The position numbers were made by a program, and so were the translations under genes. A DNA stretch of 64,000 nucleotides from Romanomermis culicivorax. Lineage: Eukaryota > Nematoda > Enoplea > Mermithida > Mermithidae. Of this stretch, positions 1-64,000 are shown piece by piece. Positions within the stretch are counted from its first letter, which is position 1; the number at the start of each line of letters is the position of its first letter. Below the pieces are notes generated by a model. That model saw nothing but the letters and a program-made list of their open reading frames with translations. It did no database searches and was not told the origin of the DNA. The stretch covers positions 310,001 to 374,000 of the forward strand of contig CAWUHX010000019.1 of assembly GCA_963922205.1 (NCBI GenBank), in the 5' to 3' direction.

Positions 1-170
1 ATTAGTCTGATAAATTATTTTTCTTGATGCAGGAAAAAAGTTTTCCATTAACTATTATATGTGCAGACTGATATTTTTTGGATACAAAGAAACAATGGAA
101 ATCACTACAGGTTATTGTGTTGAATTGAGGAAAATAGATGTGTCAGTACATGTAGCATTTTGTTATTCAG

Positions 171-337
171 ATTTGATGAGATATTTGACCTATCTGCTTC
201 GAAAACAATGGCTCCAAACAAGCGGACTGTATTGCCCATCGCTACAGGAAAAGTATCAAGCCTTTAAAAAGTACTTGCCTGATAATTTTCGTGGACAACA
301 GCAAGAAATTGAAAGCAGCACTGGAGATTTATTGTGA
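171..337 (+). CDS. Last exon of secreted-protein family copy 1 (partial)
   Basis: A CAG splice acceptor ends at 170 and the exon runs in phase to a TGA at 335-337. It encodes a 54-residue C-terminus containing the block YLTYLLRKQWLQTSG, then one Cys, then a basic KKYLP segment. Nearly the same block occurs at 5039-5169 and 14368-14450, always directly after a CAG acceptor and entered in the same codon phase (G|AT), so this is the terminal exon of the first member of a tandem family. Upstream exons lie outside the window. The reading frame continues upstream of 171, but that part is intron. I recognise no known domain. The role is unknown, and secretion is inferred only from copy 2, which has a signal peptide. 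Confidence 0.7.
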
Positions 338-2728
338 AAAATTGTTCAAAACGTTATATAGCTTTCTGCAATATTTTTGATTTATATATTTCTGCAACTC
401 AAGCTGATAAGATTTGTGCACCATTTACCAGCTTGGAAATCAAAATTATTCATTAAAAATAATCATCAAATGATCATTAATCTATGACTTATATGATGAA
501 TTAAAGATAAGGTAAAAATCGATCCTGACCTATATCCAACAGCTACTGCAGTCCAACTGCTGTTGGTTCCCTGTTCTTTTATTAACCCCACCAAAAAAAG
601 ATTCAATGGCAGTAGGAAAAAGTTTTGATAGTAGTATTTTGAGCCCACAATTTGGGTGTAGAGAACATACTCCACATTGAAAATAGAGACAAAAAATGCA
701 GGTGTCAGATGTAATAGGGAATAATGAAATTCTATGTAAATTATATTTTATATTGGATTATAAGGAAAACACAATTCAGGCCTCAATATGCAAAAAGCTG
801 AAATTTTGCAAATTCCCAAATTGATGCAAGGTAATCCAGGAAGTTTCAGACAAATTGGAATTTTTTATATAGGCCCATACTGGGGTACATGGAACATAGC
901 CACACTATAACTATAGGCTTTGAATTTGCTGCTTAGAACAGGTGGGACTATATAGGGATGTACAAACTATAGGCAAGTGTGATCAGGAACTGTAGAAAGT
1001 ATGGTCCTTGCTCTAATGTGCAAAATTGCATATTGCTGTAGAAAATACACTTTATGTGCGAAATTCCACATCACTGTAGAAAGTACAGCAAGGCTGATTA
1101 TCAAACTGACAATTCAACCCTACTTGCACGAGATCAAAAATTGGTCGATTAATCAACATAATATAAAAGCTGGCAAAAGGCCAAAAACATTAACATGCAT
1201 GAAAATTTCAAAAATTTTGTATCTACCTATAATTTTCAAATAGTTTTTAAACTTTTGTATACTTTAAAACTGCAAAGCGGCAGATTTTTGTGTGTTTTTT
1301 AAGTTTGGAATTTTTAAAATCTGTGAAAATTTTACTAATTTTTGTTCCTAAGATCCAAAACTATAGATTATTGTAATTTTTAAATTTTGAGTTTTTTTTC
1401 AATTTTGTAAAAATATTTATAATCTCCACCAATAGAATCCTGAAACTCCATATAAAAGCCTATGTGGATTTTGTTTTGCTACATTATGCTTGAAATAATT
1501 CAAAATGAATACACAAAGGGCATGACCTGACCATTTGTTATGTCTATATATCTGTTTAGGTGAAAAGATGTCAGCAGTATAACTAAAGAAGCCATTGGCT
1601 TGTAGAAGACTGATTACTGTAAGTTACTCAATATTACTTATTATAAATCTCTAACCATGACTAATGCCAAAGTTTTCAGTGGTTTGCCACTAAATAAACC
1701 GCTTTTAATATTCTATAAAGCTTCTGAATTTAAAAAAAAAATATTCAGAAAAATTCATTGATAATTCACAACTTATATGATAGAGTTGAGAATTGATGAA
1801 AACTAATTTCAAATCTAGATCTTGAAATTGATACAGCAGGTACGTCTCAACTGTTGCTGTCATAGGATTCATAATTTTTCTCAAATACGCGAAGCATTCA
1901 GGGCTAATTGGGGGAGTTTGTATACCTTACACAATAGTATGTTTTTCAAATGCTATTGTTCAGGAAGAGTTGAAAGTGCCTACTTCATTCATGCAATAAC
2001 TTACTGCATTCAAGTTGACCTTGCATGATGCTTAATTATAATAGTGTGTTATTGGCTCCATTTCAACATGTAATTTTGCATAGTGAGAATAATTAGCGAG
2101 AAGCTGGTTCCGACACCATTTTGCTATTTGTCAAGATGGAACTGATTGTATCTTGCTACAGCCACCATCCAACAATCACCATTACCTCACTATAACCACT
2201 GTCTCACTGTAGCCACCAAGGTATGTATAGGCATGCAACTATAGCCATCAATAGACAGCATGTCAATGTCACCCTATAGCCACTGTCTCACTACAGTCAC
2301 CAAGTTTATTTGAAAAATAATGTGAATGCTAATTGGCTAATTGTGGGGATACTACTTAATTGGTCAAAGTGATTGTATAAATATGAAATGATTTTTTCCT
2401 GCTTGTAGTTGTTATCAATAAGATAAGAGTTATGTAGGCTTACAAGTTTCTACATTGCCCTCTTGTTGAAATCCTCAGACTTTGTTTTAGTTTCTATTGA
2501 CAGCTAGAAAAACAGTCAGATTTTTCATACAGTATCCTAGGCTATTATGTATTTGATATGCATGTTTTTTAACAAACTTAAAATAGTGCAGAGAGGTACA
2601 GTGATTGGTTTTTTTCCACTGTGCTTTTTGTGTTAGCTAGTGGTAGAAAGTCTCATAATTTAGAGTGTCCACCACTGGTATATGCAACAACGTAATATCT
2701 CTGAAATAACTAGTTTTGAACATTCTTA
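338..2728. other. Gene-free flank of copy 1, part of a segmental duplication
   Basis: No coding feature is visible. Parts resemble the 3' flanks of the other copies: 440-500 resembles 5330-5390, about 1000-1100 and 1510-1645 resemble 6380-6500 and 7130-7260, and 1810-2030 resembles 14590-14770. The repeated unit therefore included several kb of downstream DNA. Short ORFs here have no recognisable content. Confidence 0.5.
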
Positions 2729-3515
2729 TGTTGTAGTGTGTTTCCACCGATTTTGTCATTTTTTGTCATTCTGCGCATGAGGCCCCCAAGTACCGAGTGG
2801 AGTGAGCAATGCGGACCATTGACAGTCGTCTTACTGTAGGTCATCTTGATATGCGTGGGTTGGCTCTCTCATATAGTATGTAAAAAGTTGTTTTTATATT
2901 GTACGTTCAACATTGGTTTTCATACCGTACTCTCTGCCTCCCCGCATGCCTATTTTTCATTGTCTTTTCTCAGTAGTGCATGCGTGTGAATTCATTGTAC
3001 TCTCGCCCAACCCCGTTTTGTCAGTAAGTGTTATTATTGCTTATGTAAAGGTAAAATTTGAAGAAAGATTTCCTTTCTTGCGTTTATTCTAATTTGGGGG
3101 ACAAATTAAGGAAGCAGCTTTCCTTAATTTGTAGGGTAATTAGTGTCCGGTTTAAGTACATTCATTTAGCCTAATCGGGTAAGCGTGGGTGTGGGAAATA
3201 CCTACATTAAGGACGAACTCTGGGATCCCACTCCTGCTTAACTCATCCAGCACCGACCATACCCTCAAAATACAACACTTACGGTTGTGCTATATTTTGG
3301 AAACAAATGGAGACTTTTCTCAAGAGTAAAGAAAATGCCTCCAGTCAATCTGTTGGCGGCTGTTAGGAGAGAGTGGCTGTATTGAGGCAGTTGCTAAGTG
3401 ACAGTTGGCTATAGTAGGACGTCTATCAATAGTTTGTTGGCTGTAGTGAGACAGTGGCTGTAGTAGAATGATAGTTGTAGTGAGACAGTGGTTGTAGTGA
3501 GATCAGTTGAACTGA
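2150..3515. repeat. Inverted pair of GGCTGTAGTGAGACAG-type arms around a solo LTR
   Basis: The left arm (about 2150-2310) repeats CACTGTCTCACTACAG-like units and the right arm (about 3365-3515) repeats the complement. Together they form imperfect inverted arms of roughly 150 bp. The solo LTR at 2729-3277 sits between them. This could be an old foldback element or a simple-repeat family present in both orientations. The similarity was judged by eye and no target duplication was found for the outer arms. Confidence 0.4.
2729..3277 (+). mobile_element. Solo LTR, diverged relative of the giant Ty3/gypsy element
   Basis: The segment begins TGTTGTAG and ends TACAACA, and is flanked by a perfect 4-bp duplication CTTA (2725-2728 and 3278-3281). 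Read on +, it aligns along its length with the LTR of the 29816-43984 element read on the minus strand. Shared stretches include the first ~50 bp, a GAGCAAYGCGGACCA block, TCTTACTGTAG, and ACATTAAGGACG near the 3' end. It is 549 bp against 581-595 bp. Clear but incomplete identity makes this an older insertion of the same or a sister family, reduced to a single LTR. Confidence 0.8.
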
Positions 3516-4029
3516 CACTATCTCCTTTTTTCCACTATTTTGGTCTACAGTGAAACCTGTCAAAATATGCCAACTTCTTACAAAATTTCCTCAAGTGTTT
3601 ATTTTCCTAATTTCGTCCAAATTGGTAAAACTTACATAGCGATTTGATTTGCATTTGTTGTTGTCGTGCATGTTTTTTTGGCCATGTTAGTCAACAAGTA
3701 TTTTGTTGTCCATCTCATGCTACTTTTTGACCATATTTTCGTCCATGTTGTGATGACAACACCTCAAGTAACACTCGCGATTTTCTTGCATGGAAACATT
3801 TTTCAAAAAAATTCACAAAACTTCTATCTCTATGTTACGCATTGAGTAGCAAAAATATTTATTTGGAACAGTGCAAGCTTTCAACTTTTTTTTATTTTTC
3901 AGAAACATTTCGAAAAAAAATTGGAAGGCTCGAAGAGATAAACCACACTTATTTATTTATTGGTGATAATATTTTGTTAGTTAAAGCAGCATAATATTTG
4001 TAGTAGAGGTTTCTGTTTATTGTATAACA

Positions 4030-4037
4030 TATAAAAG
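4030..4037 (+). promoter_or_regulatory. TATA-like box of copy 2
   Basis: TATAAAAG lies only 13 bp before the ATG at 4051. If it is the functional TATA box, transcription would start at or just past this ATG. Either the 5' leader is essentially absent, another start is used, or the box is fortuitous. Confidence 0.3.
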
Positions 4038-4050
4038 AACAGCCCTAAAC

Positions 4051-5169
4051 ATGCAGATAGCAATGTTTCTGCTACTTTTGGCTGTCTGTTACACTACTTT
4101 TGTTGCAAAGAATGCTGCAGAGGAAGCTTCCAATGATCAACGATCGAAAGAGGCCATTCGATTGTGGCTTATTAGTGATCATCTTAAGCTTATGCTAGTT
4201 GAACCCACAATCCCAGAATCAGAATTACGGATTGGAAAACAATTACTGGACCAAGTATGCATTGGCAAGCCTGAATTCGATGTTGCTTTGGTATACAATT
4301 CCACTGTTGACAATGGGCTGGTAAGCCAGAAGATCTACTTTTGCCAATTCGTTTGTCACAATACATCCAAACAGATAATTCTCAGACGACCTGAAAGTGG
4401 AAAAAATTTGTCCTTGTGACCCAATTTTGGAAAAATGGACTTCATAGCTGGGCCAGATCATCGCCTGAGCTTGAGTCAGTCTAAAGCTTGGACAGGCCAC
4501 ATTTTGTGATTTGTGCTGACACATATTCAAAGGGTCAGATAGATCCATCATCAGTAACAAAAATGAATTTTTCGCAGGAAATGCTTAACACGCTGCATGT
4601 TCAACAGCTAATTAACGATCACGATTATGCAGTCTCCAAGAACAACCTGGAACAAAGCCAAAACTTTGCAAAGGAGCTTTATTATTTGAAGAGGCAGAGC
4701 ATGATCATAGGAAATATTGGTATAATTGACACAAAAGTTGTGGCACAGGATCCGAGGAGCATCAGTTGGTACTACGCTTTCTGTAAAGTTGCTTTCAATG
4801 ATTTGGCTTATGCAAGACTGACATTTGAAGAGCAAAGTGGTAAGCACCAAATCCAGCTTTGCATTTTTCTTGCAGTCTTGCAATGGCTGTATGCTGGAGT
4901 CTTCCAAGGCAAACAAGGTTGCTGCGTGCATTTTCTGTTCACTGATTTTAAATGTCATTGCCTATGATTGTACATGTTTTTGTTAACACATTATGGTTTA
5001 AGATTGTTATAAGAAAAAATATATACTTTATTGTTCAGATTTGAAGACCTATTTGACATATCTGCTAAGAAAAGAATGGCTCCAAACAAGCGGACCATAT
5101 TGCCGACAACTACAGAAAAGGTATGAAGAATACAAGAAGTATCTACCTGTTAGATATCGTGGAGAGTGA
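4051..5169 (+). CDS. Secreted protein, tandem family copy 2 (three exons)
   Basis: The gene is read as join(4051..4320, 4578..4839, 5039..5169): 663 nt, 220 residues. Donors are GTAAG at 4321 and GTAAGC at 4840; acceptors are TTTTCGCAG before 4578 and TTGTTCAG before 5039. The phases (0, then 1) close perfectly and end on TGA. The N-terminus is a clear signal peptide (Met, short polar start, FLLLLAV core). The mature part is largely charged and helical with few cysteines. The last exon carries the block conserved in all three copies (YLTYLLRK.WLQTSG.YC). I recognise no named domain, so the function is unknown. A secreted, lineage-expanded protein is the most that can be said. It is the only copy here with an intact start, frame and splice sites. 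Confidence 0.75.
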
Positions 5170-7312
5170 CGAGAAATCAAAAATGTCGTCCAGAGATTAT
5201 TTTGAAGAATGTGGCACAAAAGAACTATAAACCTATATACGATATTTTTGAATGTTATTGTGTCATAACTTGAGCAATAATTTGATTGGTGCAGCATTTA
5301 CCTGCTTGGGAGAGGAAATAATTTGATAAAAATATTCGGCAATTGATTAGTAATCAATGACTTATATGATAAATTCCCGCTAAAGTGAAAGTGGCTCCAA
5401 CTCATGATCTTCCAGCAAGTACAGCCTGATAGGTATTCGATGAGCATTGAACTTGAATTTACCTGTTTAGATTTGAGTTCAGCCATTAATCTTGAATTTA
5501 TTCATGTTTAGGTCAAACTTTAAGCAAATCAATAAAAATTGGTGAGGTGTTATAGTTTTCTAGAATGTTGGGAAATGAATCTTCTGAAGACTAAAATATC
5601 AAATTATTTTCATAAAAGGATTGCATATCATGCTGTTTGGCATAGTCTATTCTGTTATTCCTACTAAATTATTCATGAACCTGTACAGGGGTACACAAAA
5701 TATACTCACATCGTTATAAGTATAGGGTGACAGAGTCCATGTATGCTGTGTAGAATGCATAGGAGAGTGTTATGTTTGAAAATTAGATGAGTGGTTAAGA
5801 TCCCTCAGGTGGAAAAACAGACTAGTTGATAAGTTGGAAAAAAACTCAAGATTAGCAGAACAGATAACCAGACAATCATCTGCAATGCATGGATATTCTA
5901 CCAAACCCACACTCACCTGATAGAATAATAATATTTAACTTTGAACTAATAATAAATAACCCAAATTCTTAAACGTTTGGTTTCTTGATTTGAGTTAACA
6001 CTAATTTCAGTGTTGACTGACGAGGAACAGGGGTTTTTCCAATTTATCTATGAAATCCTACTTGCATGTCAATCTTCACCAAACAATTTGACAAGAATCA
6101 TGAAAAATAGACAAACGTGGGCCACAAAGTGTAAGACTAGTGATGAGTATACAACACTAGTGAGAACACAACAACAATAAAAATGTGCATAATTCTCCCT
6201 GTCGAATCTGGCTCCAGTAATTACCTTGAAATGTTCATCCAATGTTGGTTGAACATGTACTTGCCAGCAACTTGCAACAGTTGTCAAACTATTGAGAAAT
6301 CCACCTAAATTGACCGCATGAAATACTTTCAGGATGGGTTATAACATTTGGGATTAAACAAGTCATGTAAAAAGTATGTTTAACATGAAAAATTCCACAT
6401 CACAGTGTGAAACACTTTAACATGGCAAATTCCACATTACAGTGTGTAATATAGTGAGGAGGTCCAACGTCAGACTGACAGCTTTAGCAAGCAAAATTCC
6501 ACCCTGACGTTTACAGTATGGTTTAAAGTGTCAATGTTGACACTGTTGATTGGCTAACCATCAAAAGTTGATTTACAAATGCACATAAAGTTGGCTCAAG
6601 GCCATTGAAAAAGTTGATAGGTTCTTAAAAAAAAGACCACGGTCAACTAGAAACATTGAATTGTCAATTAAGAACAGCAGAAAAAAATTTTCTAGCTCAA
6701 CAAAAGTCATGCATAAATGTAATGCTTGAACATAGGAAATTGATGAAACTTGTGTCCTGAACAAACAAAGTAGTGTATGAAACGAAAACAGTTATGCTAA
6801 TTTGTTTAAAATTTTTCTCTAACCAAAAAACTTGCATCTTCAATCAAATGCTCAAGCTTAGGGAATCAACAAAACTTGTGTCACAAAAAAACAATGTCTT
6901 TTCTAAAATACATTTTTTGTATAAAATCTATGACCAAAAAAAACAAGGCGATTTGTGACTATAGCACTAAAGGAATTAGCCCATATGGTCAGGATAAACA
7001 TAGGAATGTTGAGAGTAGTCACAGCAACCGCAACTACCATGGTCTGTTGCAATTTGAGTGCACATTTCTCATTGCTCAGTAGGCTCATTTGGTTACAGCA
7101 TGGTGCTGATAATGGTAAGGTCAGCAGTTCCATCCTGTTAGGCCACCATTTGCTATTTTTATATCTCTGCATTGGTCAAAAGATGTCAGCAATATAATTA
7201 AAGGCTATTGTTTTGTACATGACTGATTACTGTAGATTCCTCAAAAGAGTTTCCTATAAGTAAGGGTCATTACAGTGAAAGAGTTCTTCAGCACAATAAA
7301 CATAACCTGCAG
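5170..7312. other. Gene-free 3' flank of copy 2
   Basis: This stretch shares patches with the copy 1 flank (see 338-2728), ending just before the TRIM. No reliable coding region, RNA gene or terminal-repeat structure was seen. The small ORFs on both strands look like chance. Confidence 0.45.
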
Positions 7313-7480
7313 TGTTGTATGGTAGCATACAACATTCCACCCGTAGGATTGATGTTTTAGCCAATCCACGGGTTCCGAACCCGTCCATTTTTGTTGAGCC
7401 CTGGTCGGGATGGTTACACCTACCCCGACATTGGCCAATGGTGGGACAGCTGTGGGGCCACCCAGGAAGCCCTTCAACAC

Positions 7481-7490
7481 TGGTGACCGT
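7481..7490 (+). other. Primer binding site of the TRIM
   Basis: TGGTGACCGT follows the 5' LTR after a single C. The same CTGGTGACCGT follows the 5' LTR of the giant element (minus strand, 43389-43379). I cannot name the tRNA. Confidence 0.7.
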
Positions 7491-7513
7491 ACCAGGGGCC
7501 CCCCTGTTGCTCC

Positions 7514-7526
7514 AAGGGGGGAGGGA
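7514..7526 (+). other. Polypurine tract of the TRIM
   Basis: AAGGGGGGAGGGA abuts the 3' LTR. The giant element has AAGGGGGGAGGGG in the same position. Confidence 0.75.
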
Positions 7527-8529
7527 TGTTGTATGGTAGCATACAACATTCCACCCATAGGATTAATGTTTTAGCCAATCCACGCGTTCCGAACCCGGCC
7601 ATTTTTGTTGAGCTCTGGTCGGGATGGTTACACCTACCCTGACATTGGCCAATGGTGGGACAGCTACGGCTCCACCCAGGAAGCCCTTCAACAGTAGCTG
7701 GAACAACTAAGCTTTGCAGATGAAAAGCTAACAGGGTCCCCAGCTGCTTCCAAAACCTCTTACAGACAATGCATAAACTCACTGTAACTATGGTCCTGGA
7801 ACACTGAGGTAAACTTCAGGCATTGGTCACAGGTCCTGTGAAAAAAAACAATTATAATCATCAAATAAATAGGTAAAAATAAAACTCACTGTGCAGGCGT
7901 TCCCCTCATACTTGGCATAAAAGGACAATAGCAATGTAATAACCCTGTGACATGCTCAACACAGCACCGAATGACAGAATCATCTACTTTTTGGTCACAT
8001 TATGGCTTCGCACAGTTGATCATTTTTGCATAGATGTGGGATGACTGTTACCATAAGTACATTCCTGATAAAAGAAGCCTTTAGCAACCAATCCACTAAC
8101 CAACATGAAATATTTAGCTGCAGGAAAAAGTTAAGGTTTGCAGCAAAGAAAAACAAACATGGGCTTAGAAGCCAGTTTTGTAAAAACTTTGGACATTGAC
8201 TATGACACTTCACAATATTTAATTCGAAAAATTGTGCAGTTTATTTCACTTGTAGAAACATGGGGTTTTTTTAGGCTCATAAACACATGACATCAAAATT
8301 CAAGTGCTGTAGCAAATTCCTGTGGCACTTGTTTTTGGGCAGTTTCGGGTATATTCATGAGTTTGCTTCAAAAATTCTTGAACTGGGGGAAACTGGGAAG
8401 TATGAGGTTTACTGCAATGGGCTTGGTATAGATGTCGTGCAGGCTATCATCGTAATTCCCAACCATAAGTAGCATCTCAATAGTAACATTAGGGGCTGTC
8501 TTGGTCTAGTGGTTATGCCACTAGTAAGG

Positions 8530-9665
8530 CCTTGAGAAATGCTAAAGGATAGATCTAGTGAGCACCATTTAATGAAATGCCACAGTTATCGATAGCTAAT
8601 GCTCAAGTGTAAGCCCTAAAAGTTGTCATCAATTATAGCTCTGTAATTCTGGGGGAAATTGTTGAGGATAGACCTACTGAGAAAAACCATAAGCTTAAGC
8701 AACAAGGTAGAATTTTCAATGGTTAAGGATAGGCCTGGTGAGCAACAGCAAATGAAAGGTCACAGTTATGGATTGGTGATGTTTAAGTGTATTCATTAGA
8801 AGTTGTCATCAACTGTGGGTCTATCATCCTATGAAACAATGGGCTGGTGAGCAACATACAAGCATAGGAAATGTGCTGTGACTGGCAATGGTCAAGGATA
8901 GGCCATGGGAGCAACAGTTAATGAAAGACTATAAATATGGATAGGTAATGCTTAAGCATAGGCATTAAAAGTTGTTGTCAACTATAGGTCTGTCATTCTG
9001 GGGAGCAATGGTTGAGGATTGGCCTGCTGAGCAACAGTTGAGCAAAGGTGACAGTTATTGAATGGTAATGATTAAGCATAGACTTTAAAATTTGTCATCA
9101 ACTATGGCTCTGTTATCATGGGGGGGGGCAATGGCTGAGGATAGGCATGGTGAACAATAGTTAAGGATAGGCAACAGGGCAGGATTGGCAATGATTAAAT
9201 AATAATTCTGGTGAGCAACAGTTAAGCATAGGCAGCAGGGTAGGATAGCCTGCGGTCAAGGATAGACCAGGGGAGTAACAGTTGAGCAAAGGCACCATTT
9301 ATGGATAGGTAATGGTTGGGCATCAGCCTAAGGAGTGGTCATCACCTTAGTGTCTGTCACCCTGGGGAGGAATGGTTGAGGATAGGCCTGGTAAGCACCT
9401 GATAATCATAGGCAACAGGGCAGGATTGGCAATGGTTCAGGATAATCCTGGTAGCCAACAGTTGAGCAAAAGCAACTATTTTGGATAGGAAATGGTTAGG
9501 TATAGGTGTTGAAAGTTGTTTTCAAGTATGGGTCTGTCATCTTGGGAGCAATGGTTGACAAGACCTGCGAATAGAGAACCAGGTGAAACAAAATTGTTCC
9601 CAGCCATGATTCCGTCATCTCTGGGAGCCATGGTTAAGGATAGCCATGGAGAGCAAAGATTAACA
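8530..9665 (+). repeat. Degenerate minisatellite, ~120-180 bp units
   Basis: About eight diverged units each contain GGTTAAGGATAGGCCTGGTGAGCAACAG-like cores, then CACAGTTATGGATWGGTAATG, then TTGTCATCAACTATGG. Units start near 8540, 8720, 8890, 9010, 9130, 9250, 9370 and 9550. A tRNA-like A-box motif (CTTGGTCTAGTGGTTA) lies just upstream at about 8511 and again just downstream at about 9779, so the array may have grown inside a tRNA-derived repeat. There is no coding potential. Confidence 0.6.
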
Positions 9666-9669
9666 ATAG

Positions 9670-11005
9670 GCAGTATTGAAACATAGGCGGAAAATGTTGT
9701 CCCAAACGACATGGTCATGTGATCTTTTTGACAGTCTGAGCATACTCCATACAGACCCCTTCACTTCTGCCAGGACGTCTTGGTCTAGTGGTTATTACCT
9801 TCAACTACTAGTCTCAAGAAACATGTTTGATATTGGCTGTAACACAGGTTCTTCTGGTAGCTGGCCTTGGAGACACAGCCTTTCATCCTTACCAGGTCCA
9901 TTAGTTGTGTGGGCAAGCTTGGAAAGCGGTTTGTAGGAATTTTAACATCACAATTTTCACGACACAATTGAGGTGCAGTGGCTTGTCAGGCAACCTAACC
10001 TGTGGAATGTGGGCTGCACTAGGCAGAAAAAGCAAGCAGGTGGGCACTTGTATCAGCATATAATCCTGTAAAGCCTGCCTTTCAGACTACAGGAAAAAGG
10101 AGTAGAAGGGTACCTGCAAAAATGTAAAAACAAAAGTTTTACTAGTAGTTTTTTGGTTGTTCAGACAAAAATACCTTGGGCCAGCATTGTGCTAGAGGAT
10201 TTGCTGCTAGTATGAGATCTGATTTTGGACACGAAGAGAGGGTGAAATAGCTGTGTTGACACCATTTTTGTTTGCTCTCTCTCCTGCTCATGGCAAACAG
10301 GTGACCTTCCAAAGTGTGTCTAAACATTGCGGTTTAACACACCAGCCAGGGCCAGACGCTATGATGCTGGGACTGGGGTTGGGGCCTGGGGCATCTCTAG
10401 TTATTATATGGTGTTATTTGTTTTGCAAGCAAATCTATCTGTAGCTTCAAATCTAATTGTTTCAAGTCGAGTAAGTGATTGAATTTGATAATAGACTACT
10501 TTGTCTACAAAAATGAAACTTCTTGGTAGAGATTGGAAAGCGGGAAAGTGCCAATTGACTCCTTAAAAATTTGTTTATATTTTTTGCAGATTTTTGTACC
10601 ATCATCCGAATTTAATTTAGCTAATTTCCTCAAGATGGACATTAATAAATAGATTCAGTTAGATTATTCACTTTCTTCATTGTGCATTGAATGATGTAGC
10701 TAGAATGTGCAGCACTCGATTTCCAGATGTGACTTTCGACTTTTTGTTTTTTGAGACTGATTCAACAAATTCATATAATTCTTTCTCAAAATTAAACTTT
10801 TCTCTCGTATTATTACAAGTTTGGATTACTCCATGATGTATGATTTAGCTGAAAAGTTAAAAAAAGTGAAATCATTGTTAGCTGTCATGTTTTATCAATA
10901 AGAAACATTTGGGGAAAGAAAAGGTTAGATCAGCAACTTGTCCAGATAAACCCGGCTTATCTTTCTGATGTCAGTGAAACTTATGGTGCTTTAAAAACTC
11001 CCACT
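9670..11005. other. Gene-free stretch before copy 3
   Basis: After the tRNA-like motif near 9779 I see only unremarkable AT-rich DNA. Several small ORFs on both strands show no motif. No terminal repeats or RNA genes were recognised. Confidence 0.4.
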
Positions 11006-11265
11006 GGAACCTTTCAGTTACCCTTCTTATACTCTTCTCTCCATTTTGGGTCACCTTTATTGCACAGGAAACTTCTAATGAACAAAGAACAAAGGAGGCC
11101 TTACGTTTGTGGACCTTTGATCAATATATGCCAGCAATGCTGACTGAACTGACGTTGTTAGAGTCTGAATTACAGGTCCGAAAAGAGGCATTAATCTAGG
11201 TTGGCATAGGCGAGCCGGAATTTGTGCTTGGTCTAATATACAATTCCACTGTTAAAAAAACTGAG

Positions 11266-13765
<2,500 letters not shown>

Positions 13766-14051
13766 GATATGCTAGACATGTTCAGAATGCAAGGACTAAT
13801 AAGAGACAATGATTACACAGCCTTGACATTCGCATTGGAACAGAAAACCAACCTCAAATTATGATGGCTATTCTATTAAAGATCAGTTGGACTATTGGCA
13901 ATATTTTTTTAGTCAACACGAAGATTGGTTTGAATGACCTGCCAAGCGTCAGCTGGTCCTATGCTTTCTGTAAACTCACCTTGAATGAGACAGCTTTCAG
14001 CAAACTGTCAATAGAGGAGCGACATGGTAAATCAAATTTATATGTTTTAAT

Positions 14052-14290
14052 TTAATTTGAATTTAATAAGAATTGCATTATTTAGATAATTGATTTTTTC
14101 TAATTTGATTTATTTAGTTATTTATTTATTTTAATTTAGTTATTTATTTATTATAATTTAGTTATTTATTTATTTCAATTAGGTTATTTATTTATTTTAA
14201 TTCAGTTATTTATTTATTTCAATTCAGTTATTCATTTATTTTAATTTGTTTTTTAAATTTATTTCAATTTTTTATTTATTATTCATTTAA
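14052..14290 (+). repeat. AT-rich minisatellite (TTAGTTATTTATTTATTT)n
   Basis: Roughly ten degenerate TTATTTATTTNAATT units lie in the second intron of the broken copy 3. It is low-complexity DNA only. Confidence 0.6.
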
Positions 14291-14959
14291 TTATGTTTGT
14301 ATGTTTTCGTAAACAAACCATTGGAATGCGAAAATTGCAGTGTTGAATAACATTTTATATCCTTCAGATTTGGAGAAATATTTGATTTATCTGCGAAAGA
14401 AACATTGGCTCCAAACAAGTGGACCATATTGCCGAGTACTACATGAAAAGGCTAAACCAGGAAATATTTGCCCATTGATCATCCTATATAAATCGACAGT
14501 GTTAACCACTGATTATTGCAAAGACTGGTGTGAAAAATGTACACCTTCGGAAAAATGTACACCCTGCAAATGATGACCATTCTATGATTCATGTGATGAA
14601 TCCAGATCCTGAACTGGATCGAGCAGGAACACACCGACTCTAGCTACATAGACTTTTTTACTTCTTTCTGTAGTCTGTTTTTTTTCAAATGCTACTTCTC
14701 TGGAAAGAGTTGAAAGCAAATGCAAAACATGTACTGCTTAGAATCAATGGGATATCTTGAATTACTGTAGGTAGGAAATTTTTTTCAGAATTTGCTAATA
14801 TGGCAAAAGACATCTGTTACATCATCAAAATGTGAATGAAAATATCAGCCATTATCATTCATGTTTAAATAGGAACTGACTGAGCATGGATTAGACATTA
14901 AACACCTGATACATAAGATAATAATCAGGATTTATTGGAGAAAAATTTTACTGTTCTTT

Positions 14960-15425
14960 CAAAAATAGGGTGCAGCCAGAAGTCGAACCTGGGTTACCAG
15001 CATTCCAGGCTGATGTCATCACCACTAGACCAGCACCCCACGAGGCGAACCCAGATTAAGGTGCTCCCCTAGGCTGCGATTTTTTAGCACACTCCTGGCT
15101 GCACCCTATTTTTCCAAACTTATTTTCACTAAAAAAAATTCTATATAATTTTCATTTCTAAAAAGTTAGCAACTTCATTGGTGGGCAGTTCAAAAAGCAG
15201 CAGGTACGCTGCTACTTGTCAAGGGTTGTAGGTTCAGGACCACCAAGCATTGGAGTTATGTACTAAAAAATCATAGCCTAGGGGAGCACCTTAATCTGGG
15301 TTCGCCTCGTGGTATGGTGGTCTAGTGGTGAGGACATCAGCCCGGAATGCTGGTAACCCAGGTTCGGCTCCTGGCTTCACGCTATTTTTCAAACTTATTT
15401 TCACTCCAAAAAATTCTATATAGTT
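14960..15425. repeat. tRNA-derived foldback repeat, copy A
   Basis: A minus-strand tRNA-like segment (GTCGAACCTGGGTTACCAGC...CACTAGACCA, about 14975-15035) and a plus-strand one (TGGTCTAGTGGTGAGGAC...CCAGGTTCGGCTCC, about 15316-15370) lie in opposite orientation. Between them, about 15039-15090 is the inverted complement of 15259-15311. T-arm-like stems (CCAGG/CCTGG) and A/B-box consensus are recognisable, but acceptor pairing is not, so these are SINE-like heads rather than tRNA genes. The same family recurs at 20787-21118. Confidence 0.6.
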
Positions 15426-15429
15426 TTCG

Positions 15430-16289
15430 TTACTGTTCTTGATGCAAGGGTAACAAAGAAGTATGATAATCCAAAAAATATTCCAAGGAAATATAAATTC
15501 ATGAAACTGCATATGTTCACTCTGCTTATTCTTAAAGTAAAGAATTGCACAAGTTTATTCTTCTATTTATTTAATCATTATTTCACATCTGTTTATACTC
15601 TTGATAATGGCAACACCATAAATTTTGCTAGAAGAACTGTTTCTGTACTTTCCAACATTAAATTTGATCCTGAAGTAGTCTTTAAAACTCCCCAACCCAT
15701 CAAACCATCAACATGTGTAGGACCTGAATAACTTTGTGCATGTTTCTTTCCTAAACTTGCTTTTCTATTAAGTAAACCATTAGCTTCTGTTGTATTTAGG
15801 CCTGCCTATACCCTGGCTACCTGGATGCAGTTCGTGAGAGTTCCTATTTGGTTCTACTCATGATGCTAACCGGGCGAGATATAGAAGAGAGAGGGAACAA
15901 GTACCTAGCCAAAGACAGTGATAGAACGAAGTTATTATTAATGAAAAACAAAACACAATAAAAGTTAGGTGAGAACAATTTAACACAAAAACGTTTCGCC
16001 GTGCTCCGACTTGCCCCACCAATCATCCATAAAACTTTATGAATAATGAAAAAAAGTATTTTGAGTGACGCTAAATGACAACTAAAATGGTGTATGCAAA
16101 ACATTCTCATCCATTTTTAAATTTTGTAAGAAAAATAATGTGACACAAACCGTTTTGACAGTTTTGTTTACCTAATAAAAAGTGAACTAACTTTAGCAAC
16201 AAAGAACTCTAGAAAATGAAAATGATAATAGATAGAGGATCAAAGGTCAGAGGAATTGACCTCCTGACACTTCCATTTTTGAAGTATCT
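15430..16289. other. Gene-free stretch
   Basis: No supported feature. A patch at about 16135-16200 resembles 13015-13090 (CACAAAYGGTTTTG...TTTACCTRATRAAAAGTG), a dispersed repeat I cannot classify. Confidence 0.35.
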
Positions 16290-16830
16290 TTTAGTATTGG
16301 TGTTGTTCCTGAACTCTGTGGTTCTGCATTTATAGTGCCTGTTCTAAAAAAGGATCATCCATCAAAGGTTTTTAATTACAGGCCTATTTCTCTTTCATGT
16401 GTCCCCTGTAAAGTAATGGAAAAATATTAAATGATGTAATTATACTCCATTCGAACCAAAACAAACTCGTTTCTGTAAAATCATTTGGTTTTGTTAAATC
16501 AAAATCATGTGAAACCCAATCACTGCAATGCAAAATTTCCTTCTGGACAATTGAACGACTTTAGCAAAGCATTTGATACTTTCAAGCTAATTGGTTATTT
16601 GATACTTATAAGCTAATGTTCAATTTTTTTTTGATACTTTCAAGCTAATGTTCAAGCTAATTGGTTATGGTATTTCAAGACTGCTTTATAATTGGATTTA
16701 GGTCTTTCTTCAAAACAGAACCCAACAGGTTCAAATTTGTGCCACTCTTTCTAAGGGATCTTCTGTCACTGGTGGAGTACCACAGGGCAGTGCTTTGGGG
16801 TCTGATTCTATTTTTGCTTTTTATCATTTT
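16290..16830 (+). pseudogene. Non-LTR (LINE) reverse transcriptase fragment
   Basis: Conceptual translation in shifting frames gives the RT landmarks of a Jockey/CR1-like LINE. VPVLKK and NYRPISLSC lie at about 16335-16400, SFGFVKSKS at about 16480-16510, FSKAFDT near 16560, and GGVPQGSALG at about 16770-16800. Stops and frame changes separate them, and a short duplication (TTTGATACTTTCAAGCTAAT) interrupts the region near 16575-16660. The YADD catalytic block and everything after it were not found. This is a dead 5'- and 3'-truncated copy. Confidence 0.75.
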
Positions 16831-17261
16831 TATTTATTTTTATCATTTTTTTTATCATATTTTTATCATACAAAAAATTTTTCAGCACATATTTTTTGTT
16901 GATAGAAAGGTAAATTTTTGCTCTCAGATATATTGTGTCATGAATATTAAGGTCTGAGTTATACCAAAGCTTACTTTCTACATTGAAGTTAAATTTTACA
17001 CATTAAAACTTCCGGCGTCCTTTCTGCACCCACTGAATTAGCTCACACAGTCAAGGTGGTATACGATAATGTACATGTTTTGTATGTAGGTATCTTTTGT
17101 GACCCACTGTAGAGACCCACTCAAGAAATGTTCATTTTTTGACTCAAATACTGTTCCAAGAGTGGATAAAAGCTCGAAAATTTTAATTTTTTAAAATTTA
17201 AATTAATTTAATTTTAAATTTTAAAAATTAATTAAAATTAATTTTTAAAATCGAAAATTTT

Positions 17262-17396
17262 TAGAAATTCAAGGAAAACAAAAGAGGGCTAGAAAACGAA
17301 CTGTACCAGAAATAGAGGGTGATGGGGATGAGAAACCGGAAGAGGAAGCAACAGTCCCAAAATGTAGCAAACGGATCCAGCAACAACAACAGTCAG
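17262..17396 (+). other. Possible orphan coding exon
   Basis: After a TTTTTAG acceptor-like site, one frame reads charged and coding-like: [17 protein letters not shown], an acidic run, [13 protein letters not shown], then a CAG|GTACGG donor-like site. The composition resembles linker regions of retroelement polyproteins, but no domain is recognisable. It is preceded at 17170-17260 by an almost pure A/T palindromic tract. Treat it as a weak candidate. Confidence 0.25.
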
Positions 17397-18044
17397 GTAC
17401 GGGCTTCAAAAATAAACATAACGTGGCCAATGTTACTATATTTTATCAATATGAACCCCGTGGTAAATCGAGAAAAGCTATGCAAGTTACTACAAACAAA
17501 CAAAGAGTACATAAAAAGTATAAACAATGAGACAAATTAACGTTATAAAGATAAAAATGGATTCCCTAGACAAACAAATCAAGATTCTAGGACATTTAGA
17601 TATGGAAACAAGGGTAAGTTGGAAAAGGTGTCCAAAGTATGGTATGCTATTGTCCGGAGCACCCAGGGGTGTTTTACTCCAAATTTAAACTTTATTGTGG
17701 CAACAACAACATTTTGAAATGAAAATGGTGCATGTATGGTCACTTACCAGCCAGGTAACACCCAAAATGATCCAAGGTTGTATCCTGTGGTGGGCCAACC
17801 TGGTTTAAAGGTCCGATTTGTTCAAAATTCAGCCTATGATCACCTAAATGAAGAAATGACTTAACCAACTTTTCAACATGTAAAAAAGGACAATAAAAAA
17901 GCTTATCTTCTTTCTACATGCTTCATCCTTTCAGGTCAAATCCGAGTCATCTGATCTTCAGACACATTCATCTAAGAAAATATTGGATCAGATGATCAGA
18001 TGAACAGATGGATCAGATGGATCAGAGGAACAAGATCAGATGCA

Positions 18045-18112
18045 AGGGAATTGAACCCTGGTCGTTTGATTGAGAGTCTAGAGTGCTACCACTGGGCCAT
18101 CGGGGCCAGTAG
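18045..18112 (-). repeat. tRNA-like sequence (SINE head or tRNA pseudogene)
   Basis: The minus strand shows an A box (GATGGCCCAGTGGTAGCAC) and a B box in a T-arm (AGGGTTCAATTCCCT). A CTC anticodon position is possible but the anticodon stem is poor, and no 7-bp acceptor stem closes it. It is most likely a tRNA-derived repeat. Confidence 0.4.
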
Positions 18113-18235
18113 TAACTTGTTCGGAAGTACTATATATCCTGACTAGGGGGTACTAGTTCAGATTTCAGTTCCCATCTGTTGCCCTTCTAAGGAATGCTTG
18201 GTTACATATGTTGCCTATTTCAATGCACTAACTAC

Positions 18236-18940
18236 CTACTTGTTGCCCCTTTTTTCCATCTCAATGGTTTCTCTAATCTTCCTTTTGTAGGCATTAGGCA
18301 CTTGGGCACATATGGTGTTATTGTCAAAATGGGGTGTACATCCACATGATAGGCAATGCTCTGCTACACCACTTTTCTCAAGGTTCAGGTTCATAAGGGC
18401 ATTCGTGTGTTCTGCAATAGGGGTCTTAAGTGTTCTGCTTATTTCTCCCATGTGTACTTTCCCGCATGGATCCCTAGGTACTAGGTATACTACACCCTGC
18501 ATATCTTCTTTGTTTCTAGGTGGTGCTAATTTGATTGTATCTTTATTAGTAGCAACTGGTTGACCCTTGTACTTGTGGCATATTCGCTTCATTTTCTGTG
18601 TTAGTTGGCCACTGTAACATATTACAACATTGCTTTTGCATTCAAGCTTATCTTGGTCATTTGCATTTCTTGTTCTATTTGCCTTGTTAATTATTGCTGT
18701 GGGACAACTATTTTTCTTGAAGGCTTGCCTGATGTTATTTTCCTCCATTTTCTTGGTTCCTTCACTTGGGCAAAGTGTACCTGACTGCAGTATAATTCGT
18801 TTTAAAATTCCTGCTTTGGTGTTTACACGATGGTTTGATTGGAAGTTCACATATTGGCTGGTGTGGGCTCGTTTATGGTAGACACTTGTTGCCATTGTCT
18901 GTCCTTGCCATTTGACAAGAACATCCAGGAATGGTAACTG
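18236..18940 (-). pseudogene. Penelope-like element 3' fragment (RT end + GIY-YIG)
   Basis: The minus frame is open from the LTR boundary at 18940 to a stop at 18236. It starts with LPFLDVLV, then TSVYHKRAHTSQYVNF and SNH.V.TKAGI, the conserved end of Penelope-type reverse transcriptases. It ends with a GIY-YIG-like endonuclease: GVVYLVP.DPCGK, then IAEH, SGVAEHCLSCG and YKRKIRE. The second motif is decayed (HMG instead of YIG), so nuclease activity is doubtful. Everything N-terminal is missing because a TRIM LTR (18941-19107) begins exactly where the homology stops. Family assignment rests on motif order; a search would settle the clade. Confidence 0.8.
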
Positions 18941-19107
18941 TGTTGTATGGTATCATACAATATTCCACCCATAGGATTGATGTTTTAGCCAATCCACGGG
19001 TTCCGAACCTGGCCATTTTTGTAAAGCCCTGGTCGGCATGGTTACACCTACCCTGACATTGGCCAATGGTGGGACAGCTAGGGCGCCAACCAGGAAGCCC
19101 TTCAACA
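18941..19107 (+). mobile_element. Solo LTR of the TRIM family
   Basis: This 167-bp copy of the TRIM LTR (TGTTGTATGG...CCCTTCAACA) has a perfect 4-bp duplication ACTG at 18937-18940 and 19108-19111. It lies at the truncation edge of the Penelope-like fragment. Length and termini equal those of 7313-7479. Confidence 0.85.
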
Positions 19108-19111
19108 ACTG

Positions 19112-20065
19112 CTTTTGCTTAGTATTTGCTTAGTAGCTTAGTACAGTTGTTGAATGGTTTACTGGTGGTACGACTATGCTGCAAAGTGATGTAGACTAAT
19201 TTTGCACCATCAGTTGCTTTCCCAGATATTTGGAAAGTAAATCCTTTTGTCCATCCACAGGGTTTGCAGCAGCTGACATTCAGCAGATTGATAAACATTG
19301 ATAATAATACAACTGCTATTTTAAAGCTAGTTTGATAATTATAATAATGTCAAGAAAAAAATGACTACAAAAAAATATTGTTTCCTCTGATAATTTTGCA
19401 AAGTTTTCAAAACAATTTTGAGTTTTTTGAGGTTGAAAATATGGTGATCCATCGGGGCACAATCTATGCAATGACTAAAAGCCGGAGTACTTTGGGATAG
19501 ATCATCCAATTTTTCAAGTGTTCATAGTTAAGGAAACTTGTTTTCCTCCATTTTCCAGCATGGCCGACATTTCTAAACTGGTTTTGAAAGAAATTTGAAA
19601 AATGTAACATTTTCCAAAATTTTCTGAGAATTTTAAAATTTTAAAAACTTGAAATTTTGGTTTGCAGAAGTTATGGTGATGATAGAAATTGCTTCTAACA
19701 AGCGATAAAAGTATTTATAAGACTTTTGAGGTTGTAAATATAGTGATCACTCGATTGATCAACTAATATTTAGACACAAAGTGTGAATATAATGTTTTGG
19801 AAACCTGATTTCTTAGACTTTTAAGCATTGCTGACATTTAAAAAGTTATTTCAAAAGTTGTACAAACTACTTTCGATGTATTTGATAGGTTACAACATTT
19901 AATACTGCATTCAAAAAAATGAGGAATAAGATAATTTACAGAAAATTTTGTAGGATTTCCATTATTTTAGTTTTTTCACGACACATCATTCTGTGGCATA
20001 TACATCTATGCCATGGTATTTTTCCATTGATGGTGAGGCAATTGACCAAAGATCCCTACTTTATT
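19112..20065. other. Gene-free stretch
   Basis: AT-rich with short internal similarity: TTTTGAGGTTGAAAATATGGTGATC near 19425 recurs near 19720. No gene, RNA or terminal repeat was supported. Confidence 0.35.
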
Positions 20066-20072
20066 TTGGCCT

Positions 20073-20346
20073 GATATAAGGAAAACAATATTCGATTGAT
20101 AACTGAAGAAGGAATGATTGCAACGATGCAAAAATTTATGTGTGGTTATTTTAGGATGATGCCGGGCTATAGTGTAGAAGAACAATGGACCCTCGAAAAA
20201 GCATACAATCATTTCGTGCAATGCTTGGGAGACCTATTGACCAAATGGGCATTGGGGTCCAGAAATCAAGAGGCAGGGAAGCGGGCTGATGAATTGGTGA
20301 TGAAAGCCTGTCAAAGGGGTTTCTTAGTTTCTGCAGTTTTCTGTTG
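20073..20346 (+). other. Unassigned short ORF
   Basis: Following a stop in the same frame, about 90 codons run to TGA at 20344-20346. The composition looks protein-like (RLITEEGMIATMQKF, then KAYNHFVQCLGDLL, then AGKRADELVMKACQRG). No start context, splice partner or family is evident. It may be a fragment of a decayed gene or element. Confidence 0.25.
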
Positions 20347-20786
20347 ATGTTTTTTGTCGATGGTACTAATTTTCCGGTGTTCTGGGTGCCGTTTTCAATC
20401 ATATTTGTATTTTGTACATATTAGTCCACTGCAATTTTTCTTTCAAATAAAATAAGTTTCAGATTCATCTTGATCAATGAGTTAACACAACTGTGAAAAA
20501 CTATTACATATATAATACCAGGGGATGAGAAATACATAAACATATACATACAAATACCAAACGTACATTTGCATATGATAGGATATGATTCAGGGGTACC
20601 TTCATTACAAACAATAAAGCCAACCACATCATAAAATAGGACCTATCCCCTACAAATAATTTCATACAAATGCACCAGATTCATATAACAAATGTAAATA
20701 ACACTAACAAGACAGATGGTAGGTCTGCTTTGTTATCCTATCCTCAAACCATGCTCATCAAAGAGCTGAAAACAGCTGAAAATTAT

Positions 20787-21118
20787 ATGGAATTTTTTGG
20801 AGTGAAAATAAGTTTGAAAAACAGGGTGCAGCCATGAGTCGAACCTGGGTTACCAGCATTCCGGGCTGATGTCCTCACCACTAGACCACCACACCACGAC
20901 TCCTGGCTGCACCCTATTTTTCAAACTTATTTTCACTCCAAAAAATTCCATATAATTTTCATTTCTAAAAAGTTAGCAACTTCATTGGTCGGCAGTTCAA
21001 AAAGCAGCAGGTACCCTGCTACTTGCCAAAGGTCGTAGGTTCATGACCACCAAGCATTGGAGTTGTGTGCTAAGAAATCGCAGCCTAGGGGAGCACCCTA
21101 ATCTGGGTTCACCTCGTG
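20787..21118. repeat. tRNA-derived foldback repeat, copy B
   Basis: GGAATTTTTTGGAGTGAAAATAAGTTTG plus GGGTGCAGCC at about 20790-20835 is repeated in inverted orientation at about 20900-20948, around a minus-strand tRNA-like core (CGAACCTGGGTTACCAGC...CACTAGACCACC). The tail to 21118 (GGCAGTTCAAAAAGCAGCAGG...GCCTAGGGGAGCACCCTAATCTGGG) matches 15183-15310 of copy A. It is a structured SINE-like family with at least two members here. Confidence 0.6.
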
Positions 21119-22517
21119 GTCATATTGACCTAAATGTTAAAAAATCTTTTTTCAATGTAGGCGTGGCCTAACAGAAATTTTTTCATGACTCCGTGGCCAC
21201 GCCTTTATGGACAAGAATGATTGGCTATTATAGAAATAATGTTCGCCATGCATGAAATCGATAACATGTTTTTCCTTGCAGGATTCCCTGCCGTTCTCTG
21301 TTTCTATTTATAGATAATCATATGGAGATTGGTTGGGCCAAAAAATAGAAAAAGAGAGATATTTGGGACAGAAAGAATGGGAGAAAAGTGCAGTGAATAA
21401 ACAAAACAATATCTGTAAACCTGATATCCCTAATTAGATTTTTTGATTTAAAACAGAAAAATTTTTTCAAGAATAGCGAATGTAAAGTATAAAAACCCTT
21501 TTACATTGATATTAATTCTTTTGTGGGCAGTGATGCTGGAATGTTTTGAACGTTCACTTAACAGATAAGCTTTTTTCAATCAGGACAGAAGTGACATAAA
21601 TAATTATGATGACGGCCTAAATTGTTCAACAAGGACTAATAAAGAAAATTTGAAAACTCACGACAGACTTAATAATTCTGAGTTTGAGATCAATATAAAT
21701 TCAACCAAGTGCTTTACAAGAAGTCGCTTTTCCCCCAAGAGTGCTTCAAATCAAACATTGATTTTCGTTTTTCCCCTGTGCGAATTCCCCTGTATTCCCC
21801 AAAATTTTCAAATTCCATTTCCCCGAAAATAGACAAAGGTTGTTTAAATTGCATTTCGTAAATTGCTAATTTTTCTTAAAAACGTAAACTGTAAGGTTCA
21901 AAAAAATTTTTCCACAAAATTTCGCACAAAATTCGCACCATAATAGAAATTATAGTCTGTTTTTTGTAAAATGCTTCCAATTAGAAAAGTGACACAAATC
22001 AGTATCACTACCAAAATCGTTAAGATAGAGGTCCTACTATAAAATTTTTCACTCTTGTTCATCAGAAAATCGTGAAAATATATTGTTTATCAGAAAATCG
22101 TGAAAATGTTAAATACTACTTGGTTTCCACTTACATTATTTAGAAGCATTTTAAGATAAACAGACATAGTCTAGTCGTTGAAGTTTGAATTATTGTCAAA
22201 CAATAAATTACCAAGATCTTTTTTTAAATATGTCACTCAATGAAAACCTATTGTCAAGTGACATTTTTTTATTCTTGTGAAGAATTGGAAATCACAATTA
22301 CTGGGATATGATGTAAGGGGAATCCCACTTTTTTATTGTAATAGAATTTTCATATTGTGATGAAAATTGTGCCATTGATATTGCTCCCATGCTTCCTTCA
22401 CTTATTTAATACAATCATTTTTCGATTGAACATCCGAATCGAAAGTATTGAAAATGTATGTTTATTTAAAACAGGAAAACATCTTCGGTGCAGAATTTCT
22501 CCAGTGATTCCTGCTTG
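21119..22517. other. Gene-free stretch
   Basis: AT-rich intergenic DNA. I see no coding region, structured RNA or terminal repeat I can defend. Confidence 0.35.
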
Positions 22518-23423
22518 TGTAACGTACCTGCTAAAGCAGTACTGTAAATATATAGCATACTGTATGTGATAAACATTTATTGAATATTATTCATTTTCGT
22601 ATTTTATCGTCTCAAGGGTGTCTGGGATTCACACCAAAACATTCCTCTAAAATTACGTGAAGTACTTTATTTTGATCCGTTCACACCCCGGTAGCCCAAT
22701 TAAGATGCCCTATATAAATTTGCACAAACCGCAGCTGGTCCCCTAGAACCTACACTAAACTACACATTCCATGGCTACCGTAATACCCCGTAAAAATCGT
22801 AAACAACACCTGCACACAGTAAAATACGTAAAAGTCCCGCCAGACAGTAGTCTCAAGTGTAATGGTAGGAACAGCCCCACAAAACATGTGTATACAGAGA
22901 AACCGATACAGGAAGCATGCACAGAAGCACAGAGGTGTGGCCTAGCCCACCGTAGAAAGCAAGTGAAGCATGAAAAGCATACCATACCAGGAAAGCACTA
23001 GAAAGGCGTAACTAAGAAAGCATAAAAAGCGTAGCAGGAAGCGAGGATTGGCGGAAGAAGATGGACAGAAGCACGACCTCCCGTGACGCCCAGGGAGTGG
23101 CCAGAAACGTCGTATAAAAAGAGAAGCAAAGTGTGATTTTATTATTACTGTAATTTTCAATTTTCGACTTCGGCGCCCTGTTTTTGCAAGCGTTTTTATA
23201 CTGAGAGCGAGTCTCAGTTTTATTTAGAAGCAGTTAAGCCGTGTGTACCCGCTGCATTTATCGTTATCGTTGTCGTATTGTCGTATCAACGTCTCAAGCA
23301 GCCGTCGATCATTGTAGCCGTATCGCCCCGTAATACCGTCCGCGCCATCGTTCCCTTATAGCCGTTCCCCCCGTAACGCCATTGGTTAAAGTAAAGTGCT
23401 TCACTCAAAATCTGGTCGTTACA
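22518..23423 (+). mobile_element. Candidate solo LTR (weak)
   Basis: The segment starts TGTAACG and ends CGTTACA, a perfect 7-bp inverted end with TG...CA. It contains a good TATA box (CGTATAAAAAGAG near 23112) about 300 bp before its end and is richer in CpG than its surroundings. The 4-bp flanks (CTTG and GTAT) do not match, and a TATAG microsatellite follows immediately, so the boundary may have been altered. Short ORFs inside (for example 22771-23001 +) have no recognisable content. Confidence 0.3.
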
Positions 23424-23490
23424 GTATAGTATAGTATAGTATAGTGTAGTATAGTATAGTATAGTATAGTATAGTACAGTATAGTAGTGT
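23424..23490 (+). repeat. Microsatellite (GTATA)n
   Basis: About 13 pentamers of GTATA/TATAG with a few substitutions, directly after the candidate LTR end. Confidence 0.8.
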
Positions 23491-24089
23491 AATTTTTTTC
23501 CAAAAAATTTTTAGAAAAGTTTTGAAGTTTCGAAATTTTTGATTTTTGAAAAGGTTCGAAGTTTTAAGACTAAAAATTTACAACCTCTGAACATTGTTAA
23601 GTTTTTTCGAAATTTCAGAATTTCTGAAACTACAAAATGTTAAAACTTGTACAGCTACAATTTTCAGCAAGTTCGAATTTTGTAACCTTCAAACTTCCAA
23701 GAATTTGAGGTGGTAAATTTTGATTTCCAGCTAAGTTTTTGAAATCGTGCTGAAATTTTGAACATTTTTCTTGGAGAAAGAACTGAAATATTCATATAAT
23801 TTTGATAAATATTCAAAATTTTGACTTTTTCTTCTGGATAAAAACTTGCAGATTTTTCTAAATTCTAGTCAAGATTTGAACTTTTTTGCTTGTAAATTTC
23901 TAAAATTTTGCAAAATGCTAAATGAAATTCGAATTTCGGAAGTTTTTTTCTAAAAAATGTCAATTTCTGTTGAATTCGGCCAATAAAATATAAAATTCCG
24001 AGCTATTATTTTGTAAATATTGAACAATTTTTTTAGAATCTATTGAAAGTTTGAAATTCAGCAAGATCATAGAAAAATTGAAAACTTGG

Positions 24090-24640
24090 AGGAGAATTTT
24101 TCATGAGACTATATTGTCAGCATGATCATGGAAAATTTTAAACTCGCGAAAAAATTTTCATGATCCATTGTGACGTCAGTAGGATCACCTGAAAATCGGA
24201 AGCTTGCGAACAAATATTCATGATCGCTGTGACCTCAACAGGATCATGGACAAATCGGAAACCAGGGGAAAAAATTCTAATGATTCATTCTGACGTCAGC
24301 ACGATCGTGAACAACTGTTTGCGGAAAAATTTGTGACGTCATCAGGATATGGAAAAAATCAAGAACTGGCGGAAAAATTTGCATGATCCACTGTGACGTC
24401 TGCAGGATTATGAAGAATCGGAAACCCAAGTAAAAAATTTCCTATGTTTCATTGTGACGTCAGTACAAGAAAAATTTCCATGAACTATTGTGACGTCAGT
24501 AGGATCATGAAATACTCCAAAACTTGGGGGAACAAGTTTCATGATCTATAGTGACATCAGCAGAATCATGAGAAATGGGAAATTTGTGGACAAATTTCAT
24601 GATCTATCTTGATGTCAGCACAATCACGAAAAAATCGATA
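24090..24640. repeat. Minisatellite with TGACGTCA cores
   Basis: Eight to nine diverged units of about 60-70 bp contain TTCATGATC, then ATTGTGACGTCAG, then AGGATCATG, then GGAAAA. The palindrome TGACGTCA (a CRE-like octamer) recurs in most units. The preceding 23500-24080 is a looser AT-rich repeat with TTCGAAATTT-like words. No coding content. Confidence 0.6.
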
Positions 24641-24775
24641 AATGTTTCTCTAGCTTCATCTATGCACAGATGATGCTGGGTGTGCATCACCTTTTAGAAG
24701 AGTATGTATTTTTTCATTTTGTTATTGTTGTACATATTCAATTTTTGTTTTCGTTTGTTTTGTTGTAAATACTTG

Positions 24776-26193
24776 TGTCACATGCCGATCAATTTTACCC
24801 AACGTCACGTGGTTCACATCATGTTCATACTCAATGTTTTTTGCCACTGTTTGTTTTACAGTCACTTACTCTTATTTTTGCATTTCGATAATTATATTTT
24901 ACATGGGTTCTTGTGTATATTTTTGTGTTTCGTTTCTGTTTCATTTTGTGCTTTCATTTCTGTTGGGTTTTGTTATTTTCCGTTGCGCACATAGACTATG
25001 GTATGTAACCTGTTAGTTGGAATTTCGGCCAAGATAATCTCTATGAGCTCTTGGCCATAATTGGAGCATTATGTGCACCACCTATCAGTAAAAATTAGCA
25101 ATGTTTCATAAGGCGAAACGACTAGTTCGGGGATTCTCTCTAAAATACATTAATATGTTTAGCATGGAGAGTCAAACTCCCCCCAATGCTTAAGGTATTC
25201 CAACTGGAAAATGTCTTTGTGATTATAGGCATCTTGGGCAGCGATTTCCACTGCTGAAGTTAGCTTGGGCAATGTTAGCTCCACCCAAGGCATACTGTAG
25301 GTCTGTGCAGCCCTTTAAAAGGGTCTGTTTCGTTAGTTTTGCACTCATCTTTGGGCTTAAATCGTCATCCTTGTGTTTTAGCTTGCATCTTGCATCCATC
25401 GACTTTATTTTATATTAATTTACATATATTGTGTCCGCCGCCTTTATTTCAAATAAATTTGCATAGTACTTAGTGCTCATCACTGTGTTACATTACTGTA
25501 TCCCTGCATAGGAGTTACCCATTGTCCTTTCACTTAGCACTTGCCCCTCGCTCCATTCATGGACCACTTGCCTCGCCTGCCAGCCCGTCTACAGAGCATC
25601 CCTTGCCAAACCCAAATTGGACCGCCGTCACCCCCATTCCCATCGTCCCAGGATGCTTGAACCCTTGAACCTGTCGCCTCCCCACTGAGTCATAGTTGAA
25701 AAAAGGACTAGGTAAGTCTTCTCAATGGATTATTGTTATTGAGGGAATATTTGTGGGAACGCATCCCTAGTCAGTTTTCCCTTGAGAATCCCCTCAGTTA
25801 GAGTAGCACTTGAACCCCTCGGGTCAGGGCCAAAAAGGGGATCTTGGTTTACAATTGGGTCCCCTACAGTAGGCCATCCCACAAATGGCCTTGTCCTTCA
25901 CTCTCAGTGAATGGGGGTAGGGATTGCCACCCCTGACCCATAGGCGTTGTCCATTACTCTGCAGCAGAACCCAAGGACAGTACGGAGGTACCTTATAGGT
26001 TTTCCTATAGTCAGTACCAGCTGGGTTAGGTTCCCGAAGTAGATACCCAAACAGAGCCACCCAATGGGGTCACAGCATGTCACTCACAGTGACATGACCG
26101 TTTTTTCATAAATATGGTATGGGTTTTCCCATCAATGTGATTGGCCACAAATTCATTTAATGTGACATGGCTCCAAATCTACTTAATGTGACA
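24776..26193 (+). mobile_element. Solo LTR-like element, 1.4-kb family, copy 1
   Basis: The element begins TGTCACATG and ends TTAATGTGACA and is flanked by a perfect 4-bp duplication CTTG (24772-24775 and 26194-26197). It carries a promoter-like CCCTTTAAAAGGG near 25310 and AATAAATTTGCATA near 25455, in the order expected of an LTR. It aligns collinearly with 27597-29027. There is no ORF of note. A solo LTR is the simplest reading. A non-autonomous DNA transposon with a 4-bp duplication is possible, because TGTCACAT/ATGTGACA are inverted, but the ends share only these 8 bases. Confidence 0.7.
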
Positions 26194-26197
26194 CTTG

Positions 26198-27592
26198 TTT
26201 TTCGTCCATATGTAAATAAAATGTATATTAGAAATACACTATAAACATTTGAGCTTTTTGGGAGAAAAAGTATTCAAGTGTAAAAAATGCATATGAACCT
26301 GTACTTCTGAGGTTTTGGATCAATTGAAACATTTATATACAAGAAACTCTTATTGTGGTTTGATTTTACCGCACATGTACTCATATACATCACATACAGC
26401 TATATGAGGGCATGTGTGGTAAAATCCTGAATAAGTGATAATACCATGTGGTGTTTTTTTTGTATACCAAAGAATCTTGAAATTAAGAATCATGATATCT
26501 GTATATCCACATTGAATATCCACTGATTAGACGTTGCGCAGATGGTGGATATGTATCCACACTTGGCTGTGGAATCCGTTTTTTAGACTTGCATATCCGC
26601 CAAAAAGGTTGCCAACTTCCACAAAACATTTGAAAGTTTCAAGCAAAATATCTGAAATCCGCTAAACATATCCACCTTTTAGACATGCCGATGGTGGATC
26701 TCCACATTTTTTGTATCCACTTTTTGTATCCCAACAGTTGCAACAAATTGATTGTTGTGAAAAAAGAACCAGCAGACTCGATGAAGCTTAAAGAAAAATT
26801 TATACTTACAGTTTTGTACTGTTGTTTTTTTTGTGTTAATTGTGTTGAGAAAACTCATTTATGTAACACAAAAACCCAGGTTTTTTAGCAATAAACCATG
26901 TGTGAGGCTCATCCACCCCGAACCTCTTTTTTCAATGAAGAATTTTTGGATAGAGCATCAATACAAAGATTGCGTAGTCCACAATGATATTTTCAGGCGA
27001 TCATGGCAATTGCTTTCTCCTATGCATATTTTCCAGAATTGGTGACCACATTCAAAAAATTTTCCCCAATTAAAACACTGATTTTTCCACTTAAAATCAT
27101 TCATGTAAGCAATTGAGCAATTAATTTCATGTTTGTTTTAGTGCTTCGCAACATTGTAAGAACTAATTTTAAAATAGGCTGTTCCAAAAAAAAATATTTT
27201 CGTACTTGAGCATCCAAGCAAAACTTCATTACGGTCGCTATCCAATATTCCCCCTTCCACATCTGAATTTTCTCAACTTCTGTTTGTTGTTTTTTTGAAG
27301 GAAAAAATTTTTGGATCGTAATCCAAAAAAGTTACTTGTTCAACCAAAAACCGATAAATTCCTGAAGTTGATCATTTTCAGCTTTTGTATTTCTTATTTA
27401 TTTTATTGAGAACTATTCAACTGCCTCACAGTAGAGGTGTGTGCATGATTGAAAAACTTGTCTGCTTCTTGCCCACATTACCTTAAACCAATCCCGCTCC
27501 TGTCCCACCACTGGCCTGGTCTTCTCCTCCAGCATGAATCCCACAGGATTCCCGTGGTATAATTATTCATTCAGACTTTGCATATAACATTC
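26198..27592. other. Gene-free stretch between two solo-LTR-like copies
   Basis: Single-copy AT-rich sequence. At 26490-26720 words such as TGGATATCCAC/TATCCACAT recur. Since the flanking repeats have different target duplications, this is host DNA and not an element interior. Confidence 0.5.
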
Positions 27593-27596
27593 ATAT

Positions 27597-29027
27597 TGTC
27601 AGGTGCCGACGAATTTCGTCAAATGTCACGTGATTCACATCACAATTTTTTGTTACGTTTTTCGTTACGTTTTGTGTTACAGTAATTTGCATCAATTTTG
27701 CATTTCACTTTTATAATTTTTACATGCAATTTATGTGTGTACTTTTTATGCTTCGTTTCTGTTTCTGTTTGCGCACTTTTATTTCTGTTTCGATTTATTA
27801 TTTTGATCGCACACGTAGATTACGGTATGTACCCACTAGTCAAGAATTTCTGTTAGAGATAAGCTCTCCGAGCTCATCCCTGTAATTGGAGCACAACGTG
27901 CACCTCTTATCAGTCAAAACTAGCGACGTTTCACAATGGGAAACGACTAGTTTGAAATTCTCACTAATGACATTCCTATGTTAAGCATGGAGAGTGAAAA
28001 CTCCCCCCAATGCTTAACATTGTGAACTGGAAAATGTCTATGTGACCATAGGCATCTTCTGCAACGATTTCCACTGCAGAAGTTAGCTTGGGGGAGTGTC
28101 AACTCCGCCCAAGGCATACTGTAGTTTATGGAACCCTTTAAAAGGGCATGTTTCGTTAGTTTGACACTCATTATTGGGCCTAACTGGTGTTGTGTCTTTT
28201 TAGCCTTGCGTCTTGTGTTTTGCTGTCGTCATTATTATTATATTGTTTTATTGTCGACTCGTTCGCCGCTCGTCAAATAAAATTTGCATATTTCTGCCTC
28301 CGGCCTCCTTATATGTTACCACTACAGTAACCCAATGGTAGGAACCCATCCCCGTCGCTGTTAATCGAAAAACCCCGTCACCCTCGCCGAGGAAACGTCC
28401 GTAACTGCCACCTGCCGATCAGCAGCTGCATTACCCCTATGCCAAATCGCCCGGATTCCGGTACCCGCTCCTTGCCATCCGTAGGACCCACAGTTTGACC
28501 CCCGAACCCGTCGCCCAGCCCGGAGTAGTTTGAGAAGAGGTTTAGTAAGTCTTCTCAGGGGTTATTGTTGTTGAGGGTATATTTGTGGGAGTCTCCCCTA
28601 AGCTAGTTTTCCCTTGGAAGCACCCTCAGTTAAGAAAGCCCTCAGACCCTTAAGGTCAGGGCCAATAAGGGGATTTAGGTTAACAATCGGGTCCCCTACA
28701 GTACGCCATTCTTCGAATGGCACCATCCCTCATTCTCAGTGAATGAGGACTAGGGATTGGTTGCCCTGACCCGGCCGCATTGTCCATTATTCTACAGCAT
28801 AACCCTAGGACAAGGCCGAGGTACACCATAGGTTTACCTGTGGTAGTACCAGCTGGGTTAGGTTCCGGAAACAGAGAATATTAACGGAGCCACCCCACGG
28901 GTCACAGCATGTCCCTTGCAGTGTCATGGTCGTATTTCCTATGGCATGTGGTATGGGGTTTCCCATCAGTGTGACTGATCACTAATTCAGTTAATGTGAC
29001 ATGGCTCCCACTCTGTTTAATGTGACA
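27597..29027 (+). mobile_element. Solo LTR-like element, 1.4-kb family, copy 2
   Basis: It begins TGTCAGGTGCC, ends TTTAATGTGACA, and is flanked by a perfect ATAT duplication (27593-27596 and 29028-29031). It is collinear with copy 1, sharing AACGACTAGTT, CATGGAGAGT, TTTCCACTGC, CCCTTTAAAAGGG, GGGTCCCCTACAGTA and GTACCAGCTGGGTTAGGTTCC. The two copies differ at many positions, so both insertions are old or come from diverged parents. Confidence 0.7.
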
Positions 29028-29031
29028 ATAT

Positions 29032-29811
29032 AACAAAAACCCTAAACATTTTTAAATTACACAAATAAAATATAGTGACCAATCCTGATATAAACTTTTT
29101 GCAATTTAAATATTTATCAAATAATTAGGGTTACCAGGTTTGGTTTCTGCTTTTTGCTTTTTTAATTCTTTAACCTCTAATAAACCAAAAAATCAAGAAA
29201 TGTCATAGTTTTTGGTTTTTTTGGTTTTTGGAATGAAAAGGCTTTAATCGATTTTTAACCTGAGAAACAAATTTTAAAAAGGTTCAATAAATCGTTTTTG
29301 TCACTGATCTTTGTTTTCTGACCTTTTTTTATTGCAAAGGATTATTTTAGCTTGAGCTCGACTAAATCAAGCAAAGCCCTAAAGAACTGAAAATACTCAA
29401 AACAACCTTAAAAATAACCCTAAATTCACCTTAAAAATAAAAAACCCTAGCTTAAGGTGAAAAAACCTAAACCTGGCATCACTGGTTGGCAACATGACAC
29501 TATCACAGTTTTTAAATTTGAAAAAAATTATCTGCCTGCTACATATACAATAAATGCATCATGTTAAAACAATGGTTCTCTAAGCTACTTACCTAGTTGA
29601 AAAAATTTGCAGGAGGAATGTCTTTTTGTGGGAAAAGCAGGAACTGAGAGCTGAAAAAAAATTTCAGTAATCCCACTTGCTCCTGTCCTGCTTCCAAAAA
29701 AGTCATCCTATTCCCCTACATCCCCCTCCAGAAATGGGGGAAGAACAGGTGGTAAGCGGGAATAGTATCCTGCGCACACCCCTATCCCACAGTCAAATGC
29801 CCAAGACTGTG
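29032..29811. other. Gene-free flank of the giant element
   Basis: AT-rich, with repeated AACCCTA/TTTTTGGTTTTT words around 29120-29470. No gene or repeat boundary is recognisable. In host orientation this is what lay beyond the protease-gene 3' end before the insertion. Confidence 0.4.
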
Positions 29812-29815
29812 AATT

Positions 29816-30396
29816 TGTTATATCTGTCTTTGGGTCGGGGCGGTGATGATGCGGCGTGAGCAGGATTGGGATTCCGAGGTTGCGTCCTTAATGTACGTGC
29901 GTCCCACGCCCACGTTTACCCGATTACTTAATTACTAGTACTTAAACCCCGACAATAATTATCCCAACAATTAAAGAAAACCTAGTTTCTTTAATTGTCT
30001 CCCTTCTTTCTCACTAACTAAAAATAAAGGGATTCTCCTACCTATTTATTATTATACAATAACGTACGAAAACTTACGTGACCAAAACGCTACGGGCGAG
30101 ACGAAAATAATATGACAATAATGAATCTACTCCCACGCACGGGCGAGCAAAGACGAGAGGCGGCTAATGCGTACTAGTGGTGGCCGGCGGGGCACACAAC
30201 TAGTAAGGAAAAATAAAACACACGTAAAATATACGTAACGAAAAAAGGTGTAGAGAGAGACCAGCGCACGCGTACCGACGTGCGCTACAGTAAGATGGCC
30301 ACTGGTGGTCCGCGTTGCTCTCTCCACTTGCCACCTGCGGGCCTGTGACGCGTTTTGACAAATAATGAAAAAATCGGCGGAAAACACACTACAACA
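29816..30396 (-). repeat. 3' LTR of the giant element
   Basis: 581 bp. In element sense it runs from TGTTGTAGTG to ATATAACA. It lacks a 14-bp stretch present in the 5' LTR (near 43737-43750) and differs at two bases (tacccGatta, gagacGaaaat). Confidence 0.92.
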
Positions 30397-30410
30397 CCCC
30401 TCCCCCCTTG
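30397..30410 (-). other. Polypurine tract of the giant element
   Basis: The minus strand reads CAAGGGGGGAGGGG immediately before the 3' LTR, the expected plus-strand primer. It is almost identical to the TRIM tract at 7513-7526. Confidence 0.85.
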
Positions 30411-30805
30411 CAGTAGATCGCCCTAAGCGATCGTCAGGAAATACCGAAAAGAACATGCAAGGGGAAGGGCTCCGCCACTACAGGCCGTCGCCGGGGTTGC
30501 CGAAGAGTCTTCGGCGTCACACAGCGGGGCCGGCGGAGTTGTTGGGGTAGTTTGAGCCGATTTTTGAGGCAGCGACCATAAGCCCAGCGGCGGAGTGTAT
30601 GGACAAAACGGGGCAAGTGGGGGCGTGTAGCGGGCCACCGGCGGTCAACTTACTGTGTGCTTGCAGCGTCGGCTGCACGTGCGCTGGAAACTAGTACAAA
30701 AATATAAAGCAAAAGCGAGATTAGAAATGAAACAACGGGATCAAAATGAGGTTAAGAAACACAAAAAACGAAGAAAAAACAATGTTACTGTACAAAAAGC
30801 TCTTG

Positions 30806-33800
30806 TCAATGGCGGCGGCGATAACGGGTGTCGGATGCAGAGCGGTGATTTCGTTGCAGATCGCGGCGGTCGCGTTCATTTCGTCGGTAGCTATCGTAGC
30901 CGTGGGGATCATACGGGTCGTCGTGATCATCAAAACGGACGTTACGGGAATAACGAGATCGACCGTAGTCAGAGGGATCCCGGCGGCGCGACGATGAGGT
31001 TGATGTTTGAGGTGGAAGCGGCGATAGCGGGTTCACACCGGGTGCTGGCAATTGAGTGGCAATTAACGACGGTTTGTCGGACGGCGTCCCTGTTGGCGGC
31101 AACGGTCGTGGTGGCAAAAGGTTCCACCGGGCAGAAAAGTCGTGCCGACGCAGCAGGGGCGCGGGGCGATCCGTCTCGCTGTGGTATTGCAAATAAATTC
31201 TTCGAATGTCGGGGATTTCGGGCGGCTGTGGAAACGGTGCGTAGCTCGGATAAGCCATCCAGCTGTCGATAAGTCCGACAGCGGTGTTATAGGCTTGGAG
31301 CAGGCACGAAGGATTATCCAGGCCGCGGGCTTCGTACAGGAAAAGAGTCAAGTGGGCGGTGTGAACGGCGTCAACGACGCCGAGCTCCTCGGCCCAAAGA
31401 CTGGCGACCCATTTCAATATCACTGTGGCAACGGCGTGCGAAATCGGTGGTTGCTGTTCTACGTATGAGGGGCGGTAGTGGTCGCGGAAATATTGGTACA
31501 ACGCCAGCGAAGCGTTCGTGGCGCGTATGTGCACGGGCATTGTGATGTGAATGCGAAGGCGCCCGAAAAAATTGATCAGCACCATCTCGTGCATTGTGCG
31601 TGGTGAGAAGAATTCAACGGCCGGGTCAATATGTGGCGGATAGCCCGGCGTGACAATCGTAACGGCGTGCGGCTGATCGGTAGTACGAAATCGCGTATAG
31701 TTCGGCAAGTGCGTAGCCTCGCTAGGCAACCGGGGCTTGATTGCTGGCGCGGAACTTGGTGGCAAGGGAACTCCAAGAACCGGTTTGGTGGTGATGATCA
31801 TTTGCGGCTGTTGGACCGCAGTAACCGGAGCCGACGTCGGGGCCGTAGGCGGCAGCGACGTGGTGTGGGTTACCGTGGTCGTTATGGCGGTTGTCGGAGC
31901 CGTAGGCAGCTGCGACGTTACCGTAGGCGTAGTCGAGGGTGTTGCGGGCTCCACGTCCATAGGAGGCGGCGGGAGCGGAGCTTTAAATTCATCTTTCGGC
32001 GGATTCTTTAGAGCTTCCAGGCGGCGCTGGATTTCGGCGTCTCGGTGCAATGGGCTAATATAGTCTGTTAATTTCGTAGGTGAACGGCGGAAGCCGTGGC
32101 GATAGTGTTCTTCGTAGAAACCCGTCGTGTGCACCTTACGGGTTTGTTCGCTCTGAGTACGATGCGGCGGTGCGTCATCGCGGCGTTCGTGTTGGCGGCT
32201 TTCCCTGCTGGTTGCTGGAGTTTGTTTCGTTTCTTTACGGTGGTGGTCATCACGAGAATGAGACTCGTGGTGTGAACGGTGGCTGTCTGGCTTGTGAGCA
32301 GGCGGCGGTAACGTTGCCGACGCTGCTGTTTTGGAAGAATCACGTTTGGGTTTCGGTGTTGACGTAGCGTGCGAAGAGCGTTCGGCTTCTTCGCGGGTTC
32401 TTTGTTTATCGCGTTGTTCATGGCGTCGAGTGGTACGCTCGCTGGGCGTTCGGCCGCGCTCAGCACGCGAAGTGCTGGGTGGCGGCGTACGCCATGTACT
32501 CGGTTCGTCCGATGTTTTCGTCTTGTGAGATTTGCGGTACGCTGATTCGTCCTGGAGCTGTTGTTTTCGTTTTATCGAATGTTCATACCGCCCGGGTCTT
32601 CGGATGGGATTACCATAGCGATCTAAAGCCGGCACGGACGTGCTGGATGCCTGTGGGGTTTGGGCATCCACAGGCGCCGTCAGCGGCGGTAGAATCGCTG
32701 GTTGCGGCGGTTGCGGGATCGTTTGCGGTTGCGTAATGACCGGCAGCGGTAACTTGGCCGGTGGTTGCGTGACGGGTTGGGCCATCGCGGTAGCCATTTG
32801 AGCTACTTGCGGGGCCGGGGCGATCAACGTCGGTTGCGGCAACAAAATTTGTTGTATTTGTTCTTTCAATGATTCGGGGAAATCTTTCCATTGGTGTTCG
32901 GGGAATAACATACCTGGCGGCGGTGGCGGAAAATGATGCGCGGTCAGTGCTGCGGCCAAAGCGTCCCATTGCGGAGCTGAAATAAACTGTTGCGAAAAAC
33001 GTACAGGAGCACTATACCTGGCTGCGGCAACGGTAGCAATAAGTGGAGGTCCCGGCAAAACGGCCGGCGTCGCCAAATATATTCGTGGATCCACGGCGGG
33101 TGCCGTGGTGACAGTCGCAGCGGCTGGTTCCATAGAGGCGACGTCCATAGACGTGGATTGATCCACCGTGCTTTCTTCGGGTATGTCAGTCAACATTTGT
33201 TCTGACGTCATTGTCTCGGAGTCAATCGCAGCGGGTTGGACGGGTGTGGACTCGTCCATTGGAGCCGGAGCGATGTTGGAAATTTCATCGAGCGTCAATT
33301 TCAGGAAATCGTTGATTTGCGTGGCAGTTGCGGTAATATCGGAAGGCGCGGGTACCATAGGAAGGGCCGACACGTCCATTGACGGCGGCAGCTTCGCTAT
33401 GTTGAGATCGAAGATTGGCGTTTCAAGTAGTTCATCGTCGGCGGGTTCAACTTCAACATCGATAGGGCGGTCGAGGAGTTCCTCGGCGGTGAGCGTGTGC
33501 ACCGAAGCGGTAGTCGGCATGGGGTACGCATACACCGGCGCGGGGAATGAAAGACGGTTTTGGTGGTCGATGAGCGCGATGAACGTTGAATAAAAATGGA
33601 AACGGCTGTGTGGATTGGCCGTATAATCGTTTTCATCGATTTCAACTTCTTCGACCGACCTTTCCATGTGGAAGTTTTCGTCAAACACGATCGGGCGTAA
33701 CGCGAAGCGGTTGCAGATGTACGTGCTTGGGTCGGCCGAAAAACTGGGTTCGCGTTCCGGAATGCGGTTCATCCAAGTCGTGAGAAGCGAATTGGGGTTG

Positions 33801-35605
33801 CCGTCGCTGCGGTACCACATGCATTCGTAGAACACGGCGCGTGTATCTGGCGTCATCGATTGCGCGTGGCGGAGGAGGACGTCGTTGACCCAGGCGTATT
33901 CCGCGGCGGAAAATGGTGAGGCTAGGAGCGCGGCTAACGGCATAAAAGACGTTAGCTTCCGGAACCATTCTCCATCAATCTGTAAAAAATTAAGGATGGT
34001 TGAAGGGTGATAACGATAATGGGTACCGTTATAAGTGCGCTCTCGTAGGGGTTGGTCGGCGGCTACGCGTTCGGTCCAAAGATCTTCGACTTCGTGGGGA
34101 AGCGGCGGCAAGTTGGGATCGTTGTAAGGCATACGATCGCAGACGGCCAACTTGTATATCGGTGAAAGCGGAAAGTTGAGCAGCTCGATGATTCGATGAA
34201 TAATATTGCTTTTCATGGCGGACGTGACGGCTGCTTGGAGACGTTTGGGATCGTCGAACACCGATTGTGGTTTTAGAGCCGGGTCTTCGTCGTCGGAGAT
34301 GTCTGGTGACTTGTTCCATTCGTCTTTCTGTTTCTTTTTCTTCTTTTTCGGCACTTTCGGAACGGGGAGAAGCTTCGGGTGAGTTGTCCGCGTCAAGGAT
34401 TTGACATCTTTGAAGCCGTTGGGAACCGTTCCTAAACAGAAAGACCGACCGTGGTCGGACGATGTGCAATCATACATAAAAAATTTATAAGCCGAAAGAA
34501 CTTCATCTCGCATGATTGCGGGCAAGGCCACTTGCGATGTAGTCGGGTAGATCCGGTTGGGGTAGTCGGGGGGCAAGACATCCGACAGCGCGACGTTGTG
34601 GAAAGTGGCGATGACGTACTCGGCGAGATGGTCGATTTCGGCGGCGTCCAACGAGTCGTGGGGAAACAACGCGGGCGCATTGTAGACCTCGGGGATGAAG
34701 CCGTAACGACCAAATGCCAAGAACAATAGCAGCGGATAGTAGGCGTCGAGGGCCGCGTATGCCAGGACGTCGGATTGTAGGAACGACGTTGTTGGATTGT
34801 TGAAAAAGCGTAGAGCGTGGGGAAAGCGTAAAGTGGGCTTTGACACGTCCAGCGCCCACATTGCCGAAACTGTGGCTTTGAGCGTGCGTTTTTCCGGGAA
34901 GAAACCGGTTCGGCGTGCCAACTCGTACAATGACGGAGATATGTCGATATTGCGAATGACGCGGTACGCGTCGAAGTGAATTGCTTTCACGACGGGATCT
35001 TTGTTCTTCTTTTGCCGGTCAGTGCGAAATTGAGTGCCCAGAAGCGCGTAGATTCCCGCCCAGTCGTCGGCTCCATCGAAAGAAACTACGATGGTGTGGT
35101 CGCCGTCGACTAGGGCGAAAAGCGCGGTCCAGTCTTCTGGGGTGGCGGTGAACGTTTCGAAGACGAACATCGTGCCATTCGGGAACGCGAGTTGAACGTA
35201 GCGGGGGTAACTAGACGCGTTGGGGTCGGCTGGCATTTGAACTGTGCATTGAAATTGTTTGAAATCGGCGGCCGAGATGGATTCGGTGTCAAAGCCGACC
35301 AGCGTGTAGCCACGGAAGTTTGGTGTGGGTTGGGCGGCCAAGGCCTGCCCCAAACTTCCGGGTGAAAGGAAAATCGGCGGCGGCAAGACGTTCGGGGGTC
35401 GCCCGTACATGGAAATGTACCACGACTCCAAATCGGCAACGCGAGTTAGGCGTTTGACGTTGTTTTCTAAACAAGAGCGAATGCGATACTCATCAATGAC
35501 ACATGGGACACCACGTCGAATGAACGACATGGGGTTTGAAGGATGATGTAAACATGAACGAAGAGGGAAGCGGTGTAGTGTTTTCGATTCGTTAGAGGTA
35601 CACAT
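30806..35605 (-). CDS. Accessory ORF with DEDDy 3'-5' exonuclease-like domain
   Basis: The first ATG in frame is at 35605 (1,599 codons); the frame is open from 35800. The N-terminal ~300 residues fit the RNase D/WRN exonuclease fold. Motif I is GFDTE (Asp 35288-35290, Glu 35282-35284). A motif II-like [10 protein letters not shown] follows (candidate Asp 35063-35065). A helix-rich [11 protein letters not shown] region precedes motif [12 protein letters not shown], with the Tyr-x3-Asp spacing of the DEDDy class (Asp 34745-34747). Next come an unknown folded segment, a long Pro-rich region, a basic Arg/Ser/His tract (about 32100-32590), a second helical region of ~180 residues (about 31150-31690) and an RD/RS-rich tail. 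The ORF lies downstream of integrase, where env would sit, but shows no signal peptide or membrane anchor. Exonuclease activity is inferred from motifs only, and motif II is atypical. Confidence 0.8.
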
Positions 35606-35818
35606 GCTTTGAGGCGGCGTTGGCTTGGGCGGCGATGTCACCTTGATGGGCGCACTTGGACAACTGGATCGGGCTACGATAGCGAGATAACGAGAGTTGT
35701 GGTATGCGGAAATCAAGGCAGCGGCCGGTTGTGGGCTGAGAAGGCCACAACTTGACGATGACGGGATCGCGGCGGCTGACCATGGAACTCTGACCCAAGA
35801 CTACAGAGGGGGAGAAAC

Positions 35819-36019
35819 TCATGGGGTCCCAAGCAAAAGCATGCAAGTATAAGCAGCAAAAGCATAAAATGAGAAAATACCGTCGCAGGCGAAACTTAAG
35901 TCGTTCTGGTGGGGCTGCTGTTCGGCCCAGCGGACGTAACGTTCGTTTACGTTTATCGATTCGCGATACGGCGGAGGGTCGTCGGCCGTTGAGGATGATG
36001 CGGTCGACGGCTTCGTCAT
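35819..36019 (-). CDS. Small ORF with PPPY motif and hydrophobic C-terminus
   Basis: 66 codons from the ATG at 36017-36019. A Ser/Thr-rich start is followed by DDPPPYRES, a PPxY motif of the kind that recruits Nedd4-type ligases in retroviral late domains, and the protein ends in an aromatic/aliphatic stretch that could insert in a membrane. It is in the same frame as the large accessory ORF, separated by TGA (35819-35821) and TAG (35801-35803). Expression would need a spliced or subgenomic RNA. It could be a chance ORF, since there is no homology to lean on. Confidence 0.35.
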   Translation of the reverse strand: MTKPSTASSSTADDPPPYRESINVNERYVRWAEQQPHQNDLSFACDGIFSFYAFAAYTCMLLLGTP

Positions 36020-36294
36020 ATTGAAAAATAAAATTTTTGAGAGCGGCTGGAAAATGCGACTATTGCTGATGGAAGCGAAAGATGGAAATGAAATAGTAAA
36101 AAGAATGAGCCGCTGAAAGGTGAAGAAAGTGTAAAGTAGGAAAATGCAAACACTATCATTACGAAAAGCAACACAAACACCACTATGTGAATGGAGAGTA
36201 AAATCAACCTTTCCCAATTAGTCTTATGAGAGTGATAGCGGCCAGGGTCGGGCGGAAGTAAACCGAATGGCCTCGCGCCAACAGAACCTAACAT
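36016..36294 (-). CDS. Small ORF with one predicted membrane segment
   Basis: 92 codons from the ATG at 36292-36294. After ~30 residues (PPDPGRYHSHK) comes a strong membrane span (LILLSIHIVVFVLLFVMIVF), then aromatic-rich sequence. It overlaps the start of the PPPY ORF by a few bases in another frame and begins about 230 bp after the integrase stop. The position fits a remnant env-like or accessory membrane protein, but no cysteine pattern, fusion peptide or furin site is visible. Unassigned. Confidence 0.35.
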   Translation of the reverse strand: MLGSVGARPFGLLPPDPGRYHSHKTNWERLILLSIHIVVFVLLFVMIVFAFSYFTLSSPFSGSFFLLFHFHLSLPSAIVAFSSRSQKFYFSI

Positions 36295-36524
36295 TATAGA
36301 AGAAACCCCCTCCTATTGCGAAAGTGTGGAAACCGGGACCGGATGTAAAGTGACATTGTAAAGTCGGTTGAAGGCAAAAACGACGGATTGAGTGGAAACG
36401 TTGGAACTGCCGTGCATCCTTGCTCGTTATCGAGGTCGCCATGATCTAAATTAAACAAACACAAAGATTATTTACAACGCGGCGTGATGAGTGCCGTATC
36501 ACAAAAGGAAAATTTCAAAGCGAA

Positions 36525-39500
36525 CTATTGCCGGCGGGAAGTGTGGGGCCTGCGGGATCCACCTTCCTCGTTGTCAAATGCATTCTTTGCCGGTCGTGGG
36601 ATGAACGGTTTTAGACGCGTTATAGAGACGGTCTGCGGGCGGCCGGGCGCGTCGAGTGCGTCAATGGTAACAACGTTTTCGGCTGCGCGTGAAGCGTCCG
36701 TGATGAGGAAAGGCCCGATGAAGTCGGGTTGAATCTTGTTGGCTTTTCGCGTGTTGGTCAAAAGAACTAAGTCGTTGACGGCGAAGTCGCGTCTTCGCGC
36801 TTTGCGGTCAAAATATTCTTTGCTGGCGGCAGCTGCGGCATCGAGGTTAGCTTTGATCTTTTCGTGCATCTTGATTTGGGCTTGCGTTAGAATATGTTGA
36901 TAAGCGTCGTAATTCAACGGCAAGGTGAGGCGGCGGGCGCAGTCATAGTCGAAGGTGATGCGCGGTTCATATCCTCGTAATAAACTGAACGGCGAATGTC
37001 GTGTGGCTGTATGCGGCGTGGCGTTGTAAGCGAACACGGCGTAGGGCAGGTAACGCTCCCAGTTGTCGGGATCGTCGGCGGTGTACTTCTTGAGTTGGGC
37101 GATCAATGTTTGGTTGAAACGTTCGACCATTCCGTTGCACTGGGGGTGGTACGCCGTTGTTTTGACTTTTCGAATTTTGAGAAGTTCACAAATATCTTGC
37201 ATGAGTTTTGACGTAAAGCATCCACCTTGATCGGAAAGGAGGACAAGTGGGCTACCGTGCGTGAGGACGACGTTGTTGATAAAACATTCCACTATTGTTG
37301 AGGCTTTCTGATCCGGTATCGGATGCGCGGATACGAATTTCGTAAAGTAATCCTGAAAAACAATAACGTAGGGACGCTTCTCACCTACTGGCAAAATATT
37401 GACGATGTCGGTTGCCACGATTTGGAATGGGTGTTTGGGTTGAATTGGCAACAATGGCGGAGGCGGTGACGTGCGCGGCGTTGTTAGTTGGCAAATTTTA
37501 CAGGTTTTGATCCAATCCCGAACGTCCTCTTCCATGCGGGGCCACCAAAAGTGAGCTTTAATGGCGGCTAGCGTCCGGTTTGTCCCTTGATGATTCAAAA
37601 TTTTGGCGCCGTGGAATTGGTGAAGAGTTTGGTCGACCATGGAGGCAGGTACGACTAATTGCTTGACATCTTTGATTTGCCGGTATAAAAGTTGATCTTC
37701 GAGGAAGAAAATCGGCGGGTGTTTGGCGGCGTTATCCATTTTGAGAGAGGTGATGATTCTCGTTATGGCTGGATCTGCGGCTTGAGCTTCTAAAACTTCT
37801 TCGTGAGCGGCGATCGTAATGACTTCGGCCGGAGGCGGTTCGTGGTCGGCATCCTTAGGCATTGAATTAGAGAGTGTGGGTGAACTGATGGTCTTTCTCG
37901 TCATTGCACGGGTGATGGCGTTGATTTCGGCATCGACCTCCGTGGATAGTGAATCCACTGCTGGGCGTATTTCCGGTACCGTTAGGTCGCTTTCCGTAGT
38001 TGCACCAGCAGGGTGAAAGTTTTCACGGAAGATCTTTGCGGTCAAGTTTTCAGCGTTCTGGATCGGGCATTTGTCGCGGTCATCTTTCCTAGATAGAAAA
38101 TCAGCGCAAGCGTTATCCTTACCCTTAACATATTCCACTTTGTAATCGTAATCTTGTAAGCTGATCGCGAAGCGCTGGAGTCGTGAATTGCCGTGTTTCT
38201 CGTCTTTGAGCCATTCGAGCGGCTTGTGGTCGGTGCGGACGATAACTTTCTGGCCGTACACATAGTGGCGGTACATCCGGAAGCCGTATACAATGGCGAG
38301 GCATTCACGCTCAGTTGTATTGTAGCGGGTTTCGGCATCGGTGAGTACGCGACTATTGTAGGCGATGACCCATTGATCTTTTTTGTTTTCTTGATACAAA
38401 ATTGCTCCGATGGCGGTCGTACTAGCGTCGGTTTGAATAACGAATTGAGCTTTGCCATCGTAGACGGGATAGCGGAGAAAGGGCGACGACGTAAGGGCTG
38501 TCTTGATGCCTTTGAATGCGGCGTGGTGTTCATCCGTGGCGAAATATTGGGCGTCTTTGCGTAGAAGTCCGTACAAAGGACTGGACAAGGTCGCCAAATT
38601 CGGAATGAATCGCTTGCACCATTGAACTAGACCTAAAAAACTCTGCATACCTTTTTTAGTCTTCGGAAATTCATATTCGGCGATCGCTTTGACTTTCTCG
38701 GGATCGGCGGCGATTCCGCGGGCGCTAAGAAGATGTCCCAGGAATTTGACTTGCGGCGGCAGAAACTCGCATTTGTCGGGTCGAAGCGTAAGGTTAGCAG
38801 CGCGGAGGGCGTCAAAAACGATTTGAAGGTGTTCCAAATGCTCTTCAAACGAATTCGAAAAAATAATAATATCGTCTATGTAAAGGAGGCAAATTTTCCA
38901 AATGTACGGGCGGAGGATTCGTTCCATTAGACGTTGGAATTCGGCAGGTGCGTTTTTCAAACCAAAGGGCAAAACTTTGAAACGAAACAAACCTTCTTGG
39001 CAGATGAAGGTTGTTTTGTCACGGGAGTCGACGTCGAGGGGTACTTGCCAATACCCAGCTTTGAGGTCGAGCGTGGTGAAGAATTTTGCGTGTCCCATTG
39101 CGTCCAAGTAGTCGTCAATGCGCGGGATTGGGAATTTGTCGCTTGGCGTAACATCATTGATTCCGCGGTAGTCAACAACGGGTCTCCACGAGCCGTCTTT
39201 TTTCTTTACCAAAAATAGCGGTGCGGCCCAAGGTGAGCGGGATGGTTCGATAAAATCGTTGTCAAGCATTTCTTGAATATGGCGACGTACAATCGGTCTT
39301 TGTTCCATCGCGGCGCGGTAATAATGGCGGGAAACTGGTTTCGCGGTGCCGGTGTCGATGCTGACGGTCAATTCGCTAGTGATGGTTGGTTTATCGCCGG
39401 GGAGACTGAAAACATCGCAGTGCTGTCGGAGCATCCTGAGGGCTCTCGCTTTTTGCGCGGTAGAAACGTACGTCTTTTCCGTCATTTTGTTCAGGGCGTA

Positions 39501-39614
39501 TTCCAGCTTTTGTTGTGCGGTATTGCCTGGGAATGACTTGTCCAATGCGGCCGGTTCGTGGTCGGTTATGTCGCGGTCGGCGGCGGCGGTCGCTATCTGA
39601 CAATCGGCGTGGGT
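36525..39614 (-). CDS. pol: pol: reverse transcriptase, RNase H, integrase
   Basis: Open in one frame from just after the TAA at 39615-39617 to a stop at 36525; no obvious ATG start. Numbering from the TTG at 39545: RT has LDLKAGYWQ (Asp160), the LPFGLKNAP block and YIDD (222-225). RNase H has QTDAS (Asp373), TERECLA (Glu413), [10 protein letters not shown] (Asp439) and ADFLSR. Integrase has an H-x-H/C-x2-C zinc motif (HQFHG...NHQG, CKICQ) and a full D713, D772, E808 triad, then a C-terminal domain with the GPFLI and [10 protein letters not shown] strands. All catalytic residues are present. It copies the element RNA and inserts the cDNA. The likely product is a Gag-Pol fusion by recoding at the upstream stop, or a stop-inactivated copy. 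Confidence 0.92.
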
Positions 39615-42008
39615 TTAGGAATACTCCAGTGTGTGCTTTGCCATCGCAATGAGTTGATTTGGTCGGAGTTTGATACTGTTCGGCGTATTGTTGATGAAAA
39701 GGAGCGGACAATGGCCGTTGGTGATGTTGACCACTGCGGTTTCGACTGGGAGCTCTGCGGCAACGTTGTCTGTGGCGAGTGGTTGTACAATCACGTCGGG
39801 CACTGTTGCCGATGTTGTGGGAAAAACGCTACTATTGACCCATTGTTGGCAGTGCGGCGAGATCGAAACGGAAACTTGGGCGACGAGAAAAATCGGTTCG
39901 GCGAGCTCAGTAACCTCCAACCGCCTAGGGGGCGGTTGGTGTGGACTAGGTTGAGCCTGCGGTATCGGTTGTTCGACTTTGATTTCTTCTGGTTGGCTAA
40001 AAATATCAGACTTATCATCATAACAACTTACTCGTTCGTCCTCGGGTATTTCTTCTAAAACATTGTCGTTAGCGGCGTTGAGAAACAATTCCGTTTGCGG
40101 GCGGATCGAGGCGATCACCTTGAGCGGCAGTTTAACGTCTTGAATTTCGATGTAATTGTCTTTGAAATTTAAAATGGCGTGGATATCGGGGTGCGCGAGG
40201 AAATCGGTTCCGATGATGAATTGATCGTTTCCGTCGTCGTCAAGGATTACGCATTTGATCATGTGCTCTCCGAAGGCGGATTCCATTGTGACAACTACCG
40301 GGCCGTGAGCGTTGACTACGGCGCCGTCGGCTACTTTGATTTTTCCACAAATCAGGAGTTGGAGCGATTGCTTGTCGAAAGCGCGTTTGACTAATCCTGA
40401 TGAGAGGACGGAACATTGGGCACCTGTATCGATGAGCGCGTGTGCTTTGACGGCTCCAATTTTGATGGGGATTTGAAAGGCTCTCGTAGAAGCGTACTTG
40501 CGAACAAACGATTTGGAAGATGGCGTTAGATTATCAATTTGACAAACGGACGAACGAATATGACAGGGATCTTGAAAAGCGCGGCCTGTTGCGTTCCAAC
40601 GGACGATGCCGGGGCTGACAATCGGCGCGGCGGAAGCGATTTCTTTGGATGGAACAACCATATTGGCCGCGGACGTTGAATGATTGTTAACGCGTGTTTC
40701 GAGCGCAGGTATGGGCGCGGTGTTTGGTGCCGGAAGGGGGGGCAGGGTAAATTGCATTTCTGAAGATTGAGAACTAGCGCGCGATGAATCCGTCGGCGTT
40801 GTGACATACGGAGCCGGTACCGCGTTGTAATGAATATGTTGTTCCCACGGCGCCGGAAATTGGTGGTTCGGGTAGACGGCGTAGGTATTCTGAACAAAAT
40901 CATTTGGGCGTTGTATAGAGTTACCTTCATAGAAATGGTTTCGCGCGCCGCGGGCGTAGTTCCCTCCTCGTTGGGGCGGTCCTCCACGGCGGGGTCGCCA
41001 ATCGCGTTGTCCACGGACGTCGTTTGAATTGTTTCGGAAGTCAACTTGCCGTGGTTGAGCGGCGTAATTTGAGCGATTTGGTTCAAGTAGGGCTGATTGT
41101 TGAGCGTTTTGCCGTTTGAGCCAGACGCAATCTTCTGTGTTGTGTGTGCGGGATTTGTGAGCGTCGCACCACAGACCTGTAGATTGCGTCGTGCGTGCGC
41201 GGTCTCTGCTGGCGGATCGGTCGAAGCGGTTTGCGTGCGGCTCTCTGTTCTGGGATGGATGGCGTGGGCTTTGTTGCCTATTGTTGTGTACCGTTTCTTC
41301 AGGGCGTTGTCGAGATTTTCTTTCTTCATAGTCGCCGTCGTATCGTTGAATCAATTGTTCCAGAAGCATCTCTGTGCGCGGCGGCTGCGGCGGCGGTGGC
41401 TCAATTGCTTGTGGTTGGAAAGAGACGAATTTAGTGGGCTGCATCGCCGGGTTTTGCGTCCTGCGGTCCATCGAGGGAGAGCGCTCGCGGTAGCGGTTTT
41501 GAGGACGGTCCATGCTGCGGCAGCGTTCAAAACGGCGGTCAAACGGTTGCGGCGACTTCGGAGGTGGTGCATCTTGATCGGCTTGATTTACCAGAATGGG
41601 TCGTTCCGCGGTTCCGATTTCGGCCTTAGTTGCGTTGAGGACACTACGGGCTTTGGCTACGGCGTCGGCCAGTTGTTGAACATTTGTGAAACCCTTTGCT
41701 TGTTCGCCAATTGTGAGTTGATAGAAAACAGGCATTTTGGTCAAAAAGGTATCAATTACTTGTTTATGCCAGAAAGTTTGATCTTCATGCTGATACAATA
41801 GTTGTACATAAGTCATCACCTTACTCAGGAATGCGGCGGGTTCCTCTCCGGCTTCTGGCGTGATTGACGCGAGTTCGCGTTTAAGAGTCATCGGATTGCA
41901 ATCGGGCGCCAACTGGAACATGAGCAAATGTTTGGCGTCTTCATACCGCGTCATATCTTGGATCATATCGCTCGGCGTATCGCGGGTAAGTCGGCGGAGG
42001 GCACTCAT
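39615..42008 (-). CDS. gag-pro: gag C-terminal part (capsid, zinc knuckle) and aspartic protease
   Basis: 797 codons from an ATG at 42008, in the same frame as both neighbours. Residues 1-130 continue a Ty3-type capsid domain that starts before the upstream TAG. A basic, Arg/Pro/Gln-rich linker follows, then a CX2HX4HX4C knuckle (C281, H284, H289, C294) for RNA packaging. A Gly/Arg stretch and a low-complexity region lead to a retropepsin-like protease: ALIDTGAQ (DTG 527-529) and FIIGTDFL (598-604). A ~180-residue tail with acidic and Pro-rich segments ends at TAA 39615-39617. In a working element this would be part of the Gag-Pro precursor. The ATG at 42008 is probably internal, because the capsid homology begins upstream of the stop. 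Confidence 0.88.
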
Positions 42009-42029
42009 CTTTACGTGGTTGGAGGCGTC

Positions 42030-43253
42030 CTAGCCGAACTCATTTTCCAGTCGTATGAAGAAGCGTAACAGGCGTTTGTTTGTTGCAGCGCCGTCGATTA
42101 TCAGCGGATGCATATTGTCGACGATTGTTTTGATGCGGCTATCTTCCTCACAATGAGACGTGCGCGGCATGTCGTACCGAGGGTGCGGGTGTTCATAATA
42201 ATCCTCGGGTGGATAATCTGAAAAGCCAAATTGGTTTGCCGCGGGCGGTGGGCGTCTTTGAAGCGCGGAGCGGTGTAAATCTTCATCGGCGCGCGTATTG
42301 CGGGCGAATTCGTTATTATATAAGGTATCCGTCGACGGTGCTTTGGGTTTGACTTGGTTTGGTAGCCTGCCAAAGACTGGAGCCGGTTCAGTTTCACGGA
42401 GAGTTTCATTAGGGATATAAACATCTCTTGTTTCCTCGCCGTGAAACCATGAGGACACCGGCGGCGGTCTTGGTGTAGGCGGATTACGCGCGTGCGTCGC
42501 GGCGGCGGTTGTGGAAATCAAGTGTTGCATTTGCTCGGCGAGCGCGGCGAAACGCGCGTTAGTGGCTTTTGTTTGTTCTTGAATTTCGCGTTGAACGCGT
42601 AATTGCTGGGCTTGGAATTGATCGGAGACGGCACCGATAATTTGATCGATGGTTTGTACCGTGGGGACATTGTTGGTTATACGCGCGGCGGCGGTGTTGA
42701 GTTGTTCCAGCGCGTCGCGTGCTTCAATTCGAAAATTTTGGACTTCGTTGGCGTTTGCGATAGCGAGACTGCTGCGGTGGTCGTTCGCTGAAGCACGGGT
42801 GGCGGCTGGGGCTTGCGGTGGTTCGATATTGACAAAGGATTCGGAAGAGTCGGTTCTGGCGACAATTTGGTCATCATTATTTCGAGCCGGCGCGGGCGGG
42901 GGCGGCATTTGCGATGCGGGCGGCGCGTTTAGGCGATTTTCGGCGGCGGCATGAAGGTTTTGGTTTACAAGCCGCGGAGTTTGGGAAATATTCGTCGCCG
43001 CGGTTGCGGGAAATAGCGGTGCTTGCGGCTGTGCCATCCCGTCCAGCGCGGGAGTGCTGAAATTAGACAAGGGTGGGTTATGGGGCGGGAGACTTACCGT
43101 GGGTACCGCTGTCGATTGCGTAATATTTGACGGTCGCGGCAACATCATCTGGTCAAAACTTAAAGCGCGGCGTGCGGCTGTGGCGGCGTTGGGAGAACTG
43201 GAACGCGACGGAAATCGAGTGAAGTCCGGCGGTGTGTGGCTTACCGTTGGCAT
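42030..43253 (-). CDS. gag: gag N-terminal part, ended by an in-frame TAG
   Basis: The first ATG of the frame is at 43253, 137 bp inside the 5' LTR boundary. The product is Pro/Ala/Asn-rich and mostly disordered, with a helical stretch around 42560-42740 (long Gln/Arg-rich helix, probable matrix or coiled-coil region). It ends in the beginning of the capsid domain ([12 protein letters not shown]) and is cut by TAG 42030-42032. The same frame continues without shift into the next ORF, so this is one gag with a nonsense codon inside the capsid domain. A stop at that point serves no obvious regulatory purpose, so mutation is likelier than programmed readthrough. Confidence 0.85.
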
Positions 43254-43371
43254 CTTTTTTCTCAAGGTATAATAACCTCGTTTGTACCCTTTGGCGCAGC
43301 TACGGCGGGGTCGAATTTTGAAGTCTTTGAATTCTTCGGATGCAACGCAACAGCGGGGAGCGGCAACGTAC

Positions 43372-43388
43372 AATCCAAACGGTCACCA
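43372..43388 (-). other. Primer binding site of the giant element
   Basis: One base after the 5' LTR the minus strand reads TGGTGACCGTTTGGATT, starting with the TGG that pairs with a tRNA CCA end. The first ten bases equal the TRIM site. The tRNA is not identified. Confidence 0.75.
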
Positions 43389-43389
43389 G

Positions 43390-43984
43390 TGTTATATCTG
43401 TCTTTGGGTCGGGGCGGTGATGATGCGGCGTGAGCAGGATTGGGATTCCGAGGTTGCGTCCTTAATGTACGTGCGTCCCACGCCCACGTTTACCCAATTA
43501 CTTAATTACTAGTACTTAAACCCCGACAATAATTATCCCAACAATTAAAGAAAACCTAGTTTCTTTAATTGTCTCCCTTCTTTCTCACTAACTAAAAATA
43601 AAGGGATTCTCCTACCTATTTATTATTATACAATAACGTACGAAAACTTACGTGACCAAAACGCTACGGGCGAGACAAAAATAATATGACAATAATGAAT
43701 CTACTCCCACGCACGGGCGAGCAAAGACGAAAAAGGCGTGGTGGGAGGCGGCTAATGCGTACTAGTGGTGGCCGGCGGGGCACACAACTAGTAAGGAAAA
43801 ATAAAACACACGTAAAATATACGTAACGAAAAAAGGTGTAGAGAGAGACCAGCGCACGCGTACCGACGTGCGCTACAGTAAGATGGCCACTGGTGGTCCG
43901 CGTTGCTCTCTCCACTTGCCACCTGCGGGCCTGTGACGCGTTTTGACAAATAATGAAAAAATCGGCGGAAAACACACTACAACA
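43390..43984 (-). repeat. 5' LTR of the giant element
   Basis: 595 bp, TGTTGTAGTG...ATATAACA in element sense. It carries the 14 extra bases absent from the 3' LTR. Its outer edge is 64 bp from the stop codon of the host protease gene. Confidence 0.92.
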
Positions 43985-44048
43985 AATTCCATTCCTACCA
44001 TTCCACATCCAAAAGCTCCACTTTTACTGAAATCTATTGTCGAAACAG

Positions 44049-47000
44049 TTAAATAATATCACTTCCTGAAGAAAACATTATAATCCGGAAAAGTTTCCAT
44101 TCGGGGGTTTCATTCGCCGTTGACTCTTCAAGTTTTTTCTGCAAAGCTTCCCAATGTGGACGAAGGAATATTCCAAGCTGTTTGTAGCTGCCCATCGGTC
44201 CTTCACCCCAAAAGAATCCGATGACTGTGCAAGAAGTTTTCGATTCAGCTTGACAAGCAATTATTGGATCACCATTGTTCCTCTGAAAAAAGCACATCTC
44301 AATCATGGGTAGTTTGATTACCAATTATTTTGGTTGTGCTGTACTTTTGAACACTGATACTGAAATGTGGTCTTGAGCAGTTGTATCTCAAAAATTGATT
44401 TTCATCAAATATGCTTACATAACGGGCAAGAGTCCTAAAAACTAAAAACTCCAGATGCAAATTGAAAGTTTTTGACTCTGAGAAATATGGGGGTTTAAAA
44501 TTGTGCCCCAACAATTGAGAAGTAGTTTATTCCTACCTGGTAACTTTTTTTTGTTATCAGGACATAAGTAATGGAAGAAATGAGCATCATTCTTCAGTTT
44601 CTTCCTCACTTTCCATCCATATGGTAATTTTTTTTATTGACTTACATCGCTCACATTGCCACTCTTCTTGTAGATTTTTGTAACATTGAATTGGCCATCA
44701 CCAGCAATTTCATCGATCGACACTGGAGTTTCAGTTAACGGATCAAATGACCACATAATGTCAGGCAACTCGTTTGGAGATGCAGTAGCAATAAAATACG
44801 TCGAATAAATTGATAAATCTGAGCTAGGCAATTGTATCTGTGGAATAAATCGATTGAGTTGGGATGTACGTTGGAGTATAATAACAATGATGTTTTTTTC
44901 AATTAATTCATCTGTGGCCACTGTGAGCCATGGAACTGCAATTTTAGTAGAGACTGCACGACTGGGACCGAAGTGAGATCCAACCACAGCATTGATACTA
45001 CTAGATCTGAAAAAAACATCTGTAATAATAGAAAAAAATGTAACCAGGCAACATATTTTGGAAATATTGAATCTGAGTCTGGGTCAAAAATTTCGAGAAT
45101 ATACGATCTGGCACCAGGACCCAGTCCAATAAGATGAACGGGTAGTTTTGGGTTTTGTTCTGGCGTATGGGTACCTGATACATATTCAGTATTGAGTAGT
45201 ATATTTGGTCTAATGCCAGGTCATGTCACATCCTGGTCTGCATCTGGTTCAAACAAAAAGGTCATGTAATTTCAGGTCTGGATACCCCATATGTCTCTAT
45301 ATCAGAGCTCTTATTTCTCTCATCTCTAAATTGACAAGGTATATTGATTGATCAGTAGGTTGATGCAAATTGAAAAGACTATTCTTACTTGAGGAATCAC
45401 TATCTAGACAGGGTGAACAGTTGATTCAAGTATGAATCCCTGCTCCAGAGTTGTAATGCTGGGTCCAGCTGTTCCTAAAACAGCCTGGCCAATACACACC
45501 AGTCAGCAAAGTGGGTAGCACATATCAGCTTTGAATTGAGGAGACCAGTATTTCAGACACCTTACTGTGCTGAATTTTTATGATGCATAACCATATGGAT
45601 TCAAGAATAAGAAATGTTTGTATGCTGGAACACTGCTATAATTGCTCACACAGTTCCCACATTATAACACTTACTCATTCATTATACCATGTTTCTCTGT
45701 ACACGACGTTGACGCCCATACAAAAATTTCTTCATCAAGTCCCTCATAGGTTGGTACAATATCTGTTGGATTGAACACAACACCGGTACAAATAAACTCA
45801 TCGGTAGAAGTTGGACGAGGTTTATAAAACCGGACAATCCATGGCATCGTGGTTGGATCAGAGACGAAAGCACCATTGAAGGGCCAATATGTTCTCCTGA
45901 TTGGGAGAGAATAGGACAAGTGTCCAAAATTGCTGGGGAAATTTTCCAACATTTGTATAGGTTCATCTAGAGAAGCGTCAGCATAGTTTGAGCTCCATGT
46001 GAATTTATCAATATTGAGTTTAGTATAGTGTGAATGACTGTGGAAAATGGCTACAAGCCCAAAAGACTTATCGACAGCAGTTTTATTCCTGAAATGTAAA
46101 TGGAAAAAGTAAAATATCAGAGTTGGAAGTAAATACCATTTGATAAACTGAAACAGTATTTTGTGGGCAATGAATTTGAAATATACAATCAGTTCTGTTC
46201 TGTTCTACTGTCTAATTCCAGATGAAAATGCCTTTTTCTCAAAATTTCTCAATTTTCTGGTTTCCGATATGATTTAAGGAATCTGTCGAGGCAATCTTTC
46301 CAGCAACTGTAATTCAGTTGGAGAATGGAAAGTAGTTTGTAGCAGCTTTCAATATAGATCAGAGGAAAATTATTTCTATCAGAAAATGTTTTTGACTTTT
46401 ATTTTTTGTTGAATTTTCTTGAACATTGATTCCAAAAATAAGAAAAATCTAAACCAAAAACACTGTTAAGAGGAAATCTCCATCCAAACCTAAAGCTTAA
46501 TATCCTGGAAACCACAGTGTTAGCTTATGCTATAATTTTGTCTTCAAATCATTAATTTTGTGCAAAGCAACGCAAAAAATGACAAAATTATATATTTAGA
46601 AAAATTAAAGACGATATGCTTTCAAATTAAAGAAAACCTCTCAAGGAAAACTTTTTCTTTGAACCAGCAACTGCTTTTAGTGGTTGTATTTGTTTTTTGA
46701 TCTTCACAAGCTACTTTGAAAAGCAGATTCTTTCGTTGTGAAAATGGGAGCCAGATTTTGTGAAAACTAGAAATGAAATTTGGCCTTCTTCATATATATT
46801 TAATGAATTGAATCATAGCAAAGTATATTTTATCATGTTAAAACTTACCACAGTTGTTGGAGGCAACTTGATGACACACGTATCCTATCATATGATTCTT
46901 CTGATGACTGTAGCATCGCAAGGCAGTGGAAATCTGTCCATTTATTACCATGAACAGCAACTTCATAATGTTGGTACCACTTGATGGATCTGCTTTCAGG

Positions 47001-47537
47001 TGGTTGATACGTGTGATTTTGCAATCCAGATGGCATATATTCAGGCTGAAGTTTCACATTAGCATTTTCAAAGGTGATATAAATGGATGTTTCAACATCC
47101 ATGATCAGTCATGAGCTTTTTTTGACTATCGTAAAATAGCAGCGATTATTTGAGGGGAAATAGTTGCAGCAGCCGTGAAAGTTTTCAATATAACAGAGGA
47201 TTGCACATCCAGTCAGATTAGCAACTGACATGTAGCCCTTAATTTCTTCCATGCAATACCCATGTCCAATTTTCAAAACTTTGACTACTGTTTTTATATC
47301 AGTATAGTCAAAAATCGGAGTATTTGTGATATTATTTTCCAAGTTTAATGGCACTGTGTTGCAGAGTCCGGCATACATTTCTTGCAAATAATTTTCTATT
47401 AGAGTCCAATCTACATGATGGCTGGTGAACTCTTGGATATAACGAGCTAAGTTTGATTTGTACACTGCAGCTTTCTCTGTCTTGCTCATAATCGCCAAGA
47501 TCCATTCCATATGAAAAGGAAGGCTGGTGAACTGGGA
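44049..47537 (-). pseudogene. PAN-like module plus catalytically dead S1 protease domain
   Basis: Exons 46849..47537 (continuing the previous exon), 45675..46088, 44646..45006 and 44049..44282 keep one phase with the six upstream exons. All nine sum to 2,523 nt, exactly 841 codons. The first part completes the upstream trypsin fold (HMEWILAIM, its C-terminal helix), then shows a PAN/apple-like cysteine pattern (GYCMEE, TGCAILC, GCCNYF, RCYF). A second S1-like domain follows: PWIVRFYKP, FICTGVVFNP, with PTYEG where the His-Cys should be, NIIVIIL where NDIAL is expected, and NNGDPIIAC in place of GDSGGP. All three catalytic residues are gone, typical of serine-protease homologues that bind rather than cleave. 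In-frame TAA (47538-47540) and TGA (47109-47111) separate it from the active domain, so it is a pseudogene or depends on readthrough. Confidence 0.7.
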
Positions 47538-50500
47538 TTATGTATTGTTACTTCCCCATAGCACACCTCTTGCCACTGATTGATTACCACGTGAACATAC
47601 CAAAGGGCTTCCTGAATCACCCTGTAAAATGAACAATATTGCACTAAATTTCTAAGTATTGTAGGTCAGGTAGAATAAAACAAAATACACAATCAAATTT
47701 GTTGTAGCACTTAAATACATTTGTATGAATAAATATTTCGTGTGTTGACTATTGGGGACTCAAAAAACCTCATACAAGTAGGGGAGATTTGTGCGAAAAA
47801 GTTGGCACTTGTGCTTTTTATGGCCCATCAAAATTTCTGAAGTTTTTTAACATGTTAGGAATATAAAGCACATAGATACAGACTATGCAGGTGGTATATA
47901 GAATGTGCATGTATATGCCAAGTAGTTTCACTGATATTGGTGTAAAGAAGACCATTTATCCCAAAGTAACATGATCTTCAGTGTATTGCCTGTAATTTAC
48001 CTATTTAATATCAGGCTCAGGCATATGGTGGTGCAAAGGGGCGCTGCATAGGCAGGCCTGTAGCACCTCTCTAGTCAGGAATATCTTCAAAAAGAAATCC
48101 TTTCTGATAGCTCTTATTGTATGGTAACATACAACATTCAACACTTAGGATTGATGTCGTAGCCAATCCACGGGTCCCGAACACCGCCATTTTTGTTGAG
48201 CCCTGGTCAGGATGGTCACACGAACCTTAACGTTGGCCATTGGTTGAACAGCTCTGGTGCCACCCAGGAAGCCCTTTAACACCTTGTGCAGAGTGAACAA
48301 GGATGGGTGCATTAGTGTGCATTTGCTGGTTTACTCATCCAAGTCTACAGTTGTATACTTATGGTGTATAACATATTTTCTGGGTTGAGTGGAAAGGGGA
48401 CCAAGATGGGAGGGAGGACTTGCACGTGTTCCTTATAGACTGGAAAAATCGCTAGCATACACAAGCTATATATACCGCACAAATTAGAAAAATTGATATG
48501 CCATGAAGTGGATAAGTTCCAAAATATCTTTACGACATGCCCCTTCAAACTAGAATCACTAATTCATTGAAAAAATGTGGGACTCATCATCAGGAATTAA
48601 TTTATGTTATCTGAGTTCAAGCATATGAATGCAGATTTCTCAGATAATTTTTCCAAAAATTAAATAGAAATGATTGTCAGAACTGTGCTATGATGTCATG
48701 TTGTTATTCGAGGTCAGCTGGTTGACTATTGATTACTCACTTCCTTTTCATCAGATTTTTATTCAAATCATATCTAAATGACTGACTGAAGGTCACTTAG
48801 GTCATTGATGGTCACTCAAGTTGCAAATGTAATAAACATGAGTCACTCTGTTTAGCTTAAAGTGTCTCCTGGGAAGCATGAATAAGAGTATCTCCTAAAA
48901 GACTAATTAACATCATAACTTACATTGTAAGTCCATTCTCCTTTTGTTGGGGCTGATAAAAAATTTTGTGTAGAATCAAATTCAACCTCGCTGAAACGTA
49001 TTGTCCTGAGAGCTGCTTTAGCTGAAACATATTGAAAACATACACATTATTATGTTGAATACACAAAAATTGAAATAAATTAGAAACATTATTGGTGAAA
49101 ATTTTCACTGGAATGCAAAAAGCATGCTGGAAGCATTTGACATAGATTCGAAACTCAGGGGAGCAACAAATAATTTACATTCATCAAAAAAATCAAAAAA
49201 AAAAATCGGAGTAAATTTTCTGATTTTTAGCAATAATTCATGCTTGATTTATAATGAAGATTTTCTACTCTTTGTGCTCCCATTCTAAAAGTGTGTAGCC
49301 ACAAGCCTGGTTTTGACAATATATTTTTGTGATTGGTGATTTTACACACTCACTAGTTTATTCGAAGGATCTTCCCAGAGTATATATTATGTTACTGTAA
49401 AATCCACAAATGTAAGTTTCTATATGAGCTTAGAATTTGGTCATAAATAGCAGTATGGGGTTTGAGTCTGAATGCACACTGTAGAAATGCCCGTTACTAA
49501 TATTACAATGCATATAAAGATATCTTACACGGTATTCTAACTTTTGAATATCCCCATCCTGATAAGTGACAATTTTGATAGGATTCCGAGTCCGAGTGTG
49601 ACAATTGTATAGGCTTTGTGTAATTGTCATATGCAACGGAATATTTCAGATGCACAATGGCAATGTCATTTGTACGATTTACTACCAAATAGTTTTTTCC
49701 AAATCTGATGATGTAACCCGGATGGACAAATACAGGCTCAATTTGCACTCCGAAACGGTTGCGTTCCTTCAAGAACGTTTTATGTTTGCCGAAGATGATT
49801 TCCATTGATGAGAGATTTAACACTGTGCTACTGAAAAAAATGTGGGCATTGCAATATAGATTCGCACATCCAATGCATCACATTTGGAATAATTAATTAG
49901 TATACTTACTTCCCACTCAAACTTGACATTTTCATTTCACGACGAGAATGGTCAGTAAGAAAATACCTGAAAAATTGTTACTTATAAATTTTTGATGAGT
50001 ATCACCATCAGTATTTTAATAAAGGTTGGACAGATGATAGAATTTTTTGACTTAAAGGTAAAGGTTTGCCAATTCAGCAAAAAGCATGTTTAAATCTACT
50101 GAAGTTTGGGAAAGAAGGTCCTGAAGTGCAGAGACAATCTGCTAGGTCGGAAAGTTTTCTATCATAATGTGCCCACCTAGTCGACTGCTATATTAAACTG
50201 CAGTTGTGACTATGCATAGTTGGTTGGCATCAGAGAATCCCATGGGGAGGCCAGGCTTTGTTCTTGGACAAATTTTAACCTAAAGCCAATTCGGCTTGTT
50301 AAAAATTGGGTCCACAAACGAAACGAATTATCTGGCTTTTGTTATGTGATTGTGTTCTCGGTTAACAGTTGAATAAAATTTGAAAAACAATTTATTATAA
50401 TTATCAAGCGAATAATTATATGATTTTTATATTTTATCAAGGGAATAATTAGATTTTGGATTTTGGCTTGTAAATTTTTCATTTGGGTTGTAAAAATTTG

Positions 50501-53500
50501 GACCTACAAGCCATATTGCTTTTGGACAAAAAAAAGGAAAAAAAACCTGGGGGGCATGGGGCGTATTACCCCAGTCTTAGATTTGGAAATTTATTTACCA
50601 CCCCCATAAAAACAAAGCCTAAGCCTATGCGTAAGCCTAAGCCTAAGCCTAAGCCTAAGCCTAAGCCTAAGCCTAAGCCTAAGCCTAAGCCTAAGCCTAA
50701 GCCTAAGCCTAAGCCTAAGCCCATCCTCAGTAGGTTATAGTAATTCGAGAAAAATTGCACAATGTGTGCTTGAGAGCAATTACTGTCTGGTCTTTTTGAC
50801 ACATTTAGCAAGCAGATGATATTGGAAAAGAATTTTTAGGAAAGGATATAAGCATATTTATATATACAACTTTTAGAATATCATCATAGGTGGGGCAATA
50901 GCATCAACCTATAATATACTTGGCCCCTAAATTTTATGCCCCCCTAGAGTCAAAGAGCTAGAAGCTTCGGGTTTTTGCATAATATCGGGCATAGTGGCCA
51001 ACTATGGGGTGCCTTTTGTCATTTCGCCTCTATCTGCAAGTGGTGCTCGGTGGGGCCCCAAAAACATGCAAAAAATTCACTTTGTGAGGCCACCCAGTTC
51101 CACCATGCCCAGCAATGGGTGTGGCATATCCAAGCTTCATACTTCGGCCTGGGCATCTTGGGGGCGCAATCTCAAAGGCGAATTTTTATTTTTAAAATAT
51201 GGCCCCAATTCAATTATATGGTGGTCCAAAGTCCCGGAAAACGCCAAATTTCCCAATTTTGTTATATAATACTTACGGCTTCAAAAAAATAATTTTTTGC
51301 AACATAATGCACTACTAATTTTTTGCAGTTTCAACTGAACGGGTAGCTTTATTGGGGTTTTTGGGCCGTAAGGGTTTTCGATCATTGGGAATTCGATGGA
51401 CACGGCCACTTTACACAAAAAGATTATCCCAGTTGTAAACAAGCGTGCTTTCTTCACTTTTTAGTGGAATGAGTTTTCGACCGCGGGGAATTAAATAGAT
51501 GCGGTCACTTTACACAAAAAGATTATCCGGATTGTAAACAAGCGTATATTCGTGATTTTTTATTGTAATGGGTTTTCGACCACAGGGAGTGGAAGGAGTT
51601 TTCGACCGCGGGGAATGCAATAGATGCGATCACTTAACAAAAAAAGATTATCCTGGTTTTAACCAAGCGTATTTCCGTAATTTTTTTGTGGAACGTGTTT
51701 TCGACCACGGGAATTTGGTTAATACGATTACTGTACACAAGAAATTATCTCTAGTGTAAACAAGCGTTTTAGTGGAAGGAGTTTTCAACCACCGGGGATT
51801 TATTGAATGTGATCACTTTATACAAAAAACTATACCCGGTGTAAACGGGCGTATTTTCTTGATTTTTTGATGGAAGAGGCTTTCGACCACGGGAATTTGA
51901 TGAATGCGATTACTTTACACAAAAAAATTATCTCGGGTGCTAACGTCGGTATTTTTGTGATTCCTCGGTGGAAGGGGTTTTCGACCACGGGAAATTTGAT
52001 CAATGCAATCACTTTACACAAAACTTATTCACGGTTTAAACAAGCGTATTTTCGTGACTTTTTTGTGAAGAGGTTTTCGGCTGCCGGAAATCAATGGATG
52101 TGTCACTTTACACAAGAAAAATTATCTCGGGCATACTCAAGCCTATTTTCGTGATTTTTTTCATGGAGTGGGTTTTTGACCATGGGGAATTTAATGAATG
52201 CTATCACTTTACGCACAAAATTATATTGAGTGTATTTCAAATGCATTTCTGCGATTTTTGAGGGGAGGGGTTTCCAACATGTGGAATTCAATGGACACAA
52301 TCACTTCACACAAAACAATGTTCTGTGTGTATTTAAAACAAAGGTATTTCTCGGGGTTTTTGGGTTGAAGGGTTCTCGTTTGTGGATCATTCAGTGGAAA
52401 TTTTCACTTTACACTCTGTTTACAACGTGTTTTAAGTTCTAGGTAGTTTAAACATCTTTTACTTTCACTGAAAGTGAGAATCCGTAGCTTTACGATTTTT
52501 TGTTTCTTTGATGTGAAGATAACGAAATTTAAATCTTCGATGCGCTTCTATGAAGGTTTTCTTGTATGGTTGAAGCCCACTGAAAAGAAGTGAACTAGTT
52601 TATTAGGAAATGCCCCGATAGGGCAGAAAAAAGAAGAATATACTTGCTTGGATAGTTGGCAAGCTAGAAAAAAGATCGAACTAGATTTCTGAGAACTTGG
52701 GTTGGAGTTGGAAAAAATTCACTATCGTTATATTGGATTTTCATTCTTTCTCAAAAAAAATTTTCCATGTCTCTGAAAAAGTATATTCTGCAGCTGAGTG
52801 CATCTTTCCAACCAAACATGTGCATCTCCGAAATTTTGAGAAGGGTACAAGGGTGGACCTTGGCTTTTTGGCGTTTTTTGAGACAAAAACTTCAAAAAAA
52901 TTTGACCAAAAAATTTCTTTTCTCATAACAAATTTTCCAGTTTCAAAACCCTTGGGGTAGTTTGTACCCCCCATGTCCTCCCTCAAACATGTGGCTATTT
53001 TTAGTGTCAATAACAGGAATCAACTCTTGGTAAGTAACACATGAAATTCCACTCAGTTTTTTTTTAGAAAACGCTACAGCACAAAGTCTTCTCAGAACTA
53101 AATCGATGTGCAAGATATATTTAATTCACTCATTTTATATAACATTATCGTATAGAATTCACTCCATAAGTTCTACTGATTACAAGCTATAAACAAATTT
53201 ATTTTCCTCTATTTAACAACTCAACAAAATAGCATCATTCACAGTTTTTGGATTCAAATTGAAATTAGCAGAAAGAGCGCTACTTTTTACGGGATGGCAG
53301 AGGGGAAGCAATTTTATCCATCCCTGTCGCTCGTGGGAGTACGAGTATAGTGGGGGAGAACTGGGTACAGGATTTGGCGCACACCCCTAATATAGAAATG
53401 GTTCAACCAGGAGCATTTTTGTAGGCTTTACCCTGTTCTCCCATTTGCAAATCGGTGCCCAATGACTGTAACCAAATCCCAGTTTCACTAAATGGGTCTA

Positions 53501-56500
53501 AGATCGAACTCAAGATTATCTCGAATATAAAGGCGACTTGGTTTGATCTCAAGTTCGGCATAATTTGAATGCCATCAGGACTATAACGAGCTCGATGTCG
53601 AGATTATGCCAGCTCGAGCTGTCGGCTTGCACTAACATTTTGGCATAATTTTCTTAACTCTAAATCAAATAAACGTAAAAATGTTTGTGATTCCCAGAGT
53701 TGAAGTTAAACCTTGGTATTAGTTAATTCTGAAGTGACTTTTGTTTGTTCACTTCAAGAGAATAATTTGGACATTGCGATTAGCTCAAACTCAGGATGAG
53801 CAATTTAATCCCAATGTTGATATTATCTTTATGTTGGGTTAGTGCAGCCAACCTCAGGTTTCTTTATGGTTCTGAAAATGACTATAATATGCCTGCCTCA
53901 CTATTTTTCAGCTAGTGTGAGAGGCAGGAGTTTCGAATTGGTCGGGACATAGGAAGTTATTGGTTTACCATTTGTTTACATTTGAAATCATGTGCATATA
54001 ATTTTCATATAGAAAAATTTTGCTGTAGATAATGCCAGGGGAAGCACAAAATGCACGATGCTGCAGAATATACTTCTTCACAGACATGGAAAATTTTTTT
54101 TGAGGAAAGAATGAAAATCCAATATAACGAAAGTGAATTTTCTCCAACTCGAACCCAAGTTTTCAAAAATCTAGTTCAATCCTTTTTCTAGCTAGGCAAC
54201 TATCCAAGCAAGTGTATTCTTCTTTTTTCTGCCATATCGGGGCATTTTCTAATAAACTAGTTTTATATATAATTGTGAGATGAAATAATGAGTTATGTAA
54301 ATATGTGATTTATCACAACATCGCCCCTTGGGAAGAAAAACATCATGTTCTTAAAATTCTTCCTCTTCATCCTCTGCTTTCCTTTTTCCAGCTTCTGCAT
54401 TGGGTCTTCTTTGCCCATCATAGTTATATTTCTGCACCCAAGCTCTGGCATACTTTCCTGCTTTGATTTGAGGCATGTGAGGTCTGTTGACATGGATACA
54501 CATGAGTGCGGGAATGGTACCTGGTTTCAAACCGGTGATTCATAATCACGTGTGATTAAAGCCCCATTCTGCATCAGCACTTCATATTGAAAGCATTGTT
54601 GAAACCCTTAGTAGTGACAGAATGTGGTCATACTCCTGATGATTGTGGAGAAAATGATGTTTCTAACCGATTTTCGAAATGTGAAGGATTGATAATGTTC
54701 ACAAGTCTGACCAGTCCCTGTAGATCCAAGTTGCATGATCATGAGATGGAAAATGGAGTTGAAATAGTTAACGCTTTTTTGGCTGTAAAAAGTGAAGTAG
54801 GGCATTATTCTATTCATTTTGTAAGTGAGAATTGCTTTGTGGTGAAACTACCCAAACATTGTTAGTGATCGAACTACCCACACCATCACCCTCGCCAACA
54901 AAGTTGAGAGCAAAAAAAAGGTCACAGCATATGTAAAGTACTACCCTTACAATTCACAATTTTACCCTTACCTAAATTTACGACCTTGGGGACTTCTGGT
55001 TAGCATATGTCTTCACACCCTAGCATGAGCCAAAGTTTCTCAAGTCTGGATGAGTCAATTTGTCAGTGCACTGAGTAGAATGGTGCATCTTATTCTATAT
55101 GCAATAGGGTACAGGAGTAGTTCAATGGGATTCCATAACATGCATTCATTACCCTTAGATCCAAATGGAAATTGTCAAATGAAACAACATAAGCATTTCC
55201 AGACCATGTATGCTTTTTTAATTCTTTTCTGGGACAGACTCTAGATCCCCTTCCTTATTAGCACATATTTGCAAACCTATTTTAATTTTCCAGCTGTAAG
55301 CTTATATCTGACTATTTTCACTTTTCTTTGTTGAAGCAACCTTTTCTCGCTACTCGGGGCTTCAGTAAAAGTTAGGCTCGGTCTGGGACTTGAACCCAGG
55401 ACCTTGCCGCTACCGTCCGCACACTCTAACCAACTGAGCCAACTGAGCGGCAGGAAAGGCACTCTCTTTTTGCAACAATTCGTAGTTGAGGTGGCTGCTT
55501 TGGCCACTCTCAACATCTTTGCATGTATTTCAATGGTTTTTCTTTTCATGTTAATGCATTTTTAGCATTCATGCAGTTTACTTCTGATGAATAATAAATA
55601 GTTTATTCCTGCTCTGATAATAACGTAACATATCCATTTGAGAAAAGGGTGAAAATAAGTAACTTGAAAGTTTGTCTTTTTTATGCACAATCTTCCTAAA
55701 AAGTTTGTGTATGGGTGATAGGAACTTAGAAGTGTAATCAACATAGTGCACAAAAAAGGTTTCTCAGATGCCAACTTGAATATGTGGATCATAAAAATAG
55801 TTTGTTACAACTACTAAACCTTTGGCTCTCCAAGACAACGGAACAAGAGTCTCGAATTGTGTTTGAATTTTACAGCAACATTTCAACCTGCAATGAACAA
55901 TGAGAAGCATATAGGGGGTATCCTCACCCATAAATGTGTGGTCCTTACACCCACAACATGGGCTGAAAAACATAAAAAACGAAAAATATTGGTGGATTAA
56001 AATAGAATTGCTATACGAAAAAATGAAAGTATGTGAAAAAAGTTCTGGAAAAATTGCTATGCAAAAAATTTCTTGAACGAAAGTCCAAGAACACAAAAAA
56101 ATAGTAAGTCCCATATTTTGACCCCCTGTGATGGCATTGGTCACTTGGCTAGAGTTGTCTAGGTCCCTCCGCGGTATTGGGCAATTCATCAGTGATGGAT
56201 GTTTTGACAGCTGAGTTTTGGCAATGACATTCTGCTGCAGTGTGTTTTGGTGTCTACCTAGAGCAGTACAGACACCCAGGTCTCTACAGCCTATGTTTTG
56301 CGTGTGAGAGGAGACTAATTTAACTCTGAGGACCACCCCTTTGTACTACTCCATGTCAAACTTTGAACACAAGGTACATACATTTACTGGCTTTAGATAT
56401 TTGCAAAAATCTGTGATTAGATGCCTATATAAATGTACACTGTAAATTACAACCCAGTTTAGACATAGATTGATTTATAGATTTTTGATCTTAATCTAAA

Positions 56501-58429
56501 TTCTCTGAAATTTGACTACATTGTCTTTATCAGACACATCTTGAGTGTGAAATAATCAAATGACAAAATCACCAACCTTTTTCTTGCTGGGAAAAAGCAA
56601 TGAGCAGCTGTTACCACAATGTCCGATGAGGAATCTCCACTCCCTTGAGTCACATTGATCATGCGACTGATAAGAAATGAGCCACACTGACCTCCTGGTG
56701 CAACCAGTAGTGTCATCCATGGAGCCGAATGTGGGACAGCTTCTTCACCACCAACCACTCTTTTTGCACGAAACCCGCTGCCGCCTTCAAGCATTCTTGC
56801 TATTGCCTATAAAGACCATTTTAACTTTCAGATTTGTGTCAATTTCAGAAGTGATCAGCAAGTCCACATTGGACTATACATTTTGAGTAGCTGCAATAAA
56901 TTGGATATGTAGGTTAGTGGTGTTTTTTGCACGCATAAGATTTGTTTTTTTTTTGATTTTTTTCTTCCATAAGTTGGGTATTTTCGACGATTTTTTTCCA
57001 CTTTTTTTGATTTTTTTCTCTCATGATTTGCATATTTTTAGCGATTTTTTTCAACTTTTTTTGATTTTTTTCCCGAAAAATCTGCATATTTTCCACGATT
57101 TTGGACCTTTTTGCTGTATTTTTGTCATTTTTTTCCTCAAAATTTGCATAATTTCTGCGATTTTATGTGAATTTCTTCATTTTCTTAAATTTTTTCAAGT
57201 TTTTTCATAAAAGCTTTGCATAATTTCAACGATTCTTTACTTGTCTCCAGATTTTCGCTCTCATTATTTGCATATTTTTTGCGATTTTTTACTTTTTTCA
57301 ATTTTTTTCAGTTTTTCAGCGTAAAATCTGCGTATTTCGACGACTTTCTACTTTTTCCCGTATTTCGACGACTTTCTACTTTTTCCCGTATTTTTGTCCA
57401 TTTTTCCTAAAAATTTGCGTAAATTCTGCGATTTTATGCAAATTTCTTCATTTTCCTTGATTTTACTCGATATTTTCACAAATTTTGCTTATTTTCGACG
57501 ATTTTTTACTTTTTTTCTAAAATTTTCTCTCTCTCATAATTTGCGTATTCATAATGATTCGTTTACTATTTTTCCATTTTTTGATTTTTTCTTGCAAAAT
57601 CCCCATATTTTCCACGATTTTTGGCTTTATTCTTTATTTTTTTTCAATATTTCTGCTCAAAATCTGCATAATTTTTTAGGTTTTATGCAAATTTCTTCAT
57701 TTTCCTTAGATTTTATGAATTTTTTCATAAAATTTGCATATTTTCGGCGATTTTTTAATTTTCTTTATGTACTTCCTTTTTCAGCCCGAACTTAGCGTTT
57801 TTTGACGATTTTTCTGTTTTTTTTTTCATTTTTATCCTTTTTCTCCGCAAAATTGGCATATTTTTGAGTTTTTGCTGTCATTTTCCTCTATTTTTCATCA
57901 GAATTTGCATGTTTTTGAATTTGCATATTCTTGACGATTCTTCTTTTCTTTCGACAATTTCATCAATTTTTGCGCAAATTTTCGATTTTTTTCAATCTTT
58001 TCTTGTTTACTTTCGTCTATTTTTCAGCAAAATTTGCATATTTTTGACAATTTTTGTTTTTTTCTTCATTATCATCCATTTTTTCGCAAAATTTGCATAT
58101 TCTTGCCAATTTTTCTTCTTTTTTCCAGCTCCTAAAGTCGGCAACTGACATGTGGGCCATTGGCGTTATAACTTATATCCTTTAAGCTATGGAATTTTTT
58201 TTCTTTTTTCCTTTCTTTTCTTTTTTGTTTTTTGTTATTCTTTTGTTTGTTAGTCAATGAGTTTTTCTGGTTTTATTTCACTTAAGCAGAGATCTGCAAA
58301 CAATTCACACACTAGATCATGGCTTGGATACAATGTTGAATGGACAGATTCAAAGAAACCATCAAAGTTGCTTACCTTACAGGGCAAAATATAAAATACA
58401 AGCAGACGGACGAGCATTTTGGAAATCAT
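47538..58429 (-). CDS. Secreted trypsin-like (S1) serine protease, six exons
   Basis: Read as complement(join(47538..47621, 48924..49021, 49529..49830, 49910..49966, 56577..56806, 58376..58429)): 825 nt, 274 residues, all junctions GT-AG with matching phase. Exon 1 is a signal peptide (KMLVRLLVFYILP). Exon 2 has the activation site (R|VVGGEE) and TAAHCF (catalytic His). Exon 4 has NDIAIVHL (Asp) and SGWGY. The last exon has GDSGSPLVC (Ser), then VLWGS, then TAA. Cys191 is Tyr, and the partner Cys220 region is absent, so this disulfide is lost. The TAA falls about 30 residues before the normal end of the fold, and the missing C-terminal helix is encoded in frame just after it. The protein is therefore truncated, or originally part of a longer two-domain protein. 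Substrate is unknown. Confidence 0.78.
48115..48281 (+). mobile_element. Solo LTR of the TRIM family in a protease intron
   Basis: A 167-bp copy starting TATTGTATGG (first G changed to A) and ending CCCTTTAACA, more diverged than the copies at 7.3 and 18.9 kb. The flanks CTCT and CCTT do not form a clean duplication. It lies in the last intron of the trypsin domain, opposite to the gene. Confidence 0.75.
50615..50721 (+). repeat. Interstitial telomere repeat, (GCCTAA)n
   Basis: About 17 tandem AAGCCT/GCCTAA units, one variant near 50625-50632, TTAGGC on the minus strand. TTAGGC is the canonical nematode telomere unit. The Lys-Pro and Gly-Leu ORFs across it are translation artefacts. Confidence 0.92.
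50879..52487 (+). repeat. Repeat family R, copy A (with diverged ~100-bp units)
   Basis: It begins ATCATAGGTGGGGCAATAGC and shares 400 bp of collinear unique head with copy B (58764-59180: TGGCATATCCAAGCTTCATACTTCG, ATGGCCCCRATTCAATTATATGGTGG). Then follow about ten old units of GGTTTTCGACCACGGGAAT...CACTTTACACAAAAA...GTAAACAAGCGTATTTTCGTGATTTTTT, and a shared tail (TCTGTTTACARYGTGTTTT, CTTTCACTGAAAGTGAGAAT). It is in the same orientation as copy B. Class is unknown and no terminal inverted repeats or TSD are evident. Confidence 0.7.
52593..54262. mobile_element. Non-autonomous element with ~200-bp terminal inverted repeats
   Basis: The left end AACTAGTTTATTAGGAAATG...GCCCCGATAGGGCAG...TATTCTGCAGC (52593-52797) returns inverted at 54058-54262. 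The arms are about 205 bp with small differences. The interior (~1.25 kb) has no transposase and no recognisable ORF; it includes a GC-richer patch at 53290-53390. No clear target-site duplication is visible, so the superfamily is unassigned. It lies in the large protease intron. Confidence 0.7.
54353..54545 (-). other. Possible decayed coding fragment
   Basis: One minus frame reads protein-like (GLKPGTIPALMCIHVNRPH, then KAGKYARAWVQKYNYDG, then an acidic/basic tail to a stop at 54353). A further plausible stretch lies just upstream in another frame (54545-54600), suggesting a frameshifted remnant. No family is recognised. Plus-strand ORFs here (54345-54545, 54587-54865) are competing readings. 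Confidence 0.25.
55330..55450 (-). repeat. tRNA-derived SINE-like sequence
   Basis: The minus strand shows an A box (TTGGCTCAGTTGGTTAGAG) and a well-formed T arm (CTGGGTTCAAGTCCCAG) followed by CCGAGCC. The anticodon arm is not credible, so this is a SINE head or tRNA pseudogene. It continues into unrelated sequence towards 55330. Confidence 0.5.
56920..58135. repeat. T-rich degenerate minisatellite in protease intron 1
   Basis: About sixteen units of 55-80 bp share TTTGCATATTTTNGACGATTTTTNACTTTTTTNNATTTTTTTC. The strand bias is extreme (T-rich on +, A-rich on the transcribed strand). The long plus-strand ORFs across it are Phe-rich artefacts. It occupies most of the intron between signal-peptide exon and His exon. 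Confidence 0.65.
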
Positions 58430-58763
58430 GCTAATCAATTGACGATTTATTAACAAAAAGTTTCTGCTGCGAGAAAAATTTTATGATTGATGAAAAATAG
58501 TTTTAAACTTGCGAAGGGCTTATGTGAACAAAAAACAAATATTCAAGTATGCCATCTGTTCAAGCATTATAGTGCACGAATGCTGGTACAGTGCACGTTT
58601 GCTGTAAGCTCGTGAAAGTCGAAAGGCTCGTGCGGCACATAGACTTGACGATGATGCAAGAAAAACATACAGTCCATTTTTCAGTATAGGATACTTGATT
58701 CAGATATTTTGCTGTCAGATTGAAAAAACCCACAACTTGAAATCCATAAATTAGACAAGATAA

Positions 58764-61700
58764 AATCATAGGCGGTGCGATAGCTTCAACCTGTAATATA
58801 CTTGGCCTCAAAATTTCACGCCCCCCATCCTAGAGCCAAAATGGTAATAGCTAGAACCTTCAGGTTTTAAGCATAATATCGAACATAGGGGCAAACTATG
58901 GGGTGCTTTTCGTCATTTTGCTTCTATCTCCAAGTGGTGCTCGGTGGGGAACCAAAAACATGCAAAAAACGCACTTTTCGAGGCTCCCCAGTTCCACCCT
59001 GCCCAGCATTAGGTGTGGCATATCCAAGCTTCATACTTCGACCTGAGCATCTCAAATGCGATTTTTTATTTTTTTAAAATATGGCCCCGATTCAATTATA
59101 TGGTGGTCCAAAGTCACGAAAACGCCAAACTCCCCAATTTTGTTATGATACTTACGGCTTCAAAAAAAAAAAAATTTTTGCTTTTGCAGTTTCAATTTAA
59201 CCAGCAGCCTTATTGGAACTTATATGATGTAAGGGTTTTCGGGTTTTCGACCATTGGGAATTCGATGGACGCGGTCACTTTAGACGAAAAATTATCCCGG
59301 GTGTAAACAAGCGCATTTCCGTGATTTTACAGTGGAGGGAGTTTTCGACCACCCGGAACTCAACAGATGTAGCCACTTTACACAAAAAAAATTATCCCGG
59401 GTGTGAACAAGCGCATTTCCGTGATTTTACAGTCGAGGGAGTTTTCGACCACCCGGAACTCAACAGATGTAGCCACTTTACACAAAAAAAATTATCCCGG
59501 GTGTGAACAAGCGCATTTCCGTGATTTTACAGTCGAGGGAGTTTTCGACCGCCCGGAATTCAACAGATGTAGTCACTTTACACAAAAAAAATTATCCCGG
59601 CTGTAAACAAGCGCATTTCCGTGATTTTACAGTGGAGGGAGTTTTCGACCACCCAGAATTCAACAGATGTAGCCACTTTACACAAAAAAAATTATCCTGG
59701 GTGTAAACAAGCGCATTTCCGTGACTTTACAGTGGAGGGAGTTTTCGACCACCCAGAATTCAACAGATGTAGCCACTTTACACAAAAAAAATTATCCTGG
59801 GTGTAAACAAGCGCATTTCCGTGATTCTACAGTGGAAGGAGTTTTCGACCGCCCAAAATCCAACAGATGTAGTCACTTTACACAAAAAAATTTTCCCGGG
59901 TGTAAACAAGCGCATTTCCGTGATTTTACAGTCGAGGGAGTTTCGACCACCCGGAACTCAACAGATGTAGTCACTTTACACAAAAATAATTATCCCGGGT
60001 GTAAACAAGCGCATTTCCGTGATTTTACAGTGGAGGGAGTTTTTGACCACCCAGAATTCAACAGATGTAGCCACTTTACACAAAAAAATTATCCCGGATG
60101 TAAACAAGCGCATTTCCGTGATTTTACAGTCGAGGGAGATTCGACCGCCCAGAACTCAACAGATTTAGTTACTTTACACAAAAAAAAAATTATCCCGGAT
60201 GTAAACAAGCGCATTTCCGTGATTTTACAGTCGAGGGAGTTTCGACGGCTCGGAACTCAACAGATTTAGTCACTTTACACAAAAAAAAATTATCCCGGGT
60301 GTAAACAAGCGCATTTCTGTGATTTAACAGTGGAGGGAGTTTTCGACCGCCCGGAATTCAACAGATGTAGCCACTTTACACAAAAAAAATATCCCGAATG
60401 TAAACAAGCGCATTTCCGTGATTTTACAGTCGAGGGAGTTTTCGACCACCCGGAATTCAACAGATGTAGTCACTTTACACAAAAAAAATTATCCCGGGTG
60501 TAAACAAGTGTATTTCCATAATTTCTTTGCAGAGGGGATTTTTGACCACCGGAAATTCAATGGATGTATCACATTACACAAAAAAATTTATGTCGGGTGT
60601 AAAAAAGCTTATTTTGGTAACTTTTTTGTGCAAGGGGTTTTTGACCACATGAATGTGATCACTTTACCCCAAATGTTATACCAGCTGAAAATTTTTCTTT
60701 GTGTAAAGAGTTAATATGGGAGTTGTTTATGGGTATTAACTTGAGGATTTTGAACGTAATGATAACTTGTGCAAATCGACACTGTGTTTCAGATTATCTC
60801 CAAATGTTTGTTATGCAACCTTTTCTCTTTCAGTTCTTGCTGAGAGACAAACGGCGCCTAGGGGAAGGACATCAATGAAATGGGAAGAAGAAACAAGGAA
60901 GAAAAATGGGAAGGGCCATGGAAATGACGAGATAGGATTTTACGACATATGGGAACATCATTTACAACAATTAGGGAATGATTTATAGGACAAAATGATG
61001 GTATTTGCTGACGTCAATTATGCGATTCATACGAGCAATGAAGATTGCTGACAGCGATGGAAGAATCAGCAGGTAAGCGTACAAGTTGTAGAATAGCTCA
61101 GTAGTCACTTCCGACCACATAATATATTTAAGAATATATAAAATAAGACGAGAATATGTATAACATAGACGATAATATGTAAATAAGAAGCCCAATATGC
61201 AAATTAGGCAATGTTGTTCCCACATGCTTGTGGAGCTTGACAAAGATGAGGGAGCTGGCAAGCAAACTGACGACGGAAGAACTGATTTTTTCCCTGTTGA
61301 ATTGAGCTTTTAATACTGAGCTGGGCAGGCATGTGAATTAAAGATTCATTGGTGATGTTTCCATGCTTTTCTGGTAAAGTACGTGGTCCTAAAAGCCTAC
61401 GTCTGGGGGGCGAATTCTAAGAATTCCAAACCTATTTCCAGGAATTGGGCTTACCAAGAAAGTTATTGTTCATAAGAATGTATATAGAGAGTGATGACAT
61501 AGATACCAAGGTAGAAAGGTGGAAAAATTGAAACAAAAAGAAGAAGGCATAAAAAGTTACTGTAAGAAAATGGGAGGAGTTAGGACAGTAACAATTACAG
61601 TAAGACTCTAAAACCTCACATTTGGAAGAAGTTTTCGATCACGGGGAATTTAATGAATGACTTTACACACAAAATTATATTGAATGAGAGCAAATGTATT

Positions 61701-61941
61701 TCTGTGATTCTTGAGGGAAAATGTTTCTGACCATGGGCAATTCAATGGATGCAGTCACTTTACACAAAAAATATTCATTTGTGTAAACACAGGTATTTCT
61801 GCAGTTTTCTTTGGGTTGAGGGATTCTAGACAATCAGGAATTCAATATATATGGTCACTTTTTAGTCTGTTTACAGTGTGTTTTGAGTACTATGCAGTTT
61901 ACACATCTATTACTTTTACTGAACGTGAGAATTCCTAGCTT
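58764..61941 (+). repeat. Repeat family R, copy B
   Basis: The head at 58764-59180 is collinear with copy A. The array 59240-60520 has expanded. A following segment (60520-60720) keeps older units. About 60.73-61.61 kb is unlike copy A and may be an insertion. Units resume at 61620-61800 and the shared tail (TCTGTTTACAGTGTGTTTTGAG, TTTACTGAACGTGAGAATTC) ends near 61941. It lies just upstream of the protease signal-peptide exon. The class is unknown. Confidence 0.65.
59290..60520 (+). repeat. Tandem array of ~100-bp units
   Basis: About twelve near-identical units: TTATCCCGGGTGTAAACAAG, CGCATTTCCGTGATTTTACA, GTGGAGGGAGTTTTCGACCA, CCCGGAACTCAACAGATGTAG, CCACTTTACACAAAAAAA. Period is about 100 bp with small poly-A length changes. 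Units are far more alike than those of copy A, so the array expanded recently. Confidence 0.88.
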
Positions 61942-61944
61942 GTG

Positions 61945-62975
61945 TTAGGCTACTGTGGAGTCAAGATGATGTAACCGGCCTTAGGGTTTAGACAAATGAA
62001 GTTGCAACAGTTCTGACCACAGGCTAACGAAACAATAAACTAAAAACTCTCTCACACAGTTCACCCCATACTCGCCAGTACTTCACCAAACCTCAGGCAG
62101 AACACCTTGGCACGTACCTCAGGAGATCCTACCCAAGTCTCCACACCTAATCTTAAGAGAGCCTCCATTACCCTCACAAAACAAAACAATTACTTGTTCA
62201 ATTTGTATGGGGTATGCAACGGGCGAGGCCAAACACAATTATAATAAAATTATAATAAAAAGAACAATCAGTGGCGACACTCCAATAAAAAACCATAATA
62301 TTTTCCACAATGAAAATGAACGAAAATGAACTACTGGTATGATCACAAATGTAGTTCGGCCTGTACTTTGAAGTTGATCTGTGCCTAGATCCAGGGTGCC
62401 GCCATTCCTCTTCTCCCATGTACTGGTTTTTACAGCGTAAGGGTTGAGCTATCACAGGTGCACTTCCTCTATGGTTGGCCGCTCACCACATTGCCCCATC
62501 CAATACAAATCTACACAATAAAAAATATTTATATAAAATATTTCAATTATCTGATTACGAAATAATTTTATAAATTCAAATAAAATTTATATCAAGTCTT
62601 CATCTTTATCAGGCCCTGAAATTAATGAGAAAAACTTGAGGGCTATGTACAACCCAGAAAAAAGATGGATGGAAAGACAAATTTTGCCAGGCAACTTTTC
62701 TGGGCACCAGAAACGCAAAAAATTGAAAAATTTAAAGCAACAATCAAACGAGATAATATATACATATATATATTTTGTATTTTGTATTATATTTGTGTTT
62801 TTGTATTCTATATTTTTGGATATGAAATTAGTACAAAATAACGAATTTTAGTCCAAGAATTGTGCGGCTATATAAAATTATTGTTGTCTGCCGTCACCAT
62901 AACTGCCGTATTGGAAGTACGGCGGGGAGGATTGGGTCTACCCTGAGCTCCACAACCCCTGAGGAATCCCCCAAA
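61945..62975. other. Gene-free stretch
   Basis: No supported coding region or repeat boundary. Short ORFs on both strands have no motif. Confidence 0.35.
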
Positions 62976-62981
62976 AACTCC

Positions 62982-63996
62982 TCAGGGTTGGGTCGAATGA
63001 GGGACCCCAGCCATCGCCTGACCTCTATACGGTTGCAGATTCACCATTCTGAAGGGTCTTCCTTGACCCCATCCCGGACCCCAGTCTCGGTCATATCCCC
63101 CTCCAGTTCCCCTCTGGTATGAGCCCTGAGTGGGACTTACGGAGGATACTCCAGAAGCTGAGGTACTGGACCTACCTTGACTCTGTTGATTCACATACGG
63201 CAATTTAAATACTTCTATCTGTTGTATACCCTGCGAGTGAGATGACTGTTGCGAGTGCTGGCTCCTAGTCCTGGATGTATCTCTAGGTAGCCTTTGTGTT
63301 AAAATAAGAATCTTGAAGGGTTGATCCTCCTCGTCCTCGGCTATCTGGAACTCACCCAAAAACCTCTGAACCATATCAGGCAACCTTCTCTTTGCTGCCA
63401 TATCCATTGCAGTCTGCTGGTGTTCCTGCATTCAGTTGGCATACGCTTCCCTGAATGCAGTACTACCCTCTCCCCGCAAGTAGATTGAATAGTACTTCTC
63501 TGTCACAAATGAATTGGCCCATGCATCAACTGCACCAATGTGTCTCGGGCCCAACTGCTGTTGTTCCAACTTTAGCAACACCATGGTACATAAGTATCTC
63601 AGGGCTGCCATCACTATCTCTGCATCAAATGATGAAACCAATTGGGCATCAACGTGAGCCAAATATACTCCCAAATGGGCTCAGGAACCTTTATGTGATC
63701 ATACAGGAAACCATCTCGAACTTCAAAGTTATCCCCATAGTTCTCATAAAGCTCCTCTACTCCATTATTCACTAACGCCCAGATGATTTGATTTCTATCA
63801 TCATCTGGCATATCTTAAGCCAAAAATTTGATCACCTCTGGTGTCGAAAAATCTATCCTTCCTTTCACAACTGGAAATTTGTTATGGACATCCCAGTAGT
63901 CTCACAAAACAGAACTCAGGTACTCCAAAGTTACTTCTTTATCTCTACTTCTCTTGACCAGCTTAGTCGGTTGCGATGTAGAGGGTTTGGAAATAA
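62982..63996 (-). pseudogene. Decayed ORF, gag- or nucleoprotein-like, unassigned
   Basis: On the minus strand a coding-like reading runs from the window edge to a stop at 62982. It is broken by TGA (63902-63904), TAA (63815-63817), a frame change near 63675, and TGA (63432-63434). Helix-rich segments (for example ALRYLCTMVLLKLEQQQLG, AWANSFVTEKYYSIYL) are followed by a Ser/Gln/Arg-rich then Gly/Arg/Trp-rich tail (RGTGGGYDRDWGPGWGQG). A folded helical part plus a basic disordered tail resembles retroelement Gag or an endogenised viral nucleoprotein, but no diagnostic motif is present. It could also be a host gene fragment. It continues beyond the window. Confidence 0.45.
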
Positions 63997-64000
63997 ATTT

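What the first reader, a model, noticed from the sequence alone, without database searches (positions are those of the whole stretch)
30806..35605. Ty3/gypsy element carrying a DEDDy exonuclease-like ORF
Downstream of integrase, where env or nothing is usual, there is a ~1,600-codon ORF with GFDTE, a motif II-like segment and AYAALDAYY at RNase D/WRN spacing, plus Pro-rich, Arg/Ser-rich and C-terminal helical regions. A captured 3'-5' exonuclease in an LTR retrotransposon would be unusual. It could process cDNA ends, trim RNA, or counter host small-RNA silencing (nematode MUT-7 belongs to this nuclease family). The role is inference; the motifs are seen. Motif II is atypical, so loss of activity is possible.
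Basis: partly seen in the sequence, partly recalled or inferred. Interest (0 to 1): 0.88.

Follow-up and report, generated by a model that had tools for sequence, protein, structure and literature searches.

The report
Retrotransposon carrying an exonuclease gene
A jumping element in a mosquito-parasitic nematode carries, behind its usual genes, a large gene that looks like an RNA- or DNA-trimming enzyme; a similar arrangement has been described in rotifers, and here selection appears to preserve the gene, so it probably serves the element in a way not yet known.

Summary
Confirmed, with corrections. A young Ty3-type element (LTRs 29816-30396, 43390-43984) carries a 1,600-codon gene behind integrase on the minus strand. 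All five DEDDy residues are present, motif II included. The ORF alone gave no usable Pfam, PDB or AlphaFold result; the assignment rests on family C of the same genome, which matches the ORF (tblastn 1e-10 to 2e-7) and Pfam PF01612 (1.5e-7). A third family, B, also has a DEDDy ORF. Of 80 PF01612 matches I read 24: all B or C, 20 with pol alongside. ORF3 is under purifying selection (pN/pS 0.12; exonuclease 0.08). Assembly size and scaffold count equal those of Romanomermis culicivorax v2. DEDDy ORF3s in rotifer LTR elements were published in 2017: a new variant of a known kind. Role inferred: a spliced accessory exonuclease, perhaps countering siRNA silencing.

The parts
43390..43984 (-). 5' LTR (595 bp, TGTTG...AACA); 2 substitutions in 581 aligned bases and 14 gap columns against the 3' LTR
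29816..30396 (-). 3' LTR (581 bp)
43985..43988 (.). target-site duplication AATT, one side
29812..29815 (.). target-site duplication AATT, other side
30397..30409 (-). purine tract next to the 3' LTR (likely polypurine tract, inference)
42030..43373 (-). first part of the gag-pol frame; ends in a stop that the 8 other copies read do not share
39615..42008 (-). second part of the same frame, with the aspartic protease
36525..39545 (-). reverse transcriptase, RNase H, integrase (same frame)
35881..36019 (-). ORF3 exon 1 (139 nt, 46 codons plus 1 nt); 139 nt in 28 of 28 copies; pN/pS 0.10 in this frame (45 codons), about 2 in the other two
   Evidence: resembles, by eye, the N-termini of R. culicivorax gene models P0014 and P0017 printed
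35467..35880 (-).
30806..35466 (-). ORF3 exon 2, with stop; the two exons together are exactly 1,600 codons including the stop
34682..35314 (-). DEDDy exonuclease domain, residues 135-345 of P0001 (D143, E145, D218, Y320, D324)
30806..31039 (-). Arg/Ser-rich C-terminal tail

Best explanation
The ORF is a third gene (ORF3) of a young Ty3-type LTR retrotransposon, most likely of Romanomermis culicivorax. Sequence evidence, not RNA, shows a two-exon gene for a protein of about 1,599 residues: a short N-terminal exon, a DEDDy 3'-5' exonuclease domain with complete catalytic residues, and long further regions with a lysine run and an Arg/Ser-rich tail. Shown: the conserved gene structure, purifying selection, and homology through family C to PF01612. 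Inferred: it is an active nuclease; since it is encoded apart from Gag-Pol it works as an accessory protein in the cell rather than as a core particle enzyme, trimming RNA 3' ends. The single purpose I think most likely, at about 35%, is to degrade or shorten host siRNAs or silencing intermediates aimed at the element.
For: Homology: P0001 against family C loci by tblastn, 22-24% identity over 208-305 aa, E 1.4e-10 (L042), 2.8e-9 (L041), 1.8e-7 (L045), in a search space of four loci; a profile of family A finds C frames L041 and L045 at 1.9e-8 and 2.1e-7 (Z set to 400). Profile-profile: E 2.8e-5, probability 74; with a larger C profile E 0.0016, probability 16, score 31.7 against at most 23.1 in 60 column shuffles. 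L041 (C) matches PF01612 at 1.5e-7 and L016 (B) at 1.4e-10, above Pfam's cut-off. L016 matches a WRN exonuclease chain at whole-sequence E 5.5e-4, though neither of its two stretches is significant alone. Catalytic columns of A, B and C coincide in one alignment. Selection: pN/pS 0.121 overall, 0.079 exonuclease, 0.04 for shared variants in the exonuclease; gag comparator 0.064 (100 codons, 9 copies). Splicing. Host: PMC4323106 (passages only) reports absence of piRNAs and PRG-1/Piwi in R. culicivorax and the same distribution for HENN-1; that siRNA 3' ends are therefore unprotected is my inference.
Against: No direct Pfam hit for this ORF: only DUF4350, below cut-off; of 22 members of its alignment one reaches PF01612, at E 0.25. 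No PDB sequence match at E<=1, none with the family profile that is not chance-like, none for L041. Both AlphaFold models were unusable and Foldseek gave no match at E<=0.001. Family B is not found from this ORF by tblastn at E<=1; hhalign A-B probability is 8. Three other alignments misplace motif I of family B. Eight of 28 copies carry stops in ORF3. One 19-residue window, on motif III, has a hydropathy of 1.72, a little above the usual membrane cut-off of 1.6 (recalled). There are no transcript, protein or activity data, and no direct evidence for the silencing role.
Confidence: 0.75

Rival explanations
1. The exonuclease acts on the element's own nucleic acids: it trims the 3' end of genomic RNA or cDNA, or removes mismatched 3' ends during reverse transcription.
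For: DEDDy enzymes act on RNA and ssDNA; processing of the element's RNA 3' ends is the first suggestion in the rotifer paper (PMC5408684). ORF3 constraint is of the same order as that of gag.
Against: ORF3 is apart from Gag-Pol with its own intron, so incorporation into particles would need another mechanism; most Ty3 elements do without it (general knowledge, recalled). In five family B copies the integrase-like frame looks relaxed (pN/pS 0.61) while the exonuclease does not (0.045).
Confidence: 0.3
2. A catalytically dead, RNA-binding derivative, like Maelstrom or EXD1.
For: Such derivatives occur in animal small-RNA pathways (cited in PMC5408684).
Against: All five catalytic residues are kept in family A, the three departures being in one copy each; the motifs are kept in families B and C.
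Confidence: 0.1
3. An envelope-like or structural ORF3 whose exonuclease motifs are chance.
For: A position after integrase and spliced expression are typical of env (general knowledge); no direct Pfam or fold match; one hydropathy window of 1.72.
Against: Significant similarity, across all three motifs, to family C, which is Pfam-positive; the best hydropathy window lies on motif III. Signal and fusion peptides were not tested.
Confidence: 0.05
4. A recent capture of a host exonuclease gene, carried along without function.
For: Host DEDDy genes exist in animals (general knowledge).
Against: Purifying selection in A and B. Divergent DEDDy ORF3s sit in three Ty3-type families of one genome, and the A and C integrases are 48% identical against 32-37% to B. 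Database hits were R. culicivorax, 59 of 59 and 107 of 107, and three of them carry retroelement Pfam domains in the listing (P0033, P0045, P0121). The searches are word-limited and may miss distant host genes; host genes among the 56 PF01612 matches that I did not read were not sought.
Confidence: 0.05

Closest known systems
DEDDy ORF3 of bdelloid rotifer LTR retrotransposons (Juno1, Juno2, Vesta2, Vesta5; Rodriguez, Kenefick and Arkhipova 2017, PMC5408684, parts 1-3 of 5 read plus passages)
   Same: LTR retrotransposon with a DEDDy exonuclease ORF behind pol; several lineages of one genome carry it
   Different: Nematode host; an intron in ORF3 (the word intron does not occur in that paper's main text); many copies; purifying selection shown here, while that paper reported no significant departure from neutrality for the env-like and GDSL ORF3s it sequenced (DEDDy ORFs were not among them); rotifer elements carry dUTPase and a DEED variant. 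The length of the rotifer DEDDy ORFs is not given in the parts read, and sequence kinship was not tested
Terminons (rotifer Athena Penelope-like elements with DEDDy ORFs; PMC6431247, passages only)
   Same: Retroelement carrying a DEDDy exonuclease
   Different: Penelope-like elements at telomeres, not LTR elements
RNase D / WRN / Rrp6 / MUT-7 exonucleases (PF01612)
   Same: Catalytic residues in the same order; family B matches WRN, Rrp6 and mut-7 homolog chains at whole-sequence E 5.5e-4 to 0.05
   Different: Family A itself is below Pfam detection; no other known domain was found in the ORF
Burro giant gypsy-like elements of planarians (PMC6431247, passages only)
   Same: Large Ty3-type element with extra coding capacity
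   Different: No DEDDy ORF is mentioned in the passages seen

Membership tests
Ty3/gypsy LTR retrotransposon | Paired LTRs with TG...CA ends and a short target duplication | tested here: met
Ty3/gypsy LTR retrotransposon | Domain order PR-RT-RNase H-integrase | tested here: met
Ty3/gypsy LTR retrotransposon | RT phylogeny inside the Ty3 clade | not tested
   no tree was built
DEDDy exonuclease (PF01612) | DxE, D and YxxxD motifs in order | tested here: met
DEDDy exonuclease (PF01612) | Direct profile match above the cut-off | tested here: not met
   for family A. Met for B and C. A is linked to PF01612 only through C, so it is described as a divergent relative by transitive homology
DEDDy exonuclease (PF01612) | RNase H-like DEDD fold | tested here: inconclusive
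   mean pLDDT 41.4 and 43.5; no Foldseek match at E<=0.001
DEDDy exonuclease (PF01612) | 3'-5' exonuclease activity | not testable with these tools
   needs protein
Rotifer DEDDy ORF3 (Juno/Vesta) | DEDDy ORF downstream of integrase in an LTR element | tested here: met
Rotifer DEDDy ORF3 (Juno/Vesta) | Sequence kinship with the rotifer ORFs | not tested
   no rotifer sequence in hand; protein searches returned R. culicivorax only
Env (fusion glycoprotein) ORF3 | Signal peptide, transmembrane anchor, fusion peptide | tested here: inconclusive
   hydropathy scan only: best window 1.72, on motif III; signal and fusion peptides not tested
Catalytically dead DEDD derivatives (Maelstrom, EXD1) | Loss of catalytic residues | tested here: not met

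The most novel reading that the evidence does not exclude
Three Ty3-type families of a nematode without piRNAs keep a DEDDy exonuclease as a dedicated counter-silencing factor that erodes the unprotected 3' ends of host siRNAs: a transposon-encoded silencing suppressor that works by exonucleolysis, kept by selection even where a neighbouring integrase-like frame is relaxed.
Probability: 0.25. Interest if true: 0.88.

Novelty: new variant of a known kind. Interest (0 to 1): 0.62.

Why it matters
In the papers found here, exonuclease ORFs in retroelements were described from rotifers, and there selection was not shown for the ORF3 types that were tested. Here a family with many copies gives a clear signal of selection, so the enzyme probably does something for the element. 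Since R. culicivorax is reported to lack piRNAs (PMC4323106, passages), whether a transposon enzyme attacks siRNAs becomes directly testable. It also shows that an enzymatic ORF behind integrase can escape domain searches, and that parts of it have entered databases under host-gene names (P0005, P0041).

Tried and rejected
Direct Pfam and PDB searches with this ORF or its alignment gave nothing usable. The full-length protein search had no hit at E<=0.001 among 7,988 scored candidates; the N-terminal piece was needed. Two AlphaFold jobs and two Foldseek searches were uninformative. Viral contigs: no confirmed relative of A or B. Phage records: none for A. Alignments A4, A6 and A7 misplaced motif I of family B, so B was left out of the second AlphaFold alignment. 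A larger C profile lowered the A-C probability from 74 to 16; both are reported. Checking the species through gene models P0036 and P0041 did not work: the P0041 matches that I can place are ORF3 copies, and one search was unanswered. The host name rests on assembly size and scaffold count and on the protein hits.

Rejected: a start at the ATG at 35605. Codons 1-83 of the open frame have pN/pS 0.71, against 0.10 in exon 1 and 0.146 in codons 84-200.

Not done: RT tree, tRNA primer identity, rotifer comparison, RNA mapping, and sorting of all 80 PF01612 matches. I read 24: the 12 best, cut out by the tool, and 12 that I chose; they are not a random sample.
Full report
What is there. The window lies in a genome of 359,112,060 bases in 595 contigs. 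The long-read Romanomermis culicivorax v2 assembly has 359.1 Mb in 595 scaffolds (PMC10879605, passages only), and the protein relatives found are from that species (59 of 59, 107 of 107). The element runs on the minus strand from the LTR ending at 43984 to the LTR starting at 29816, with AATT on both sides; the LTRs differ by 2 substitutions in 581 aligned bases, plus 14 gap columns. [quoted passage not shown] ORF3 lies behind them.

Gene structure of ORF3. The stop-to-stop frame is not the gene. I compared 28 copies (29 were matched; one was not fetched). Codons 1-83 look nearly unconstrained (pN/pS 0.71). A stretch further upstream, 36019-35881, is 139 nt in 28 of 28 copies, has no stop, and has pN/pS 0.10 in one frame and about 2 in the other two. 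It ends at a GT, and the ORF resumes after an AG at codon 84; both are invariant in 28 of 28, with 412-414 nt between the exons. By eye, gene model P0014 of R. culicivorax has the same junction and P0017 the same first exon. The two exons give exactly 1,600 codons including the stop. No RNA was seen.

Selection. Mean pairwise pN/pS (uncorrected Nei-Gojobori counts over all pairs of 28 copies, which are not independent) is 0.121 for codons 63-1636, 0.079 for codons 130-340 (exonuclease), 0.061-0.068 for codons 1330-1560 and 0.22 for the tail. Variants shared by copies give 0.09 overall and 0.04 in the exonuclease; singletons, which include decay after insertion, give 0.32 and 0.27. Insertions and deletions inside the ORF are multiples of three; the one exception, a single base in 17 of 28 copies, is placed at the last base of the stop codon, an alignment edge. 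Eight of 28 copies carry stops. A 100-codon piece of gag in nine copies gives 0.064. Synonymous divergence varies along the gene (0.02 to 0.22), which suggests exchange between subfamilies, so the ratios are best read as orders of magnitude.

Is it a DEDDy exonuclease? This ORF alone cannot be placed: Pfam gives nothing above cut-off, PDB sequences nothing credible, and the structure predictions failed (mean pLDDT 41.4 and 43.5), so the Foldseek searches, without a match at E<=0.001, carry no weight either way. The case rests on relatives. A PF01612 scan of the genome gave 80 matches at E<=0.001 of 119 scored. I read 24 of them, 12 best and 12 chosen: 20 are one family (B), 4 another (C), and 20 of the 24 have integrase or RT sequence in the stretch held. 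Family C matches PF01612 at 1.5e-7 and the window ORF at E 1.4e-10 to 1.8e-7 over 208-305 residues in a four-locus search. The integrases of A and C are 48% identical, against 32-37% to B. Profile comparison A-C gave E 2.8e-5, probability 74, but 0.0016, probability 16, when more fragmentary C members were added, still above all 60 column shuffles. In alignment A3 the catalytic columns of A, B and C coincide, and the motif II Asp is D218; in three other alignments motif I of B was misplaced. A and B are not significantly similar on their own. I take family A, at about 90%, for a divergent DEDDy member that shares an ancestral ORF3 with C.

How it may work. The five catalytic residues are kept in 28, 27, 27, 27 and 28 of 28 copies, which argues for activity. 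ORF3 lies apart from Gag-Pol with its own intron; it has a lysine run behind the nuclease domain and an Arg/Ser-rich tail. Its best hydropathy window (1.72) lies on motif III. These are features of a nucleic-acid-binding accessory protein (inference). R. culicivorax is reported to lack piRNAs and PRG-1, siRNAs are reported to act against transposons across nematodes, and HENN-1, which protects piRNA 3' ends, is reported with the same distribution as PRG-1 (PMC4323106, passages only). A 3'-5' exonuclease against siRNAs would fit, at about 35%; processing of the element's own RNA or cDNA ends follows at about 30%. In five family B copies (L016-L020) the exonuclease has pN/pS 0.045 and the integrase-like frame 0.61, a hint that ORF3 is kept for its own sake. 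The sample is small, one of the five (L020) has stops behind the exonuclease, and synonymous divergence differs between the regions (0.16 and 0.06).

Novelty. The rotifer paper (PMC5408684, parts 1-3 of 5) reports DEDDy ORF3s in Juno and Vesta LTR elements, acquired at least twice, so the kind and its presence in several lineages of one genome are known. A review of 2017 (PMC5718144, passages only) also names rotifers for it. What I did not find in print, by the searches, is a nematode case, an intron in such an ORF3, or selection on one. These searches cover open-licence PMC papers only.

Noticed in passing
window 42030-42032 and 39615-39617: The gag-pol frame of the window copy is interrupted by two in-frame stops; the first is absent from the 8 other copies read, so copies without it exist. 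The second was not compared.
   Followed up: partly
L016-L020, integrase-like frame (about bases 1-900) and exonuclease (1357-2061): In these five family B copies the integrase-like frame looks relaxed (pN/pS 0.61) while the exonuclease is constrained (0.045).
   Followed up: partly
L052: A family B exonuclease runs on in frame from an RT frame, as if an internal deletion had fused RT to ORF3.
   Followed up: no
L010, L020, L048: Three family B copies share a stop at the same codon (235 in the script's count) just behind the exonuclease.
   Followed up: no
P0005, P0041: UniRef entries of R. culicivorax named DNA-directed DNA polymerase and Autophagy protein 5 match the ORF3 exonuclease region; P0041 matches genomic ORF3 copies over residues 2-296 of 297.
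   Followed up: partly
window 14967-15038, 15312-15382, 20824-20895: Three tRNA-Ser(GGA)-like genes; the third overlaps an inverted repeat with 65-base arms, 97% complementary.
   Followed up: no
window 25202-26193 and 28025-29027: Diverged direct repeats about 2.8 kb apart, 74-90% identical, near the element.
   Followed up: no
ORF3, codons 84-130 and 1560-1636: Synonymous divergence among copies is 0.02 in the first stretch and 0.22 in the last, which suggests recombination between subfamilies.
   Followed up: no
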